A DNA stretch of 64,000 bases from the NCBI RefSeq assembly GCF_011043555.1, contig NZ_JAAKGS010000010.1, positions 62,001-126,000 on the forward strand, given 5' to 3'. A program made the position numbers and the translations under genes. Shown one piece after another: positions 1 through 64,000 of the stretch. Below the pieces are notes generated by a model. That model made no database searches and was not told the DNA's origin. It saw only the letters and a program-made list of their open reading frames with translations. The stretch's first letter is position 1. Each line of letters opens with the position of its first letter. The stretch comes from Sphingobacterium sp. SGR-19 (GTDB taxonomy: Bacteria > Bacteroidota > Bacteroidia > Sphingobacteriales > Sphingobacteriaceae).

Positions 1-827
1 CCACCATTAAGTGCCGCCTCATTGGCATAAACAGCTTCTTCGATACCATCACGCCAAAGATCCGGCTTTACGGATAGCGTAGACACCGTATTTAAGGTGT
101 TCAACGATATCCGCGGCGTACCCGCACGTGCTTTCTTCGTTGTCACCATGATGACACCATTGGCACCTCGTGAACCGTAAATTGCTGCCGATGACGCATC
201 TTTCAACACCTCAATCGATTCAATATCCTCCGGATTGATTTGCTTTAGATCTCCCGCGTCCCCCCAAGGAAAGCCATCGACAACTACTAAAGGCGCATTT
301 GAACCACTTAAGGAACTGTTTCCTCGGATTCGAACTGTCGCTCCAGCACCAGGTTGTCCACTTGATATGGCTACCTGTACACCAGGAATCTTACCTTGCA
401 GCAACTGGTCCACTGACGAAGCGGGCGTCTTGTTTAAATCGCTCCCTTTTAATGTCGCAACAGCGCCGGTTAAGTCACTCTTTTTCACGCCTCCATACCC
501 CACTACGACGACATCGTCTAGATCTAGCGATGTACTCAGGAGCACCGCATCTATGGTAGACCGATTATTGACGGAAATCTGTTGTGATTGCAACCCTAAA
601 GAACTGAAAGACAATACATTTCCCTGGTCAGAAACAGTGATTTCATAAGTACCCTCGTCATTTGTGGTGGCAGTGTAAGCTCCTGATTTGACCGTGACGC
701 CCGGGAGTGGGTGCCCTTCGTTGTCTCTTACTACACCAGACACCATACGGTTTTGGGCGAACGCGAGCTGGACCGCAAAAAGCACACTCCAAAAAATAGC
801 GCAGGTTCTTAGTAAACTTTTTCTCAT
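1..827 (-). CDS. SusC/RagA-family TonB-dependent outer membrane receptor (N-terminal part, truncated by window edge)
   Basis: The minus-strand frame is open from an ATG at 827 to base 1, giving about 275 residues of a protein that continues outside the window. It starts with a signal peptide (about residues 1-25, ending LAFAQ), then a carboxypeptidase-regulatory-like domain (about 28-98, with GHPLPGVTV and a TNDEGTY turn), the SusC Ton box DVVVVGYG at about 105-112, and a TonB plug domain with VRIRGNSSLSGSNAPLVVVD, IEVLKDASSAAIYGSRGANG and IMVTTKK. SusC proteins form the outer-membrane barrel that imports oligosaccharides with a SusD lid lipoprotein, here presumably beyond the left edge. The AraC regulator just upstream and the GH43-type enzyme beyond it make this one end of a glycan-utilisation locus. 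The family is certain; the substrate cannot be read from this part. Confidence 0.95.
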   Translation of the reverse strand, partial: MRKSLLRTCAIFWSVLFAVQLAFAQNRMVSGVVRDNEGHPLPGVTVKSGAYTATTNDEGTYEITVSDQGNVLSFSSLGLQSQQISVNNRSTIDAVLLSTSLDLDDVVVVGYGGVKKSDLTGAVATLKGSDLNKTPASSVDQLLQGKIPGVQVAISSGQPGAGATVRIRGNSSLSGSNAPLVVVDGFPWGDAGDLKQINPEDIESIEVLKDASSAAIYGSRGANGVIMVTTKKARAGTPRISLNTLNTVSTLSVKPDLWRDGIEEAVYANEAALNG

Positions 828-926
828 TGTATTAACATTTAGATTTATACATTACTTATTTAGGCTACTTGTAATCCGTCTCGATCGGTAAGCCGGATTC
901 CAAATTGGTTAGCCCCAAGCTTTAGA

Positions 927-959
927 CAAAGATATTCCAAAGCAAGCTATTGAAAGCAA
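927..959 (-). promoter_or_regulatory. Candidate Bacteroidota promoter for the susC-like gene
   Basis: On the minus strand TATCTTTG (positions 934-927) matches the Bacteroidota -7 consensus TAnnTTTG exactly. A TTG at 959-957 lies 22 bases upstream, close to the usual -33 spacing. A start about 7 bases downstream would give a leader of roughly 90 bases before the ATG at 827. The remainder of the 828-1050 gap is AT-rich, and I see no other gene in it. Confidence 0.5.
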
Positions 960-1050
960 TACTATTTTAGCCAATTATTATACTAAAAATAGTAAAAAGG
1001 CTATTTTAAATTCATGTAGCCCACAAAAAGATATATATTATTTTAACTGT

Positions 1051-1929
1051 TTATATAAAAATACGGCTACCGCTAAAGTTTACGCGGTATTCGGAGGGGG
1101 TACAATTTTTTTTTCGTTTAAAAGCTCTGTTAAAATTGGATATGTTATTAAAACCACATAAGTAACATATTTCAGCTACCGTATTGCTGGTTTCTATCAA
1201 CATGCGTGTAGCATGCCCTAGCCTGATTTCGTTGAGGTTATCAATAAAGGTTTTCCCCGTCCTTTTCTTAATAAATCGGGAAAATGAAACTTCAGACATA
1301 TTCACCTGATCAGCGACTTCCTTGAGTGTGAGTAAAGTGCTATAATTCTTGTTCATAAACGCAAAAGCTGCGTCAAGTCTTCTGCTCCGATAATTTAGGC
1401 TTTTGTCCAGCAACATATCTCCTTCTACCAGTGTCTTGGTATCGTTGCTGACTGACAACTCCCGTAAAATCAGCATAAACTTAATAACGGAGTCGAAACC
1501 TATCGTTTTATGGAGTGTGAGGATTTCAGGAGCAACTTTTTCGACTGTATCCTTCGAAAACTTAATGCCAAAGCGGCTAGTTTCAAACATTCGCTTGATG
1601 AAATTCAATTGGTTTTTATTCAGAAAATGTTCACTAAAAAGATCTTGGTTCCATTGTACAGTGACTTCTACAATTTTCTTTGCAGCACAACGATGGTTAA
1701 ACCAGCCGTGGGGAAGGTTGGGACCGGTAAGCACCAGTTCAAAATCATCAATTTCTTCCATCCTGTCCCCCACTATGCGCCGCGCTCCCTTGGCGTGCAG
1801 GATCATGTTTAATTCATATTCCTCATGGTAATGATAGGGAAAATCAAACTTTTCCTTTTCTCTATGGAATACGGTAAAACATTCTGTTTCCCGTAAAGGC
1901 GTTACTTCTTTGATCGCGTTATGGTTCAT
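1051..1929 (-). CDS. AraC-family transcriptional regulator of the glycan-utilisation locus
   Basis: A 292-residue regulator with an N-terminal cupin-type sensor region (FDFPYHYHEEYELN, then GARRIVGD and LVLTGPNLPHGW) and a C-terminal double helix-turn-helix AraC DNA-binding domain (about the last 100 residues; LTLKEVADQVNMSEVSFSRF and ICYLCGFNNISNFNRAFKR, ending TPSEYR). The reading frame extends 22 codons upstream to a TTG, but the ATG at 1929 is preferred because homologues of this type begin just before the EVTPL segment. It lies upstream of and in the same direction as the SusC-like gene, and divergent from the GH43-type gene, so control of this sugar locus is the natural guess. The HYH segment probably binds the sugar ligand or a metal; that is inference. 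Confidence 0.9.
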   Translation of the reverse strand: MNHNAIKEVTPLRETECFTVFHREKEKFDFPYHYHEEYELNMILHAKGARRIVGDRMEEIDDFELVLTGPNLPHGWFNHRCAAKKIVEVTVQWNQDLFSEHFLNKNQLNFIKRMFETSRFGIKFSKDTVEKVAPEILTLHKTIGFDSVIKFMLILRELSVSNDTKTLVEGDMLLDKSLNYRSRRLDAAFAFMNKNYSTLLTLKEVADQVNMSEVSFSRFIKKRTGKTFIDNLNEIRLGHATRMLIETSNTVAEICYLCGFNNISNFNRAFKRKKNCTPSEYRVNFSGSRIFI

Positions 1930-2168
1930 ACTATCAGGAATACAATCATCGAAAATAAAAAGTAAAAACGGAAATTCATAACGCAAATAATTCAATTCAT
2001 CTCACCTTAATCTGGAGAAGGAATGGAGAGATCATCCATTTTCCGAAATATGACTTTATGTGCGGCCTGGGATAGATCTCTCCAAAAAGATACAGGATGG
2101 CGCATGTTGCCCGCTGAAATTCAATGTGCTATTTTAGGCATCGGTAAACCTTCAGTAAATCTAATTGC

Positions 2169-3779
2169 ATGCGCACATTGATCAAAACATTATTTATCTC
2201 GGTCTTGTTATTACTTATACTCAAAACTGTTAAAAGCCAGACCGACACTGCTTCCAAAGGATTCCTACCTATTACAAACGATGTATTTTGGGATACGAAA
2301 GATGAACATCCTATCTACAGTCAGGGCGGCGGTATATTTAGGTTTAAAGATCCTGAAAGCGGGATCGAGAAATATTACTGGTATGGTGCGCAATACAGAG
2401 AATCAGCATTATATCGTAATGACCCATCGGTTACCCCGCCACGCGACAATTTTGTTTCTGTAACCTGTTACACTTCTACCGACCTGAAAAACTGGGAATC
2501 AAAAGGAGACGTCCTTACGCGAGATGAAATGGACAACCATCAGCATACCCGGTGGGCGGGGCGTTTAGGTGTAGCCTACATCCCAGAAATCAACAAATAT
2601 ACGCTATTTATTCAGCACAATACCGAGGTATTGGTAACAGTTGCAGACAGCCCTAACGGTCCCTTTACATGGCACCAACGTATCAATATGGAAGATATGA
2701 TCGGAACATCCAATACGGGGGATCAAACGGTGTTTACGGATGAAGATACCGGCACCTCTTATCTGGTTTATTCCTATGGAAAGGGGCGTCATAAGATTTA
2801 TATTTCGGAAATAGGTGTGAAAGACGGAAAAGTTGGCTTGTTAGACTGCACGCAAGTTTACAAAGGCGCCGGTCGTGAAGGAAACTGTATGTTTAAGTAT
2901 AATGGTAAATATTATCTGTTCGCGTCCAATCTTTACGGCTGGGATTCCTCCTATGCCTATTATCTCGTGGCCGACGATATTAGGGGCCCTTATACGCCTA
3001 CTAATGAGATGTTGGTCTTACGCGGATCAGAAGCGGACTACGCACATGTGACCCAGACCGGTTTTTTTGTCAAAGTCAAAGGGAGCAAGCAGGAGACCGT
3101 GATTTATTGCGGTGACCGATGGGCTAATTTTGCCGGCAATGGCCTCGGTTACAACCAATGGTGTCCCCTGTCGTTCGATGGCGACACCCCGTATTTCAAT
3201 TCGCTCAGCGCATGGAACCTGAATCCGACCACTGGCGAGTGGACGGTGGGCAAGGGGAATAATTATATAAAAAATGGGAGCTTCGAGGCCGACCGCCGCA
3301 GGATCCCGAGCCCGGTCAAACCCGTACAGGAACAACTGCTGGGATGGGCTACAACGATCGTCGAGGGTACGAAGCTATCTGTCAGCGACTCCACGTCTCC
3401 CAGCCTAAACTATTTTAACACACGGCAGGATCGACAAGCCGTGATCGGCGAAAAAAGCCTCCAGATTAGTGATGTCGTTAATTTTAAACGCAAAATCATG
3501 CAAACGGTCGAATCCGGCCCCTACATCGAATTGGAAGACGGATACTATACCTTAACGGCAAAAATTAAAAACAGTAATGGGTTTCCCCGCTTGGAGATGT
3601 ATGCTGAAAGTGATAGTCATATCGTGAAGAAACCAATATCTAGGTCGAATGAAACTTGGACTACAATTAAAATCGAAAAGATACCCGTTAGAAACGGACG
3701 TGTTGACATTGGGTTCGTGGCTGAAGGAAACGCCGGCGCATTTTGCTATGTAGACGATATATCACTGATTAAAAATTAA
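2169..3779 (+). CDS. Secreted family 43 glycoside hydrolase with C-terminal sandwich domain
   Basis: A 536-residue exported protein: signal peptide about 1-23 (cleavage near VKSQ), then a five-bladed propeller typical of GH43 enzymes. NDVFWDT and PIYSQGGGIFRF (about 37-60) open the propeller; D42 is a candidate base, D185 in GDQTVF a candidate pKa modulator, and E237 in AGREGNCMFKYNGKYYLF a candidate acid. Such enzymes release arabinose, xylose or galactose from plant or other glycans. After about residue 365 (YIKNGSFEADRR) follows a galactose-binding-like beta sandwich of about 165 residues, probably carbohydrate-binding. The gene is divergent from the AraC regulator. Among known groups it resembles the galactan beta-1,3-galactosidase-like GH43 branch, but the substrate is not certain. 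Confidence 0.85.
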   Translation: MRTLIKTLFISVLLLLILKTVKSQTDTASKGFLPITNDVFWDTKDEHPIYSQGGGIFRFKDPESGIEKYYWYGAQYRESALYRNDPSVTPPRDNFVSVTCYTSTDLKNWESKGDVLTRDEMDNHQHTRWAGRLGVAYIPEINKYTLFIQHNTEVLVTVADSPNGPFTWHQRINMEDMIGTSNTGDQTVFTDEDTGTSYLVYSYGKGRHKIYISEIGVKDGKVGLLDCTQVYKGAGREGNCMFKYNGKYYLFASNLYGWDSSYAYYLVADDIRGPYTPTNEMLVLRGSEADYAHVTQTGFFVKVKGSKQETVIYCGDRWANFAGNGLGYNQWCPLSFDGDTPYFNSLSAWNLNPTTGEWTVGKGNNYIKNGSFEADRRRIPSPVKPVQEQLLGWATTIVEGTKLSVSDSTSPSLNYFNTRQDRQAVIGEKSLQISDVVNFKRKIMQTVESGPYIELEDGYYTLTAKIKNSNGFPRLEMYAESDSHIVKKPISRSNETWTTIKIEKIPVRNGRVDIGFVAEGNAGAFCYVDDISLIKN

Positions 3780-3888
3780 GTTCCTGCTATTGAAAAACAA
3801 TACTATGTCTGCCTTGGCTGTGGCATTGTACTCCTGTGTGCAAAACAACACTATTGGTTTACGTGTTATACTTTAAACTGTGATTAGT

Positions 3889-4218
3889 ATGAAAGATAAC
3901 GAAATATCAACAGGTCAGCCCAGGCGATTTTCAAACCGGAACATTATGATGCCCCTTATTTGGAGCAATATCATCGTTTCGGCGTTATTGTTGTTTTACC
4001 ATCTTATCCATATTTTCTTTCCGGGGAGTATATTGGCTAAAGTGATGGGCGGAATAGGGGAAATTTTCTCTTTTTTTGTGTTCATCTTTGTCGCGGTATC
4101 GCTGTTAATCCTTGTTTCCAAGTTGCTAACCAAGAGTCGGGAATATTTCTATCCATATATGTTTGCGGTGTTAGTGACGATAATTATCGTTTTTGCGTTA
4201 CCGTATTTGGTTGGCTAA
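3889..4218 (+). CDS. Small membrane protein of unknown function
   Basis: A 109-residue protein with three hydrophobic helices (roughly residues 21-43, 53-78 and 87-107, counted from the ATG at 3889) and a short polar N-terminus. An in-frame GTG three codons earlier is possible but the ATG is preferred. I do not recognise a family. It lies in the same direction between the GH43-type gene and the FAD-binding protein gene, and about 100 bases separate it from each, so it may be its own unit. Confidence 0.6.
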   Translation: MKDNEISTGQPRRFSNRNIMMPLIWSNIIVSALLLFYHLIHIFFPGSILAKVMGGIGEIFSFFVFIFVAVSLLILVSKLLTKSREYFYPYMFAVLVTIIIVFALPYLVG

Positions 4219-4313
4219 TACCGCCGGGGAGGAATGATGGCTCAGTTTACCGTGCACAAGCCGATATAGGATTGGCACAGCAGCATTTTAAACGGGAAAG
4301 ATTAAAAAGGGAT

Positions 4314-5837
4314 ATGAGCAATATACGCAAAAAAACGATTGCTATTGTAGGGTCTGGTGCAAGTGGAACGGCGTGCTTTTTACAGATTATCTTAAAATAT
4401 ATCGTGGAGGGCAAGGATTCGCCATTGGAGATCAGGCTATTCGAAAAACGGGACACCTTCGGGGAAGGGTTAGCGTTCGGCACGGGTCAGGAAGGGCATC
4501 TTCTGAACACGAAGGCTGGGCTCATGGGGATTTTCCCCCATGAAAGGCTGCATTTCGTCCAATGGATGCATCAAAACCGGGACATGATTGCTCGGGATTT
4601 TCCCCAGGTGAGCATACATCCTGATGCTTATCCACCACGCATGCTTTTTGGACGGTATGTACGAACCATATTGGAGGAGTATTGTGCCATAGCCGGAGCA
4701 CATGGCATTGTGGTGCACCTTTGCCGAAGTGAGGTCGTCGATGCGACGATAAAAAGAAACAATACGCTGGCTATAATAACGGAAAAGGGCGAAAAATACA
4801 CGGTGGATTATGCGATTCTTGCGACGGGAAATCCGGCGTCAAGCACTTTTCATAAATTACACAAGCATCCACGTTTTTTTGATTCACCTTGGCCGTCCAG
4901 TCGTATTCTTTCTACCATAACCAATAAGCAGGCGCGCGTCAGTATCGTAGGCAGTAGCCTGACGGCCATCGATGCCCTGATTACGTTGATAGATAATGGA
5001 CACACGGGACCAATCACGTTTTTCTCGTTAAGTGGCCTGCTGCCTCGGGTACAACCGCCAGTGCAAGTATCATATGAGCGGAAAGTGTTCACCCTGGCTA
5101 ACGTGCGTAAATCGATCCGCGAGAAACGAAAGCCGTTACGCCTAACGGATTTAATCCGCATGTTTCGGTCTGAAGCAGAGAGCTACTTAGCTCAACCTAT
5201 TGACTGGGCCGCAGAAGAACGTACCGGAAAGGATCCTTTGGCGTTACTTGATCAGGATATTCGGCTGGCAACTGGCGAATCATGTTTGTTACAAAATATT
5301 CTTTACTCACTACGTGATGAAACGTATGCCCTATGGAGATTGCTTCCGGTAGACCAAAAGGAGCTTTTCTTGCGTTGGATGAAGCCTCACTTTGACATCA
5401 ACAGACACGCCATACCGATTGAAAACGGCATAAAAATTGGCGAAGTTTTACGGTCTGGCCAACTCACGGTTATCGGCAATACTGATGACATTTCTTGGAA
5501 AAATGATCGGTTCTTACTAAAGACCGCCGACGGAATAGAAAAGGAAGCAGACTTCGTGATTAATGCCTCGGGACCAACCGTAGCCGTACAGAAACTGATT
5601 GACCAACCTCTACTTCCTAATCTTCTTAAAAAAGGGTACATCGAGGAGCATCCTATCGGCGGTATCTTAGCTGATTTGGATACGCTACGTGTGGAAACTT
5701 CCAGCCGAAAACGACCTTCGCCCCTCTATGTAATAGGCCATCAACTCGCCGGATTACAACTGGATATCAACTCCCTATGGTTTAATGTGGAGCAAGCCGA
5801 CTTACTGACTGGGGATCTTCTAAAGCACATCCGTTAA
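4314..5837 (+). CDS. FAD/NAD(P)-binding protein (NAD_binding_9 / YdhS-like oxidoreductase)
   Basis: A 507-residue flavoprotein-like sequence. It begins with a Rossmann dinucleotide-binding loop, IAIVGSGASGTA (about 9-20), followed by an acidic strand end LFEKRD and a conserved GEGLAFGTGQEGHLLNT segment, all features of the FAD-NAD(P)-binding family (PF13454). A second dinucleotide-binding signature lies in the middle (ARVSIVGSSLTAIDALITL) and a final strand VINASGP near the C-terminus. The ATG at 4314 is chosen because AAAAGG lies just before it; an upstream in-frame TTG at 4272 is less likely. Members are uncharacterised oxidoreductases, so the reaction is unknown. It converges with the aldo/keto reductase gene at 5880. 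Confidence 0.85.
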   Translation: MSNIRKKTIAIVGSGASGTACFLQIILKYIVEGKDSPLEIRLFEKRDTFGEGLAFGTGQEGHLLNTKAGLMGIFPHERLHFVQWMHQNRDMIARDFPQVSIHPDAYPPRMLFGRYVRTILEEYCAIAGAHGIVVHLCRSEVVDATIKRNNTLAIITEKGEKYTVDYAILATGNPASSTFHKLHKHPRFFDSPWPSSRILSTITNKQARVSIVGSSLTAIDALITLIDNGHTGPITFFSLSGLLPRVQPPVQVSYERKVFTLANVRKSIREKRKPLRLTDLIRMFRSEAESYLAQPIDWAAEERTGKDPLALLDQDIRLATGESCLLQNILYSLRDETYALWRLLPVDQKELFLRWMKPHFDINRHAIPIENGIKIGEVLRSGQLTVIGNTDDISWKNDRFLLKTADGIEKEADFVINASGPTVAVQKLIDQPLLPNLLKKGYIEEHPIGGILADLDTLRVETSSRKRPSPLYVIGHQLAGLQLDINSLWFNVEQADLLTGDLLKHIR

Positions 5838-5879
5838 GGTATGTACGCTGCGGAGTGTTCCAGTAGACGAGCTAGCTAC

Positions 5880-6911
5880 CTAGTCCAGCTCTGCCGATCT
5901 TGCCCAAATATTCAACCCACTATCGGTCGCAAAACGATCTATCTCGATGAGTTCGGCTTCGTTAAAGTCTAGATTATTTAACGCACCTACGCAATCGACA
6001 ACTTGTTCTGGTCGACTTGCGCCAATAAGGGCGGATGTAATTTGCTTTTTCTTCAGAACCCAAGCGATCGCCATCTGTGCAAGGGTTTGACCACGCCCTT
6101 CAGCGATATGATGCAATGCACTTATCTTTTCTAGATTTTCTTTGCTGAGAAAATTTGGGTTTAAAGATTTGCCTTGACTGGCGCGGCTATCTTGTGGTAC
6201 ATCTGTGAGATACTTGGTGGTGAGCATTCCTTGGGCAAGTGGCGAAAACACGATGGATCCTACCCCCAACTCGTCCAACGTGTCGATCAGACCATCTTCT
6301 TCAATCCAACGATTGAGCATGGAATAGCTTGGTTGATGTATAAGACATGGTGTCCCAAGCTCATTAAGTATAGCAACAGCTTCTCTTGTACGCCGACTAT
6401 TGTAGGAAGAAAGCCCTACATATAGTGCTTTTCCGGATCGAACAATCTGATCGAGTGCTTGCATGGTTTCTTCCAAGGGCGTATCAGGATCAAAGCGGTG
6501 GGAATAGAATATATCGACGTATTCGAGTCCCATTCGCTTGAGGCTCTGATCGCAACTCGCTATGAGATATTTCTTACTGCCCCATTCACCATAGGGGCCT
6601 GGCCACATATCATAGCCAGCCTTCGTTGAAATGACAAGTTCATCCCGTAGACCGGCAAAATCCTCTTTTAATATCCTACCGAATGCTAATTCTGCCGATC
6701 CCGGTGGGGGGCCGTAATTGTTCGCAAGATCGAAGTGGGTAACACCGAGATCAAATGCCGTCCGGCAAATCTGCTGCTTGAGATGGTGAGGCTTGTCGTC
6801 ACCGAAATTGTGCCATAGCCCTAGCGATACTGCTGGAAGTTTTAAACCGCTATTACCGCATTTGTTATAGACCATTTGCTGGTATCTATCTGAGTTCGGA
6901 GTATAACGCAT
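5880..6911 (-). CDS. yghZ: Aldo/keto reductase, YghZ/Gpr type (L-glyceraldehyde 3-phosphate reductase-like)
   Basis: A 343-residue TIM-barrel NADPH-dependent reductase. The N-terminus (RYQQMVYNKCGNSGLKLPAVSLGLWHNFGDD) is the hallmark of the YghZ group, and its length agrees. The catalytic tetrad is visible: Asp and Tyr in FDLANNYGPPPGSAE, Lys in STKAGYDMWPGPYG, and His in DIFYSHRFDPDTPLEE. The cofactor-binding end GASRPEQVVD is present. Known members reduce L-glyceraldehyde 3-phosphate and methylglyoxal, detoxifying reactive aldehydes. The start is the first ATG, which aligns with the family. It appears to be transcribed alone. Confidence 0.93.
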   Translation of the reverse strand: MRYTPNSDRYQQMVYNKCGNSGLKLPAVSLGLWHNFGDDKPHHLKQQICRTAFDLGVTHFDLANNYGPPPGSAELAFGRILKEDFAGLRDELVISTKAGYDMWPGPYGEWGSKKYLIASCDQSLKRMGLEYVDIFYSHRFDPDTPLEETMQALDQIVRSGKALYVGLSSYNSRRTREAVAILNELGTPCLIHQPSYSMLNRWIEEDGLIDTLDELGVGSIVFSPLAQGMLTTKYLTDVPQDSRASQGKSLNPNFLSKENLEKISALHHIAEGRGQTLAQMAIAWVLKKKQITSALIGASRPEQVVDCVGALNNLDFNEAELIEIDRFATDSGLNIWARSAELD

Positions 6912-7160
6912 AGGCTGCTTTTTTTGTTTTTTATCTGTTATTGCCTACTAATATAAGTATATAAACTTAAACCTCGGAGGCGAAAACCCGATTTAAGAAC
7001 TAAGCGGTAATCGACCCATTGAAAATACGTTGTACTTCGGAAAAAGGAAACAATCTCTATTTATGGATGAGATAGAATGGATAGAAAAAGTTTTGATAGA
7101 TGAATTTAAAAAGTTTGCAAATGCGTATTGATTTCTTTGGTTTCACCGGCATTTTTCGCA

Positions 7161-7724
7161 TTAAGGTCGATGCGAACCGGTCTTTGTTTGGTTTATGATA
7201 AATTGCTGTCTCTCTAGTACGGACACTTTCGGTACCTCGATGACATTGTAACCGTATTCCCGATAAGTCTCTTTCATTTTGTCGAAGGTAAATAAAGCTT
7301 CCTTCCAAGATTGTTTTCGTTCGTTATCGGTTTTGTAAATCGCCTGCCAAGGTGGAAGAATAAAGACATCCCTATTGTATACGCATTTATAGACTATATC
7401 GACCGTCTCCTTAGTTACGGGTATGTTTTCCATATGCATATAACAAACCGCATCCAAAATGCCGCGGTCAAAATATACGGGTTCCTGAAAATTCGTGCTT
7501 TTGATTTCCCCGTACGCTCTTACAGATGCATCGAGCATCAATTGAGCATATAATGCTTTGCTCTTCCACGGCACACCATCACCGCCGATGGCCTCCTGTT
7601 CTTTAATAATTCTTCTGGCTTCTTCTTCTACGGTTAGAAAGCCTGTTTGTCTAAGCGCATGGATAAGGGTTGTTTTCCCGACGCCCGGGCCACCACTAAT
7701 TATATAAAAATTGCTTTTTGTCAT
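7161..7724 (-). CDS. P-loop ATPase/kinase-like protein, AAA_28 family
   Basis: A 187-residue single-domain P-loop protein. It has a Walker A motif GGPGVGKTTLI at about residues 11-21, a conserved EEEARRII segment, and PVYFDRGILDAV (about 82-93), the usual Walker-B-like acidic strand of the AAA_28 family (PF13521). Proteins of this group are thought to be nucleotide-dependent kinases, but few have been studied and no substrate can be named. The stop codon at 7161-7163 lies inside a hairpin (TTCGCAT at 7155-7161 with ATGCGAA at 7170-7176). It stands alone on the minus strand. Confidence 0.85.
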   Translation of the reverse strand: MTKSNFYIISGGPGVGKTTLIHALRQTGFLTVEEEARRIIKEQEAIGGDGVPWKSKALYAQLMLDASVRAYGEIKSTNFQEPVYFDRGILDAVCYMHMENIPVTKETVDIVYKCVYNRDVFILPPWQAIYKTDNERKQSWKEALFTFDKMKETYREYGYNVIEVPKVSVLERQQFIINQTKTGSHRP

Positions 7725-8028
7725 TTTGTATTATGTTGAACATTGATAAATCTCGAAGTCTCGTTTAAAGCGTAGGGGTGCTACCTTGGTTCATCGACGT
7801 GCGAGCACGGAAGTAATAGCAAATATACAAAATAATCTCCGTCTGGCCGTAACAGCATCTAACTGCGTTGACAGGTTGAGACGGTAGTCTATCGAACTTC
7901 AAGATTACAGGTGAATCAACGGGGTACATCGGCTCAATATTTTTTGTAAAAAAGCAAAGGAACAGCAAATAATTCCTTAAATTGCTTACTTTATAAACCG
8001 AAGAGGTGGAATCTCTAAACTGAGGGTT
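7725..8028. other. Gene-free divergent intergenic region with one candidate promoter
   Basis: This 304-base gap separates the divergent P-loop ATPase gene and the chemoreceptor-like gene. On the minus strand TATATTTG at 7827-7820 matches the Bacteroidota -7 element exactly, about 95 bases before the ATPase ATG, but no -33 TTTG is at the right distance. A 67-codon minus-strand frame at 7765-7968 has no family features and is not annotated. I see nothing else. Confidence 0.4.
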
Positions 8029-8643
8029 ATGTGGACATTTGCGATTAAACAGAAAATGACGGCGGCTATATTGTTGTTCAGTGTGATTGGGCTAGTCATG
8101 TTAACCAATATGCGTGAACAACGGATCGCTACGCGGATAAGCGCCGCAGTTACTTCTATTTACGAAGACCGATTGGTTGTCGCACAGTACATCCTGCGAT
8201 TATCAAAACAAATGGAGGGCATCATCACCGTCTTGGAAAAGGAAAGGGGTATGGATTCGCACATAAACCGACACCTCGCAGACGTTGCCGCGGTAAATGA
8301 ATTATATGAAAAGACGATACTTACCGAAACGGAAAAAGCGAATTTCGAGACTTTTAAACAGCTGTGTCAGGCGATATCCGTAAACAATAAAATCGGTAAC
8401 TCTCCCGCAGCACTAATGGCCGCGCGCCAAGCCGAAGAAACATTACAGACACTATCCTCGATACAAGTGGAGGAAGGAAAAAATCAACTAGATGATGTAC
8501 TTAGCATGACTAATTTTTCCAACATATTATCGTACTTGGAGCTAGCTATTCTCATCATCATCGCGATCATCCTCCAAATGCTTGTGTTTGCATCAAAGAC
8601 TATAATAGGCGCCAAGAAGCCGAAACATGAACATATGAATTAA
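8029..8643 (+). CDS. Membrane-anchored MCP-like four-helix-bundle sensor lacking a signalling domain
   Basis: A 204-residue protein with a transmembrane helix at about 9-26, a mainly helical extracytoplasmic region of about 140 residues, and a second transmembrane helix at about 169-190, followed by only about 14 basic residues. The arrangement and the helical run (VAQYILRLSKQMEGIITVLEKE) resemble the four-helix-bundle ligand domain of methyl-accepting chemotaxis proteins, but no HAMP or methyl-accepting signalling domain follows. No chemotaxis genes are nearby. It may sense a small ligand and pass the signal to a separate partner, or act as a scaffold. The family assignment rests on architecture, not on a diagnostic motif. 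Confidence 0.6.
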   Translation: MWTFAIKQKMTAAILLFSVIGLVMLTNMREQRIATRISAAVTSIYEDRLVVAQYILRLSKQMEGIITVLEKERGMDSHINRHLADVAAVNELYEKTILTETEKANFETFKQLCQAISVNNKIGNSPAALMAARQAEETLQTLSSIQVEEGKNQLDDVLSMTNFSNILSYLELAILIIIAIILQMLVFASKTIIGAKKPKHEHMN

Positions 8644-8667
8644 CGGTTAAGATAGACACCTCGCTTT

Positions 8668-9423
8668 TTACGAATCTTGAACAAGAACCTCTCTTTTTCT
8701 TCTTTCGAATAGACGCTTTACCCTTCCTATTTTATAAAAATCATAAAATGCGATGACCATTAAAATAACACATGTTAGATAGAAGACGCCGTTTTGAAAG
8801 TACAGATAGCCAATGCCGCCAAACAATCCCCCAGCCACGTAACTCATCATAATAGAAAGAAGCAGGTGGAATTTGTTCACCAAACCTTGATTATGTCTGT
8901 TTTCACGTTTACTGAACATCGAGACCAAAATAGCGAGGTCAGTCGTGAGCCCTGTAAGATGCGTCGTTTTCACAACCGAATTGGATATACTCGCCGTTAG
9001 GCCATTTTGCAATCCCATAGCGAATAGTAAGGCTCCTACAAGAATTTCTGTTTCTTTTAAGGAGTTTTGGTAAAAAAATTCCAAATAAATCCCAACAAAC
9101 AGAATACTTAACAGCTCCAGAATAACAGGAATCGCATGCGATATATATTGACTCCACCGCCCCTTGCCTTGAATAATCACCAGATTTGAAAGGAAACTCC
9201 CTAGAAAAAACAAGGTTATCCATAGCAATACGACCGCTCCCTGATACCAATTCCCTTTACTAACCTCTTGTGCGAGTACGGCGTAGTATCCGGTTATATT
9301 AGATGTAAAAGCAAAAAAAACGGTCACGGACGTGACATTGACCATCCCGGCTGAAAAGGCCGTCAACGCGCCCAATTTTACGTTGTCGGATTGTGTTCTA
9401 TGGTTACTATATTTTCTCAGCAT
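8668..9423 (-). CDS. YoaK/DUF1275-family membrane protein
   Basis: A 251-residue integral membrane protein with six to seven hydrophobic helices. The signature of DUF1275 is visible: LTAFSAGMVNVTSVTVFF, then FTSNITGYYAVLA near the start, and GLQNGLTASISNSVVKTTHLTGLTTDLA in the middle. The function of the family is not known; transport or signalling has been suggested. The ATG at 9423 is preferred over an in-frame TTG at 9456; it overlaps the end of the preceding gene (stop at 9407) by 17 bases, which suggests translational coupling. It is the last gene of the 10400-8668 cluster. Confidence 0.9.
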   Translation of the reverse strand: MLRKYSNHRTQSDNVKLGALTAFSAGMVNVTSVTVFFAFTSNITGYYAVLAQEVSKGNWYQGAVVLLWITLFFLGSFLSNLVIIQGKGRWSQYISHAIPVILELLSILFVGIYLEFFYQNSLKETEILVGALLFAMGLQNGLTASISNSVVKTTHLTGLTTDLAILVSMFSKRENRHNQGLVNKFHLLLSIMMSYVAGGLFGGIGYLYFQNGVFYLTCVILMVIAFYDFYKIGRVKRLFERRKREVLVQDS

Positions 9424-9895
9424 ACTGGTTTGAGTATTCCTTTCTTTCCAAAACAATTTCTATAATACCTTTGACTTGCAAATCAAAATTTAAATGCAAA
9501 ACTAACTTGCGGTCGTTGATTTGTTGAATTTGAAAACTTTCGATCGTTCTTCCGTCTCTACGTAGTTCTAAAACGTGGCCGCGACCTTTGATAAACCATT
9601 CTATAGAATCACTTTTCGCAGAGGATGGGGATTTCAAACTGCCATCCTTTTCAAATCTCCAAATGCCTAGATGTAAATCTTCTACATTCCGCAGAATCTC
9701 CTTCTTTAACCCCGATTGTACCTGTAATTCTTCAACTGGACTCGCGTTGTCTTTCTCCAGTCGCCAATCGGTTTCGACCCAATCTCCCGCGATTAGACGT
9801 TCGGGGCTTTCAGCGTGTCTAATAACTAAGGATGCGCCAATCAGCAATATGGCAAGCAACAGGTAGTTTAATTTCACTAACACATCTCTATTCAT
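9407..9895 (-). CDS. Membrane-anchored protein of unknown function (beta-rich, lipocalin-like length)
   Basis: A 162-residue protein with one N-terminal hydrophobic helix (about residues 8-25, LNYLLLAILLIGASLVI) that may be a signal anchor, and a beta-rich extracytoplasmic part: LIAGDWVETDWRLE, LGIWRFEKDGSL, SIEWFIKGRGHVLEL and RKLVLHLNFD. The order of a GxW opening and repeated strands recalls small lipocalin-like periplasmic domains, but I cannot assign a family. Its start overlaps the stress-protein-like gene by 8 bases and its end overlaps the DUF1275 gene by 17, so all three are likely one operon. Confidence 0.65.
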   Translation of the reverse strand: MNRDVLVKLNYLLLAILLIGASLVIRHAESPERLIAGDWVETDWRLEKDNASPVEELQVQSGLKKEILRNVEDLHLGIWRFEKDGSLKSPSSAKSDSIEWFIKGRGHVLELRRDGRTIESFQIQQINDRKLVLHLNFDLQVKGIIEIVLERKEYSNQYAEKI

Positions 9896-10400
9896 AGTTA
9901 AACCTCCATTCTTTTCGAAAGAAAAAGCTGTCCAACGTATCCTGTGCCTGTAATTTTTCTTCCCCCATATTAACCGTTACGATTTTTGGAACATTAGCCG
10001 GTTCCATCGTATTCATCAGCTCGACGATATCAAAACAGTTCCCTAGATACTTAAATTCGAATGCGTCAGGTAACACAATCTGCGTAAGTTGACGGCCCTT
10101 TAAGTAATTGCGTACATAGCGTTTATTTTTTGAAATCATCAAATCGGAATACATCTCTACTATTTTATCCTCAAATCGAGACCTTATGATCTCACAGCCT
10201 TTGAGAAAATCTTCCTTTTGCATTTCGGCGAGATGATCGTCCAATGTGAATCCCAATAGCATACCAATGGATTCACCTAGATTATACCCACAAGCAAGTA
10301 CTAGCTCGACTTGCTGATGATCACTGCTTTCTAGATACTCCAGAACGATTCGCAGGGAGTTGACGGTAAAATCTGTTGGGATAAGCACGCGTTGTATCAT
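9888..10400 (-). CDS. Universal-stress-protein-like protein
   Basis: A 170-residue cytoplasmic protein starting MIQRVLIPTDFTVNSLRIVLEYL, the usual first strand and helix of universal stress proteins (the Asp of PTDF is in the nucleotide site). The second half lacks the G-x2-G-x9-G(S/T) ATP-binding motif, so it may not bind ATP, or may be a distant relative. The open frame continues 13 codons upstream to a GTG, but the ATG at 10400 is preferred because a TAnnTTTG promoter element lies between the two. It is the first gene of a three-gene overlapping cluster and lies downstream of a two-component system in the same direction. Confidence 0.65.
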   Translation of the reverse strand: MIQRVLIPTDFTVNSLRIVLEYLESSDHQQVELVLACGYNLGESIGMLLGFTLDDHLAEMQKEDFLKGCEIIRSRFEDKIVEMYSDLMISKNKRYVRNYLKGRQLTQIVLPDAFEFKYLGNCFDIVELMNTMEPANVPKIVTVNMGEEKLQAQDTLDSFFFRKEWRFNYE

Positions 10401-10421
10401 TGACTTCGTATTGTTTGGATA

Positions 10422-10429
10422 CAAATGTA
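10422..10429 (-). promoter_or_regulatory. Candidate -7 element of the stress-protein-like operon
   Basis: TACATTTG on the minus strand (10429-10422) is an exact TAnnTTTG match and lies 21 bases before the ATG at 10400, giving a very short leader. No clear -33 TTTG is seen at 19-21 bases. Its position inside the GTG-initiated longer frame argues for the shorter protein. Confidence 0.4.
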
Positions 10430-10534
10430 AGTCAGCCACATAGCAACCGCATGAAACACCAATTAGAATTCCATTAAACTTTTCAAGCGGAAATTAAAAT
10501 GAGATTAAAAGAAAATCGTGAGATTAAAAAGGCA

Positions 10535-11890
10535 TTAAATCGGGGTAAAAGTGGGCAATTCTATCCGCACAGTTGTGCCTTGTCCTAAGGTTGACGTAAT
10601 CGATAGTTCGCCGTCATGCATCTTGATAATATTCCGTGCTAAAGGCAGTCCAATACCATACCCAGAAACATGTTGTGTATTAGAAGCCCTGAAATATGGA
10701 TCGTAGATATACGATATTTCCTTTTCTGGAATGCCAATACCCTCGTCCTTAATCAGAATGAGAACGCCATTTTCAAACGCGCCCAACGCTACGTAGGCCG
10801 TATGGTTAGACGAATATTTGCAGGCATTGGAAACAACATTGGAAATAGCTAGCTGCAGTAGCGGTGCCAATCCGTTCACCTTGAGCTTCATGCTATCATC
10901 GGGAAGCATACTGAAATCTGTTTTTATATGGAATCGCTCATTGATGGCTTTGACCGTCATTTCCGCGTCCATAATGATTTGGTCGATACGAACGGGTTTA
11001 AAATTAAGCTTATTGTTTCTCTCGTAGCCTGTTCGGGCAAGCAATAATAATGCACTGGTCTTTTTCTCGAGATTGCCCGCGGCATCGACGATCTTCTGCA
11101 TCGCCTCTTTATACTGTTCAACTGTTCGATCTTTGGACAGTGCAAGATCGGCAATGCCGATGATGGACGTTAAGGGGGTATTCAGTTCATGCGAAGCATT
11201 GCTAATAAAATTTTTTTGCGTTTCAAAAGATGTCTCCACGCGATTAAGCATCCTGTTAAATGTATCTGCAAGCTTACGCAATACGCCTTTGTATTTTACT
11301 TCACTGAGACGGAGATATAAATTTTCAGAACCAATTTTTTTTACCTCATCGATCAGTCCATGGATAGGTTTAATAAACGAACGCTTCACTAACAAAGAAA
11401 CAACAACAACAAACAGCACGCCTAACAAAAGCGCGATAATCAGCAAATTTTGTAGATAGCGCAGATGGTGGTTATAGAAATAATTCTCTGCTGAGACACC
11501 AACAATATAATTTTTTCCAGCCTGCTGGTAAAGTTTAGTCGAATAAAACGTATTTCCTTCTTTGAAATTGGCTTCTCCTTGTTTATCTACTCTCTCCCAT
11601 AAAGCGACATTGAATCCGCTGTTGTGAATTATATTTGCTTTTTCGTCAAATTCGACGATAAATTCGTGTTGGTTGTGTAACTCTTCGAGGTGCCTTAATG
11701 ACCAATCTTTTTGATTTGACTTCCCATTTAGCATTCGTTCGGTAGCTAAGTCGCGCCGAAAATCCAATCGCTTATAGAAATCAGAAAAAGCGAAATTGGT
11801 AATCGAATACATGATAAATGCGCCGAAAGACACCGTATAAATAATTAGAATGGCGATCAGTGCATATAATGTTTTGTTATAACTTCTCAT
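10535..11890 (-). CDS. Sensor histidine kinase (HAMP, HisKA, HATPase)
   Basis: A 451-residue kinase of the inner membrane: transmembrane helix about 9-30, a periplasmic sensor of about 115 residues, second helix about 146-168, HAMP linker, then HisKA with the phosphate-accepting His at about 234 (ISNASHELNTPL). The ATPase domain has its N box (SNVVSNACKYSS), G1 box (DEGIGIP) and G2 box (GYGIGLPLA). The ATG directly abuts the stop codon of the response regulator at 11891, so the pair is co-transcribed and probably translationally coupled. It would phosphorylate that regulator. The signal is unknown. The design resembles the CusS/ArlS type of kinase. Confidence 0.95.
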   Translation of the reverse strand: MRSYNKTLYALIAILIIYTVSFGAFIMYSITNFAFSDFYKRLDFRRDLATERMLNGKSNQKDWSLRHLEELHNQHEFIVEFDEKANIIHNSGFNVALWERVDKQGEANFKEGNTFYSTKLYQQAGKNYIVGVSAENYFYNHHLRYLQNLLIIALLLGVLFVVVVSLLVKRSFIKPIHGLIDEVKKIGSENLYLRLSEVKYKGVLRKLADTFNRMLNRVETSFETQKNFISNASHELNTPLTSIIGIADLALSKDRTVEQYKEAMQKIVDAAGNLEKKTSALLLLARTGYERNNKLNFKPVRIDQIIMDAEMTVKAINERFHIKTDFSMLPDDSMKLKVNGLAPLLQLAISNVVSNACKYSSNHTAYVALGAFENGVLILIKDEGIGIPEKEISYIYDPYFRASNTQHVSGYGIGLPLARNIIKMHDGELSITSTLGQGTTVRIELPTFTPI

Positions 11891-12598
11891 CTAATCTTCT
11901 ATCTTTAGTACATAGCCCATTCCAATGACGGTGTGAATAGCTTTAACCGGGGAGACTTTTTCTATCTTTTTACGTAAATAGTTTACATATACATCGACAA
12001 CATTAGATCCAATGTCGAAGTTGATGCCCCATATTTTATCCAGCAGCTCACTTCGCTGAAAAACTTTTTGAGGCGACTGGATAAATAATAGGAGTAAGCG
12101 ATATTCGGTAGCCGTTAAGTTGAGCTCTTGCCCATCAACATAAGCTACCTTTTTATAATCATCGATTTCGATCAGTTTATAAATATAACGGTGTTTCTCG
12201 TTGACTTGCGACTGTTTTGCTATCTCGTGATTTCGACGTATCAATGTGCGTACCCGTGCCTTGAGTTCTATTAACTTAAAAGGTTTGGACAGGTAGTCAT
12301 CTGCTCCACTGTCTAAACCCAATACAACATTTTCAGGACCACCGAGAGCAGTGACCATCAGAATCGGCAGGTTGATATATCCCAGGTTCCGAAAATTTTT
12401 ACAAATATCCAATCCATTTGTTTCAGGGAGCAGAACATCAAGAATTACTAAATCTATCTTATTTGTTTGCAGTAGTTGAAGCGCGCGTTCATAATTGGTA
12501 GCGTGCAAAACGGAAGCCCCATCTTCTTCCAAACCTTGAATAATGACATCGGCGACATTTTTCTCGTCTTCGATAAGCAATATTATTTTTCCTGTCAT
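11891..12598 (-). CDS. OmpR-family response regulator
   Basis: A 235-residue regulator with a receiver domain (acidic pocket IEDEKN at about 9-14, phosphate-accepting Asp54 in VILDVLLP, and SKPF lysine near 104) and a C-terminal winged-helix DNA-binding domain ending with YVNYLRKKIEK and TVIGMGYVLK. It is the first gene of a two-gene operon, followed without a gap by its kinase gene. It may also control the stress-protein-like cluster downstream. Divergent from the GNAT gene; the 134-base gap between them is AT-rich. Confidence 0.96.
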   Translation of the reverse strand: MTGKIILLIEDEKNVADVIIQGLEEDGASVLHATNYERALQLLQTNKIDLVILDVLLPETNGLDICKNFRNLGYINLPILMVTALGGPENVVLGLDSGADDYLSKPFKLIELKARVRTLIRRNHEIAKQSQVNEKHRYIYKLIEIDDYKKVAYVDGQELNLTATEYRLLLLFIQSPQKVFQRSELLDKIWGINFDIGSNVVDVYVNYLRKKIEKVSPVKAIHTVIGMGYVLKIED

Positions 12599-12732
12599 AA
12601 TGCGCTAAGTTAAAATTTTCAAGCTTAAAAGTTTTTATTCTTACGGAGGATAATGCATATCTTCGATTCAACCTTTGTTTATTTGTTACGGTATGCTAAT
12701 ATACTACAATAGACTACAATCTATACACAATC

Positions 12733-13182
12733 ATGATGAGAATTGAATATTTTATTAAAGCATTTACAGAATTAAATACGACGGAACTTTATCAGATACT
12801 GAAGCTGCGAAGCGAGGTTTTTGTGGTAGAACAGCGTTGTGCCTACCAGGATATTGATGACAAAGATCAAGATAGTTATCACCTGATGTGCTTTGTAAAC
12901 GACCGTCTGGCTGGATATACCAGACTTCTCCCGCCGGGTATATCCTATGTCGAGCCCTCTATAGGAAGGGTTGTGATCCATCCCGATTTCAGGGGATTAA
13001 GTTTAGGAAAACAACTTATGGAAAATTCCATCGCGGCTTGTACGGAGCTTTTCGAAAGTTCCGCTATCCGTATAGGAGCCCAAACCTATTTAAAAAAATT
13101 TTATACCGCGCTCGGCTTTATAGAAACGGGAGCACCTTATGACGAAGACGGAATACCTCATATCGAAATGGTCCGCATTTAG
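12733..13182 (+). CDS. GNAT acetyltransferase, ElaA family
   Basis: A 149-residue N-acetyltransferase. The opening LYQILKLRSEVFVVEQRCAY and the following DIDDKDQDSYHL are the signature of the ElaA subgroup; the acetyl-CoA site appears as IGRVVIHPDFRGLSLGKQLM and the last strands as LKKFYTALGFIETGAPYDEDGIPHIEM. ElaA proteins use acetyl-CoA but their acceptor is not established. Translation may begin at either of two adjacent ATGs (12733 or 12736). The stop is one base from the convergent end of the acyl-CoA dehydrogenase gene. Confidence 0.9.
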   Translation: MMRIEYFIKAFTELNTTELYQILKLRSEVFVVEQRCAYQDIDDKDQDSYHLMCFVNDRLAGYTRLLPPGISYVEPSIGRVVIHPDFRGLSLGKQLMENSIAACTELFESSAIRIGAQTYLKKFYTALGFIETGAPYDEDGIPHIEMVRI

Positions 13183-13183
13183 C

Positions 13184-14692
13184 CTATACGAGAAAAGCAG
13201 TCCAATCTGAGTGGGTTTCGTAATCCAACACCGGATTGACATCGTTTTTCGAATGTAAATGTCCATGGGACGCGGCTAAATCTCTACAGATATATTGGCG
13301 CGTAATTTCAACCAATTGCGTATTAAATCCGTCCAACATGAGGACAAATTGGAAACTGATAACACGAGCGATCATACTACCGAGCGTTACCAAATCACGC
13401 TGTTTCATTACGCCATGAATACGGAAGTCCAGATAAGTCCGAAAGAAGTCCACGCTTATATTCGTGCGGTTGTAGGTGGTTAAAAAGCCTAATACGTTGT
13501 CCTCTTTTACTTTACGCATCAGTTTAAGTATACCCTCTGCAATCTGTGCATACAACATTTCATTGGAGCCTTCGAAAACCTGAAATGGCCGGCTATCGAC
13601 GATCGCTCTACCCGCTACGTGGTCTAACCGAAATCCGTTGGCTCCCGCTAATTGCAGGCTAACCTGTGCCGATTCCTGCATCAGGTCGGTTACCAAAGCC
13701 TTTAACGTATTTGCTTCGATACTAAGGGCTGCCAGATTGTGTTCAATGCCACTTTGCCCCACACTAAATGCACACATGCCTGAACAGATGGTGTAGGCGG
13801 CTTGAATTTTGGTAATCTGGTGTTTTACGGAGTCAAGGTTTAACAAAGGAACACCACCTACTATTCTTGTCTGGCAGTGTTGCAATGATTCGTCTAAAAG
13901 TCTTTTAATGAATCCCATTCCCATGCCAGGAAATTGTAACCTGCTGCGGTGGAGCATATCTAGCATCAATTTGATCCCTGTACTTTCTGCCACCAACTTC
14001 TGTTCCGCAGGCACCACAATATCGACTTCATTAATACCATAGGGAATAGCGTATAACCCTAGGTTATTATAGCGATGTACCATTGGAATATGCTGCTCGG
14101 GCATATTATTATCCGTAACAAAGAAATCGATGTCCCTAGCGAGGTCACCACTTGCGTTAACCGCGCGGGCGGTTACAAGCCAAAAGTCGGCTGCACCGCT
14201 CAGGCCCTGCCAATGCTTTTGCCCTTTGATATAGTAAGTATTATCAACTTGTCGATACGCCGTTTTCATGTTCAGCGCATCGCTTCCATATGCTTTTTCC
14301 GTAATCATCAATCCGCCCATAGCATTGTTTTCAATAAACTGCTTAAACACACGCTCCTGGACGGAATAGTTTCCATATTTTGCTAATGGCTCAAGAAATA
14401 AAGCGATGTTGATCCCGAACATTAGCGAAAGCGCTAAAGATTCATAAGAGGCCGCTGAAAGAACGGATAGACATTCTTTGACCGAAACGCCTCTTCCGCC
14501 ATGAGCTGTAGGAATTGCAACGGCCAACGGCTTTTTTTTCATGATCTCCGAAAGAAAATCAGCCGGAAAATCGCGATGAAGGCTCATCGCATTGTAATCA
14601 AATTCCTCCCGAAACAAATGCTTCAAGTGTTTCCTGAAAGCACTGATATACGTACTAAAGTCTATTTGTTCTCTTACTGCATTCATGTCCAT
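13184..14692 (-). CDS. Acyl-CoA dehydrogenase family protein
   Basis: A 502-residue FAD enzyme of the acyl-CoA dehydrogenase fold. An N-terminal helical domain with AIPTAHGGRGVSVKECLSVLSAASYESLALSL is followed by the FAD/substrate strand domain (GGLMITEKAYGSDALNMKT, IKGQKHWQGLSGAADFWLVTA) and a C-terminal helical domain with LQLAGANGFRLDHVAGRAIVDSRPFQVFEGSNEMLY, whose Glu in FEGSNE sits where the catalytic base is usually found. The last about 120 residues extend beyond the classical 380-residue core. Substrate unknown. It is the last gene of the minus-strand run from 19583 and follows an AraC-type regulator, which may control it. Confidence 0.88.
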   Translation of the reverse strand: MDMNAVREQIDFSTYISAFRKHLKHLFREEFDYNAMSLHRDFPADFLSEIMKKKPLAVAIPTAHGGRGVSVKECLSVLSAASYESLALSLMFGINIALFLEPLAKYGNYSVQERVFKQFIENNAMGGLMITEKAYGSDALNMKTAYRQVDNTYYIKGQKHWQGLSGAADFWLVTARAVNASGDLARDIDFFVTDNNMPEQHIPMVHRYNNLGLYAIPYGINEVDIVVPAEQKLVAESTGIKLMLDMLHRSRLQFPGMGMGFIKRLLDESLQHCQTRIVGGVPLLNLDSVKHQITKIQAAYTICSGMCAFSVGQSGIEHNLAALSIEANTLKALVTDLMQESAQVSLQLAGANGFRLDHVAGRAIVDSRPFQVFEGSNEMLYAQIAEGILKLMRKVKEDNVLGFLTTYNRTNISVDFFRTYLDFRIHGVMKQRDLVTLGSMIARVISFQFVLMLDGFNTQLVEITRQYICRDLAASHGHLHSKNDVNPVLDYETHSDWTAFLV

Positions 14693-14829
14693 CCTATTTT
14701 TTTAATGTCCGTCGCTGTGGTTGTAGATAAACCGCAGCAACGTTGAAACAAAACTAAGCAGTTAAAAAAAATAAGACTGTCAGTACTGGGACAATATATA
14801 GGACAAAACGTGCATACAGACATTTTAAA

Positions 14830-15699
14830 TCACTTGACACTTCTCCTGTAATCGGAGGGTGACATACCCATAATCTTTTTGAAAAGACGTGCAAAATAGG
14901 ACGGGTCAGCAAAATCTAACTCATAGGCTATGGTTGCTACGCTTTTGTTGGTTTCCAATAACAAAAGCTGACTATAAATAATCGTGACCTCCAAAATGAG
15001 TTCTTTTGAGGATTTTTTAAATACGGAGGAGACGCATCGATTCAGATAATTAACCGACACGGCAAGGCGGTCTGCATAAAAATCAACCACTTTATATTTC
15101 TTAAAATGAAGATGTACTAACTGTTTGAAAGCGATAGCAATCTCTTGTCGCCGTTCCAACGATCTATTTGCTTCAGACAATTTTATTACCTTCAAAATGA
15201 CCGTTTTGAAAATACTTTCATACAGTTCTTTGTAAGGCGACGAATGATAGATTTCCTTATATAACAGGCCAAGCAACGTGTCCAGTTCCAAACTATCAGA
15301 GACCGTGAGATTAAGTAAAGGAGAAATCGTAAAAATATTCAGGATTTCCTGCTCTCGAAATAGTGATGTCATGGCCTGTTCTTTAATCAAAACGCAGTAG
15401 CCCTGTGCCGATTTATCAACTGAGTGAATAGCGGATATATGTCCGTAGTTACAGATCAGCACCGCTGGAGCCTGCACTGTAAATGTGGTGGACTCAATTT
15501 GTTGTGTAAAATATCCCTCCGTAATATAAATTAGCAGGTTATAGCCGAAGAAAATAGGAGGAATGGGTATTTTTAGATAAGGTGCAATATCTTTTAGTGA
15601 AAATATTTTAATCGGGGTTTGGATGTAGGTTAGATGATTTACGCTGCTCTCCATGAATTTGGAGACAAATTCGTCTGCGTTTATTTGATTCTTTTCCAT
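14830..15699 (-). CDS. AraC-family transcriptional regulator
   Basis: A 289-residue regulator with an N-terminal cupin-like sensor (YITEGYFTQQIESTTFTVQAPAVLICNYGH) and a C-terminal AraC DNA-binding domain of about 100 residues (FYADRLAVSVNYLNRCVSSVFKKSS, then VATIAYELDFADPSYFARLFKK, MGMSPSDYR). Its start is 9 bases after the stop of the unknown secreted protein gene, and it lies 137 bases upstream of the acyl-CoA dehydrogenase gene in the same direction. The latter gap, rich in A and T, is a natural place for its binding site. This is the type of regulator that often responds to an aromatic or fatty acid effector, but the effector cannot be read here. Confidence 0.92.
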   Translation of the reverse strand: MEKNQINADEFVSKFMESSVNHLTYIQTPIKIFSLKDIAPYLKIPIPPIFFGYNLLIYITEGYFTQQIESTTFTVQAPAVLICNYGHISAIHSVDKSAQGYCVLIKEQAMTSLFREQEILNIFTISPLLNLTVSDSLELDTLLGLLYKEIYHSSPYKELYESIFKTVILKVIKLSEANRSLERRQEIAIAFKQLVHLHFKKYKVVDFYADRLAVSVNYLNRCVSSVFKKSSKELILEVTIIYSQLLLLETNKSVATIAYELDFADPSYFARLFKKIMGMSPSDYRRSVK

Positions 15700-15708
15700 G
15701 ACTTTTGC

Positions 15709-16917
15709 TCATAATTCCTCAGACGTCTTCTTTCGAAAAATCTTAATCATCGAAAAATCGCTAGTTCTGATATTCCACTTGTATTCAAACGCTATAGAGT
15801 AACCCTTTGATTGAATAGTATACGTCTCTTCATTATCATTATCTGCACCGCATACATAATGTCGGAAACCGCATATCGCATTTTTTCCGATTTCATTGAT
15901 ATCTTCGTTGAAAGAGAAAATGCTGTTGGTAACTGAAAACAGATAATGAGCGGCTTCATCCGGTCTGATAATACTCGTTTGTAAGACTTCCTTTAACTGT
16001 TCTTTTTCGTCAATGGATAAATCTATAAATTCTTCCCAGCCTCCGCCCAGCGTAATACCTTCTGCTAGGTTTTTCAATATTCCTTTTCGTACGCTGGAAA
16101 AACGTATCTGATGTTCTCTGTAAAATGCGTTTAGGCGTAGATTGACGGTATCTTGCCACGAATGTGCATATGCTTCGCGTAAGAGGGTAACCGAATATGT
16201 GTTCCACCGAACCTTGTTGATATCTTGATAGAGTGCATCTATCTCAAAACGTTGCGTATAAGGGATAAAAGGAAGTTGAAGTTGCAGGTATTCCGGCGTA
16301 TTTGGCACAGTATACAACAAATCGCTAACTATCATCGTACCGAGATCCAAATCGAACCGTAACGCATAGGCTCTATTGACAGCCCAGATTTGCCATTTGT
16401 CATCTTTTAGTTTCGTTGCAAAAACTTGCTGACCAAATGTATAGGGAATACTCGCTTCGGTCATCCCAATTCCAGTAGCTTGATAAATACCCGGCTGTAT
16501 TAAACCATGTATCAAGTTGCCAATTTCGACAGGTTTATAGCATTGCGATAACGTAACCGTTGTAAATTTCGGATTGCTTAGCATCGTTATCAAATCACGG
16601 TTCTGCACGCTGTCGAAAGGTATACCCAGTAAACCTTTCGGCGGCGGTGGAATTTCCTGCAAATATTTTTTACGTAGTTCCTTTGTTGCGCGGGTTGTTT
16701 TGTCTGCGACATCCAGAATGGGAGCGAACAAGTCATACTGCTGTTCTGTTGTTAGCGTTGAATCGGATAATTTATCCGTTATTTCCGGAAAAAATCGAAA
16801 AAAAGCTTCTTTATTTTTTTCTCTGTGGTTTTCAAGCTTGCGATCATAAATTTGAGAAAAAGATGTGCCCCCAATCAATAGAAAAAGTAAAGTCGCTATT
16901 GTTTGCCTACTTAACAT
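15709..16917 (-). CDS. Secreted protein of unknown function in the VWA-ATPase cluster
   Basis: A 402-residue protein with a clear signal peptide (about 1-22, LLFLLIGGTSFSQ) and no further transmembrane helix, so it is probably periplasmic. It has an N-terminal charged helical region, a Pro-rich patch (EIPPPPKGLLGIPF at about 88-101), a stretch of predicted strands with repeated Trp and Tyr, and a C-terminal part with a possible disulfide pair (CGFRHYVCG). I do not recognise a family. It starts 13 bases after the ChlI/MoxR-like ATPase gene and ends 9 bases before the AraC gene, so it belongs to the same transcript. Confidence 0.7.
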   Translation of the reverse strand: MLSRQTIATLLFLLIGGTSFSQIYDRKLENHREKNKEAFFRFFPEITDKLSDSTLTTEQQYDLFAPILDVADKTTRATKELRKKYLQEIPPPPKGLLGIPFDSVQNRDLITMLSNPKFTTVTLSQCYKPVEIGNLIHGLIQPGIYQATGIGMTEASIPYTFGQQVFATKLKDDKWQIWAVNRAYALRFDLDLGTMIVSDLLYTVPNTPEYLQLQLPFIPYTQRFEIDALYQDINKVRWNTYSVTLLREAYAHSWQDTVNLRLNAFYREHQIRFSSVRKGILKNLAEGITLGGGWEEFIDLSIDEKEQLKEVLQTSIIRPDEAAHYLFSVTNSIFSFNEDINEIGKNAICGFRHYVCGADNDNEETYTIQSKGYSIAFEYKWNIRTSDFSMIKIFRKKTSEEL

Positions 16918-16930
16918 ATCGATATATTAG

Positions 16931-18394
16931 CTAGATATTTCTAAGGTATCCTTGAAAATTATCTTGAAACTGGAGTCCACTGCCTACCCTATATTTACTT
17001 AGTTTATTGTATAAAGTCAATCCCCAGAGCACGAATTCACTCAGAAAATATATATCTTCCGGTTTTGTCTCTGGTTGGTATTGCTGTATCAATTTACGAA
17101 TAGGTTCCGCCTGATCCAATGCCTGCCGATAATCTGCATCCGTGAGTTCATCCGGCAATTCGATACCATCCGAATCCGAAAACCACCGTACAATTTCATC
17201 GTATGGATATCGTTCGTTTTCCTTTTCAAGTTTCTCTATCTTCGGGAATAATGTGGAAAACAACGTCTTTATGGCACCTTCAATCAGCTGTACGGCTACC
17301 AACGCCGCTCCCTCCTGCTCACCTTCGTACACTAACTCGACTTTTCCGGTAATGGCCGGCACGATACCCATAAAATCGCTGAACCGAACCGTCGTCGACG
17401 CTTCTCCATTTCGCAACATACGCAGTTCTGCTGTACTCAGCAGGTTCTGAAATGCTGTGATGCTCATGCGCGCACTGACGCCACTTTTCGTATCGATATA
17501 TTCGCTATTCCGGGCTTCGAAACTGATCTGCTCCAAGATTTCACGCGCTAATTCTGGTACATAGATCTGTTCTTTTTGTCCAGCTTCCAGATCCGCTTCC
17601 TGTGCCGTAATTGTTTTGGCCACCGCTACCGACGTAGGGTAATGTGTCAAAATCTGCGATCCTATGCGGTCTTTCAATGGGGTTACGATACTTCCCCGAT
17701 TGGTGTAGTCCTCCGGATTGGCTGTAAATACAAACTGTACATCCAAAGGCAGGCGTAATTTGAATCCTCGTATTTGTATATCGCCTTCTTGCAATATATT
17801 GAAGAGCGCCACTTGAATTCTGGCTTGCAGATCTGGAAGCTCGTTGATTACAAATATGGAGCGGTTGGCCCGAGGTATCATTCCAAAATGGATCACGCGA
17901 TCGTCGGCATAGCTCAGCCGCAGATTTGCCGCTTTGATAGGGTCAACATCACCGATCAGGTCGGCTACGGTTACATCCGGGGTCGCCAGCTTCTCCGCGA
18001 AACGCTCGCTCCTATGAAGCCAGCCAATGGGTGTATCATCCCCTTTTTCACGCAGCAATTCAACAGCATAGCGCGATATGGGATGATGTGGATCATCGTT
18101 GATTTCCGATCCATCCACAACGGGGATATATTCATCCAACAAATTGACCATTAGCCTCGCCAATCGGGTCTTCGCCTGACCACGCAGTCCCAGCAAATTA
18201 ATATTGTGTTTGGAAAGAATAGCCCGTTCCAATTCTGGGATAACAGTATCTTCATAGCCGTGAACGCCTTCAAAAACAGTTTCGCCCTGACGTATCTTCG
18301 CTACCAGATTCTGACGTAGTTCTTCTTTTATCGTTTTCGGTGTATAACCTGCGTTTTTTAACTCTCCAAAAGTTCTAATATTCGTGTAATCCAT
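16931..18394 (-). CDS. MoxR/ChlI-like AAA+ ATPase paired with a VWA protein
   Basis: A 487-residue AAA+ protein related to the magnesium chelatase ATPase subunit and MoxR proteins. The P-loop reads GLRGQAKTR (about 73-81), with Ala where most AAA+ proteins have Gly, and the Walker B strand reads IFVINELPDL, with Asn before the Glu. TANPEDYTNRG is the sensor 1 region and PLKDRIGSQI holds the arginine finger. I recall the NELPDL form from actinobacterial and Bacteroidota members, so this may be normal for the subgroup. These ATPases usually act with a VWA-domain partner on metal insertion or complex assembly; here the partner is encoded immediately upstream. Confidence 0.88.
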   Translation of the reverse strand: MDYTNIRTFGELKNAGYTPKTIKEELRQNLVAKIRQGETVFEGVHGYEDTVIPELERAILSKHNINLLGLRGQAKTRLARLMVNLLDEYIPVVDGSEINDDPHHPISRYAVELLREKGDDTPIGWLHRSERFAEKLATPDVTVADLIGDVDPIKAANLRLSYADDRVIHFGMIPRANRSIFVINELPDLQARIQVALFNILQEGDIQIRGFKLRLPLDVQFVFTANPEDYTNRGSIVTPLKDRIGSQILTHYPTSVAVAKTITAQEADLEAGQKEQIYVPELAREILEQISFEARNSEYIDTKSGVSARMSITAFQNLLSTAELRMLRNGEASTTVRFSDFMGIVPAITGKVELVYEGEQEGAALVAVQLIEGAIKTLFSTLFPKIEKLEKENERYPYDEIVRWFSDSDGIELPDELTDADYRQALDQAEPIRKLIQQYQPETKPEDIYFLSEFVLWGLTLYNKLSKYRVGSGLQFQDNFQGYLRNI

Positions 18395-18410
18395 ATCTTC
18401 TTTTTAAAGA

Positions 18411-18424
18411 CGCGCACGAGCGCG
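18411..18424 (-). repeat. GC-rich hairpin in the VWA-ATPase intercistronic gap
   Basis: CGCGC (18411-18415) and GCGCG (18420-18424) pair around a 4-base loop, within the 67 bases between the VWA stop and the ATPase start. In an otherwise AT-rich gap it could be an mRNA processing or attenuation element. A purine-rich stretch before the ATG at 18394 may act as ribosome binding site. No T-tract follows, so it is not a clear terminator. Confidence 0.35.
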
Positions 18425-18461
18425 CGAAAAATCGTTATTCTAAATGTCCTTAAACCAATGT

Positions 18462-19583
18462 TTACCGGATTCTCTTTTTGCGATTTTCTTCATAATCTTC
18501 GAAAATCATTTCACCTAGGTCTCCCAATCCGGTATAGTAGGCTTTACCCCGGTTCGACGCAGTAAATTCATCAACAAACTCCTGCAAGTAAGGATCAGCG
18601 GTAATCATAAATGTAGTGATAGGTATCCCCAGCTTTCGCGCCTGTGCCGCCACGCTGTAGCATTTGTTGGTAATGAAAGGATCCAAGCCCATGGGATTCT
18701 TATAGTACGTACCGTCGGGCATATTCAAGCAGCTGGGTTTACCATCCGTAATCATAAATATTTGTTTATTGGCATGTCTCTTCCGCCTGAGTAAATCCAT
18801 AGCTAGCTGTACGCCGGCGACGGTGTTGGTATGGAATGGACCGACTTGCAGATACGGCAAATCTTTGATCGCAATAGGCCAGGCGTCGTTGCCAAAGACA
18901 ATAACATCTAGTGAATCTTTAGGATAGCGCGTAAGGATAAGCTCTGATAAAGCCATGGCTACTTTCTTTGCCGGCGTAATACGGTCTTCCCCATATAAAA
19001 TCATACTGTGGCTGATATCAATCATCAGCACCGTACTCATCTGTGATTTGAACTGCGTATCCTCTACAACTAGATCATTCTCCGACAGACTGAAATCCCC
19101 TATTCCATGATTGATCTGCGCATTTTTCAAACTCTCAGTCATGGATATTTTTTCTAAACTATCCCCGTATTGATAGTCCCGAAAATCTCCGGTATTCTCA
19201 TCACTACGCCCTTGGTAACTGGTTTTATGATTCCCAGACTTACCTTTGCGCATCTTGCCAAAAATCTGATCCAATGCATTCTGTCGGAGGGCTTTTTCCA
19301 TCTTCGAAGTGAGGCCGGCACCCGCTTTCCCACCGAAACCGATACGTTCTACAATATATCCCTTGTTCTTCAAATCCTCCACAAAATCATCTATGGTATA
19401 TTCTGGGGTGGTCAATTTGAACTCTTTATCCAGTTCCCGCAACCAGTCGATGGCTTCGTCAAAATCACCGGAAGTATGGGTGATAAGCTCCTTGAAAATA
19501 TCAAATAACTTATCAAAAGGCGTCTGAAAGGGTTCCTCGTATTGCCTAAACACAAAACCTTTGTTTCTCTCCGCTTTCTTCAT
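18462..19583 (-). CDS. VWA-domain protein (MIDAS-containing partner of the AAA+ ATPase)
   Basis: A 373-residue cytoplasmic protein without signal peptide. The C-terminal half is a von Willebrand A domain: MIDAS motif DISHS (about 195), the Thr loop near GPFHTNTVAG, and the Asp loop FMITDGKPS. The N-terminal half is helical and charged, with a KGYIVERIGFGGKAGAG segment. In the known pairs (magnesium chelatase ChlI/ChlD, MoxR/VWA), the ATPase drives remodelling while the VWA protein binds the metal-dependent client. It is the first gene of the five-gene minus-strand run and its promoter should lie in 19584-19645. Confidence 0.9.
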   Translation of the reverse strand: MKKAERNKGFVFRQYEEPFQTPFDKLFDIFKELITHTSGDFDEAIDWLRELDKEFKLTTPEYTIDDFVEDLKNKGYIVERIGFGGKAGAGLTSKMEKALRQNALDQIFGKMRKGKSGNHKTSYQGRSDENTGDFRDYQYGDSLEKISMTESLKNAQINHGIGDFSLSENDLVVEDTQFKSQMSTVLMIDISHSMILYGEDRITPAKKVAMALSELILTRYPKDSLDVIVFGNDAWPIAIKDLPYLQVGPFHTNTVAGVQLAMDLLRRKRHANKQIFMITDGKPSCLNMPDGTYYKNPMGLDPFITNKCYSVAAQARKLGIPITTFMITADPYLQEFVDEFTASNRGKAYYTGLGDLGEMIFEDYEENRKKRIR

Positions 19584-19645
19584 ACCATAAATTTACGATA
19601 TAATTATCGTTGTCACGTCTTTAAAAAGTAAGAATATGAAACTTA

Positions 19646-21325
19646 TCAAATGTTGTCACCCTGAAATTCATCCATAAAAAAGAAAAATGTAGAACCTCTT
19701 TCTTTTTCGCTTTCGACATGAATCGTCGAGCCGTGTTCTTGGAGGATTTTGGAAACGAGAAAAAGACCGATCCCAAATCCGGATATATTTTTACTAGCCT
19801 CATCATTCGCCCTGTAGAAGCGCTGGAATAATTTCCGCTGCTCAGCCTTACTGATACCGATTCCTTGATCTTGGACAAAAAGCTTTAGCTTTCCGTTGTT
19901 CCTTTCAAATCCCACTATTACCTCGCCACCGGCCGGTGAGTATTTTGTAGCGTTACTGACTAAATTGCTCAATACTTGTCCAATTTTGTCGCGATCGGCT
20001 TTGACTTTTACAAACGGATCGCCTATCACTTTTATAGTGTGCCGGACATCGAGTAAAGCAGCATCCTCCACAATCTCGTTTATCAGTGTAGAGAGTTCGA
20101 ATGTATCCATACGGAGATGGATCTTTCCTTCTTCTAACTGTGTTAGGCTTAAAAAGTCGCCTATCATCGCGATCAACTTTTTTGTTTGTACCTCGATTTT
20201 TTCCACCGTTTTTAATGCGACTGTGCGACTATTTCTGAAGTTTTTGGCCGTCACTTGTGCGTACAAAAGAATCGAAGTTAACGGCGTTTTAAGTTCATGG
20301 CTTACTATCGATATAAAATCGTTTTTACGACGTTCTTCTTGTTTTTTGTCGGTGATGTCTCGAACAATCTTGGATATGCCTATAATATCTCCTCTTTTAT
20401 TCCGTATAGGAGAGACGGTTAACGATACATCTAGCAAATTACCGCTACTTGTAAGGCGTCTGGTTTCAAAATGCTCTACAGTTTCTCCTTTTCGTAGCTT
20501 GTTTAAGATATAGTTTTCCTCGTCCAGCCTATCTTCGGGAATTATTTTTATTATAGAATTTCCGATCATTTCCTCTGCCGTGTATCCGAACATGTGTTCG
20601 GCCGCTGTGTTCCAAGTCATCACATCGCCATGCAACGACTTACTGATAATGGCATCGTAAGAGGTCTTCACGATGGCTGCTAACTGTGCTCCTTTTTCTT
20701 CCTCTCCTTTTGTGTCAGTAATGTCCGCGACTGTACCTACCGCCCGATAAGGTGTCTGATATGCGTCGAAGTAAATCGCCCCATAAAATTTTATATGCCT
20801 CTGCTGGTTATCATCGACATTCCGGATGGCACATTCAAACTCAAAACGGTGATGGTTCTCATTGTTACTGCATTGCTGCACCAGCTGTTCTAAATCTGTA
20901 ATATCTTCAGGAGAACAACGCTCCAAGATATCTCCTATGTAAAAACGGTTCTCCTTAACACCTAGCGTTCTTTTAGCGTCCTCGCAAAGGTGAATACATT
21001 TTTCGTCGAATTTCCAGTCCCAAATACCGAGCTTGGCGGCGGTTACGGCCAGTCTCAGCCGTTCTGAACTTTTTTCTAAAAGTGTAAATTGATCGCTTTT
21101 CTCTTTTTTATGATGCTCTGTTACTGCCGTATCTTCGGTGACACATTCCGTATGCTTTAGTCTTGCTTTTATAAAACTCGTCCAGCCGGCCACCTTGTTC
21201 CGAAGGTATCGGTTTTGTTCCTCAATCTCGCGCGATCTTCCTATGGATTCTTTATCTCCTTCCATGAATATAAAACAAGGTTGCGACCTGAAAAGTTTTA
21301 CACAGGCTTCTCTCCATCCCTCCAT
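19646..21325 (-). CDS. Soluble PAS-domain sensor histidine kinase
   Basis: A 559-residue kinase with no transmembrane helix. After a short polar N-terminus lie two PAS domains (about 86-205 and 212-327, the second with MTWNTAAEHMFGYTAEEMIG and followed by a PAC segment RDITDKKQEER), then HisKA with His at about 343 (SIVSHELKTPL) and an ATPase domain (NLVSNATKYSPAG, DQGIGIS, GFGIGLFLVSKI). Two PAS domains and no membrane segment suggest a cytoplasmic cue such as redox or a small ligand. It lies 83 bases downstream of a receiver-only regulator in the same direction. An internal ATG at 21265 is an alternative start. Confidence 0.93.
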   Translation of the reverse strand: MEGWREACVKLFRSQPCFIFMEGDKESIGRSREIEEQNRYLRNKVAGWTSFIKARLKHTECVTEDTAVTEHHKKEKSDQFTLLEKSSERLRLAVTAAKLGIWDWKFDEKCIHLCEDAKRTLGVKENRFYIGDILERCSPEDITDLEQLVQQCSNNENHHRFEFECAIRNVDDNQQRHIKFYGAIYFDAYQTPYRAVGTVADITDTKGEEEKGAQLAAIVKTSYDAIISKSLHGDVMTWNTAAEHMFGYTAEEMIGNSIIKIIPEDRLDEENYILNKLRKGETVEHFETRRLTSSGNLLDVSLTVSPIRNKRGDIIGISKIVRDITDKKQEERRKNDFISIVSHELKTPLTSILLYAQVTAKNFRNSRTVALKTVEKIEVQTKKLIAMIGDFLSLTQLEEGKIHLRMDTFELSTLINEIVEDAALLDVRHTIKVIGDPFVKVKADRDKIGQVLSNLVSNATKYSPAGGEVIVGFERNNGKLKLFVQDQGIGISKAEQRKLFQRFYRANDEASKNISGFGIGLFLVSKILQEHGSTIHVESEKERGSTFFFFMDEFQGDNI

Positions 21326-21408
21326 ATTGTCGAATTGAGGAAGGTTTAGTCCCTGGGTTCTTCGACCAATAGGTTTTGAAACATCTTAATCATTTGCTAG
21401 CCATACCG

Positions 21409-21765
21409 CTAGCTATCTTGAACCAATGATAATATCGCTTCCATATCGAATGGTTTGGGGAGAAACACATCAGCTCCTGCGTCCTTAGCAATTTCCTCGC
21501 CGTCGTAGCTAGCGGATATGCATATAATATACATATCTTGCAGGTCATCATTATTACGCGCTTCACGCATCAACTGATGTCCACTGACTTCAGGCATCCA
21601 CAGATCCACAATCAAGATATCAGGTTTTTCCCTGATTATTCTTTCAAATGCATGTGCACTACGTTGTTCCGCAATTATTTCTGCATCGGCAGACTCTAAT
21701 ATCAATTTTAATACCTCTAAAATCCCACTATCGTCATCACAAATAAAAACTTTCTTCTTGTACAT
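21409..21765 (-). CDS. Single-domain response regulator (receiver only)
   Basis: A 118-residue stand-alone receiver: acidic pocket CDDDSG (about 9-14), phosphate-accepting Asp54 in LIVDLWMPEVSG, and LPKPFD with the conserved Lys near 105. There is no output domain, so it works by protein contact or passes phosphate on. The kinase gene follows 83 bases downstream, so the two form a likely pair. Confidence 0.93.
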   Translation of the reverse strand: MYKKKVFICDDDSGILEVLKLILESADAEIIAEQRSAHAFERIIREKPDILIVDLWMPEVSGHQLMREARNNDDLQDMYIICISASYDGEEIAKDAGADVFLPKPFDMEAILSLVQDS

Positions 21766-21780
21766 TACTCTTTTGTTAAC

Positions 21781-21827
21781 GGCAATTGTTTAACCAATAT
21801 CTAGGAAATCAGCAGTCGACAATTGCC
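21781..21827. repeat. Inverted repeat upstream of the receiver gene
   Basis: GGCAATTGT at 21781-21789 and its complement ACAATTGCC at 21819-21827 are perfect 9-base arms, 29 bases apart, beginning 16 bases before the ATG of the receiver gene. This could be a paired operator or a weak leader hairpin. The rest of the gap to 22041 shows no gene I can support; a 76-codon plus-strand frame at 21786-22016 is probably chance. Confidence 0.3.
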
Positions 21828-22041
21828 AAACTTAACTCGATTCTAAAAACTCTGGCAAGTGAACGAACGAAAATTCTAAATAGTTGTACCAATATATCAA
21901 GACGCGTATTAATCTTGAAGAGCACGTATCTTTTCCACGCGCTGTCAACGTTAACTAACATGTGGTGTATCGGCGTAAACGACGAAATAAGCAATTTTTC
22001 GGCACTACTATTGTAAGTACTATGAACAAAACCAGATACAG

Positions 22042-22458
22042 ATGAAATATTTTATATTATGTGCTATCGCACTAGTTTCGTGTATGGGTAGCGGGAACCG
22101 GAAAGGCGACGAAACATCCTATTGTTTTATTCGAACGGACGGCACTGACCAACAGGACACAACGACGGTTAGATTCACGATAGGCGCCGATAAGCTGGAA
22201 GGCGAAATGAATTGGATACCGAAAGAGAAAGACAGTCGTAAAGGCGTGTTAGTTGGAACCATCGCCGGCGACGAAATTACGGCAATATGGCGCTATATGC
22301 AAGAAGGCATGGAAGATTCGATAGAGGTAGCGTTTAAGTTTTCGCCCAATCAATTAGCCCAAAAGCCACTAAAGGTTAATACCAATACCGGTGTACAGGA
22401 GACTGATGATGATGCAGATTACACCTTGATATACACACCTGTTGGTTGTGACGATTAG
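22042..22458 (+). CDS. Small lipoprotein of unknown function
   Basis: A 138-residue protein with a short lipoprotein signal (MKYFILCAIALVSC; lipobox ending in Cys14) and an acidic, beta-rich mature part: VRFTIGADKLEGEMNWIPKE, KGVLVGTIAGDEITAIWRYM, DSIEVAFKF. It should be anchored to the outer or inner membrane facing the periplasm. I do not know a named family. Its end converges on the receiver/NlpE-like gene (47 bases apart), which also encodes a lipoprotein domain. Confidence 0.7.
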   Translation: MKYFILCAIALVSCMGSGNRKGDETSYCFIRTDGTDQQDTTTVRFTIGADKLEGEMNWIPKEKDSRKGVLVGTIAGDEITAIWRYMQEGMEDSIEVAFKFSPNQLAQKPLKVNTNTGVQETDDDADYTLIYTPVGCDD

Positions 22459-22504
22459 TAGGATTAAAACTGATTTCCGCAATTAATAACTTGGAGTAAA
22501 AACG

Positions 22505-23392
22505 TCACTCTTTTTTAGTATAAACGTATCGGTGTGCATCTTTACCCTCGATTATCTCGTCGTCTTTGTCTAATTGGAAGAGCTTATCCTCTCCTATTTG
22601 CAACTTTAAATCAGTGTCCGTACCTCTAAGATGGATAATCGATGCATTTTCAATCAATTTATAACGGCCGTTATCTTCTAGTTTTTCGTTTTTCCCCAGA
22701 TATTCACTGCGCATTCGAAACGTTTGGTCGTTGTTGATAACGATGGTCTGATGGATACTCTCGCAATCCTCACAAGGAAGCGTAGCTTCATAAGTACCTT
22801 CAAACTCAGATGGATTTACGGACACATCCGTTGTGGACTCATCATTTTGTGCAGCAGAATTCCCTGCCTGTCCCTGTTGTTCTGTAGGCGTACCTGTAGC
22901 ACCCTCCTGACCATTATCTCGAGATTCCGATAAGTCAACGCAGGAGGTGAACAGAAAACATAGGAAAAGAAGATAGGCTATCCCTGTTCTTAACTGTTTT
23001 TTTGATAACATGACCATCAGCACTGCCTTTGAAATAGCAGATAATAATGTTTGTACAGAACAATATTTAGAAACAAGAAATTGCCGCAGCGTCACGCCCC
23101 GCTCCCTGTCCCGGCTTTTTTCGCAATCGTCGCAGATCAGCAAAAAACTACTTTCGGGAAAAATAAGTTTTAAATCTTCTAAACCAAACGGCGACTGGTT
23201 GTGCGCTCCTTCGTAATCAACCAGGAGAATGTCCGGCTGACCGTATTGTGTTTGACACGTCTTCACGTCCTCACTCAACAACGTATCCCATAAAATCGTT
23301 ATATTGGAAGTACCCTCCTGCTCCAACAATAATCTATATGCAACCCGCAACCGCCTATTATTGCTTACGATGCCTACTGTTATCCTGTTCAT
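22505..23392 (-). CDS. Unusual frame: degenerate receiver domain joined to an NlpE-type lipoprotein
   Basis: One open frame of 295 codons with two unlike halves. Residues 1-125 look like a receiver of the LuxR/NarL type (VGIVSNNRRLRVAYRLLLEQ, ILLVDYEG with Asp59 at the phosphorylation place, Lys109) but lack the usual acidic pair and any output domain. Residues 128-295 start MLSKKQLRTG, run through a hydrophobic segment to the lipobox FTSC (Cys about 151), a Gln/Gly/Thr linker and an NlpE domain (PF04170) with LPCEDCESI. Inner ATGs at 23017 and 23011 would produce a normal exported lipoprotein, so it may be two genes in one frame, or a fusion. NlpE senses envelope stress in enterobacteria. 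It follows the two cytidylyltransferase genes by 43 bases. Confidence 0.75.
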   Translation of the reverse strand: MNRITVGIVSNNRRLRVAYRLLLEQEGTSNITILWDTLLSEDVKTCQTQYGQPDILLVDYEGAHNQSPFGLEDLKLIFPESSFLLICDDCEKSRDRERGVTLRQFLVSKYCSVQTLLSAISKAVLMVMLSKKQLRTGIAYLLFLCFLFTSCVDLSESRDNGQEGATGTPTEQQGQAGNSAAQNDESTTDVSVNPSEFEGTYEATLPCEDCESIHQTIVINNDQTFRMRSEYLGKNEKLEDNGRYKLIENASIIHLRGTDTDLKLQIGEDKLFQLDKDDEIIEGKDAHRYVYTKKE

Positions 23393-23435
23393 ATCTCTGT
23401 ATTTAAAAATTTTAGTATTCTTAATTACAGACCAA

Positions 23436-23873
23436 CTAGTTAATTGTTTTAACCAGCTGCTCTTTCGTAAGTTCTTTCTCCGTCACCACCTTTCGTAGCC
23501 TATCACTTGTAAACCGATGCTTACGTTTTGTATAATATAATTCGATCCCCTCTTGTAAACAATAATCTTTTCCCGGAAAATGGGATGGCATACCTTCTAC
23601 AAACCGGATATCGATTGGAAGGGACTGCAACATATCCATTAGTTCTTCGTCCGAACCATATGGGATGATTTCATCTACGTATCGACAACCTTCCAGTTTA
23701 ATGAAACGCTCTACGACGGTTTGTGCCGGATGCGAACTGCTTTCATCTCGCTCCTGGGTATCGGTTTTCAACCCAACAATTAGATGGTCGCAGTGCCGCT
23801 TTGCCTCCTCCAACATGACGAGATGACCTAGATGTAAAAGATCAAATTCGCCAAAAATAATTCCTACCTTCAT
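23436..23873 (-). CDS. Cytidylyltransferase-like protein (TagD/nucleotidyltransferase fold), diverged copy
   Basis: A 145-residue protein of the cytidylyltransferase-like family (PF01467). The opening VGIIFGEFDLLHLGHLVMLEEAK carries the HxGH nucleotide-binding motif (about 15-18), and KHRFTSDRLRK near the end stands where the second substrate motif (ISTTxIxxRI in TagD) is found. A middle segment is RFVEGMPSHFPGKDY, where TagD-like enzymes and the neighbouring paralogue have GDEY, so this copy has probably lost or changed part of the substrate pocket. Family members couple CTP to glycerol 3-phosphate or other phosphates. It lies 48 bases after its paralogue, likely on one mRNA. Confidence 0.85.
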   Translation of the reverse strand: MKVGIIFGEFDLLHLGHLVMLEEAKRHCDHLIVGLKTDTQERDESSSHPAQTVVERFIKLEGCRYVDEIIPYGSDEELMDMLQSLPIDIRFVEGMPSHFPGKDYCLQEGIELYYTKRKHRFTSDRLRKVVTEKELTKEQLVKTIN

Positions 23874-23921
23874 ATTTTTTCTGTTAACGTTTTATTACTT
23901 TCTCTACGCTACTCCAGCGCC

Positions 23922-24404
23922 TTATGCATTTAGCCGATGTAATGGCAACTCGATGTTTTCTTTCAGATGAACAATCGAAACCGATTCCTCATGCTGCTTT
24001 TCTGCTATAATTTTGCGTAACGACGAACTAGAGAACCGATTCTCCCTACGATTAAAATAAAGCTCGATACCTTTTTCTTCACAGTACTTCCGTCCCGTAA
24101 AATTCTTGTCCTTGTACTCGTCCCCCAAAATACGTACGTGGATTTTATAGGAACGAAGTATATCTTCCAAATCCTGTTCCGTAGCATATGGAATGATTTT
24201 ATCGACGTGTTTACAACCTCGCAATTGCATGTACCGCTCAAACACGGTTTGCGTAGGTTTATTTTTTTCCGGACGGTCTAATGTGGGATCAGTCTGCACA
24301 CCGCAGATAAGAAAGTCACACTGTTCTTTAGCGTCTTCAAGCATTTTAATGTGTCCTGCATGTAATAAATCAAAGGCAGAAAAAGTTATTCCTATTTTCA
24401 TCAT
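23922..24404 (-). CDS. Cytidylyltransferase-like protein (glycerol-3-phosphate cytidylyltransferase type)
   Basis: A 160-residue nucleotidyltransferase: IGITFSAFDLLHAGHIKMLEDAK carries HAGH (about 15-18), followed by GVQTDPTLDR, the GCKHVDKIIPYAT segment, ILGDEYKDKNFTGRKYCEE and RFSSSSLRK. These correspond to the TagD-type order of motifs. The best-known reaction of this group is CTP plus glycerol 3-phosphate giving CDP-glycerol, but no CDP-glycerol-using transferase lies nearby. It is the first of three genes on the minus strand; the next is a diverged paralogue. Translation probably starts at the second of two adjacent ATGs. Confidence 0.88.
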   Translation of the reverse strand: MMKIGITFSAFDLLHAGHIKMLEDAKEQCDFLICGVQTDPTLDRPEKNKPTQTVFERYMQLRGCKHVDKIIPYATEQDLEDILRSYKIHVRILGDEYKDKNFTGRKYCEEKGIELYFNRRENRFSSSSLRKIIAEKQHEESVSIVHLKENIELPLHRLNA

Positions 24405-24766
24405 AGTATTTTTTTTATTTTAAAGGTGATGAAGCTATCAGATTTACTGGATCACTGTGTGATCTGAATAAATCATGACGGTTTCATGGTAAATTATTTT
24501 TGTTTTTAGTTTCAATTACATCTATTCAACTTCCTTTTAAGGGCCGATGAAAACTTTATGTAAATAATATTGTCCGGTTATTATTCACATCTCGGTCTCA
24601 CATAGGTATATAGAGAACACTGTAGCGATATTCTCGTTTTGAAAATTTTTATTTTTATTTTTTTATGACCAAACGTTTACTTTCCGGAACGAGATGAAGA
24701 TAACGGCAAAAAAGTAAGAACAAAATCCTCCTCTTCGACGTTCTGTGTACATAGGAGCGAATTACA
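24405..24766. other. Divergent intergenic region with palindrome and one -7 match
   Basis: This 362-base AT-rich gap holds the palindrome at 24450-24464 and a plus-strand TATTTTTG at 24495-24502 that matches TAnnTTTG exactly, without a well-placed -33 TTTG. A possible second start region lies in the T-rich run at 24643-24665. No RNA gene or reading frame is recognisable. The long leader (over 250 bases) between the -7 match and the trehalose start could carry regulation. Confidence 0.4.
24450..24464. promoter_or_regulatory. Candidate palindromic operator between the cytidylyltransferase and trehalose operons
   Basis: GATCACtgtGTGATC is a perfect 6-base palindrome with a 3-base spacer, 46 bases upstream of the minus-strand ATG at 24404. 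The half-site contains TGTGA-like letters, as in Crp/Fnr sites, but the spacing is shorter. It lies in the gap that separates the two divergent operons, so one protein bound here could act on both. Confidence 0.35.
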
Positions 24767-24811
24767 GTGTCTTCTTTATTTCAGGATAATTTTATTTTTA
24801 GCGAAACGATA

Positions 24812-27800
24812 ATGGACATACCACGCGGCACGTACCGTATCCAGTTTAACGACAAGTTCACTTTTCAGCATCTCGGACAGATCGTGGACTATCTGCATAA
24901 CTTGGGTGTTGACACGGTTTATGCTTCTCCTATCTTCCAAGCTACACCGGGTAGTGTGCACGGCTATGATGGAACCGATCCGAACAATACCAACCCCGAA
25001 ATAGGGACTTTAGATCAACTGATAGACCTCAAAACACAGCTCACCCGACTTGGTATTAAGTGGCTGCAGGACATCGTTCCCAATCACATGGCATTTCATC
25101 ACGAAAACCGGTGGCTTATGGACGTGTTGGAATATGGGGATTTATCTCCGTATAGTACCTATTTCGACACGGCACACCACGGTGTATTATTTAAAAAAGG
25201 CAAGCTAATGGTCCCTATTCTAGGCAAGGGTCTCATTGATACCGTGCAATCGGATGAAATTAAGGTCGTGCTTGACAATCAACGGTTCTATTTTACTTAT
25301 TTTGATTGGCAACTTCCAATTACCCCTACTTGTTATGACGAAATCAACCAATGCCTAGCAAACATCAATGACGATAAGGAAAAAATATTAGATATATTAT
25401 CCAGACAACATTATCAACTTTGTCACTGGACCGAAACAGATCAGCGCATAAATTATCGACGTTTCTTTACCATCAATGGGTTGATTTGTTTGAATGTACA
25501 GGATGAGGATGTGTTCAAAGGCGTACATCAATTTGTGAGAGAGCTCCTTGCTAAAAAAATTGTGGATGGCCTTCGGATCGATCATATCGATGGGCTTCAC
25601 AATCCAACTAAATATTTAAGAGATCTGCGAAACATGTGCGGGACGGACACCTATATCGTTGCAGAAAAGATTTTAGAACAAGGGGAGAACCTTCCGCTCA
25701 ACTGGTCCATCCAAGGTACCACAGGCTACGATTTTTTAGCGCTGTGTAATAATGTTTGTACAGACAACGGCAACGAGAAACTTCTTACCGAATTTTACGA
25801 TGGGTTTATCGGGAAGTGTATCTCCATTGCAGAATCGCAGATAGAGAAGAAAAGAGCTATTCTAGCTCAACACATGCAGGGAGAAATTGATAACTTATGT
25901 CAATTATTTTTGGATCTGGGGCTTGATCTTGGTAACCCTCTTATCGCTAGAGAGGAACTTCGATCGGGTATCGAGGCGTTCTTGGTATATTTTCCGATAT
26001 ACCGCCTTTACGAGGAGAGCTTCCCATTCCCGGTGGAAGCTTATGAAACGATAGCAGCTATTTTCGATGCGATACTGCAGAAAGAACCGGATAATGTTCA
26101 AGGAACGGAAAGGCTACGAGATGTCATGAAGCGGGCGCAGTACGAGCCAGACCACGCCTATCGCAAAAACGCAATGGTTTTCTTCCAACGTTGTATGCAA
26201 TTTACAGGTCCCGTAATGGCTAAGGGTGTCGAGGACACACTCATGTATACCTACAATCGATTCATTGGCCATAACGAAGTTGGTGATCATCCTGCAAATT
26301 TTGGTGTTAGCGTGGCCACGTTCCATGATGCGATGCAGAAACGACAAATGCATTGGCCTTCTACACTCAACGCCACAGCAACGCACGACACCAAACGGGG
26401 CGAGGATGCAAGGGCTCGTCTGTTGGTACTGACGGCCTGGCCCGAAGCCTGGATAGAACAGCTTAATACCTGGCAAAAAATCGTTAAAGAACATTACGAG
26501 GGAGATCTACCACATGCTAACGATATTTACGCTATCTATCAAGCGATTTTTGGTTCTTACCCGATGCCTGGCTGCTCGGACGATGGCTTCGAGGACCGGT
26601 TTTTAAATTACCTGACAAAGTACTTACGAGAAGGGAAAGAGCATTCGGCGTGGGCAGACCCGGACGAACGCTATGAGCAGCGTACCCAGCGTTTTGCTCA
26701 ATTTCTATTAGATAAGGAACGTCCTTTCTACCCGGTTTTCCATACTTATTTAAAAGGTATGGTAGATTTCGGCATCATGAATTCGCTAGCGCAGTTGTTA
26801 TTAAAACTCACCTGCCCGGGCGTACCGGACATATATCAAGGGACGGAACTCTGGGATTTGAGTTTTGTGGATCCAGACAACAGACGACGAGTTGATTATG
26901 CTATCCGGCAGCAATATCTACAGGAAATCGACGAGTTAGCCAACGATAATGTTCTGCCGATACTTTGGAAAGAGCGGTATAACGGCAAGATCAAGCTTTG
27001 GTTAATGAAAACTCTGCTCGCTATCCGCAATAAATACAGCTCGATTTTTACAAAAGGCGAATACGTCCCGTTAGAGGTAAAAGGAAAATACCACGAGCAT
27101 ATCTTAGCTTTTGCCCGAAACCATAAAGACGAGTGGTTGGTAGTTGTTGTACCTCTCCATCTGGCAGCCATTGAGGAACTACGAAACCGCGTAGTACAGG
27201 GTTTCGATTGGCAAGACACGACCGTTGTTTTACCAAACAGCAAACCGGTGCAATGGCGTCACCTGTTATCCCCGATCGAAGACGAGGGTACAACGTTAGC
27301 AATTTCGTCTGTATTTAAGGATTATCCGCTGGCTGTTATTCGTTATAGCAAACCACCGAATCCCAGGAGCGCGGGCGTGTTACTACATATTACTTCGCTG
27401 CCTTCACGTTCTGGTATCGGCGATCTCGGCCCAGGCGCATATGATTTCGTTCAATTCTTGGAATCTAGCGGACAACGTTGGTGGCAAATACTACCCCTAG
27501 GCCCCACCTCTCAACCCCAATGCCATTCTCCCTATAGCACCCGGAGTGCCATGGCTGGCAACCCCTTATTAATAAGCTTGGAGGCATTAGCAGATGAAGG
27601 TTTGTTAACGCAAGAAGAACTGGAAATAGCTACTATGGATGATAGAGGTATGCCGCTTGATTTCGCAAAGGTCGAGTCTATAAAAAGAGCGGGGCTACAC
27701 ATCGCCTTTGAACGGGCGGATCCTGCCAACGACCCGAATTTTAAAACTTTTTGTGCGGAAGAAGGCTATTGGCTGGATGATTACGCCTTATTTGTTGTTT

Positions 27801-28852
27801 TGCACGACACCTTCTCGGACGCTCCGTGGTATGCTTGGCCGGAGCGGTTTAAATCGCGTCATCCACAAGCACTAGCCCAATTTGAAGCTGAACATCATAA
27901 GCAACTTCTCGAAGAAAAATGGACGCAGTACACTTTCTTTAGGCAGTGGAAAAAACTGAAAACGTATTGCGAAGAATGTGGCGTCCGGATCTTAGGTGAT
28001 GTACCCATGTACGTGGGTTACGACTCGGCGGATGTTTGGGCACATCCACACTTATTTTCGTTAGCGTCGGACGGAAGTCTCCAATCGGTAGCCGGGGTGC
28101 CACCGGATTACTTCAATGCGGAAGGCCAGCTCTGGGGTATGCCGGTATATAACTGGCAGGCACTTGAACGGGATAACTATACATGGTGGATGTTAAGATT
28201 GGCCCGTAATTGCAAGCTTTTTGATATGGTCCGGCTTGATCATTTTAGGGCGTTCGCGGCATATTGGGAGGTTTCTGTCCAAGACAAGACGGCACAAAAT
28301 GGCCAGTGGAGACCCGGCCCGGGAAAAGATTTTTTCACGCGGGCAAGAGCTGAATTGGGCAAACTCCCCTTTATTGTAGAAGATCTGGGCGACATCGACG
28401 ACGCGGTCTATGAACTGCGGGACGCTTTCCAACTTCCTGGAACTAAGGTTCTGCAATTTGCATTTGGCGACAATATGGCGTCGTCACCTCATATTCCACA
28501 CCATTATACTCGAAATTTCTTCGCCTATACGGGAACACACGACAACAATACTATTTTGGGCTGGTTTAACGAAGAGATTGACGATGCGGCTAAGGAAAGG
28601 CTTTCACAATATACATCTATTGCTGCCGACCAAATAAACATTGCCGATATCATGCTGAAGATGGCGTATGCCTCGGTAGCAGATACGGTCATCGTACCCT
28701 TGCAAGATATTTTATCCCTTCCGGGAACACACCGTATGAATAACCCAGCGAGCACAAGCGGAAACTGGCAGTGGCGGGCACCACACGATGCTTTTGGTGA
28801 GCATGTTAAAACAAAATTACGTCACTATATGGAATTATACGATCGGATATGA
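24812..28852 (+). CDS. treY-malQ: TreY-MalQ fusion: maltooligosyltrehalose synthase joined to 4-alpha-glucanotransferase
   Basis: A 1346-residue two-domain protein. Residues 1 to about 848 are TreY (GH13): MDIPRGTYRIQFNDKFTF, YASPIFQATPGSVHGYDGTDP, DIVPNHMA, LRIDHIDGLHNP with the nucleophile Asp, and IVAEKILEQGE with the acid. This enzyme turns the reducing end of a maltodextrin into a trehalose linkage. From about residue 850 (AGVLLHITSLPSRSGIGDLGPGA) MalQ (GH77) begins, with MVRLDHFRAFA, PFIVEDLGDID and YTGTHDNNT. It would lengthen short maltodextrins into good TreY substrates. A GTG at 24767 with AGGAG before it is a second possible start, but the family begins at the ATG. First of four genes in the operon. 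Confidence 0.95.
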   Translation: MDIPRGTYRIQFNDKFTFQHLGQIVDYLHNLGVDTVYASPIFQATPGSVHGYDGTDPNNTNPEIGTLDQLIDLKTQLTRLGIKWLQDIVPNHMAFHHENRWLMDVLEYGDLSPYSTYFDTAHHGVLFKKGKLMVPILGKGLIDTVQSDEIKVVLDNQRFYFTYFDWQLPITPTCYDEINQCLANINDDKEKILDILSRQHYQLCHWTETDQRINYRRFFTINGLICLNVQDEDVFKGVHQFVRELLAKKIVDGLRIDHIDGLHNPTKYLRDLRNMCGTDTYIVAEKILEQGENLPLNWSIQGTTGYDFLALCNNVCTDNGNEKLLTEFYDGFIGKCISIAESQIEKKRAILAQHMQGEIDNLCQLFLDLGLDLGNPLIAREELRSGIEAFLVYFPIYRLYEESFPFPVEAYETIAAIFDAILQKEPDNVQGTERLRDVMKRAQYEPDHAYRKNAMVFFQRCMQFTGPVMAKGVEDTLMYTYNRFIGHNEVGDHPANFGVSVATFHDAMQKRQMHWPSTLNATATHDTKRGEDARARLLVLTAWPEAWIEQLNTWQKIVKEHYEGDLPHANDIYAIYQAIFGSYPMPGCSDDGFEDRFLNYLTKYLREGKEHSAWADPDERYEQRTQRFAQFLLDKERPFYPVFHTYLKGMVDFGIMNSLAQLLLKLTCPGVPDIYQGTELWDLSFVDPDNRRRVDYAIRQQYLQEIDELANDNVLPILWKERYNGKIKLWLMKTLLAIRNKYSSIFTKGEYVPLEVKGKYHEHILAFARNHKDEWLVVVVPLHLAAIEELRNRVVQGFDWQDTTVVLPNSKPVQWRHLLSPIEDEGTTLAISSVFKDYPLAVIRYSKPPNPRSAGVLLHITSLPSRSGIGDLGPGAYDFVQFLESSGQRWWQILPLGPTSQPQCHSPYSTRSAMAGNPLLISLEALADEGLLTQEELEIATMDDRGMPLDFAKVESIKRAGLHIAFERADPANDPNFKTFCAEEGYWLDDYALFVVLHDTFSDAPWYAWPERFKSRHPQALAQFEAEHHKQLLEEKWTQYTFFRQWKKLKTYCEECGVRILGDVPMYVGYDSADVWAHPHLFSLASDGSLQSVAGVPPDYFNAEGQLWGMPVYNWQALERDNYTWWMLRLARNCKLFDMVRLDHFRAFAAYWEVSVQDKTAQNGQWRPGPGKDFFTRARAELGKLPFIVEDLGDIDDAVYELRDAFQLPGTKVLQFAFGDNMASSPHIPHHYTRNFFAYTGTHDNNTILGWFNEEIDDAAKERLSQYTSIAADQINIADIMLKMAYASVADTVIVPLQDILSLPGTHRMNNPASTSGNWQWRAPHDAFGEHVKTKLRHYMELYDRI

Positions 28853-28928
28853 CGCATAGTATTAAAACTACAGGCAAAATGGAGATTACGCGAGTTTTCA
28901 TCAGCCATGAAAGAAACTAATTATAAAG

Positions 28929-31055
28929 ATGAAAAAAATGGACACAAAAATACTTGTCGGGTCACCCTACCCGTTAGGTGCCACCTATGATGGCAGCGGT
29001 GTGAACTTTGCAATTCATGCTGAAAATGCAGAAGGCGTGGAACTCTGTCTTTTCGAAAATGAAACAGACAAAACGGAGTCTTTGAAAATCACCATCAAAG
29101 AACGGACGCATCAGATATGGCATGTCTATATTCCTGACATCGGCCCCGGGCAGCTATATGGATATCGGGTGCATGGTCCTTACGAACCTGCAAAAGGACA
29201 TCGCTTTAATCCGAACAAGCTTCTAATCGACCCATACGCCAAAGCGATAGCAGGTACGTTACGCTGGGACGACGCCTTATTTGGTTATGACGTGGGGCAC
29301 CCGGACGCGGATTTAAGCTTTAGTAAAAAAGATAGTGCGGCCTATGTTCCTAAAGGCGTCGTGATCGACGGATCATTTGACTGGGAAGGAGATAAACCGC
29401 TGCGAATCCCGATGCACCGTAGTATTATTTACGAGGCGCATGTGAAGGGCTTTACGGCGCGACACCCGGAAATACCGGAAGAGGTAAGAGGCACTTACGC
29501 TGCGTTGGCTCATCCTGTAACCATTTCTTACCTCCAATCGCTTGGCGTAACCGCAATAGAACTTCTGCCCATACATCATTTTATTACCGACAGACATCTT
29601 GAAGAAAAAGGATTAACAAACTATTGGGGCTATAATACTATCGGGTTCTTCGCTCCGGATATTCGCTACGGATCTACCGGCAGCCAAGGTGAACAGGTTG
29701 TTGAGTTCAAAAATATGGTAAAAGAACTCCATCGCGCCGGAATAGAGGTCATATTAGATGTGGTGTATAACCATACGGGCGAAGGCAACGAGATGGGACC
29801 GACACTTTCCTTCCGCGGCATTGATAATGCCTCCTACTATCGTCTAACCGAGGACCCGCGCTATTATATGGACTTTACGGGTACGGGAAATACGCTTAAC
29901 GCACGACTGCCAAATGTTCTCCGTTTAATTATGGATAGCTTGCGCTACTGGATTCAAGAGATGCATATTGACGGCTTTCGATTTGACCTCGCTTCTGCCC
30001 TCGCTCGTGAGCTTTACGACGTAAACAAACTGAGTTCATTCTTTGACGTCATTCACCAAGATCCGATTATTTCGCAGGTAAAACTGATTGCCGAGCCGTG
30101 GGATATCGGCGAAGGCGGCTACCAAGTGGGCGAATTCCCCCCTGGTTGGGCGGAATGGAATGGGAAATACCGTGATTGTATGCGAGATTATTGGCGGGGC
30201 GCAGATAGTATGCTCGGTGAGTTTGCAGATAGGTTAATGGGATCATCTGATCTCTACCAGGATGATAATCGGAGGCCCACCGCCAGTATCAACTTCATCA
30301 CAGCACACGACGGCTTCACCTTGCATGATCTTGTTTCCTATAACGAGAAGCATAATGAAGCAAATGGTGAGTACAACAAAGACGGTGATAGTCATAATCG
30401 TTCGTGGAATTGCGGTGCTGAAGGACCCACTGAAGATCAAGAAATTAACAGCCTACGTACAAAACAGAAAAGAAATCTCCTGACGACGTTGCTCCTTTCA
30501 CAGGGCGTCCCGATGCTTGTGGCGGGTGACGAATTGGGGCGCTCGCAACAAGGAAATAACAATGCGTACTGCCAAGACAATGATATATCATGGCTCGATT
30601 GGGAAGATAGGGATGAAAACCTGATGAATTTTACCAGCCAATTGATTGCTTTCCGGAAAGAACATCCGACGTTCTGCAGACGAAAATGGTTCCAAGGGAT
30701 TCCTATAAAAGGCATAGGCCTGGAAGATATAGCCTGGTTTAATCCTGAGGGACGCGAGATGGAAGAAGAACATTGGCAGAATGACTTTGCCCGATCGTTA
30801 GCTGTTTACTTAAACGGAAATGGCATACGTTCCCTGACCGACGACGGATCTAAAATCGTAGACAACAGTTTTTATGTCATGTTTAATGCTTATTGGGAAG
30901 ATGTAAATTATAAACTGCCGGGCGCAAAATACGGTAAAGAGTGGGCAGCGGTTATAGACACCAACCTAGAAACTGTCGATACGCATAACACCTATGCCGC
31001 TGATACTTCTATCACTGTACCGGAACGTTCCATCATCGTTCTCATGTCGACCTAA
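28929..31055 (+). CDS. glgX: Glycogen debranching protein GlgX/TreX
   Basis: A 708-residue GH13 isoamylase-type enzyme. It has an N-terminal carbohydrate-binding module 48 (about 1-150: PLGATYDGSGVNFAIHAENA, YGYRVHGPYEPAKGHRFNPNKLLIDPYA), then the catalytic barrel with LDVVYNHTGEG (about 275-285), the nucleophile D353 in DGFRFDLASAL, the acid E389 in LIAEPWDIGEGGYQVG, and ITAHDGFTLHDLVSYNEKHNEANGE as the last conserved region. It cuts alpha-1,6 branches of glycogen to give linear chains for TreY. It starts 76 bases after the fusion gene, and TreZ follows 30 bases later. Length fits the family. Confidence 0.96.
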   Translation: MKKMDTKILVGSPYPLGATYDGSGVNFAIHAENAEGVELCLFENETDKTESLKITIKERTHQIWHVYIPDIGPGQLYGYRVHGPYEPAKGHRFNPNKLLIDPYAKAIAGTLRWDDALFGYDVGHPDADLSFSKKDSAAYVPKGVVIDGSFDWEGDKPLRIPMHRSIIYEAHVKGFTARHPEIPEEVRGTYAALAHPVTISYLQSLGVTAIELLPIHHFITDRHLEEKGLTNYWGYNTIGFFAPDIRYGSTGSQGEQVVEFKNMVKELHRAGIEVILDVVYNHTGEGNEMGPTLSFRGIDNASYYRLTEDPRYYMDFTGTGNTLNARLPNVLRLIMDSLRYWIQEMHIDGFRFDLASALARELYDVNKLSSFFDVIHQDPIISQVKLIAEPWDIGEGGYQVGEFPPGWAEWNGKYRDCMRDYWRGADSMLGEFADRLMGSSDLYQDDNRRPTASINFITAHDGFTLHDLVSYNEKHNEANGEYNKDGDSHNRSWNCGAEGPTEDQEINSLRTKQKRNLLTTLLLSQGVPMLVAGDELGRSQQGNNNAYCQDNDISWLDWEDRDENLMNFTSQLIAFRKEHPTFCRRKWFQGIPIKGIGLEDIAWFNPEGREMEEEHWQNDFARSLAVYLNGNGIRSLTDDGSKIVDNSFYVMFNAYWEDVNYKLPGAKYGKEWAAVIDTNLETVDTHNTYAADTSITVPERSIIVLMST

Positions 31056-31085
31056 CTTTTCACGATTGAATCGCAATACGAGCAT

Positions 31086-32930
31086 ATGGACAGTAAAAGA
31101 ATAGCACCGCTGGGTGTAACAATTGTAGACGATAAAGTACAAATAAGAGTTTGGGCACCAAAAGCCAGAAACGTGATATGCCGTACCTATCAACCTGATG
31201 TAGATATCCTTTTGACACCGCAAGTTCATGGCTATTGGTATGCGGAAAGCACGCGCATAGCAGCTGAACAGCAGTATCATTTTATTGTCGACGGGGAAGC
31301 ATTTCCCGATCCCGCGTCCCGCTCCCAACCGGAAGGCGTACATGAACCATCGGCTGTTGTTGATCTCCGGTTCGATTGGACCGATCAAAATTATCAATGT
31401 CCGTCTTTACGTGATTTCATTATTTACGAACTTCATATAGGTACATTTTCGCCAACGCACGATTTTAATGGCGTCGTCGAACGCTTGCCTTATCTTAAAA
31501 ACTTAGGTATAACGGCTATAGAAATTATGCCGGTTGCGCAATTCCCCGGCGAAAGAAATTGGGGATATGACGGAACCTTTTTATTTGCTGTACAACACTC
31601 GTATGGAGGCGCCCGGGGTTTGCAGCGGCTGGTAGACGCTTGCCATCGAGAGGAGATCGCCGTAATTCTAGACGTTGTATATAACCATTTTGGTCCGGAA
31701 GGCAATTACCTAGAGAAATATGGCCCATATCTTACGGAAAAATACCATACACCTTGGGGAAAAGCTGTAAATTACGATGATTCTTGGAATCACGGGATAC
31801 GTGATTTCGTCTGTGAAAATGCCCGGATGTGGTTCGAGGATTTTCATATCGATGCACTTCGTTTGGATGCCGTCCACGCGATAAAAGATTTCAGTCCCTC
31901 TCATATACTTCAGGATATCAGACGTACGACCGATGTTTTAATGCGTGAAACCGGACGGACACATTATCTGATAGCGGAATGTGATCTCAACGATAAACGT
32001 TTCTTAGAACCATTGGGGCAGAATGGCTTTGCTATGGATGCACAATGGCTTGATGAGTTCCATCACGCCTTGCGTGTCGCTGCTGGTGAAGAAAAAAAAG
32101 GATACTTCAAAGAATTTAATGGTGTAGCAGATTTAGCAAAAGCTTATGAACAGGCTTATGTGTTTACAGGACAATATTCTACGCATCGTCAAAAGTTTTT
32201 TGGCAGCAGTGCTGAAGGTATTCCCGGAGACAAATTCGTTGCTTTTTCACAGAATCATGATCAGGTCGGTAACCGCATGCTCGGTGAACGCAGCAGTATT
32301 TTGTTCACGCCGGATTTACAGCGTTTGATGGCTATGGCGGTTATGGTATCTCCATTTATTCCGTTGTTGTTTATGGGCGAAGAATGGGCTTCAAAAAAGC
32401 CTTTTCTTTATTTTGTAAGCCATAGTGACCCCGATTTGATCGCGGCTGTCCGGAAAGGGCGCAGCGAAGAATTTACTGATTTTCACGGCGATGGAGAAGT
32501 TCCCGACCCGCAGGATGTAAAAACCTTCGATGACAGTGTGCTGGATTGGGACGAAAAAGATAAGCCGTTGCATCAACGTATGTTGCACTATTATCAAGAT
32601 CTAATTACCTTACGAAAGTCCCATACGGTACTTCGGAATCTAAAAAGGGAAGATCTTCGTGTAAGTTGCGATCCGCAGAAAGGCATACTGATCCTACATT
32701 TTGAGCACGCAGGAGAAACGCTTATTGGTATGCTCAACTTTTCATCGTCGGCACAACACTTTGCCATTCCAGAAGATAAAACGTGGGAAAAAGTCTTGGA
32801 TACAGCCGACAACAGATGGGGCGCCGTTTGTCCAACGGTGTTGACTGATGGCGTCGTGCATATCCCTGCTCAAACAGGTATTATAATGCAAGGTGCAGAT
32901 TTAGACGAAAACAGTACACAATCATCCTAA
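31086..32930 (+). CDS. treZ: Malto-oligosyltrehalose trehalohydrolase TreZ
   Basis: A 614-residue GH13 enzyme. The N-terminal beta domain (about 10-95, RVWAPKARNV, PDPASRSQPEGVHEPSAVVD) is followed by the barrel: IYELHIGTFSPTHDFNG, EIMPVAQFPGERNWGYDGT (a TreZ signature), ILDVVYNHFGPEGNYL, nucleophile D261 in IDALRLDAVHAI, acid E298 in LIAECDLND and FSQNHDQVGNR. It cleaves trehalose from the end made by TreY. Its presence with TreY and GlgX completes the OtsAB-independent trehalose route. It is third in the operon. Confidence 0.97.
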   Translation: MDSKRIAPLGVTIVDDKVQIRVWAPKARNVICRTYQPDVDILLTPQVHGYWYAESTRIAAEQQYHFIVDGEAFPDPASRSQPEGVHEPSAVVDLRFDWTDQNYQCPSLRDFIIYELHIGTFSPTHDFNGVVERLPYLKNLGITAIEIMPVAQFPGERNWGYDGTFLFAVQHSYGGARGLQRLVDACHREEIAVILDVVYNHFGPEGNYLEKYGPYLTEKYHTPWGKAVNYDDSWNHGIRDFVCENARMWFEDFHIDALRLDAVHAIKDFSPSHILQDIRRTTDVLMRETGRTHYLIAECDLNDKRFLEPLGQNGFAMDAQWLDEFHHALRVAAGEEKKGYFKEFNGVADLAKAYEQAYVFTGQYSTHRQKFFGSSAEGIPGDKFVAFSQNHDQVGNRMLGERSSILFTPDLQRLMAMAVMVSPFIPLLFMGEEWASKKPFLYFVSHSDPDLIAAVRKGRSEEFTDFHGDGEVPDPQDVKTFDDSVLDWDEKDKPLHQRMLHYYQDLITLRKSHTVLRNLKREDLRVSCDPQKGILILHFEHAGETLIGMLNFSSSAQHFAIPEDKTWEKVLDTADNRWGAVCPTVLTDGVVHIPAQTGIIMQGADLDENSTQSS

Positions 32931-32945
32931 CTAAAAATAATTGAT

Positions 32946-33464
32946 ATGGAAGACGTGTTTTTTAGCGACGGCAAAAACCTATTAAGAATCATTATTGCAA
33001 CCGTTGTGTCGTATTTTGCAATTTTGGCGGTTATCCGAATTATGGGGAAAAGAACATTGGCTAAAATGAATGCATTTGACTTTGTAGTCACCATAACACT
33101 CGGTTCAACGTTATCGTCTATGTTGCTTAACAACGTCCCTGTACTAGATGGCACGGTTGCTGTATTGATCATAGTATCTTTACAATATCTGATAGCTTAT
33201 TTGGCACAACGCTCGCAAACAATCGAAAAAAAGATTAACTCCACCCCTACTATCCTTTTTTATAATGGGGAATTCATTAAAGAAGCCTTAGAAAAGGAAA
33301 GAATCACTAAGGAAGAAGTACTCGCGGAGATCCGAAGCTACCGCTTGGAACAGCTGAGCGAAGTCCGTGCAGTAATTATGGAGATAAACGGCACATTTAG
33401 CGTTATAAAAAAAGGATCCGGCGAGGAACCTACGTCATTAACGGATTTAAATCCTGGCGTATAA
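32946..33464 (+). CDS. DUF421 (YetF-like) membrane protein
   Basis: A 172-residue protein with three N-terminal transmembrane helices (about 12-32, 44-63, 66-85) and a cytoplasmic DUF421 domain: AVIRIMGKRTLAKMNAFDFVVTITLGSTLSSMLL, then INSTPTILFYNGEFIKEALEKERITKEEVLAEIRSYRLEQLSEVRAVIMEINGTFSVI. Homologues such as Bacillus YetF are poorly understood but are implicated in envelope or stress physiology. It starts 15 bases after TreZ, so it is probably the last gene of the trehalose operon. It converges with the DUF2721 gene 16 bases later. Confidence 0.93.
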   Translation: MEDVFFSDGKNLLRIIIATVVSYFAILAVIRIMGKRTLAKMNAFDFVVTITLGSTLSSMLLNNVPVLDGTVAVLIIVSLQYLIAYLAQRSQTIEKKINSTPTILFYNGEFIKEALEKERITKEEVLAEIRSYRLEQLSEVRAVIMEINGTFSVIKKGSGEEPTSLTDLNPGV

Positions 33465-33480
33465 TGTTGATATTAAGTGC

Positions 33481-33900
33481 TTATTCTCCTTGATTTCTAT
33501 CGGCTTTCTTTCCGGAATCCATATCACTCAATTCGAGTTCTAGGGCTTTGTTGCTCAATTGAATTTCTACAAAAGAAATACCTAATGACACGGTGAAAAA
33601 CAAAAGACTCATTGCAAAAGCGATCTCAGCCACCAATACATTGTCTAGGTAGATACCATACATACACAAAATGCAGCTTATAAAGCTTAATACGCCCATG
33701 CCTTGCATATGTCGTAATAATTTAAGCCGGTAACGAAGATTTCCAATCTGACCTTGCAACACACCTTTTTTATTATGCTCAAGATATTTGGCATGCAGGC
33801 TTCGCACTAAAGCAGCCAAGGCAAGAAACCGATTTGTATATGCCAACATAATTAAGCTGATAGCCGGAAAGAGTAAAGCTGCCGTGTTGTATGTTATCAT
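33481..33900 (-). CDS. DUF2721 membrane protein
   Basis: A 139-residue protein with three transmembrane helices (near 5-24, 70-89 and 92-112) and the DUF2721 features: PAISLIMLAYTNRFLALAALVRSLHA at the front and RYRLKLLRHMQGMGVLSFI in the middle. The family has no known role. It faces the trehalose operon and is 111 bases downstream of the MFS gene's stop, so it has its own upstream region. Confidence 0.88.
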   Translation of the reverse strand: MITYNTAALLFPAISLIMLAYTNRFLALAALVRSLHAKYLEHNKKGVLQGQIGNLRYRLKLLRHMQGMGVLSFISCILCMYGIYLDNVLVAEIAFAMSLLFFTVSLGISFVEIQLSNKALELELSDMDSGKKADRNQGE

Positions 33901-34011
33901 GAGCTGAACGGTAATCTTTTTACACTGAAGAACAAATATGTATCAAAGATATAAAGCTCTTGTTTAAAATCCATATCGATCTGTAAGTCTTTTCGGCAAA
34001 ATTTGGATTAG

Positions 34012-35235
34012 CTATTTTTTCCCTAAACCCATAATAAAGCGGTTAAAAAATGATAAAACACCAATGAGGGCTATAATTCCGCCGAGCACGATGAAGATAT
34101 TATTCACCCCGAAGAAATCTGCCGCCCATCCGGTTCCAAGTAAACCAATGACAGTAGGAATAATAGCCATACTGAAATAGAGAGAGAAAACACGTCCCAT
34201 AACTTCCGGGCGTACCTCTTCTTGCAATACCGTCATGAAGCTTGCGTTATAGATTGTTGCCGCCACGCCACCAATAGTCGTTAAACCGACCAAGATCCAA
34301 AAGGTGTTGGGCGGGATAATACCGGATAAAGACAGCGTTAGACCAAGTACGATGTTCATTATATTAATCATCACTACTTTTCGTATGGTGGGTTTAAAAA
34401 TTCCCAATAGCGCCCCGCCTACCAGCATACCAATTCCCCACACCATTTCTACTATACTCATTTCCCATTTGCCTCCACCAAAGTATTGTAAGGTTAACAA
34501 TGGAAACAAAACAGCTACAGGCATAATACAAAAGGTACCAACCGAAGTATAAATAAACAGCCATGTTAATCCTCTGTTATCTAAAATAGCCCTAAAGCCT
34601 AATTTTAGATCGTTCCAAGCTTGTGCGAAGCTGGCTTTTGCCTTTTCGGGTATGTCAGGGTTGGGAATATAGACAAATAGCAGTGCGGTGATAGCTACCA
34701 CGGCACCAACAATATCCAGCAACAAAACATTACCAATAGACAACAATGTGATCGCCAGTGCTCCCAAAGCAGGACCTGCTATTGCAGAAATTGACTGTAT
34801 CATCTGGTTAATACCAGCGATGCGTAACAACTCGCTCTCGGGTGCAATCATCGGAATGGACGCTTGCATAGCGGGCATATGGAAGGCCGATCCTACCGAA
34901 CGCAGCGCGAGCATAGCATATATTAGAATAAGACTTTCGTACCCAAGATAAAAACTAATCGACATCACCAATGTGCACAGCGCTACGAAGCCATCGGCAA
35001 ACATCATGGTTTTCTTTCGGTTCCACCGGTCAATATATATCCCAGCAAACGGACCAATAACCGCAGCAGGTAACATTCCTGCGATAGCACCATACGCGAG
35101 CACCTCGGCAGATCCATGTTCAATACTTAACCATATAATAATCGCGAAATTCACGGCTGAGCTCGTAATCAATGATATAAACTGCCCAATCCATATAATG
35201 AGGAATTTCTTTTTCCAATTCTCTTTTTCGTGCAT
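34012..35235 (-). CDS. MFS transporter, probable drug/solute exporter (MFS_3 type)
   Basis: A 407-residue protein with about 12 hydrophobic helices typical of the major facilitator superfamily. Loop 2-3 reads GIYIDRWNRKKTMMFADG, the signature of the family, and the second half repeats it weakly. Members of this branch often export antibiotics or metabolites, but a substrate cannot be read. Only the DUF2721 gene follows it on the minus strand, with a gap; it is probably a single-gene unit. Confidence 0.88.
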   Translation of the reverse strand: MHEKENWKKKFLIIWIGQFISLITSSAVNFAIIIWLSIEHGSAEVLAYGAIAGMLPAAVIGPFAGIYIDRWNRKKTMMFADGFVALCTLVMSISFYLGYESLILIYAMLALRSVGSAFHMPAMQASIPMIAPESELLRIAGINQMIQSISAIAGPALGALAITLLSIGNVLLLDIVGAVVAITALLFVYIPNPDIPEKAKASFAQAWNDLKLGFRAILDNRGLTWLFIYTSVGTFCIMPVAVLFPLLTLQYFGGGKWEMSIVEMVWGIGMLVGGALLGIFKPTIRKVVMINIMNIVLGLTLSLSGIIPPNTFWILVGLTTIGGVAATIYNASFMTVLQEEVRPEVMGRVFSLYFSMAIIPTVIGLLGTGWAADFFGVNNIFIVLGGIIALIGVLSFFNRFIMGLGKK

Positions 35236-35554
35236 AAACTTTTCTATGTAAAACGTAATCTTTCGAACGTTTTGTAACCAAACAATAAAATGTATATATG
35301 AATAAAATAAGCGCGAAATGGCTTATTTAATGGATATCTAGGCACTGTGGATACCTAGCGTTTACGCTATTCTGTCGCGTACAATTAATATCCTATATAG
35401 AGAAGTTATTTTCATTAGAACATCGTTTTAAAAGGTCAAGAAGCGCACATGAGCTGATTTCATTTTCGGCTCCCTTTTTTTGAAGCGTAGCTCACGCAAG
35501 TTTCAGGATAAGGCAAAGGTAAAAAAAAGAAACTACTTTTTATTAAAAAACAAA
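35236..35554. other. Gene-free region between MFS and Hsp20 genes
   Basis: No gene is recognised. A pair of direct repeats GGATAYCTAG at 35332-35341 and 35349-35358 is followed by the small palindrome TAGCG-TTTA-CGCTA at about 35356-35369. A minus-strand TACCTTTG at 35521-35514 matches the -7 element TAnnTTTG, 270 bases before the MFS start and without a good -33; it may or may not be used. Confidence 0.35.
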
Positions 35555-35580
35555 AGCCCCTGCAAAAATCTGCAGGGGCT
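35555..35580 (-). terminator. Rho-independent terminator downstream of hsp20
   Basis: Perfect 10-base stem AGCCCCTGCA / TGCAGGGGCT with a 6-base loop. On the minus strand, the stem is followed by TTTTG and a run of six T, as expected downstream of the Hsp20 gene (stop at 35618). The plus-strand side has a weaker TTCTT tail. Confidence 0.9.
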
Positions 35581-35617
35581 TTCTTCTCACCTTAAAACAA
35601 CACCACACTACTTACAA

Positions 35618-36061
35618 TTATTTTACTTCGATAAGTCTTTTTGCCACAATAGCATCTTCTTTCTTACCAACTGTTACTTGCAGTACACCATCTACATATT
35701 CTGCTTCGATGTCATTGTAGTTTACAGACTCCGGCAGTGAAAAAGAGCGTGTAAAAGATGTATAATTGAACTCTTTTTTACTGTACAATTTTTCTTCCAC
35801 TTCTGTTTCTTCTTTTTTCTCCGCAGAAATGGTAATCAGATTTTTATCTACGTTGATCTTGAAATCTGATTTTTGTAGTCCGGGGGCTGCCAACTCAATT
35901 TTGAAAGCCTTATCGGTTTCCGCAATATTCACCGCGGGAACGCGGGTCACCAAACGATCCGAAATAAACGAATCGTTAAAAATATTGTCAAAAAAACTGT
36001 TAACATAAGGGTTAACTACATCTGAATTGACGGTTCTGTTCGGAAATTTGATTAATGCCAT
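35618..36061 (-). CDS. Small heat-shock protein, Hsp20/alpha-crystallin family
   Basis: A 147-residue chaperone. After a short N-terminal arm (FPNRTVNSDVVNPYVNSFFDNIF) follows the alpha-crystallin domain (about 43-145: VPAVNIAETDKAFKIELAAPGLQKSDFKINVDKNLITISAEKK, SFSLPESVNYNDIEAEYVDGVLQVTVGKK) with the late IEVK end. It binds unfolding proteins until other chaperones refold them. The ATG at 36061 has a perfect AGGAGG seven bases upstream, rare in this phylum, so I reject the longer frame reaching 36172. The neighbouring terminator and the upstream candidate operators suggest a single-gene unit tightly controlled by stress. Confidence 0.95.
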   Translation of the reverse strand: MALIKFPNRTVNSDVVNPYVNSFFDNIFNDSFISDRLVTRVPAVNIAETDKAFKIELAAPGLQKSDFKINVDKNLITISAEKKEETEVEEKLYSKKEFNYTSFTRSFSLPESVNYNDIEAEYVDGVLQVTVGKKEDAIVAKRLIEVK

Positions 36062-36115
36062 TTTATGTCCTCCTAATTTTTTAATTTTTCTTTGTTTGTT
36101 ACGCTTGATATTAAT

Positions 36116-36146
36116 CAAAGTTTGTACCGAAATAACAAAACCCAAA
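36116..36146 (-). promoter_or_regulatory. Candidate hsp20 promoter
   Basis: On the minus strand TTTG (36146-36143) and AAACTTTG (36123-36116) are 19 bases apart, the preferred Bacteroidota spacing; the -7 element differs from TAnnTTTG by one base. A start near 36109 gives a leader of about 48 bases ending in AGGAGG. Confidence 0.5.
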
Positions 36147-36152
36147 ATATAA

Positions 36153-36194
36153 GACATTATGTCACACCACACTAATTAATAAAGACAAAATGTC
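36153..36194. promoter_or_regulatory. Paired palindromic operator candidate upstream of hsp20
   Basis: GACATTATGTC at 36153-36163 is a perfect 5-1-5 palindrome and GACAAAATGTC at 36184-36194 a near copy. Their starts are 31 bases apart, about three helical turns, so proteins bound at both would face the same side. The first site is next to the -33 element of the candidate hsp20 promoter. No regulator is known from this sequence; it could be a repressor of heat-shock genes. Confidence 0.45.
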
Positions 36195-36208
36195 ATTAAA
36201 ATTGTTTT

Positions 36209-36574
36209 TTATGTTCTATAATGTAGCGAAACGACTGTTTGCACTTCATCGTGTCCAAATGGTGGCGTTGTTTTACGAATAGAAACCCGTACTTCATCGA
36301 GAAAACTATAACGCGCCTGTATACCGGAAAGCAGCTCTTCTGCTGCAGACTCAAGTAGTTTCCGCTCTTTTTTCATGACCGCACACGTGAGGTGGTAAAG
36401 TTCTTCGTAATTAACGGTATTCGTTAATTCTTCCGCATCGGGATTACGGAAAGGAAAATAGACAGACACATCCACAAAAAATTCATTTCCCAGAATACGT
36501 TCTTCTTCATAATAACCAATAGGTGAAAAAAAACGCACCTTATGTAATGCTACTTCTTGTATGACTGATCCCAT
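36209..36574 (-). CDS. folB: Dihydroneopterin aldolase FolB
   Basis: A 121-residue protein of the FolB fold. Family features: an opening VALHKVRFFSPIGYYEEERILGNEFFVDVSVYF, TNTVNYEELYHLTCAVMKKERKLLESAAEEL with the conserved Glu/Tyr region, and an ending VRVSIRKTTPPFGHD with the basic residue of the active site. It splits dihydroneopterin to hydroxymethyl-dihydropterin and glycolaldehyde in folate synthesis. The ATG at 36574 is favoured over an in-frame TTG two codons earlier. It lies upstream of hsp20, but the operators between suggest separate transcription. Confidence 0.9.
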   Translation of the reverse strand: MGSVIQEVALHKVRFFSPIGYYEEERILGNEFFVDVSVYFPFRNPDAEELTNTVNYEELYHLTCAVMKKERKLLESAAEELLSGIQARYSFLDEVRVSIRKTTPPFGHDEVQTVVSLHYRT

Positions 36575-36667
36575 ATACAAACATATAAAAAAATAAAACC
36601 GAGATGTAAATGTAGAAATTAATACATATTATTGCTGTAACCAAAAGCAACAAAAAACATTATTCAA

Positions 36668-37402
36668 ATGAAGACTCAATTGGGAAGCACATTATTATTT
36701 TTGGCATTATCTATAAGCAGTATGGCGCAGACAAAATTCAAACCGGAAGACACAGAATTTTATTCCCCGAAGCCTCCTATTATCACGCTTAAAAACCAAA
36801 TGCCCAGCGATGCGATCGTTCTCTTCGACGGGACAAACCTTGAACAATGGGTAAGTCGCAACGAACCCAGACAACCGGCTGCCTGGACGGTGGCAAACGG
36901 CATACTCACTGTTAAACCGAAGACAGGTGACATCCAGACCAAACAAGTATTTGAGGATTTCCAACTTCATGTGGAATGGAAAAGTCCGGAAACGATAAAA
37001 GGCAAAGGCCAAGGACGTGGAAATAGCGGCATATTCCTTCAAGGTCTATATGAAGTACAGATATTGGATAACGATAACAATCCAACCTACGTCAACGGCC
37101 AGGCCGGAAGCATCTACAAACAAAGGCCTCCGCTAGTAGAAGTAAGGGCCGCAGAAGACAAATGGCACCGTTACGACATCGTTTATAAAGCACCGCGATT
37201 TAATAAAGATGGCATGGTGATCAGCAAAGGTAGTGTTACGGTGTTACATAACGGCGTATTGATACAGAACAATACTCAAATCGAGGGCACTACAGAATAT
37301 ATAGGTTTACCAAAAATGCAAGCACATGGTGCGGGGCCTGTTATATTGCAGGACCACGGCGATTTAGTGAATTTCCGTAATATCTGGATTAGGCCCCTAT
37401 AA
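36668..37402 (+). CDS. Secreted DUF1080 (3-keto-disaccharide hydrolase) protein
   Basis: A 244-residue exported protein with a signal peptide (1 to about 20, ISSMAQ). The jelly-roll DUF1080 domain occupies most of the rest: AIVLFDGTNLEQW, AWTVANGILTVKPKTGDIQTKQVFEDFQLHVEWKSP, GNSGIFLQGLYEVQILDN, KWHRYDIVYKAPRF, VTVLHNGVLIQNNTQIEG, PVILQDHGDLVNFRNIWIR. Studied relatives in Bacteroidota hydrolyse 3-keto-glycosides. The TAA is inside the following hairpin. It is a stand-alone gene, divergent from folB. Confidence 0.92.
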   Translation: MKTQLGSTLLFLALSISSMAQTKFKPEDTEFYSPKPPIITLKNQMPSDAIVLFDGTNLEQWVSRNEPRQPAAWTVANGILTVKPKTGDIQTKQVFEDFQLHVEWKSPETIKGKGQGRGNSGIFLQGLYEVQILDNDNNPTYVNGQAGSIYKQRPPLVEVRAAEDKWHRYDIVYKAPRFNKDGMVISKGSVTVLHNGVLIQNNTQIEGTTEYIGLPKMQAHGAGPVILQDHGDLVNFRNIWIRPL

Positions 37403-37434
37403 GTAAAGGCGCTGCATGCAGTGCCTTTACTTAT
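37399..37434. terminator. Shared bidirectional hairpin between the DUF1080 and asnB genes
   Basis: ATAAGTAAAGGC (37399-37410) pairs perfectly with GCCTTTACTTAT (37423-37434), and the 12-base loop contains its own palindrome CTGCATGCAG. The first arm overlaps the DUF1080 stop codon. T-tracts are short on both sides, so efficiency is uncertain, but the place between convergent genes fits a terminator for both. Confidence 0.7.
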
Positions 37435-37453
37435 AAAAGATCCATAAATAATG

Positions 37454-39145
37454 TTAAACGGCTGTGTGAGCTGTTTTTTCATAACTATCGTTATGCACAT
37501 GGGCAACTGCCCTACCCGATGGATCGTTCATGTTCTGGAAAGAAGCATCCCAAGCTAGCGCCTCTGGTGTGCTACAAGCAACAGACTTCACAGACGGCAC
37601 CGTTTTAGCCGCAGCTTCCGAAGGAAAATGGGATTCAAAAATGGATCGATATAAAAATTCTTCTTTATTCTTAGGTGTGTTGACCGGAAAACGAGTTACT
37701 GCTGTCTCAAATTCAACATCCGAAACCTTGTTTTCTGCCAACTCTTTTAGTGTATCTATCCAGCTGTATCCTACACCGTCAGAAAACTGCTCCTTTTGTC
37801 GCCAGGCTATGCTTTCCGGTAGATAGTCTTCAAATGCTTTTCTCACTACCCACTTTTCCATCCTTCCGTCTTTAATCATCTTATCTGCCGGATTGATCGT
37901 CATAGCGACATCCATAAATTCCTTATCCAGAAAAGGTACACGCCCCTCAACACCCCATGCTGCCAACGATTTGTTCGCTCGAAGACAATCATACAGGTAT
38001 AGTTTTCCTAATTTGCGAACGGTCTCTTCGTGAAATTCCTGCGCATTAGGCGCTTTATGAAAGTAGAGATATCCACCAAATAATTCATCCGAGCCTTCAC
38101 CAGACAATACCATTTTGATACCCATAGATTTGATCACACGTGACAAAAGATACATCGGTGTTGATGCGCGTACGGTCGTTACATCATAAGTTTCTAGATG
38201 GTAAATCACGTCACGGATAGCATCCAAACCTTCTTGAATCGTAAAATTAATTTCATGATGGATCGTACCGATATGGTCAGCGGCCTTCTTTGCCGCAATC
38301 AAATCAGGTGCACCTTTTAATCCTACTGCAAAAGAATGCAATTGCGGATACCAAGCGGCTTCTTTCCCACCGGTTTCGATACGTGTAGAAGCAAATTTCT
38401 TTGTGATGGCAGCGATAACAGAAGAATCCAGCCCGCCAGATAGTAATACGCCATAGGGAACGTCTGACATTAACTGGCGTTGTACCGCTTCTTCTAGTGC
38501 TTGACGCAATTTTGCCACATCCGTTTCGTTATCTTTCACGGCATCGTAAGACTCCCAATCACGCACGTACCACTTCTTGGGTTCGCTTCCCTCCTTACTG
38601 TACAGGTAATGTCCCGGAGGAAATTGTGCTATCTCTACACAGAAGCCTTCCAACGATTTTAATTCGGAAGCAACGAAAAGCTGTCCACTTTCGTCTTTAC
38701 CATAATATAAGGGGATGATACCCATATGATCACGCGCAATCAAAAAAGAGTTATCGCGCGCATCGTATAACGCAAAGCCAAATATACCATTCAAGTCCTC
38801 TATAAACGAAGCACCTTTCGCCAGATATAATGCCAAAATAACTTCCGAATCCGACTGTGTGGTAAATTCGTAATTAGGTAGTGTATTTCGAAGTTGTTGA
38901 TGATTATAGATTTCACCATTCACGGCAAGAACAACGTTTCCATCCGGACTGAATAACGGCTGACTTCCCGATATAGGATCCACGATAGCTAGACGCTCAT
39001 GCGCCAAAATAGCTTTCTCGCTGGTAAAGATGCCCGACCAATCTGGTCCGCGGTGACGAATACGTTTTGACATTTCCAATACCTGCGGCCTTAACTTCTC
39101 TGAGGAGAATGGCTTTAATTTAAAAGCACCGACAATTCCACACAT
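37454..39145 (-). CDS. asnB: Asparagine synthase B (glutamine-hydrolysing)
   Basis: A 563-residue enzyme, of the usual length. The N-terminal glutaminase domain starts MCGIVGAFKL (Cys2 is the nucleophile after Met removal) and contains RHRGPDWSG, HERLAIVDP, AVNGEIYNH and DLNGIFGFALYD. The synthetase domain has the PP-loop LLSGGLDSSVIAA (about 232-244), MVLSGEGSDELFGGY, CLRANKSLAAWGVEGRVPFLDKEF. It makes asparagine from aspartate, ATP and glutamine nitrogen. It lies downstream of the UbiD gene in the same direction but with a 158-base gap. Confidence 0.97.
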   Translation of the reverse strand: MCGIVGAFKLKPFSSEKLRPQVLEMSKRIRHRGPDWSGIFTSEKAILAHERLAIVDPISGSQPLFSPDGNVVLAVNGEIYNHQQLRNTLPNYEFTTQSDSEVILALYLAKGASFIEDLNGIFGFALYDARDNSFLIARDHMGIIPLYYGKDESGQLFVASELKSLEGFCVEIAQFPPGHYLYSKEGSEPKKWYVRDWESYDAVKDNETDVAKLRQALEEAVQRQLMSDVPYGVLLSGGLDSSVIAAITKKFASTRIETGGKEAAWYPQLHSFAVGLKGAPDLIAAKKAADHIGTIHHEINFTIQEGLDAIRDVIYHLETYDVTTVRASTPMYLLSRVIKSMGIKMVLSGEGSDELFGGYLYFHKAPNAQEFHEETVRKLGKLYLYDCLRANKSLAAWGVEGRVPFLDKEFMDVAMTINPADKMIKDGRMEKWVVRKAFEDYLPESIAWRQKEQFSDGVGYSWIDTLKELAENKVSDVEFETAVTRFPVNTPKNKEEFLYRSIFESHFPSEAAAKTVPSVKSVACSTPEALAWDASFQNMNDPSGRAVAHVHNDSYEKTAHTAV

Positions 39146-39303
39146 AAATTTAAATTTTAATACTGTTTACTAGCTTTCATTTGCATAATGACACAAAGAA
39201 ACATATTAAAAAATTAAATTCATAATATTATTTGATTTTTATTGAAAATAAAACAAAAAAACAACAGTTTGCTTATCAAAATATCATAAAAACAAAGACT
39301 TCA

Positions 39304-41142
39304 TTAAATAACTCCATGTAAAGAACCACCTTTTGCACCCAAACGATCGACCCTCCGTTCCACGGCATCGTCTTTGATTAAATCCGGGGCGTGGTGAGGT
39401 TTGCTACGCGCGTCGATAATGAGAGGTCCCTTGCACCCCCAATGTTTAAAGGAGGTAAAACTATCTATGCCATAGATATCATAAGCAGGATTGCTGCGGG
39501 TAAAGGTTACCCAAACGAAATTATTAATCGTATCTGCCGTAAAAGCTGCATCGTCTGCCAATACAATCAATTGGATACCGTTCCAATCCTGGGATTGCGC
39601 TTCTTTGCACCATGCACTAATAGTTCCTTCCTCGTCAGTATATGTGGTAAAAGACTGTCCGTCCAGCACAATAACACCCGGTAGCGGCATTTTAGCCTGA
39701 TTAAATGGACCAGGAAGATTTAAGGACGTCGGCATTTCTTTACACAGCTCTCGTTTTTTCCTTCCTACCGCTGCAAACGTGACCTTTGAACCGGCGTTCA
39801 GTCCATCACCGGAATAATCTAACGTATCCATGGTCGTATTCGTTAGAAAGTGCAAATCGCGAGTTAGGTCAATGCGCTCTAAAATATGCATAAAAAATCT
39901 CGGGATATCATGAATATCCAACTGCGGGTTATCTTCATGAGCGCCAATGAAAAGATATTTCGCTAAACTAAGCTGGTTCGTTCCCAATATCTGATTGGCA
40001 ATCGTCAAGACCTCTTGCGGGCGTTCCACGGTTTGATAAGGTGTATACCGTTCGCTTCCTATCGCAAACAGCAATGGGTGCACACCTGCCGGATCAACTG
40101 CATGGACAGCGTGCAAACCATTTATTTGTTGCGGAATAGCGTTGCCTGTGATTTCATGAATCAGCGCACCAAAACTTGTATCTTCCTGCGGTGGTCTTCC
40201 GACGACCGTAAATGACCAGATGGGATTTTGACGATGATAAACTTTATGCACTTTCATTAAAGGAAATGGGTGTGTCAAGCTATAATAGCCTATATGATCA
40301 CCGAACGGGCCCTCAGGCTTGTTTTCATTGGGGTATACCGTGCCGGTGATAACGAAATCTGCATCTGCCGAAATACAAAATCCCTCATCGTCATAAAAAT
40401 AACGAAACCGTCGGTTACCCAATGCTCCCGCAAAAATCATCTCCGAGAGACCTTCGGGCAACGGCATCACTGCCGAGAGCGGATGCGAAGGCGGCCCTCC
40501 AACAAAAACACTGACCTTTAAGGGCATACCAAGCTGATTTGCTCTCGTTTGATGTACGCCGATCCCGCGGTGTAGTTGATAGTGAAGACCAATTTCTTTA
40601 TCGGGTATATATTCGTTTCCAGATAACTGTATGCGATACATTCCTAGATTAGCTTGCATAATACCCGGACGCGAAACATCTTCAGTATAAACCTGAGGCA
40701 TCGTCACAAACGCGCCACCATCCATCGGCCAATTGATCACTTGCGGTAATGCAGAAATTTGCGTCTGCCCGTACAAAATAGGGGCTCCGCTTTTCTTCTT
40801 CCATGGAAGTGCACCAAGTGCAACCATAGATGAGCCAATGTAAGAAAAAGGATTTTTCAATACGGACATGGGGTTCATCTTCACGTCGACTAATTTTTTC
40901 ACGTGGTCTAAAGTATCACGAAACATAAATTTAGAACGATCCAATGTCCCAAAGAGGTTGGAGACAGCAGGAAACTCAGAACCTTTAATATTTTCGAAAA
41001 AAAGTGCCGGTCCTTCTGCATCAAATACCCGCATGTGGATAGCTGCCATTTCTAAATATGGGTCGACCTCTTCTTTGATGCGCACCAAATGCCCGTGTTG
41101 CTCCAAATCAGCGACACATGCTGCTAAACTGTTGTATCCCAT
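39304..41142 (-). CDS. UbiD-family decarboxylase
   Basis: A 612-residue protein of the UbiD family, which uses prenylated FMN to decarboxylate unsaturated or aromatic acids. Hallmarks: FDAEGPALFFENIKGSEFPAVSNLFGT, MPQVYTEDVSRPGIMQANLGMYRIQLSG, LHYQLHRGIGVHQTRANQLGMPLKVSVFVGGPPSHPLSAVMPLPEGLSEM, EGPFGDHIGYY and AVDPAGVHPLLFAIGSERYTPY. The ATG at 41142 aligns with the family start; the longer frame would overlap the SDR gene. No UbiX homologue, needed for the cofactor, lies nearby. In the operon after the SDR-like gene (68 bases). Confidence 0.93.
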   Translation of the reverse strand: MGYNSLAACVADLEQHGHLVRIKEEVDPYLEMAAIHMRVFDAEGPALFFENIKGSEFPAVSNLFGTLDRSKFMFRDTLDHVKKLVDVKMNPMSVLKNPFSYIGSSMVALGALPWKKKSGAPILYGQTQISALPQVINWPMDGGAFVTMPQVYTEDVSRPGIMQANLGMYRIQLSGNEYIPDKEIGLHYQLHRGIGVHQTRANQLGMPLKVSVFVGGPPSHPLSAVMPLPEGLSEMIFAGALGNRRFRYFYDDEGFCISADADFVITGTVYPNENKPEGPFGDHIGYYSLTHPFPLMKVHKVYHRQNPIWSFTVVGRPPQEDTSFGALIHEITGNAIPQQINGLHAVHAVDPAGVHPLLFAIGSERYTPYQTVERPQEVLTIANQILGTNQLSLAKYLFIGAHEDNPQLDIHDIPRFFMHILERIDLTRDLHFLTNTTMDTLDYSGDGLNAGSKVTFAAVGRKKRELCKEMPTSLNLPGPFNQAKMPLPGVIVLDGQSFTTYTDEEGTISAWCKEAQSQDWNGIQLIVLADDAAFTADTINNFVWVTFTRSNPAYDIYGIDSFTSFKHWGCKGPLIIDARSKPHHAPDLIKDDAVERRVDRLGAKGGSLHGVI

Positions 41143-41210
41143 TCCATGCTCAATATAGTGAACAACAAAAATAACAGAATAACCCGAAAACAGGCAATGG
41201 TTAAGGAATA

Positions 41211-42068
41211 TTACTCTGCCAAAAGAATTTCTTTCAATGGGGTAAATGTAAAAGGCAAATTGGCTCGCCAACTGTTATCAACGACTCCATCAACCTGTAT
41301 AAGCCGTAAAAATTCTGCTGCCTCCGTATTGTCGCTGATCTTTCGTTGATATATCAATCTAAACAACCAATTCGGCAAGGATATCATCCATTGTGATTTC
41401 AGTTTCAATTTTAACCTACGGTAAAGACGATAAAAATCAACAGTCGAAATTACATCCCCTCCTCCTATTTCCAGCACATTGTGGTGAAAGGCAGGAACAT
41501 CCAAAATCGCCTTTAACCACCGTATAAAATCATGTATCCCGATAGGCTGGAATCGCCCGCCACCATATTGTCTGGAATAAAACACCATCTTATAACCAGA
41601 CACCTGCTTATAAATATCATAGATTAAGCAATCTTCACCCACGACGATATTTTTCAAAACCACCGTATAATCCATATTAAATTCTTCTAACAAGTCTAGG
41701 ATGGGTTGTAAACACCGTTTGTCCATTATTCGAGCCACATAAACCAGCCTATCACAATTTAGACGTTTTATCAAGCGGATAAAATTACGCAAGCACAACA
41801 ATTCCACTCTTACATTGACCATGTCATCCAATGCAGGAACTTGGGTAAAGTAATAAGATGCATCTAGGTACGGGAGTCCAATATTACCGTCGGCATCACC
41901 CTTCAACAAATCTATCTCAAATATCCTGGCACGTATCGGGTCAGCCATACGCTCTTCGAACAGCTTTCTATTTCTCGTGATAGCGAACAAGCGAAAGTCC
42001 TCATCGGCCATCAGGCTGGTACATCGCCGCCCTACGTAATTATTGAGTCCGCTTATCAATATATCCAT
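41211..42068 (-). CDS. NAD(P)-binding SDR/NmrA-like protein
   Basis: A 285-residue extended SDR-type protein. The N-terminal strand ILISGLNNYVGRRC has a loose form of the GxxGxxG nucleotide loop, followed by strand 2 LFAITRN and strand 3 FEIDLLKGDA. After this, DYTVVLKNIVVGEDCLIYDIYKQVSG and GRFQPIGIHDFIRWLKAILDVPAFHHNVLEIGGGDVIS match atypical SDRs of NAD(P)H-binding type. There is no YxxxK at the usual place, so it may not be an active dehydrogenase. The internal ATG at 42068 is preferred over one at 42101. It leads the UbiD gene by 68 bases. Confidence 0.75.
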   Translation of the reverse strand: MDILISGLNNYVGRRCTSLMADEDFRLFAITRNRKLFEERMADPIRARIFEIDLLKGDADGNIGLPYLDASYYFTQVPALDDMVNVRVELLCLRNFIRLIKRLNCDRLVYVARIMDKRCLQPILDLLEEFNMDYTVVLKNIVVGEDCLIYDIYKQVSGYKMVFYSRQYGGGRFQPIGIHDFIRWLKAILDVPAFHHNVLEIGGGDVISTVDFYRLYRRLKLKLKSQWMISLPNWLFRLIYQRKISDNTEAAEFLRLIQVDGVVDNSWRANLPFTFTPLKEILLAE

Positions 42069-42233
42069 AAAAAATTCAGTTATATAATTATCTGATTTCA
42101 TAACACAATAGAACTATGAATGTTCGCAGCAAATTCCATTTGTTACAAAAAATGAGTTCTACTTTTTTGCGACTTTATTTGTCTCCCCTTTGTAAAAAGA
42201 CCTCATACACCTAAATGGCATCGTATTTTACCC

Positions 42234-42241
42234 TATATTTG
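42234..42241 (+). promoter_or_regulatory. Candidate -7 element of the photolyase gene
   Basis: TATATTTG at 42234-42241 matches TAnnTTTG exactly, 37 bases before the ATG at 42279. I find no good -33 TTTG at 19-21 bases upstream. Confidence 0.4.
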
Positions 42242-42278
42242 TGTCAATCGTTAACATTTCCGCTTTGCATTTTCTTGT

Positions 42279-43514
42279 ATGACAAAAAAGGTAATTTTAG
42301 TATGGTTTAGGAATGATCTGCGTGTTCATGATAATGAAATTTTACATGAGGCCGTACAAAAGGGTGATATTGTCATACCCGTTTATTTTTTTGATCCACG
42401 CTATTTCAGAACAAACGATTCAGGTTTTCAGAATACGGGTGTTATCCGAGCTAAGTTTCTTTTGGACTCTGTTGCCCATTTCAAGGTGACTCTACAAGAA
42501 ATGGGTGCTGACTTGTTGGTTTTTCATGCACAACCTGAAGACATCATAGGTACGCTTTGTGCCAAATACGAAGTAACTGAAGTGTATCATCACCGGGAGG
42601 TTGCCCAGCGAGAAACGAGCATATCAGAACGTGTGGAAGAGGCACTTTGGAAAGAAAAAATTAATTTAAAGCATTTTATTGGGCATACGCTCTATCATAA
42701 GGAAGATTTGCCCATCCCTATTAGAGACATTCCTGACCCTTTCAATTCGTTCAAGAAAAAAGTAGAAAAAGAGAGCTTCGTACGGCCTGTCCTGCCGGCC
42801 GTCACCCGTATCACGACTCATCCACATCTGGAAACAACGCACATCCCCACATTGGAAGCATTAGGCTTTTCATCAGAAGTCATAGCATCGTTGGACGACG
42901 TGGGAGTTCCTTTACACGGAGGAGAGGAAAAAGCGCTGGAAATGATTGAAATTACACTCGCGACAGATTACAATAATATAAACGACTATAACCTCATATC
43001 CCCTTATATTGCAACTGGAGCAATTTCACCGGCTTTTTACTACCATAAAATTAAAGCGCATTACCTTCCTTCAAATAAGAAGAAATATGACCGATTATTA
43101 ACTCGCCTTTTATGGCGGGATTATTTCCGATTTATGTTAAAAAAATATCCAAATATTTTTTTTAAACCAAGCGATTCGAAAAAAAGTACAAGAGTGACTT
43201 CCGGAATTACTTTAAAAGAACGCATAGCAGATGGCAACTATCCCCCTGCTATCCGTGAACTTATCCGAGAACTGCAGACGACAGGAAACCTACCTTATGA
43301 GTACAGGGAAATCTTGGCTGCCTATATGCTGCAAGAGTGGCATGTCGACCATTTAACCGGAGCAAGTTTTTTTGAAGAATATTTATTAGACTATGCGCCT
43401 GCAACGACGTACGGTTATTGGCTTCACTTTGCCGGCTCCGGCACGAGTCAAAAAGACAATTTAAAAATATCCTGGGAAGAGTTACTGAAGAAAAACTACC
43501 GTAATAAAAAATGA
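42279..43514 (+). CDS. DASH-type cryptochrome/photolyase, divergent FAD pocket
   Basis: A 411-residue protein with an N-terminal photolyase antenna domain (VILVWFRNDLRVHDNEIL, VIPVYFFDPRYF, FLLDSV, VTEVYHHREVAQRET) and a C-terminal FAD domain (LISPYIATGAISPAFYY, LLTRLLWRDYFRFMLKKYPNIFF, YGYWLHFAGSGTSQKDN). Most features place it among CRY-DASH proteins, which repair single-stranded cyclobutane dimers or sense blue light. The usual GYPFVDA and NRGRQ regions are replaced by NYPPAIREL and YEYREI, so FAD binding or DNA repair may differ. Reference CRY-DASH proteins are somewhat longer. It is divergent from the SDR gene. Confidence 0.87.
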   Translation: MTKKVILVWFRNDLRVHDNEILHEAVQKGDIVIPVYFFDPRYFRTNDSGFQNTGVIRAKFLLDSVAHFKVTLQEMGADLLVFHAQPEDIIGTLCAKYEVTEVYHHREVAQRETSISERVEEALWKEKINLKHFIGHTLYHKEDLPIPIRDIPDPFNSFKKKVEKESFVRPVLPAVTRITTHPHLETTHIPTLEALGFSSEVIASLDDVGVPLHGGEEKALEMIEITLATDYNNINDYNLISPYIATGAISPAFYYHKIKAHYLPSNKKKYDRLLTRLLWRDYFRFMLKKYPNIFFKPSDSKKSTRVTSGITLKERIADGNYPPAIRELIRELQTTGNLPYEYREILAAYMLQEWHVDHLTGASFFEEYLLDYAPATTYGYWLHFAGSGTSQKDNLKISWEELLKKNYRNKK

Positions 43515-43603
43515 AACGATAACTTGCCTGGTTACTGGCGGATACCTGCTTTTCAAACTTGTTTTTTATTACATTTATCCGTGATATAATATGTAATAAT
43601 TAT

Positions 43604-43611
43604 TAACTTTG
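43604..43611 (+). promoter_or_regulatory. Candidate -7 element of the sucAB operon
   Basis: TAACTTTG matches TAnnTTTG exactly and lies 29 bases before the sucA ATG at 43641. The upstream sequence is very AT-rich without an obvious -33 TTTG. Confidence 0.45.
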
Positions 43612-43640
43612 GACAAAATTTTTATACGTAAGATTTCCTC

Positions 43641-46370
43641 ATGGATAAATTAACATATTTGAGTAACGCGGATTCAGGATATATTGACTCGTTATATCAA
43701 GCATACAAGGAAGACCCAAGTTCAATAGACGCCAGCTGGCAAAAGTTTTTTGAAGGATTCGATTTCGGACAAACCTATGGAGGAGAAACTACTGCCGAAC
43801 AAACTCCCGAACACACGATTAAAGAAATCAAAGTATTAAACATGATTCACGGTTATCGTGACCGTGGACACTTGTTCACCGAAACCAATCCTGTTCGTGA
43901 GCGCCGCAAGTATTTCCCTGGCAAGGAGCTGGAAACGTTTGGGTTATCTGATTCGGATATGGATACGGTTTTCAATGCCGGTGTAGAAATTGGTCTCGGT
44001 CCTGCAAAACTCCGTGATATCCGTCAATTTATCGAGGAGACCTACTGTCGTTCTATTGGCGCAGAGTTTCGTTATATTCGCCATCCCGAAAAAATCAAGT
44101 TTTTGCAAGACCGGATGGAAGCGGATAGAAATATACCCAACTTCCCGATAGAAACCAAAAAGCGTATTTTAAAGAAGTTAAATGAAGCCGTCATTTTCGA
44201 GAGCTTTTTGGGCACTAAGTTTTTGGGACAAAAGAGATTTTCGTTAGAAGGTGGAGAATCTTTGATTCCAGCACTGGACTCTGTTATTCAAAAAGGATCC
44301 TCTCTCGGAATAGAAGAATTTGTTATTGGCATGGCACACCGCGGCCGTCTGAATGTGTTGTCCAATATTATGGGCAAAGCCTATAAAACTATATTTTCTG
44401 AATTTGAAGGAAAAATGTATGAAGCTGACCCAGAAACGCAGTTTGGTGGCGACGTGAAATACCACTTAGGTTTTTCTTCTGATATTACCAGCCAAGAAGG
44501 CAAAAATATTCACCTTAGCCTCGCACCAAATCCATCACATCTGGAAACCGTAGATGGTGTGGCAGAAGGTATGGTTCGTTCCAAAATTGACATGAAATAT
44601 GCCGGCGATTCTTCTAAAATTGCGCCGATCCTTATTCATGGCGATGCAGCCGTAGCTGCACAGGGCATTGTATTTGAAACCATACAGATGTCAAAATTGG
44701 ATGGGTATAAAACTGGCGGCACCATCCATATCGTGATTAACAACCAGGTTGGTTTCACGACAAACTATAAAGATGGACGGTCTTCTACCTACTGTACAGA
44801 CATCGCAAAAGTAACATTATCTCCTGTTTTCCATGTCAATGGGGATGACGTAGAAGCATTAGTATATGCGATTAATTTGGCAGTAGAGTATCGTCAGAAA
44901 TATAAAACGGATGTGTTTATCGATTTGTTAGGCTATAGAAGATATGGACATAACGAAGCAGATGAACCGAAGTTCACACAACCTTCACTATATAAACTCA
45001 TTGAAAAGCATCCGAACACCTTGGCAATATACGTGGACAAATTGATTAAACAAGGTTCTATCGATGCTGCGTACGCAAAAACGCTAGAAAAAGATTTCCG
45101 TGCGATTTTACAGGATCGTTTAGATGCGGCGAAAACGGTAGAGGAGATCAGTGATGAACGTCCGATGTTTGCAGGGGCATGGAAAGGTCTTCGTCCGGCG
45201 AAACAATCGGATATTGGCAAACCCGTAATCACTAAAGTTACTAAAACGTTGTTCTTAGAACTGGCAAAGGAAATGAATACCCTACCAAAGGGCAAGAAAT
45301 TCTTCCGAAAGATTACCAAAGTATATGAGGATCGATTAAAAATGATCGAAACGGACAAATACGATTGGGCAATGGGTGAGCTAATGGCTTACGCCACCTT
45401 ATTGAACGAAGATTATCGTGTCCGTATCTCCGGACAAGATGTGCAACGCGGTACATTCTCGCACCGCCACGCGGTAGTTACATTGGAGGATTCGGACGAA
45501 ACGTACACCCCACTTAGCAAATTAAAAGGGGGGGATAAGTTTAGTATCTACAATTCGCTGCTTTCAGAATACGCGGTATTAGCATTTGAATATGGCTATG
45601 CGTCGGTTAATCCCAATTCATTGACGATTTGGGAAGCTCAATTTGGTGACTTCGCCAACGGTGCACAAATCGTATTTGACCAATATATCTCCTCGGGAGA
45701 AACAAAATGGAAACGCTCCAACGGGCTTGTTATGCTCCTTCCTCATGGGATGGAAGGACAAGGGCCAGAGCACTCTTCATGCCGTATAGAACGTTATCTG
45801 GAATTGAGTGCGAATGACAATATTATCGTGGCGAATTGTACTACACCGGCCAACTTCTTCCATATACTACGCCGCCAGCTTCACCGAGAGTTCCGTAAAC
45901 CCTTGGTCGTAGCAACGCCGAAGAGCCTTTTACGTCATCCTAAAGCGGTTTCTTCCCTTGCTGATTTTACGCAAAAGGGTTTCCAAGAGATACTGGACGA
46001 TACAAATGTAACAGCAAAATCTGTTAAGCGTGTCGTGTTATGTTCGGGCAAGATTTATTACGATCTGGTCGAGAAACAAGAAGCTGATAAGCGTAAAGAT
46101 GTCGCGCTGGTACGTGTAGAGCAACTATTCCCTATTGCATACGATCAACTGGAAGCACTTCGCAAGAAATATGCGAAAGCAGAGTTCGTATGGGTACAGG
46201 AAGAGAATGAAAACATGGGGGCATGGCCTTTCTACTGTCGTAAACTTAGTGGTTCATCGCTGAACCTGCGCGTTATAGCACGCCCGGAAAGCGGATCGCC
46301 TGCTACGGGATATATGAAACGTCATTTGGCACAACAAGCAGAGATAATTAATAAAGCATTCGAAATATAA
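43641..46370 (+). CDS. sucA: 2-oxoglutarate dehydrogenase E1 component
   Basis: A 909-residue thiamine-diphosphate enzyme. It has the E1 N-terminal segment (LTYLSNADSGYIDSLYQAYKEDP), the E1 binding region IGMAHRGRLNVLSNIMGK (about 231-248), a GDAAVAAQGIVFET and NNQVGFTTN pair of cofactor-binding motifs, and the transketolase-like second half (RGTFSHRHAVV, QFGDFANGAQIVFDQYISSGETKW, HGMEGQGPEHSS, QEENENMGAWPF). It decarboxylates 2-oxoglutarate and hands the succinyl group to SucB in the TCA cycle. It starts the operon; sucB starts 45 bases later. Length and order are standard. Confidence 0.98.
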   Translation: MDKLTYLSNADSGYIDSLYQAYKEDPSSIDASWQKFFEGFDFGQTYGGETTAEQTPEHTIKEIKVLNMIHGYRDRGHLFTETNPVRERRKYFPGKELETFGLSDSDMDTVFNAGVEIGLGPAKLRDIRQFIEETYCRSIGAEFRYIRHPEKIKFLQDRMEADRNIPNFPIETKKRILKKLNEAVIFESFLGTKFLGQKRFSLEGGESLIPALDSVIQKGSSLGIEEFVIGMAHRGRLNVLSNIMGKAYKTIFSEFEGKMYEADPETQFGGDVKYHLGFSSDITSQEGKNIHLSLAPNPSHLETVDGVAEGMVRSKIDMKYAGDSSKIAPILIHGDAAVAAQGIVFETIQMSKLDGYKTGGTIHIVINNQVGFTTNYKDGRSSTYCTDIAKVTLSPVFHVNGDDVEALVYAINLAVEYRQKYKTDVFIDLLGYRRYGHNEADEPKFTQPSLYKLIEKHPNTLAIYVDKLIKQGSIDAAYAKTLEKDFRAILQDRLDAAKTVEEISDERPMFAGAWKGLRPAKQSDIGKPVITKVTKTLFLELAKEMNTLPKGKKFFRKITKVYEDRLKMIETDKYDWAMGELMAYATLLNEDYRVRISGQDVQRGTFSHRHAVVTLEDSDETYTPLSKLKGGDKFSIYNSLLSEYAVLAFEYGYASVNPNSLTIWEAQFGDFANGAQIVFDQYISSGETKWKRSNGLVMLLPHGMEGQGPEHSSCRIERYLELSANDNIIVANCTTPANFFHILRRQLHREFRKPLVVATPKSLLRHPKAVSSLADFTQKGFQEILDDTNVTAKSVKRVVLCSGKIYYDLVEKQEADKRKDVALVRVEQLFPIAYDQLEALRKKYAKAEFVWVQEENENMGAWPFYCRKLSGSSLNLRVIARPESGSPATGYMKRHLAQQAEIINKAFEI

Positions 46371-46415
46371 AACATATCAACAATTATCCTTGTTGATATA
46401 ATAGAGAAAAACAAT

Positions 46416-47654
46416 ATGAGCTTAGAAATCAAAGTACCTGCCGTAGGAGAATCGATCACAGAAGTGACCTTGGCACAATGGCTAAAACAAGATGGCGATT
46501 ACGTTGAAATGGACGAAAACATCGCTGAATTGGAATCCGACAAAGCGACTTTTGAATTACCTGCAGAAAAGGCAGGGATCCTTAAAATTATTGCACAGGA
46601 GGGTGACACTTTAGAAATTGGTGCGGTCGTATGTACCATCGAAGATGGGGATGCTCCGGCTGGAGGTACAGATAAACAAGAAGAGGCTCCTGCTGCAAAA
46701 GAAGAGACAACTGCGCCGGCAAAAGAGGAAACTGAAAGCTCAGATTCTTATGCTGCGGGAACAGCATCTCCGGCTGCGGCGAAAATATTAAGAGAAAAAG
46801 GAATCGACCCGTCGACCATCAAAGGCACCGGCAAAGATGGTCGTATTACCAAAGAGGACGCAGAGAAAGCACAAGCAAAACCTGCAGCTCCTAAAGCAGA
46901 AAGCAAACCTGCCGCTGCTCCAGCTGCATCTACTCCTGTTGCTGCTGCGGGCTCACGCAACGAACGTCGGGAAAAGATGACGTCGCTCCGTAAAACAATC
47001 GCGAAACGTTTGGTAAGCGTGAAGAATGAAACGGCGATGTTAACTACTTTTAACGAGGTAAACATGCAGCCTATCATGGATCTTCGTGCGAAATACAAAG
47101 ACGCCTTTAAAGAAAAACATGGTGTTGGTCTAGGTTTCATGTCATTCTTTACGAAAGCTGTAACCATGGCGTTGAAGGAATGGCCTGCGGTGAATGCACG
47201 CATCGAAGAAAACGAAATCGTCTACTCAGATTTCGCTGATATTTCTATCGCCGTATCTGCTCCGAAGGGTTTGGTGGTTCCAGTTATCCGCAACGCGGAA
47301 TCCATGAGCCTGTATCAAATTGAAAAAGAAGTTATTAATCTCGCAACAAAAGCACGTGATAACAAATTGACTATTGAGGAAATGACAGGTGGAACATTTA
47401 CCATCACCAACGGTGGTGTGTTTGGTTCCATGATGTCTACACCGATCATCAACGCTCCTCAATCGGCTATTTTGGGCATGCATAATATCGTGCAACGTCC
47501 AGTAGCTGAAAACGGGCAGGTGGTTATCCGTCCAATGATGTATATCGCGTTATCTTATGATCACCGAACTATTGATGGCCGCGAATCCGTTAGCTTTCTC
47601 GTTCGTGTGAAGCAATTACTGGAAGATCCAGCAAGGTTATTATTAGAAGTATAA
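46416..47654 (+). CDS. sucB: Dihydrolipoamide succinyltransferase (2-oxoglutarate dehydrogenase E2)
   Basis: A 412-residue protein: lipoyl domain (1-77) with the lipoylated Lys43 in ESDKATFE, a flexible Ala/Pro/Glu linker, the E3-binding domain (about 114-152, [35 protein letters not shown]), a second Ala/Pro-rich linker and the acyltransferase core with [12 protein letters not shown] and the active-site [13 protein letters not shown] (His383, Asp387). It forms the cubic core of the complex and makes succinyl-CoA. It follows sucA, and its mRNA ends at the terminator at 47674. No E3 is present here; it is encoded elsewhere. Confidence 0.98.
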
Positions 47655-47673
47655 ATAGATACCTATACACTCT

Positions 47674-47711
47674 AAAAGGTCGTCTTCTTCTATAGAGAGA
47701 CGACCTTTTTT
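47674..47711 (+). terminator. Terminator of the sucAB operon
   Basis: AAAAGGTCGTCT (47674-47685) and AGACGACCTTTT (47697/47698-47708/47709) form a 12-base perfect stem with a loop of about 12, followed by more T. It lies 20 bases after the sucB stop. Confidence 0.93.
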
Positions 47712-47747
47712 CTGAAAACACGCTTTTGCTATGGACAACTATTACTC

Positions 47748-48758
47748 ATGAAAGAATATATACTCGTTTTAGCTATTGCCGTCACTTGCTTCGGCGTTAC
47801 CTCGACATCCAAAGCACAGCAACAAATCGGTTTAGAAGTTGATTTCTTTGGATATGCTGATAATAGAGAATATAAATCAGTCTATACAGAAGATAAAACT
47901 TTCTTTGACGCCATTTTATCCCCTAAACTTTATTTTGCGCTAGACAGTAACCACCGCATCTATGGTGGACTTCATTACAATCAGGATTTCGGCATACATA
48001 GTGAAAATAAGAAGCGTATCTCCCCTATTGCTTACTACAATTTTCGCAATAAAAATATTGATTTTGCATTAGGACACATGCCCCGCCATGAGCGATTGGC
48101 TGACGTGCCCAGAATCGTATTAGCCGATACATTTATGTATGATCGTCCGAATATAGAAGGTATGTATTTTGCTTTCCGCAACCAATATATGAAACAGGCG
48201 ATCTATATCGATTGGCTGAGTAAACAAAGCTATCATCATCGGGAACGTTTTGTAGTTGGTCTTTCGGGAAAATATACTTTCGGTAGCTTCTATCTAATCG
48301 ACGATGCTCTACTCTACCATAACGCAAAAACAAGCAATGAAGAGCTTGAAGATAATATACAGGATAATGGTATCGTCATGCTGCGTATGGGTGCTGATTT
48401 AAGCCGTAAGACATTTTTGGACTCGCTGACTGTAGATGTTGGTATGGCCATTGGCTTCGACCGTGTACGCAACGAGTATGACCTCCGTGTAGCAAGAGGT
48501 TTTATTTCCAACATTTACATCGGATATAAACGGTTTTTCATAGGCAACGCCTTATACCTTGGTGATGCCCAAAATCTTCCCAACGGCGATTCCTTTTATC
48601 AGCGGGATACGTACAACCGTCTTGATTTGGGCTGGACACCTTTCAGAAAGGGAAGTCTGGAAGGGAGGTTTACGGCCTCATTCCATTTCGCACCGGATCA
48701 ACTCAGTAACCAACAAGCATTTACCTTACGGTACCGGTTCGGAAAAGTATTGTTTTAA
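47748..48758 (+). CDS. Outer-membrane beta-barrel protein of unknown function
   Basis: A 336-residue protein with a signal peptide (about 1-24, TSTSKAQQQ) and a body made of repeated amphipathic strands rich in aromatic residues: LYFALDSNHRIYGGLHYNQDFG, NIDFALGHMPR, FVVGLSGKYTFGSFYL, DVGMAIGFDRVRNEYDLRVARGF, IYIGYKRFFIGNALYLG. It closes with FTLRYRFGKVLF, ending in Phe as many outer-membrane barrels do. I know no named family. It starts 94 bases after sucB but beyond a terminator, so it is separately transcribed. Confidence 0.75.
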   Translation: MKEYILVLAIAVTCFGVTSTSKAQQQIGLEVDFFGYADNREYKSVYTEDKTFFDAILSPKLYFALDSNHRIYGGLHYNQDFGIHSENKKRISPIAYYNFRNKNIDFALGHMPRHERLADVPRIVLADTFMYDRPNIEGMYFAFRNQYMKQAIYIDWLSKQSYHHRERFVVGLSGKYTFGSFYLIDDALLYHNAKTSNEELEDNIQDNGIVMLRMGADLSRKTFLDSLTVDVGMAIGFDRVRNEYDLRVARGFISNIYIGYKRFFIGNALYLGDAQNLPNGDSFYQRDTYNRLDLGWTPFRKGSLEGRFTASFHFAPDQLSNQQAFTLRYRFGKVLF

Positions 48759-48765
48759 TATCTCT

Positions 48766-50697
48766 TTATGGCGCTATCAAATCGTTATGGATCATACGGT
48801 TGTTGTATTGCTGGATAAAAGCTTTTAAGCTCCGTTCCAAGCTATCCGCAACTTCTGGCTTCTTTGACAACAGATCATGCTGCTCCAGGCGGTCTTCTCG
48901 CAAGTTGAATAAGGAAAGGGGCTGTTCTCCATCGTGCGTCATAAAATAATCATCTTGAAAGAAACAATAGGTACCACTGATGTTATTGACTAAGAAATTA
49001 TTTCTATCACTGGAAAAAGCATCAAAACCAAAAGAAAAATAGGGCTTATTATACCCGAGATAATTCATTACCGTAGGCATAATATCGATTTGCTGTACCA
49101 ATTTATCTGAAACGCCCTGCAGATTATCATCGCTCGGTTGATAGAAGATAATCGGAATAGCTACGCTATTGGCAGATGTCTTGTATTCAGGCAAATGGCT
49201 TACGGTCGCATGGTCGGCGCAAATAACAAATAGCGTATTGTTAAACCAGGCCATCTTTGAGGCTGTCTTAAAAAACTGTCGTAAAGCGTAATCCGTATAA
49301 CCCACAGGTTCTTGCACCGGAAGAGGACCTTTGGGAAATTTTCCTTCGTATTGAACAGGTACTTTAAAGGGGTGGTGAGACGATAAAGAAAAAAAGCCAG
49401 CAAAAAAAGGCTGTTGGAGATTGTTCAGCTCTTTCGCCATAAACTGCATGAAAGGTTCATCCCAAATACCCCATATCCCATCGAAATCCTTGTCATTATT
49501 ATACTCGTTCTTACCAAAATAATGTTGAATTCCGGCGAGTTGCATATACGCCGAAAAACCCATACTTCCATTGGGAGCTCCGTGAAAAAAAGCCGTTTCA
49601 TATCCCTCATTACCCAGCAGCTTCGCCATGCTCGTCGTTTTATTTCCAGAATATATAGATAAGACAAAAGGTTCACCTATCGATGGGATGCCTGTAACAA
49701 CCGATGGCAACGCATCAATGGATTTTCTACCATTCGCAAAGGATCTGGAAAACGTATAGGATTCTCCAATCAACGAATCCAAAAAAGGGGTGTATCCTTT
49801 GTAACTCCCTCCTTGTATATCTTTATTCAATGCACCGATATGTTCTTTTGCAAAACTCTCTAAAATCAAAACCACCACATTCATTTTCTTAAAATCGGCG
49901 GTATCATTGGGTTGATGAATAACAGGATAAACTTTCTGCAGTTCTTCTTCGGTATAAAAATGAACTTCTTTAAACTGAACAGCTTTTAGCGTCTTTAAGA
50001 TACTAAAAGGCGTATTTAGCACAATATTCATTTCTTCGGGATTGTGTACATAGTCGCCCGCATTGCTCAATGTGATCGGACGGGTGCTGTGTGCCCATCC
50101 CCCACGTACTCCCCCGATAAATAGAAAAGCGACTAATAGAAATAACGCAGTATGAGCTGTATAAAATGGGAAAGAAAGTTTCTGAGGACGGTACATAATA
50201 ACTATACGGGCTATGGCCCTCACTACAAAAACCAAAACAATAAAAAACAACACCAGCCACCAATATCCCCACACGAAATCAAAAGCCAATTTACTAAGAT
50301 TCTCTTCGTTCGCAAATTGACGGAATACCGTTCCTGTTGTTCTTTTTAAGGTAAACGGATAATACGCATAATCAATCACATTGAGTGCAACGCCGAAACT
50401 ATTGGTAACGATAAAGATCCAATGCGCTATTCTTTGATAAGGACGTGCATATTTGAATGCGAATGGTATGGCCTGCATTAAAATATAGAGAATATTTAAA
50501 TATAGTAAAGCAACCACATCAAATTTTATCCCACCCCACAGCATCAAAAGAAAATCATCTGTAGCCACATTGGGAAATAACGAGCTATTATAAACGTAAA
50601 AGCCTATACGCAATAGGGCATATAAAAGTAACAACAGGAGAAATTGAATAGTTAATAACCAGAAGGTATTCACTAAATTATAAGACCTATATTTCAT
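48766..50697 (-). CDS. LTA-synthase/sulfatase-family membrane phosphotransferase
   Basis: A 643-residue membrane enzyme with five N-terminal transmembrane helices (between about 8 and 205) and a large periplasmic sulfatase-like domain: VVVLILESFAKEHIG (metal-binding Glu), GYTPFLDSL, FANGRKSIDALPSVVTGIPS (candidate nucleophile Ser where LtaS and OpgB use Thr), GPLPVQ, FVICADHATVSHLP (Asp/His metal ligands) and DIMPTVMNYLG. Gram-negative relatives add phosphoglycerol or phosphoethanolamine to periplasmic glycans or lipids. Its substrate here is unknown. It is divergent from valS with its own promoter. It converges with the outer-membrane protein gene 7 bases away. Confidence 0.92.
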   Translation of the reverse strand: MKYRSYNLVNTFWLLTIQFLLLLLLYALLRIGFYVYNSSLFPNVATDDFLLMLWGGIKFDVVALLYLNILYILMQAIPFAFKYARPYQRIAHWIFIVTNSFGVALNVIDYAYYPFTLKRTTGTVFRQFANEENLSKLAFDFVWGYWWLVLFFIVLVFVVRAIARIVIMYRPQKLSFPFYTAHTALFLLVAFLFIGGVRGGWAHSTRPITLSNAGDYVHNPEEMNIVLNTPFSILKTLKAVQFKEVHFYTEEELQKVYPVIHQPNDTADFKKMNVVVLILESFAKEHIGALNKDIQGGSYKGYTPFLDSLIGESYTFSRSFANGRKSIDALPSVVTGIPSIGEPFVLSIYSGNKTTSMAKLLGNEGYETAFFHGAPNGSMGFSAYMQLAGIQHYFGKNEYNNDKDFDGIWGIWDEPFMQFMAKELNNLQQPFFAGFFSLSSHHPFKVPVQYEGKFPKGPLPVQEPVGYTDYALRQFFKTASKMAWFNNTLFVICADHATVSHLPEYKTSANSVAIPIIFYQPSDDNLQGVSDKLVQQIDIMPTVMNYLGYNKPYFSFGFDAFSSDRNNFLVNNISGTYCFFQDDYFMTHDGEQPLSLFNLREDRLEQHDLLSKKPEVADSLERSLKAFIQQYNNRMIHNDLIAP

Positions 50698-50753
50698 TCG
50701 TAAATAAAAAAAAGAAAACTAACGGCAGCCGCAAATTAACATAAAATTAACTA

Positions 50754-50782
50754 CAAATTTACACAATAATAATGCAAATCAA
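50754..50782 (-). promoter_or_regulatory. Candidate promoter of the LTA-synthase-like gene
   Basis: TAAATTTG on the minus strand (50761-50754) matches the -7 element exactly; TTG at 50782-50780 lies 18 bases upstream as -33 element. A start near 50747 would give a leader of about 50 bases. It overlaps the valS promoter region in divergent orientation. Confidence 0.5.
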
Positions 50783-50810
50783 CGCATTCGCACAATTGCG
50801 GCTAATTCTG

Positions 50811-50818
50811 TATTTTTG
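50811..50818 (+). promoter_or_regulatory. Candidate -7 element of valS
   Basis: TATTTTTG is an exact TAnnTTTG match 28 bases before the ATG at 50847. Since it lies inside the longer frame starting at 50772, it supports the shorter valS start. No strong -33 was found. Confidence 0.5.
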
Positions 50819-50846
50819 CATTTCGATTTTTGAACGATTTACGATA

Positions 50847-53465
50847 ATGAGCATAGCAAAAACTTATAACCCAAAAGAAGCGGAAGAAAAATGGTACTCT
50901 TATTGGATGGAGAATAACTTTTTCCGTTCGACACCTGATGAACGTGAACCGTATACCATTGTGATGCCGCCACCGAATGTTACCGGTGTGCTGCATATGG
51001 GACACATGCTGAATAACACTATTCAAGATGTACTGATTCGTCGTGCGCGTATGCAAGGCAAAAATGCCTGTTGGGTACCAGGAACAGATCACGCTTCGAT
51101 TGCTACGGAAGCAAAAGTGGTTGCTATGCTTAAAGAACAAGGTATCGACAAAAAATCGTTGACACGTGAGGATTTTTTAAAACAAGCTTGGCAATGGAAG
51201 GACAAATACGGTGGTATCATTTTGAAGCAATTGGAAAAGTTGGGGGCGTCTTGTGATTGGGAACGCACGAAATTTACAATGGATCCAGATTTATCCGAAG
51301 CGGTTATCGATACGTTTATTAAATTTTACAAAGACGGTTATATCTATCGTGGGGTGCGGATGGTCAATTGGGATCCGCAGGGAAAAACTGCACTTTCGGA
51401 CGAAGAGGTGATCCGTAAAGAAGTTAATCAGAAATTATATTACATTCGTTATAAAGTCCAAGATAGCAAAGACCATATCATTATTGCGACCACTCGCCCC
51501 GAAACGATCATGGCGGATACCGCTATTTGTATCAACCCTAACGACGAACGCTACCAGCATCTCCAAGGAAAAACCATCCTTGTTCCGTTAGTCGATCGTG
51601 AAATCCCTGTTATCCAAGACGAATACGTGGAAATGGAATTTGGTACGGGCTGTCTAAAAGTTACACCTGCTCACGATTTGAACGACTATGAATTAGGACA
51701 AAAGCATAATCTGCCGGTTATCGATATTTTGAACGATGATGGAACACTGAATGAAAAAGCACAGATACTCGTTGGCGAGGACCGCTTTATCGCCCGCAAG
51801 AAAGTCGTTAAAATGCTGGAAGAAGCCGGTCAGATAGAGAAAATCGAAGACTACAAATCACAGGTTGGTTTCTCGGAGCGTACGGATGCTGCTATAGAAC
51901 CAAAACTCTCTATGCAATGGTTTTGCAAAATGGATGCGTTAGCGAAGCCGGCTTTGGAATACGTTGAAAATGGAACAATAAAGCTGATTCCGGAAAAATT
52001 CTTTGCTTCATACAAGCACTGGATGGAAAATGTAAAAGACTGGTGTATTTCCCGTCAATTGTGGTGGGGTCAACGTATCCCCGCTTGGTACAATGAAAAT
52101 AATGAATGGGTAGTTGCGAAGACAGAGACTGAAGCGCTGCAAGAATTGGAAGCACAAGGCAAATCCGTAAACGGTATCCGTCAAGAGGATGATGTTTTAG
52201 ATACCTGGTTTTCATCAGCCTTATGGCCAATGTCTGTATTTGATGGTGTACGCCATCCGGAAAACGAAGATTTCAACTATTATTATCCAACCAATGATTT
52301 GGTAACCGCACCGGAGATTCTATTTTTCTGGGTGGCACGTATGATCATCATGGGACATGACTATACACAGAAACCACCGTTCCGTAATGTATATCTTACC
52401 GGGATTGTTCGTGATAAATTAGGAAGAAAAATGTCTAAATCACTGGGCAATTCACCCGACCCTATTGAGCTCATGGAACAATATGGCACCGACGGGGTAC
52501 GTGTAGGGATGCTTCTCTCCTCTCCTGCAGGTAATGATCTCATGTTTGACGTGGCTTACTGCGAACAAGGTCGAAATTTTGCTAACAAAATCTGGAATGC
52601 CTTCCGTTTGGTAAAAGGTTGGGAAAGCACTAATACTCCAGCAACCGCAGCGCAAAAAACAGCCGCACAATGGTTTCAAAACCGATTTAACCAAGCGGTG
52701 GCCGAAATAGATGAACATTTTGCGAACTACCGTCTTTCTGATGCCTTAATGACAACCTATAAGTTGATTTGGGATGACTTCTGTGCTTGGTATTTGGAGT
52801 TAGTAAAGCCGGCTTATCAAGCGCCTATCGAGAAAGAAACACTGGAAACGGTCAAAGAATTTTTCCAAAAAGTTTTAACATTAGCTCATCCGTTCATGCC
52901 GTTTTTGACGGAAGAGCTGTGGCATGATGAATTATTTGGTTCACGCGACACCAAAGATTGTGTTATCGTGGCCCAATATCCCACTGTACGAGCTTATGAT
53001 GAACAAATCATTAAGGAATTTACCATGGTACAGCAAATCATTTCGGAGGTACGCAATGTGCGAAACTCCAAGGGGATGTCGCCTAAAACGTCGCTTCCGC
53101 TAGCCATTAATGCTACGGAGATAGATTTCACAAAATACCAAGATAGCATCATCAAATTAGCCAATATCTCGGAACTCACCTTTGTACAGGAAAAGGTGAC
53201 GGGTGCATTGAGCTTTCTCGCCGGAAAAAGCGAGTGTTATGTCAAATTGGATACGGGAAATATCGATGTAGAAGCGGAACGTGAACGAATTACAAAGGAA
53301 ATCGCTTATCTCCAAGGGTTCTTAGTTTCTGTAGACAAAAAATTATCAAACGAGCGTTTTGTACAGAATGCCAAACCGGAAATCGTGGAGAACGAACGCA
53401 ATAAAAAAGCAGATGCCGAAACAAAGATTAAGATTTTGGAAGAAAGTTTAATGGGATTGGAGTAG
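50847..53465 (+). CDS. valS: Valyl-tRNA synthetase
   Basis: An 872-residue class I synthetase. The start at 50847 (MSIAKTYNPKEAEEKWYSYWMEN) matches family N-termini; a frame from 50772 would begin upstream of the promoter. Motifs: PPPNVTGVLHMGH (HIGH-type, His50-His53), editing domain with TTRPETIMADTAI (about 217), GRKMSKSLGNSPDP (KMSKS at about 528-532), DVLDTWFSSALWPMS, and a C-terminal coiled-coil arm (VEAERERITKEIAYLQGFLVSVDKKL). It charges tRNA-Val with valine in the cytoplasm. Two small genes follow in the same direction. Confidence 0.98.
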   Translation: MSIAKTYNPKEAEEKWYSYWMENNFFRSTPDEREPYTIVMPPPNVTGVLHMGHMLNNTIQDVLIRRARMQGKNACWVPGTDHASIATEAKVVAMLKEQGIDKKSLTREDFLKQAWQWKDKYGGIILKQLEKLGASCDWERTKFTMDPDLSEAVIDTFIKFYKDGYIYRGVRMVNWDPQGKTALSDEEVIRKEVNQKLYYIRYKVQDSKDHIIIATTRPETIMADTAICINPNDERYQHLQGKTILVPLVDREIPVIQDEYVEMEFGTGCLKVTPAHDLNDYELGQKHNLPVIDILNDDGTLNEKAQILVGEDRFIARKKVVKMLEEAGQIEKIEDYKSQVGFSERTDAAIEPKLSMQWFCKMDALAKPALEYVENGTIKLIPEKFFASYKHWMENVKDWCISRQLWWGQRIPAWYNENNEWVVAKTETEALQELEAQGKSVNGIRQEDDVLDTWFSSALWPMSVFDGVRHPENEDFNYYYPTNDLVTAPEILFFWVARMIIMGHDYTQKPPFRNVYLTGIVRDKLGRKMSKSLGNSPDPIELMEQYGTDGVRVGMLLSSPAGNDLMFDVAYCEQGRNFANKIWNAFRLVKGWESTNTPATAAQKTAAQWFQNRFNQAVAEIDEHFANYRLSDALMTTYKLIWDDFCAWYLELVKPAYQAPIEKETLETVKEFFQKVLTLAHPFMPFLTEELWHDELFGSRDTKDCVIVAQYPTVRAYDEQIIKEFTMVQQIISEVRNVRNSKGMSPKTSLPLAINATEIDFTKYQDSIIKLANISELTFVQEKVTGALSFLAGKSECYVKLDTGNIDVEAERERITKEIAYLQGFLVSVDKKLSNERFVQNAKPEIVENERNKKADAETKIKILEESLMGLE

Positions 53466-53481
53466 TAGTATTATCTTTATA

Positions 53482-53898
53482 ATGATGAAAACCCATACAA
53501 CAAACTACATCGACACCTTCATTACCGTAGCGGAAGATACGAAGGCAACTTGTGGAACGATACCGCCATCTAGGGAAAATAAAAAGACAATTGCGGAAAT
53601 GCAATATGAAATATTGGCGAAAAATCCCTACAAATTCACATCCGATGATGTACTGTTCCAGGTATTTGCGGATAGGAACGATTTAACCAAAGCAGAATAT
53701 GAACAGGCGCGGAAACAATTCTTTTCCAAAGGGCAACCTTGCTTCCGCGCTTCCCCCCTAACCAAGACATATGGTTTTGGTATACATTGTGATGACCAAG
53801 GTAAAATAGCTATTTATGGTATGGAAACATCCGAATACAAAAATTTTATTACCGACAAGCATTTAAAACTTGTTAAAGCCATGAAATCCAGTAAATAA
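53482..53898 (+). CDS. DUF6157 family protein
   Basis: A 138-residue protein with the conserved pattern of DUF6157: HTTNYIDTFITVAEDTKATCGTIPPS, KTIAEMQYEILAKNPYKFTSDDVLFQVFADRN, FFSKGQPCFRASPLTKTYGFGIHCDDQGKIAIYGMETSEY. No role is known for the family. It starts 16 bases after valS, and could share its transcript; a further 51 bases separate it from the lyase-family gene. Confidence 0.85.
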   Translation: MMKTHTTNYIDTFITVAEDTKATCGTIPPSRENKKTIAEMQYEILAKNPYKFTSDDVLFQVFADRNDLTKAEYEQARKQFFSKGQPCFRASPLTKTYGFGIHCDDQGKIAIYGMETSEYKNFITDKHLKLVKAMKSSK

Positions 53899-53949
53899 AA
53901 ACCAAACCCATTTTCTGCTGTTCTTTTAGTAAAACATAGGATTAGGATT

Positions 53950-54702
53950 ATGTCATATACTACATTTAAACAGCTTCATCAAGAAAATCAGATATTGGTA
54001 CTAGGAAATGTGTGGGATGCACAAAGCGCAAAAGTAGCACAAGATGCAGGCTTTAAAGCACTAGGAAGTTCCAGCCATGCTATTGCAAATCTTTTAGGCT
54101 ACGAAGACGGCGAACAGATATCGGTAGACGAAATCTTGTTTATGGTGGAACGTATTGTGAAAGCCGTTGATATTCCCGTATCGGTGGACTTCGAAGCGGG
54201 GTATTCCGATGATCCCGATACCGTTGCCAAACATGTTCAGCAACTGGCCGACCTCGGTGTAGTAGGGATTAATCTGGAAGATGGTAAGGTCATTGACGGT
54301 GAACGAAAGCTACAGGATGCGCTATTGTTGGCAAATAAAATCAAAGCGATCAAAGCCAATACACCCCAAATGTTTATCAATGCTCGCGCTGATACGTACA
54401 CAACCGAACATACACAACCATTGGAAGAATCTATCACCCGATTGTCCCTATATGAGAAAGCTGGTGCCGACGGGCTCTTTATTCCCCTCGTGGAAACAAA
54501 AGAAGATATTCAGAAAATTGTTTCTTCTACCCAGCTTCCACTCAATGTTTTCTTAACAGACACCCTACCCGACTTAACCACGTTGCATCAATGGGGTGTA
54601 AAACGGTTAAGTCATGGAGCAAAAATCTATGAATGGTTAGTGGAGAAGAATATAGATGTATTTCAGTATTTTGTAAATGACCCTAGACTTCCAAAATCGT
54701 AA
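53950..54702 (+). CDS. Isocitrate lyase/PEP mutase superfamily protein
   Basis: A 250-residue TIM-barrel protein of the isocitrate lyase/phosphoenolpyruvate mutase superfamily. Signature regions: LGNVWDAQSAKVAQDAGFKALGSSSHAIANLLGYEDGE, PVSVDFEAGYSDDP (metal-binding acids), GVVGINLEDG, FINARADTY and DGLFIPLVETKEDI. The typical cysteine of true isocitrate lyase (KKCGH) is missing, and its length fits carboxyphosphonoenolpyruvate-phosphonomutase-like or oxaloacetase-type members that act on 2- or 3-carbon C-C/C-P/C-O bonds. Substrate unknown. Followed by a strong terminator. Confidence 0.9.
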   Translation: MSYTTFKQLHQENQILVLGNVWDAQSAKVAQDAGFKALGSSSHAIANLLGYEDGEQISVDEILFMVERIVKAVDIPVSVDFEAGYSDDPDTVAKHVQQLADLGVVGINLEDGKVIDGERKLQDALLLANKIKAIKANTPQMFINARADTYTTEHTQPLEESITRLSLYEKAGADGLFIPLVETKEDIQKIVSSTQLPLNVFLTDTLPDLTTLHQWGVKRLSHGAKIYEWLVEKNIDVFQYFVNDPRLPKS

Positions 54703-54724
54703 GTGGGATTCATGGTCAAACTAT

Positions 54725-54758
54725 AAAACAGGAGGTGTAGAATCTCCTGTTTTTTTTA
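54725..54758 (+). terminator. Rho-independent terminator after the lyase-family gene
   Basis: AAAACAGGAG (54725-54734) pairs with CTCCTGTTTT (54744-54753) around a 9-base loop, followed by T to 54757. It lies 22 bases after the stop at 54702. Confidence 0.92.
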
Positions 54759-55040
54759 TACTATCCAACAACTTCATCAGTCGATATCCGCCGATCAACT
54801 CCGTTATTATCATATCAAATCGCCATTAGTTGTTCTTTCTGCCTGCAATACAGCTTCGAGTAACCTGCTTCCGTCTGAAGGATCAGAAAGATTGCAAAAT
54901 TCTATGACGAGTTGGCTACGAGTAAAAGTCCGATCTGGGCGCTTGCAGAAGCAAACGAGCATATCTTTCAGAACAACCAACTTCAGGTACGAATCCTCGG
55001 TACTGGTCTAATATTGCATATACCGGAGCGGATATAAAAA
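54759..55040. other. Gene-free stretch with a possible decayed plus-strand reading frame
   Basis: No gene is supported. One plus-strand frame at 54879-55037 has no start codon and follows a TGA, yet reads with a protein-like composition (KFYDELATSKSPIWALAEAN, then VRILGTGLI) and stops 4 bases before the hairpin at 55041. It could be a relic of a broken gene; I cannot identify the family. Confidence 0.3.
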
Positions 55041-55066
55041 TAGACTTGCAAAAGCATGCAAGTCTA
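55041..55066 (-). terminator. Terminator for the small minus-strand gene
   Basis: TAGACTTGCA (55041-55050) and TGCAAGTCTA (55057-55066) make a perfect 10-base stem with a 6-base loop. On the minus strand five T follow it, whereas the plus strand has no T-tract. It therefore ends transcription coming from the right, supporting the small gene at 55130-55258. Confidence 0.85.
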
Positions 55067-55129
55067 CGCCAATCCACATGGACGATATCAATTTCTTTCC
55101 TTGAGCTAGCTAGTTGCCTCTATAGCGTA

Positions 55130-55258
55130 CTAAGGTTTACAAAGTTTAAAAACAAACAAAATAAAACCTACCATAAACATCAGAAATGATTCATTTGGTA
55201 TCATTCCCTGTGGTATACTTTCATGGCTTCCTTGAGGCGCGTCAAAATCCCTTTCCAT
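55130..55258 (-). CDS. 42-residue single-span membrane peptide
   Basis: A short frame too small for usual gene calling. From the ATG at 55258 it encodes 42 residues: a polar N-terminus (MERDFDAPQGSHESIPQG), a hydrophobic segment of about 15-17 residues (MFMVGFILFVFKL) and CKP before the TAG. An in-frame stop two codons upstream of the ATG fixes its start. A minus-strand terminator follows 64 bases downstream, which is the main evidence that it is expressed. Many Bacteroidota have similar short peptides with a Pro/Gly-rich front and one transmembrane helix, but I cannot name the family or role. Confidence 0.55.
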   Translation of the reverse strand: MERDFDAPQGSHESIPQGMIPNESFLMFMVGFILFVFKLCKP

Positions 55259-55451
55259 TATTTAAATCATTTGATGTTTTACCCCTCTTTTTTCATTGTA
55301 AAATTCATGCTCTTCTCTAGAACAATCATTCTCGATAAAAGTTTCTTCATCGTGTTAATTTTTCACATCTTTTTACCGATTGCTACACTGTATTTACCGA
55401 GAAATGCATTGGGCACGCCTATTGTATCTGGATCGGTATGGGTAAACGGTC

Positions 55452-55459
55452 TATCTTTG
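55452..55459 (+). promoter_or_regulatory. Candidate -7 element of the Pmp3-like gene
   Basis: TATCTTTG matches TAnnTTTG exactly, 49 bases before the ATG at 55508; no clear -33 TTTG at the usual distance. Together with the leftward gene at 55130-55258 the 55259-55507 gap is a divergent control region. Confidence 0.45.
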
Positions 55460-55507
55460 GAGTGCTTAAAAATAAGTAAATTTACAAAACATTAAAACAA
55501 CAACGCT

Positions 55508-55705
55508 ATGATATTGATCGCAGTCCTATTCCCTTGGTTATCATTCTTTTTGAGAGGAAAAATATTAATTGGCTTTATCTGTCTTTTCTTGCAGTTTACA
55601 TTGATCGGTTGGTTACCTGCGGCAATATGGGCAGTAGCCTCCCGTGTCGACGAGAAAAACAAGAACCGCATCCGCCAATTGGAAAGACGGATGCAGCGTT
55701 CTTAA
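55508..55705 (+). CDS. YqaE/Pmp3-family small membrane protein
   Basis: A 65-residue protein with two transmembrane helices (about 2-14 and 20-45) and a basic, charged C-terminus (EKNKNRIRQLERRMQRS). ILIAVLFPWLSFFLRGKI and LIGWLPAAIWAVAS give the pattern of the Pmp3/YqaE family, known for maintaining membrane potential under salt or cold stress. It converges with the PepSY-like gene 6 bases later. Confidence 0.8.
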   Translation: MILIAVLFPWLSFFLRGKILIGFICLFLQFTLIGWLPAAIWAVASRVDEKNKNRIRQLERRMQRS

Positions 55706-55711
55706 TTATCT

Positions 55712-56155
55712 TTAATCATCAACCCTTATAAACTCGCCTTGTTTTGAGAACTCCAAATCAAGTCCGTTCGAAATCTCCACCTGATAACCGTTTTTTCCCC
55801 TCTTCACTTCTTTCACGAACGTATTCGGAAAACTTTTATGGATGTATTGGGAAATTGTAGCTGGCACGAGTTGAGCGGGCACAGCTGTCTCTTTCATCTC
55901 TACCTTTTCCCATTCTCCATCATTGTCAAATTCAATTTTTGAACCATTTTTTAAGATCACTTCGTATTCTTTTTTAATAAGATACTCTGTATCCATCTTA
56001 ACTGTAACCACATTTTTTTCTGAAAAATGCTTTTTCACGAATGTTTGTGCTTTAGCCGGTAGCTTCGCAAACGATATAACTTTATCCTGTGCAGAAGCGC
56101 TTGTTACAGCAAATAGCAACAATGCTATTCCGGTTATTTTTAATAGCGTTTTCAT
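55712..56155 (-). CDS. Periplasmic PepSY-like (DUF2874) protein
   Basis: A 147-residue protein with a signal peptide (about 1-22, TSASAQ) and two PepSY-like repeats of about 60 residues: LPAKAQTFVKKHF with YEVILKNGSKIEFDNDGEWEKVEM, and VPATISQYIHKSF with YQVEISNGLDLEFSKQGEFIRVDD. This is the family described as beta-lactamase-inhibitor-like PepSY proteins of Bacteroidota. It lies 72 bases after the histidine kinase gene on the same strand, so it is either co-transcribed with or a target of that two-component system. Its exact role is unknown. Confidence 0.88.
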   Translation of the reverse strand: MKTLLKITGIALLLFAVTSASAQDKVISFAKLPAKAQTFVKKHFSEKNVVTVKMDTEYLIKKEYEVILKNGSKIEFDNDGEWEKVEMKETAVPAQLVPATISQYIHKSFPNTFVKEVKRGKNGYQVEISNGLDLEFSKQGEFIRVDD

Positions 56156-56227
56156 TTTAATACCTTCTTTTAGTATTACAAAAATTCTATTTGATTTGGG
56201 AAAGATTTGGGAACGAAGGAAGGTTTT

Positions 56228-57511
56228 TTATCTTATTTTTTCCAAAGAAAAAACATGCATATTTTTCTCGAATCGATAATCGATAGATAGTTCAGGATAA
56301 GTATCGACAATAGACTTCACGATGGCGAGCCCAAGTCCATTTGACTGGCTATCTTGCGTGCCTTTATGAAAACGGTTAAAAATCTTCTCTCGGTTTAGTA
56401 TAACTTGATTGCCTGTATTCGCTACCAAGAGATGGTTTTGACGTATATTTACGATTATCTTTCCTCCTTTAATATTATACCGTATAGCATTTCGGAACAA
56501 ATTAGAGATCAGCACAACCGCCAAATCTTTGTTCATCGATACATCAAAATTTCCATGTGTTTCTATTTCCAATGTTATATCTTTAAACGATAAAAAATCT
56601 TGAAAATCGCTACTAATCTCTTCTATTATATGATTTAAGCTAATCCGTTTAACGTCCTTATATTGTTTATTTTCAATTCTCGACAGCATTAACAATGCTT
56701 TGTTTAAATTTACAAGCCGGCGCAAGGATGATTTCGAATTAGCCAATTGTGTCAGTTGGCTTTCCGTAAGCGATTCGTCTTCCATCAACATTTCCAGTTT
56801 ATTAATTGTAACAGCTAAAGGCGTTTGTAATTCATGTGCAGCATTTTCAATAAAACGTTTTTGTTCATCAAATACCTCTTCATTTCGCTTCCACATCCGA
56901 TTAATCTCTTCATCTAATTGGTTAAATTCGACAATATTCGTGGACACAGGCTGTAAATCCTCCTTTTTTCCGAAGCGATAGAGATTCAAATTCTCCAAAA
57001 TAATTCGAAACGGACGCCAAGCTCGGCGAAGAACCAGTTCATTAATTAAATATACACCCAATACCAGAACTAAGTACAATACAATAAGTGCCGTGGTTAG
57101 GTTCAGGATTAAATCGTCTTCTTCAACCGTGGATGTACGAATTTCCAAATGATACGGTTTTTGATCGGGTGCATAAAACCCTGTTCGTAATACCCGATAG
57201 GGCTCCATCTCATCGTCATAGGGCATATAGAAAAACTCATTGTCTAGATAATTTTCCTCCGAAAAATCATCTTCATCACCAACGGGTGTAATTCGAAATT
57301 GGTTAATGCCGTATTTATTTGTTTCCAGAAGTTCTGGATGCTCATAAACCTCTCTTAGAATCAATATCTTCTGGTTTTTTAGCCCGTCATCCACATTGTC
57401 GTACACCTCTTCCAGGATAAAAGCGTAAAACAACGCTGCCCAAATTGTGATAATAATCAGGAAAGCGATGCTCAAATAACGCAAAGTATAATTCTTGAGA
57501 GAGACCTGCAT
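56228..57511 (-). CDS. Sensor histidine kinase of the PepSY-linked two-component system
   Basis: A 427-residue membrane kinase: transmembrane helices at about 12-33 and 137-157 bracket a periplasmic domain of about 100 residues rich in acid (VGDEDDFSEENY, MPYDDEMEPY), followed by a short cytoplasmic linker, HisKA with His226 (FIENAAHELQTPL), and an ATPase domain (LFRNAIRYNIKGG, ANTGNQVI, GLGLAIVKSIVD). The ATPase G1 box is unusual (ANTGN instead of DxGxG). The acidic sensor could bind a metal or peptide. It starts 4 bases after the regulator's stop and is followed by a PepSY-like gene, a set often seen in Bacteroidota. Confidence 0.95.
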   Translation of the reverse strand: MQVSLKNYTLRYLSIAFLIIITIWAALFYAFILEEVYDNVDDGLKNQKILILREVYEHPELLETNKYGINQFRITPVGDEDDFSEENYLDNEFFYMPYDDEMEPYRVLRTGFYAPDQKPYHLEIRTSTVEEDDLILNLTTALIVLYLVLVLGVYLINELVLRRAWRPFRIILENLNLYRFGKKEDLQPVSTNIVEFNQLDEEINRMWKRNEEVFDEQKRFIENAAHELQTPLAVTINKLEMLMEDESLTESQLTQLANSKSSLRRLVNLNKALLMLSRIENKQYKDVKRISLNHIIEEISSDFQDFLSFKDITLEIETHGNFDVSMNKDLAVVLISNLFRNAIRYNIKGGKIIVNIRQNHLLVANTGNQVILNREKIFNRFHKGTQDSQSNGLGLAIVKSIVDTYPELSIDYRFEKNMHVFSLEKIR

Positions 57512-57515
57512 CGTA

Positions 57516-58187
57516 TTATACCAATTTATAGCCTACACCATAGACTGCTTGAAAATCCACTTCTGCTTGATGGCTTTTAAGCTTTCGTCGTAAATTCTTT
57601 ATTTGTGAATAGATAAAATCAAGGTTATCCGATTGGTCGGCATCATCGCCCCAGACAGCTTCTGCAAGCGATGTCTTCGTGACCAGTTTTTCAGGACGTA
57701 TCATAAAATAGTATAACAAGTCATATTCTTTTCGGTTTAATTGTACCTCGTCTGTTCCAACAAGAACCTTACGTTCTTCCGGAAACAATTTCACATCTTT
57801 AAATTGAATAGCTTGTTCACCATGGTGACTTTTCCGGCGGATAATTGTTTTGATACGAGCAAGCAACTCCGCAAGATGAAAAGGTTTCGCTAAATAATCG
57901 TCTGCTCCCAATTCCAATCCTTCAACCTTATCCTCCACGGAGTCCTTGGCTGAAACGATAATGACCGAATCGACCTTTCCAAATTTTCTTAGCTCGGACA
58001 ACAATTGCATACCTGTCCCGCCGGGTAGCATGATGTCGAGCAGTACGCAGTCGTAATCATAATTAGCTAATTTAGCCAGGCCACTGGCATAATCACTGGC
58101 GGTCTCTACGATATATTTTTCGCCTTCAAGAAATGATTTCATCACATCACAAAGATCCGCTTCATCTTCAACAATCAGTACCTTCAT
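57516..58187 (-). CDS. OmpR-family response regulator of the PepSY-linked system
   Basis: A 223-residue regulator: receiver domain with VEDEAD (about 6-11), phosphate-accepting Asp51 in VLLDIMLPGG, and AKPFH with Lys near 100, then a winged-helix domain with LNRKEYDLLYYFM, SLAEAVWGDDADQSDNLDF and VYGVGYKLV. It starts the operon regulator-kinase-(PepSY). A 268-base gap with AT-rich sequence separates it from the divergent TamB gene; no strong promoter match was found on the minus strand there. Confidence 0.96.
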   Translation of the reverse strand: MKVLIVEDEADLCDVMKSFLEGEKYIVETASDYASGLAKLANYDYDCVLLDIMLPGGTGMQLLSELRKFGKVDSVIIVSAKDSVEDKVEGLELGADDYLAKPFHLAELLARIKTIIRRKSHHGEQAIQFKDVKLFPEERKVLVGTDEVQLNRKEYDLLYYFMIRPEKLVTKTSLAEAVWGDDADQSDNLDFIYSQIKNLRRKLKSHQAEVDFQAVYGVGYKLV

Positions 58188-58455
58188 AATTAAACTAAAC
58201 TACAACATTAGTGACATAATTAGGAAAGATTTTGGAAATTTTCGATATAATCACCTATTAATTAGATTTTTTAATTTCATTATTCGACGTTTTTTTAAAA
58301 CTCTACTATTGCTAATAGTTCGCAAATCTTATCTTTGTTCGTCGCTTTATATCGGTAAATAATAGAATTAGAAATAAACATTTCTGTTCTTTTTACGTTT
58401 GTTGGTAAAGAGGATTGCAAATAAAAGTCGCGTACAAATTTAACAGAAAATCACC

Positions 58456-61400
58456 TTGAATCGATTCGGACGAATAGCTTTAAAAACAATATTGTGGATT
58501 ATCGGCAGTATCATTGCCTTACTGCTATTGATTATTTTACTTATACGAATGCCAGCGGTTCAAAACTACGTGGTCGGCAAGGTTACGAATTATTTGGAAA
58601 ACAAGATCGGAACACCGGTCGATATTGGATACATCAACATCACGTTTCCTAAAAAATTGGTATTGGAGAACGTCTATTTTGAAGACCAATCCCAAGATAC
58701 ATTGATTGCTGGAGAAAAATTATTGGTAGACATCAATATGTTCAAACTATTGAAAAATACCGTTGAGGTACAACAACTAGAACTAAAAGGCATTACCGCA
58801 AAAATAAACAGAACACTCCCCGATAGCAGCTTTAACTTTGATTATATCGTTGAAGCCTTTGTTTCCGAAGAGGAAAGCACTGTAGATGCTGATACTACCT
58901 CAGCACTCGTTTTCGATATCAATGATGTGTTGTTTGAACGGATTCATTTTGTTTACAATGATAAAGTTATCGGAACCAGCGCCGATATAAGACTAGAGCA
59001 CTTTGATACAAAAGTCAAAAAGTTCGATCTATCTAACAATATGGCATTTTCGATGCCAAAGATCAAATTGGACGGGCTAACGGCACTGATTAAACAGTGG
59101 GCACCGACATCCGAAGCAGAAGCTCCGTCGGCAGAAGATTTCGGTATTAAAGATGCATCTGTCGAGGAATCTTCCTTACTCCCAGATCTCGAGATAAAAA
59201 AAATGGACTTAAGCAACATCTTTGTAGCTTATCAGGATTCGTCTTCCGCAATGGATACCCATTTTGAAATCAAGAAATTGGCAGCGGATATCAAAGAACT
59301 TGACCTGAATAAAGAGATTGCCCGCTTAGGTGATGTTACGTTAGGTGAAACCGATGCACAAGTATTCATGGGAAAAACAGCGTCTACCGCTACCGTAGGC
59401 GCCGATACCACAGCTTCTGCAGACAGCAGTTCGGTAAATTGGATAGTTTCGGCGGATCGCTTAGCGATCAATAAAACTAATGTTTGGTTTAGAGATGAAA
59501 ATCAGCCGCGCATGGAAGGTTTTGATTATTTCAATATTAAAATCAGCGACTTTCTTGGCGAATTAGAGGATCTATATTACTCCACCGATTCTATTTCCGG
59601 ATCGTTGAAAAACTTAGTCATGGCGGACCATTCAGGGTTTGCTATCAAAAAGCTGCAAGCAGATTTTGTATACCATAATACAGGGGTGGAAATCCGCAAT
59701 TTTATCGCACAGACACCAAAAACTACTATTCGGGATTATATTAAGTTGTCTTATCCTTCGCTGGACGCTTTAACAGAAAACCCCAGCCAGGTTCTGGTAG
59801 AAGCCAGTATCAAACAGTCCACGCTGGACATGAGCGACATCCGCTATTTCGTACCGGATCTGGATACGATGGAAGTTATGAAACCGCTCTTAGCGCGCTC
59901 CTTTTATATCAATGGAAGCGTAAAAGGACGGATGAATGATCTTACTATTCCGAACATGGAGTTCAAAACGCTAGATCGTACGCATTTGATAGCGAGTGCT
60001 GTTATTAAGGGACTTCCCGATACAGACAAGCTCCACATCGATTTGAATTTGAAAAAGTTTACGACGGGCAGAGCGGATATAGAACGTTTAGTCGCTAAAT
60101 CCATGATGCCAGATAGTTTACAACTTCCTAACGCCGTAAGTCTGTCGGGCACATTCAAAGGAGGAATGGCCGGTTTCGATGCCAACATGAGCCTCGTTAC
60201 GGAAAAAGGAAACGCTACAGTGAATGGCAACGTGCAAATGGGGACAGATACCACTTACAACGCTTACGTATCGATCGACGATCTGAATATCGGAAACATC
60301 TTAAATCAAGATTCTGTTTTAGGAATTATATCTGCGGAAGCGAATGTAGTCGGAACCGGATTAGATCCCAAACACATGAATGCGTCGGTAGATGGTCGTT
60401 TAAACCATCTGGACGCAATGGGGTACACCTATCATGATATACAATTGCAAGTGGATGCCAAAGACGGGGATATCGCGGGTACACTGAATAGCCCTGATCC
60501 GAACATACAATTCCATATGGATTTTGCTGCCGACATGCGCAACATGTATCCAAAAGTACGCGCGACACTTATGATCGACAGCGTAAATCTTCAAAATCTC
60601 AAGCTTATGGAGGATGATTTTCGATATCATGGAAAGATTATTGCCGACTTTGAAACCGCCGATCCTGATTTTCTGAATGGCTCGATCGTTGTCGCCAACT
60701 CTTCTATTGCCTATAATGACGCGCGTTATACATTAGACAGTATATCTTTGGAAGCAACCGCGGATACCAATAGAAACACGTTGATCCTAAGATCAGAATT
60801 TCTCCGCGCCCATATGGTGGGGAAATATCAACTCACGGCATTACCCCCTGCCATACAGGATATTATACAGATATATTACAATCCGGGTAACGTACCGAAG
60901 GACACTACATCGTATGATCCGCAACAGTTTGAATTTAGTGCCACACTCAATCACTCTCGTTTTATCCGCAATTTCCTCCCTAGCTTGGAAGAAATGCGTG
61001 ATATCACATTGGATGGTACATTTAATAGCGCTACCCAAAATTTTATGGCTAAACTCATTGCACCAAAAATTGTGTACGAGGGCACGTCGATAGAAGACGT
61101 TGGTTTTGACCTGACAACATTCGACAGCACACTATATTATTCCGCGCTTATCCACAAAATCGAAATGGGAAATATAGAATTGAATAACACCGTGATGAGT
61201 GGTAGCATCGTAGAAAATAATATCGATTTGGGGCTCTGGATAAAAGATGAAGATGATAAAGAGCAATATCATTTAGGTGCGAAACTACGAGCTGCTGAGA
61301 ATAATTTTATTTTCAGCTTGAATGAAGATGGACTGAAATTAAACTATGAAGATTGGAACATCGATACTACGAATACGATTAGTTTTGGAGAGAGCGGTGT

Positions 61401-63834
61401 GTACGCCCAGAACTTCCACTTAACGAATAATGGACAGGAACTTCTTATTCAATCCCAAGATTCTGCTCTAAATGCGCCTATTGATGTTACGTTTAACAAC
61501 TTTAGAATTGAGACCTTTACACAGATGCTAGAATCGGAGATGTTAAATATCGGGGGTGGTGTCAACGGTACAGCTACCATATCTCGACTGGAGAGTAATC
61601 CCGTATTTATTTCTGACTTAACCATCGATAGATTTTATTTCGGAAAGGATACCGTAGGAAATATTTTGGTCAAAGTCGATAACATAAAGGAGAACACGTT
61701 CTCTGCCGATGTGAAAATTGAAGGTAACGGTAATGATGTACAGTTGTTAGGTGATTTCATCAGTCCGCCTGATGGACCTGCTACGTTGAGTGCTACCCTC
61801 TCTCTGAAACCCATGAAGATGACGACCATTCAGGCATTTAGTTTAGGTTATCTGGAGGATTGTGCAGGAGACTTAACTGGTGACTTGAAAATATCCGGCA
61901 CGGTAGATGCACCGAAAATCAATGGTGGACTCACATTCCAAAACAGCAGGCTGAATGTCGCCATGTTGAACGCCGATTTCCTTATGGACAATCAGACGAT
62001 ACATTTCAATGATAAGGGTATACAATTCAGAAAATTTGAGATCAAAGACTTGCGTGGTAACTCTACCTTGTTAAACGGTTCTATAGCCACGACTACCTAT
62101 ACCGATTTTGACTTCAATTTAAATCTGAACATGAACGATTTCGCTGCGGTCAATTCTACAAGAGAAGACAACGATTTATTCTTCGGGAAGCTGTATCTGA
62201 CATCTAATCTTCGTATCCGAGGTAATTTGGATCAGCCACGCGTCGATGGTAGTATTATGGTCAATGAGAATACCGACTTTGTATTTGTCGTACCTAATGA
62301 CGACCCGGGTGTTGCACAGAGAGATGGTGTAGTTAAGTTTGTGAACCGTAGCGATACCGCAGCAAGGAATATCTTTGCTAGACTTGACTCCATGACCACC
62401 GCAAGCCAACTATCCGGAATGGATATCGCTCTCAATCTCTCCACCGACCGAGAGGCGAAGTTTAAAGTGATATTGGACGAAGGGACAAAGGATGCACTTA
62501 ACATACAAGGAGTAGCGGAACTAAATGCGACTATCGATGCCAGCGATAAGATTACGATGTCGGGAACGTATACCGTAGAAAAAGGGGACTATACATTTTC
62601 ATTAGGTCCTATTTCTAGGCCATTTATCTTCCAAAAAGGAAGTACTATCACGTGGAACGGTGATCCACTCGATGCACGTTTGGATATTACGGCTATCTAC
62701 AGGAATCGTTTTGCTACACTGGAATTAGTACAATCTCAAATTGGAGCAGAGAGTCAAAATCTGTATAAACAACGTATTCCTTTTGACGTAAAACTTATCC
62801 TAACAGGAGAGCTTTTCAAACCAGAAATCAATTTTGACATTGATTTAGATGAAAATAACGCCATTGTTTCACAAGATGTCGTAAGTAAAGTAAATATCGC
62901 ATTGGCGAGCATACGCGAAGATCCCGCCGAACTAAACAAACAGGTGTTCTCATTGATTGCACTGGGTCGGTTTATGTCGGCCAACCCATTTGAAAGTCTT
63001 TCAGGTGGTGGCGGAGCCGAAGGTATGGCGCGCAGTACGGTTAGTTCATTTTTAACGAGTCAGCTAAACAACCTGGCTTCCGATCTAATTAAAGGTGTGG
63101 AACTAGACTTCAACTTGCAATCAGAAGAAGATTATCTATCTGGAAATGCCCAAACACGAACAGACCTAAATGTCGGGGTCTCCAAAATGCTATTTGATGA
63201 TCGCTTAAAGATTACGATCGGTTCTAACTTTGAAGTGGAAGGGAATACGCGTCCGGGCGAAAAAGCATCCAATATAGCCGGTGATATTTCCTTAGATTAT
63301 CAACTTTCGAAAGATGGGCGTTACTTCGCACGTGTATACCGAAAAAATCAATATCAAGCGACACTACAGGGACAATTCGTCGAAACGGGTATTGGTTTCA
63401 TTATCACGATGAGTTATGATAAATTCAAGGAATTGTTTATGAGTTCGCGGGCATTGGAGCAATATTATAATACCGATAGCAAGGGGTTCCGTCGCCGTTT
63501 CGATGTGGAGCGCATGGAATCTGACTCGGTGTATCGAGACAGCGTCCGCATAGTCATCCGGGATAGCCTGATGAAAAACAGCCCCGAATTTCGTAAACGT
63601 TTCGAGGAACGTCAAAAAGACGAACAGTTAAAACGTCAAGAAAACCACACAGACAGTTCAACGACTGATGCACGGACAGATTCTACACAACGCGTTATTC
63701 GCAGGGAAGAGCTAGACGAACAGGAAGAAAAAGAAACAGAACGTGAACACAAAGATTCAACGAATACAAACGTAGATGGGACACCAGATACCGTCAGAGA
63801 CGATGAAGAAGAAAGGGGGCCACATGAAAACTAA
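58456..63834 (+). CDS. tamB: Translocation/assembly module TamB-domain protein
   Basis: A 1792-residue inner-membrane-anchored protein: one transmembrane helix (about 8-30, TILWIIGSIIALLLLIILLI), a very long region of repeated beta strands that should form a periplasm-spanning groove (with an AsmA-like start), and the conserved C-terminal TamB domain (about 1330-1640: KVILDEGTKDALNIQGVAEL, MSGTYTVEKGDYTFSLGPISRPFIFQKGS, NQLASDLIKG-type motif seen as LNNLASDLIKGVELDF). A charged tail (about 1700-1792) is rich in Glu, Asp, Arg and Thr. TamB-like proteins move lipids or help outer-membrane protein assembly. Start is TTG, because the frame has a TAA five codons upstream. The downstream gene, TamL, overlaps it by 11 bases. 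Confidence 0.95.
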   Translation: MNRFGRIALKTILWIIGSIIALLLLIILLIRMPAVQNYVVGKVTNYLENKIGTPVDIGYINITFPKKLVLENVYFEDQSQDTLIAGEKLLVDINMFKLLKNTVEVQQLELKGITAKINRTLPDSSFNFDYIVEAFVSEEESTVDADTTSALVFDINDVLFERIHFVYNDKVIGTSADIRLEHFDTKVKKFDLSNNMAFSMPKIKLDGLTALIKQWAPTSEAEAPSAEDFGIKDASVEESSLLPDLEIKKMDLSNIFVAYQDSSSAMDTHFEIKKLAADIKELDLNKEIARLGDVTLGETDAQVFMGKTASTATVGADTTASADSSSVNWIVSADRLAINKTNVWFRDENQPRMEGFDYFNIKISDFLGELEDLYYSTDSISGSLKNLVMADHSGFAIKKLQADFVYHNTGVEIRNFIAQTPKTTIRDYIKLSYPSLDALTENPSQVLVEASIKQSTLDMSDIRYFVPDLDTMEVMKPLLARSFYINGSVKGRMNDLTIPNMEFKTLDRTHLIASAVIKGLPDTDKLHIDLNLKKFTTGRADIERLVAKSMMPDSLQLPNAVSLSGTFKGGMAGFDANMSLVTEKGNATVNGNVQMGTDTTYNAYVSIDDLNIGNILNQDSVLGIISAEANVVGTGLDPKHMNASVDGRLNHLDAMGYTYHDIQLQVDAKDGDIAGTLNSPDPNIQFHMDFAADMRNMYPKVRATLMIDSVNLQNLKLMEDDFRYHGKIIADFETADPDFLNGSIVVANSSIAYNDARYTLDSISLEATADTNRNTLILRSEFLRAHMVGKYQLTALPPAIQDIIQIYYNPGNVPKDTTSYDPQQFEFSATLNHSRFIRNFLPSLEEMRDITLDGTFNSATQNFMAKLIAPKIVYEGTSIEDVGFDLTTFDSTLYYSALIHKIEMGNIELNNTVMSGSIVENNIDLGLWIKDEDDKEQYHLGAKLRAAENNFIFSLNEDGLKLNYEDWNIDTTNTISFGESGVYAQNFHLTNNGQELLIQSQDSALNAPIDVTFNNFRIETFTQMLESEMLNIGGGVNGTATISRLESNPVFISDLTIDRFYFGKDTVGNILVKVDNIKENTFSADVKIEGNGNDVQLLGDFISPPDGPATLSATLSLKPMKMTTIQAFSLGYLEDCAGDLTGDLKISGTVDAPKINGGLTFQNSRLNVAMLNADFLMDNQTIHFNDKGIQFRKFEIKDLRGNSTLLNGSIATTTYTDFDFNLNLNMNDFAAVNSTREDNDLFFGKLYLTSNLRIRGNLDQPRVDGSIMVNENTDFVFVVPNDDPGVAQRDGVVKFVNRSDTAARNIFARLDSMTTASQLSGMDIALNLSTDREAKFKVILDEGTKDALNIQGVAELNATIDASDKITMSGTYTVEKGDYTFSLGPISRPFIFQKGSTITWNGDPLDARLDITAIYRNRFATLELVQSQIGAESQNLYKQRIPFDVKLILTGELFKPEINFDIDLDENNAIVSQDVVSKVNIALASIREDPAELNKQVFSLIALGRFMSANPFESLSGGGGAEGMARSTVSSFLTSQLNNLASDLIKGVELDFNLQSEEDYLSGNAQTRTDLNVGVSKMLFDDRLKITIGSNFEVEGNTRPGEKASNIAGDISLDYQLSKDGRYFARVYRKNQYQATLQGQFVETGIGFIITMSYDKFKELFMSSRALEQYYNTDSKGFRRRFDVERMESDSVYRDSVRIVIRDSLMKNSPEFRKRFEERQKDEQLKRQENHTDSSTTDARTDSTQRVIRREELDEQEEKETEREHKDSTNTNVDGTPDTVRDDEEERGPHEN

Positions 63835-64000
63835 CCGACATATTATTGTGGCAGGTATGATTTCGCTAATTTTTGCAGCAAGCTGTAATCCTACGAAATA
63901 TCTTGCAGAAGACGAAAAGCTCTATAATAAAGGGCATGTGGCGATTCATCAAGATAGTATACCCACAGATAGGAAAGAGGCATTTGAAGCTCATCTCGAG
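63824..64000 (+). CDS. tamL: Translocation and assembly module lipoprotein TamL (start only, truncated by window edge)
   Basis: The ATG at 63824 lies inside the TamB end (11 bases overlap). The first 59 residues read MKTNRHIIVAGMISLIFAAS followed by CNPTKYLAEDEKLYN, i.e. a lipoprotein signal with lipobox AASC (Cys21) and the short linker that begins the lipidated Omp85/BamA-type proteins of Bacteroidota (TamL). The rest is outside the window. With TamB it would bridge inner and outer membranes. The frame is open to base 64000. Confidence 0.85.
   Translation, partial: MKTNRHIIVAGMISLIFAASCNPTKYLAEDEKLYNKGHVAIHQDSIPTDRKEAFEAHLE

Follow-up and report, generated by a model that had tools for sequence, protein, structure and literature searches.

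A receiver-like half and an NlpE-type lipoprotein share one open reading frame in Sphingobacterium sp. SGR-19, probably through an in-frame deletion

Background

The lipoprotein NlpE of E. coli, also called CutF (structures 2z4h and 2z4i), possesses an N-terminal domain with a CxxC motif. Receivers of the NarL/FixJ type, such as those of RcsB, VraR, DesR and NarL, belong to response regulators with a helix-turn-helix (HTH) output. In regulators of the ToxR/CadC type, a cytoplasmic N-terminal half is connected by one membrane segment to a periplasmic C-terminal half. Enterococcal sex pheromones are cut from the signal peptides of lipoproteins, and the released piece is functional by itself.

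Here we describe a gene of Sphingobacterium sp. SGR-19 that touches on all of these systems. In it, a cytoplasmic protein and an exported one are connected through a lipobox that is still intact. With E. coli NlpE the fusion shares the N-terminal domain, the CxxC motif and the lipoprotein character, the latter by prediction; it differs in that NlpE_C is missing and that it stays below the cut-off of the E. coli-type equivalog, and activation of Cpx is not to be assumed. The N-terminal half shares a predicted fold and distant homology with the NarL/FixJ receivers but, unlike these regulators, has no HTH output and carries Ser/Asn in place of the acidic pair. The topology of ToxR/CadC would be shared as well, but the segment in the fusion is a lipoprotein signal. 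Whereas the sex pheromones are short peptides, the front piece of the fusion is a folded domain, ~130 residues in length. S. haloxyli (L065) and S. gobiense (L066) have an adjacent pair of the same genes in the same order and with the same neighbours, with identities of 71% over the N-terminal half and 71–73% over the NlpE half. This pair differs from the fusion by a stop codon, a gap of 54–55 nt and a separate nlpE start. The fusion offers a natural experiment on whether lipoprotein signals still work behind a folded domain.

Methods

The window is the stretch of 64,000 nucleotides of contig NZ_JAAKGS010000010.1 (positions 62,001 to 126,000) on which all coordinates given here are counted. 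The species is represented by one genome, a draft assembly of 32 contigs. Orthologues were searched in a set of 93 Sphingobacterium genomes, SGR-19 included. Translation starts were evaluated with a start-context model based on 464 kb of the genome (the window plus 20 further stretches) containing 238 genes of at least 200 aa. During fitting, 32 starts were moved, and the assigned starts were compared with 2429 internal ATGs.

Results and discussion

Two unlike halves in one frame

The fused frame (Table 1) comprises 325 codons from stop to stop. In this single open reading frame a receiver-like half, a lipoprotein signal and an NlpE domain follow each other. The first-pass annotation, made from the sequence of the window, had placed a receiver-like half and an NlpE-type lipoprotein in one open frame, and this is confirmed.

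Table 1. Features of the fusion locus in the window
Feature	Positions	Strand	Remarks
PAS histidine kinase	19646..21325	minus	
Single-domain response regulator, ordinary receiver	21409..21765	minus	PF00072, 70.6 bits
Conserved gene for a small predicted lipoprotein, facing the fusion	22042..22458	plus	
Fused open reading frame, 295 aa	22505..23392	minus	ATG to TGA, uninterrupted
NlpE N-terminal domain, aa 201–283	22544..22792	minus	PF04170; CxxC = LPCEDC
Hydrophobic stretch and lipobox, aa 138–151, Cys151	22940..22981	minus	Aligned with the signals of S. haloxyli and S. gobiense
Putative deletion junction	22973..22985	minus	Last receiver codons fused to the nlpE signal at its hydrophobic core
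Receiver-like half, aa 1 to about 136–139	22985..23392	minus	Orthologue of stand-alone genes of 138–146 aa
Inner ATG	23009..23011	minus	S. chuzhouense and S. gobiense already have an internal Met codon here; poor context
Inner ATG	23015..23017	minus	TCG or TCA in S. chuzhouense, S. gobiense and S. haloxyli; poor context
Cytidylyltransferase-like gene, upstream, conserved	23436..23873	minus	PF01467
Second cytidylyltransferase-like gene, upstream, conserved	23922..24404	minus	PF01467

The C-terminal half matched PF04170 with 71.9 bits (cut-off 22). Among its solved relatives are the Shewanella lipoprotein 3lhn (E 4.1e-15), in which LPCASC stands in register with LPCEDC of the fusion, and E. coli CutF/NlpE 2z4h (E 2.5e-4). 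The E. coli-type NlpE equivalog of NCBIfam, NF007814, gave 31.7 bits against a cut-off of 243, and no Pfam match to NlpE_C was found in the fusion. The predicted lipoprotein signal reads KKQLRTG-IAYLLFLCFLF-TSC, with the cysteine at aa 151, and its lipobox FTSC aligns with FSAC of S. haloxyli and S. gobiense. Cys151 in its lipobox and the PF04170 match uphold the order proposed previously, a lipoprotein signal and then an NlpE domain. The hydrophobic stretch (aa 138–148) has a core of just ~11–12 residues, as is typical of signal peptides, and would have to act behind a tail of 137 residues, which speaks against its use as an internal signal. Lysines and an arginine precede it and mostly acidic charges follow past Cys151.

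The N-terminal half is far more diverged. A search with aa 1–125 yielded no Pfam match up to an E-value of 1, PF00072 included, and in the three stand-alone relatives scanned (L035, L042, L046) PF00072 was not found above the cut-off. The best match to a profile of a solved structure was the receiver 3jte with E 0.031, followed by unrelated proteins at 0.08–0.8. A profile of 11 relatives matched the receiver part of the LuxR-type protein L055 at 94.4% over aa 4–123 and the ordinary receiver at 21412–21765 at 5.5%. The AlphaFold2 model of the whole fusion was weak (mean pLDDT 57.8, pTM 0.44), with ten-residue blocks at pLDDT 51–87 over aa 1–130 and 67–87 over the first 90 residues; strands and helices alternate in the N-terminal half, as in receivers. 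When this model was used in Foldseek, 3lhn ranked first, presumably due to the NlpE part, and the receivers of RcsB, DesR, VraR and NarL were among the best matches. Profile comparison with the LuxR-type regulator and the predicted fold thus indicate that the N-terminal half is a degenerate receiver.

The degeneration concerns the stretch after strand 1, where the fusion has VSNNRR and the LuxR-type homologue IDRDE. These positions, which we take to be those of the acidic pair for Mg2+, have changed to Ser/Asn. Asp59, the assumed phospho-acceptor, is kept in all 11 aligned rows, and Lys109, presumably the conserved receiver lysine, is nearly invariant. Judged from these residues, ordinary phosphorylation of the degenerate receiver appears doubtful.

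We considered and rejected a truncated LuxR regulator as the origin of this half, for its seven close orthologues are stand-alone proteins of 138–146 aa with no HTH. LuxR-type proteins of about 200 aa exist elsewhere in the genus and form a group separate from the stand-alone receivers; GerE was confirmed by Pfam in L053 and L055, the two that were tested, and the other proteins of ~200 aa were judged by eye. The missing output domain is best read as the ancestral state of the receiver half, with no sign of truncation. The earlier description of a receiver half without output domain therefore holds in that the half is receiver-like and has no HTH, but the receiver is degenerate and was output-less ancestrally.

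The fusion is seen in one genome

The N-terminal half had 35 matches in 28 of the 93 Sphingobacterium genomes. Close orthologues with 54–87% identity occur in seven other genomes, namely those of S. chuzhouense (87%), S. haloxyli (71%), S. gobiense (71%), S. phlebotomi (66%), S. corticibacterium (66%), S. micropteri (65%) and Sphingobacterium sp. FBM7-1 (54%). In all seven the orthologue is a separate gene with its own stop, which answers in the negative the query whether relatives have the halves joined (0/7). The S. haloxyli frame counts 139 aa from the aligned ATG and 150 aa from an earlier one. The frames of the 34 other receiver-like matches span 128–255 codons, and none of the 29 that were read, the five outside being weak matches, continues into an NlpE domain.

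The search was also made from the side of NlpE. PF04170 is present in 93/93 genomes of the genus and in 66/395 genomes of the class. No receiver was found upstream of NlpE in 13 longer frames, 10 from the class and three from the genus, among the matches listed, and the Pfam scan of the 10 class frames returned NlpE, NlpE_C, META or DUF4377 only. The accessible portions of the literature on NlpE in Bacteroidetes and on NlpE together with receivers contained no such fusion. There is no other receiver-NlpE fusion among the frames read. This is a species-level fusion, seen in 1/93 Sphingobacterium genomes, and the joining was probably a lineage-specific accident in one Sphingobacterium species. 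Fusion of genes by deletion is an ordinary type of event; the pairing of a cytoplasmic with an exported protein is unusual.

A probable in-frame deletion as the origin

The gene order of the window recurs in S. haloxyli and S. gobiense: the two cytidylyltransferase-like genes and the receiver-like gene, then nlpE, the lipoprotein gene that faces it, the response regulator and finally the kinase. In the alignment of the fusion with S. haloxyli, 85 columns are missing, corresponding to the stop codon, the gap and the nlpE ATG with the first codons; compared with S. gobiense, roughly 105 bp are missing (by eye). By eye, a Tyr codon has taken the place of the former stop. The receiver-like protein, which ends with MLSKRQVRTGIV in S. 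chuzhouense, ends with MLSKKQLRTGIA in the fusion. The separate adjacent genes with the same neighbours in two relatives support a deletion origin well, and the fusion very probably arose by an in-frame deletion that joined the two genes. In an ancestor of this species, such a deletion would have removed the receiver stop, the short gap and the nlpE start with its first codons, leaving both genes in one frame.

The receiver and NlpE halves are about equally distant from S. haloxyli and S. gobiense (dN 0.20–0.21 and 0.17), as expected if both adjoined in the common ancestor. Recombination of halves from two sources is not needed to explain such similar divergence.

No direct repeat of at least 12 nt flanks the junction in the window, nor is there one in the corresponding kilobase of S. 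haloxyli. The sole 12-nt repeat pair, at 22898 and 23309, is unrelated to the junction, and an imperfect 8-nt direct repeat pair was noticed by eye in S. haloxyli. A deletion between short direct repeats is not claimed. Within the window, the junction sequence is unique. An assembly error, with the genes separate in the real genome, would be conceivable for a single draft genome of 32 contigs, but the short length of the missing stretch and the lack of a flanking direct repeat of at least 12 nt make it extremely improbable.

The relative nearest by the N-terminal half, S. chuzhouense, has no nlpE at this place, which weakens the reconstruction of the spacer that this lineage had before the deletion. 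Instead, about 6 kb of other genes, photolyase-, Idi- and carotenoid-like by eye, are located between its receiver-like gene and the lipoprotein gene. Its Idi-like protein has a 64% match in the SGR-19 genome, at another place. S. corticibacterium, too, has a similar stretch of ~6 kb in the place of nlpE; the stretches of these two species are L107:4033-10006 and L108:4092-10061.

The first-pass annotation had offered a recent in-frame deletion as one possibility, and its deletion part stands, with separate adjacent genes in S. haloxyli and S. gobiense. It had also named a finding that would point to a deletion or an assembly error: relatives with a complete LuxR-type regulator and an NlpE gene, divided by a stop. 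Separate genes with a stop between them do exist in the relatives, but instead of the LuxR-type regulator there is a stand-alone receiver that lacks the HTH.

Compared with S. chuzhouense, the N-terminal half gave dN 0.073 and dS 0.98 (ratio 0.074); synonymous sites were saturated in the comparisons with S. haloxyli and S. gobiense. Relative-rate counts of the fusion versus S. chuzhouense with four outgroups were 3/5, 5/5, 5/4 and 4/4, and in these small counts no faster evolution of the N-terminal half of the fusion was seen. Decay of the fusion was thus detected neither by dN/dS nor by relative rates. The deletion is not dated by these measures, so they cannot show selection on the fused protein, and the absence of decay may reflect the time before the deletion. 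The receiver tree (support 0.897) and the tree of all three proteins (0.937) pair the fusion with S. chuzhouense, but this pairing is not seen in a tree built from the two cytidylyltransferase-like proteins; the phylogeny of the locus is weak.

A probable single translation start

The two inner ATGs to which attention had been drawn, at 23017 and 23011, are present and in frame. They had been proposed to give a second, exported product, meaning that a full-length protein from 23392 and a short pre-lipoprotein from 23017 or 23011 would be made side by side. Three relatives have TCG or TCA where the fusion has the ATG at 23017, an acceptable signal peptide can be read from this ATG, AAAGG is located 8 nt upstream, and adenines precede 23017 at −12 and −13 and 23011 at −6 and −13. 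However, AAAGG also occurs within the coding sequence of S. chuzhouense, and mRNAs of Bacteroidetes lack Shine-Dalgarno sequences and use upstream adenines (PMC6847099). Our start model favours upstream A and has no G peak, which is consistent with this published absence of Shine-Dalgarno sequences.

The start at 23392 scored 8.12, with 86% of the 238 assigned starts at or below this value, in a model that was fitted on its own picks and for whose training set the fusion gene was eligible. The ATG at 23017 scored −3.77 (1.7% of the assigned starts are as low and 43% of the internal ATGs as high) and the ATG at 23011 scored −5.27 (1.3% and 60%, respectively). Both contexts resemble those of internal methionines; the nlpE starts of S. 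haloxyli (3.07) and S. gobiense (3.52) score much higher. The RNA is also more folded at the inner ATGs, with −7.4 kcal/mol at both compared with −0.3 kcal/mol at the main start, −4.0 kcal/mol at the nlpE start of S. haloxyli and −0.3 kcal/mol at that of S. gobiense. The main start has G at −3 and A at −6 and −12. Neither inner ATG has A at −3, but this base does not discriminate, because G stands at −3 of both the main start and the nlpE start of S. haloxyli. The computed start contexts point to 23392 as most likely the only translation start; they disfavour a second product from the inner ATGs, which in our estimation is quite improbable.

Possible fates of the fused protein

We consider it likely that a deletion created the fusion, that it is translated from the single start at 23392, and that an internal signal sends the NlpE domain to the periplasm while the receiver stays in the cytoplasm. 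The residues MLSKKQLRTGIA, ahead of the hydrophobic core of nlpE, would serve as the n-region of the signal. This positively charged region, the hydrophobic core and the lipobox would together act as an internal signal, upon which the chain would insert in the orientation just given. Subsequent action of Lgt and signal peptidase II may sever the chain before Cys151, resulting in two products; we rate such cleavage as less likely than not. Equally tentative is the picture of a two-compartment polyprotein, in which the receiver would be the front of an oversized lipoprotein signal and a membrane-tethered receiver and a lipidated NlpE would be made 1:1. If uncut, the whole fusion would be a single-pass protein of the inner membrane. 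If the signal fails behind the folded domain, the receiver half would be kept and this copy of NlpE lost. Hence, the fused gene may have kept the production of both proteins or may have lost it.

The last of these outcomes is a rival explanation in its own right: behind the folded domain of 137 residues, the NlpE half would not be exported and would stay in the cytoplasm or be degraded. The original nlpE start and n-region are gone, and in 7/9 named relatives no nlpE was found within the fetched 6 kb downstream of the receiver gene. Loss of export would be tolerated because of two other NlpE genes (C31 and C11) in the SGR-19 genome. Yet the frame, the CxxC motif and the lipobox are intact, there is no stop, the identity to S. 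haloxyli and S. gobiense amounts to 71–73%, the new n-region is positive, and in hydrophobicity the stretch behind it slightly exceeds its counterparts in these two species. Therefore, an unexported NlpE half seems rather unlikely to us. The odds of the favoured explanation and of its rivals overlap, because the unexported NlpE half and the two translation starts share the deletion origin with it.

A one-protein signalling device is another rival. Here the periplasmic NlpE domain would sense the state of the envelope and signal through the membrane segment to the cytoplasmic receiver, similar to ToxR/CadC. The charges on either side of the hydrophobic stretch fit this orientation, both halves are intact, and a histidine kinase and a response regulator are encoded nearby. 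The latter two are, however, also near the unfused genes of S. haloxyli and S. gobiense. Taken as a single membrane span of the ToxR/CadC kind, the hydrophobic core is ~11–12 residues long and ends in a lipobox, which invites cleavage. Pfam revealed no HTH or other DNA-binding family in the fusion, and the fold of the model is receiver-like, unlike ToxR/CadC. With the fusion restricted to 1/93 genomes and a receiver that has neither the acidic pair nor an output domain, such a device is very improbable, and the novel link between envelope sensing and phosphorelay signalling that had been envisaged finds no support.

A conserved group around the receiver-like gene

The fusion led to a conserved group in Sphingobacterium, the stand-alone degenerate receivers by cytidylyltransferase-like genes. 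At least one cytidylyltransferase-like gene was present in the flank of 20 of the 30 receiver-like loci fetched, SGR-19 included. From this frequency, a degenerate receiver standing alone seems to have belonged to this gene group for a long time. Stand-alone degenerate receivers near one or two such genes were observed at L034-L051, L054 and L060; the corresponding part of the window is 23012–24404.

On the other side of the fusion, the facing lipoprotein gene is present in 6/7 close genomes; its product had no Pfam match over the cut-off and no match in NCBIfam. The interval of the response regulator and the kinase is about 2 kb longer in S. haloxyli and S. gobiense than in the window. Upstream of the cytidylyltransferase-like genes, positions 24767–28852 are taken up by one frame of ~1350 aa that has, by eye, the look of a maltooligosyl-trehalose synthase plus a 4-alpha-glucanotransferase, and its counterpart is a single frame of 1345–1399 aa at the loci of 8/9 named relatives.
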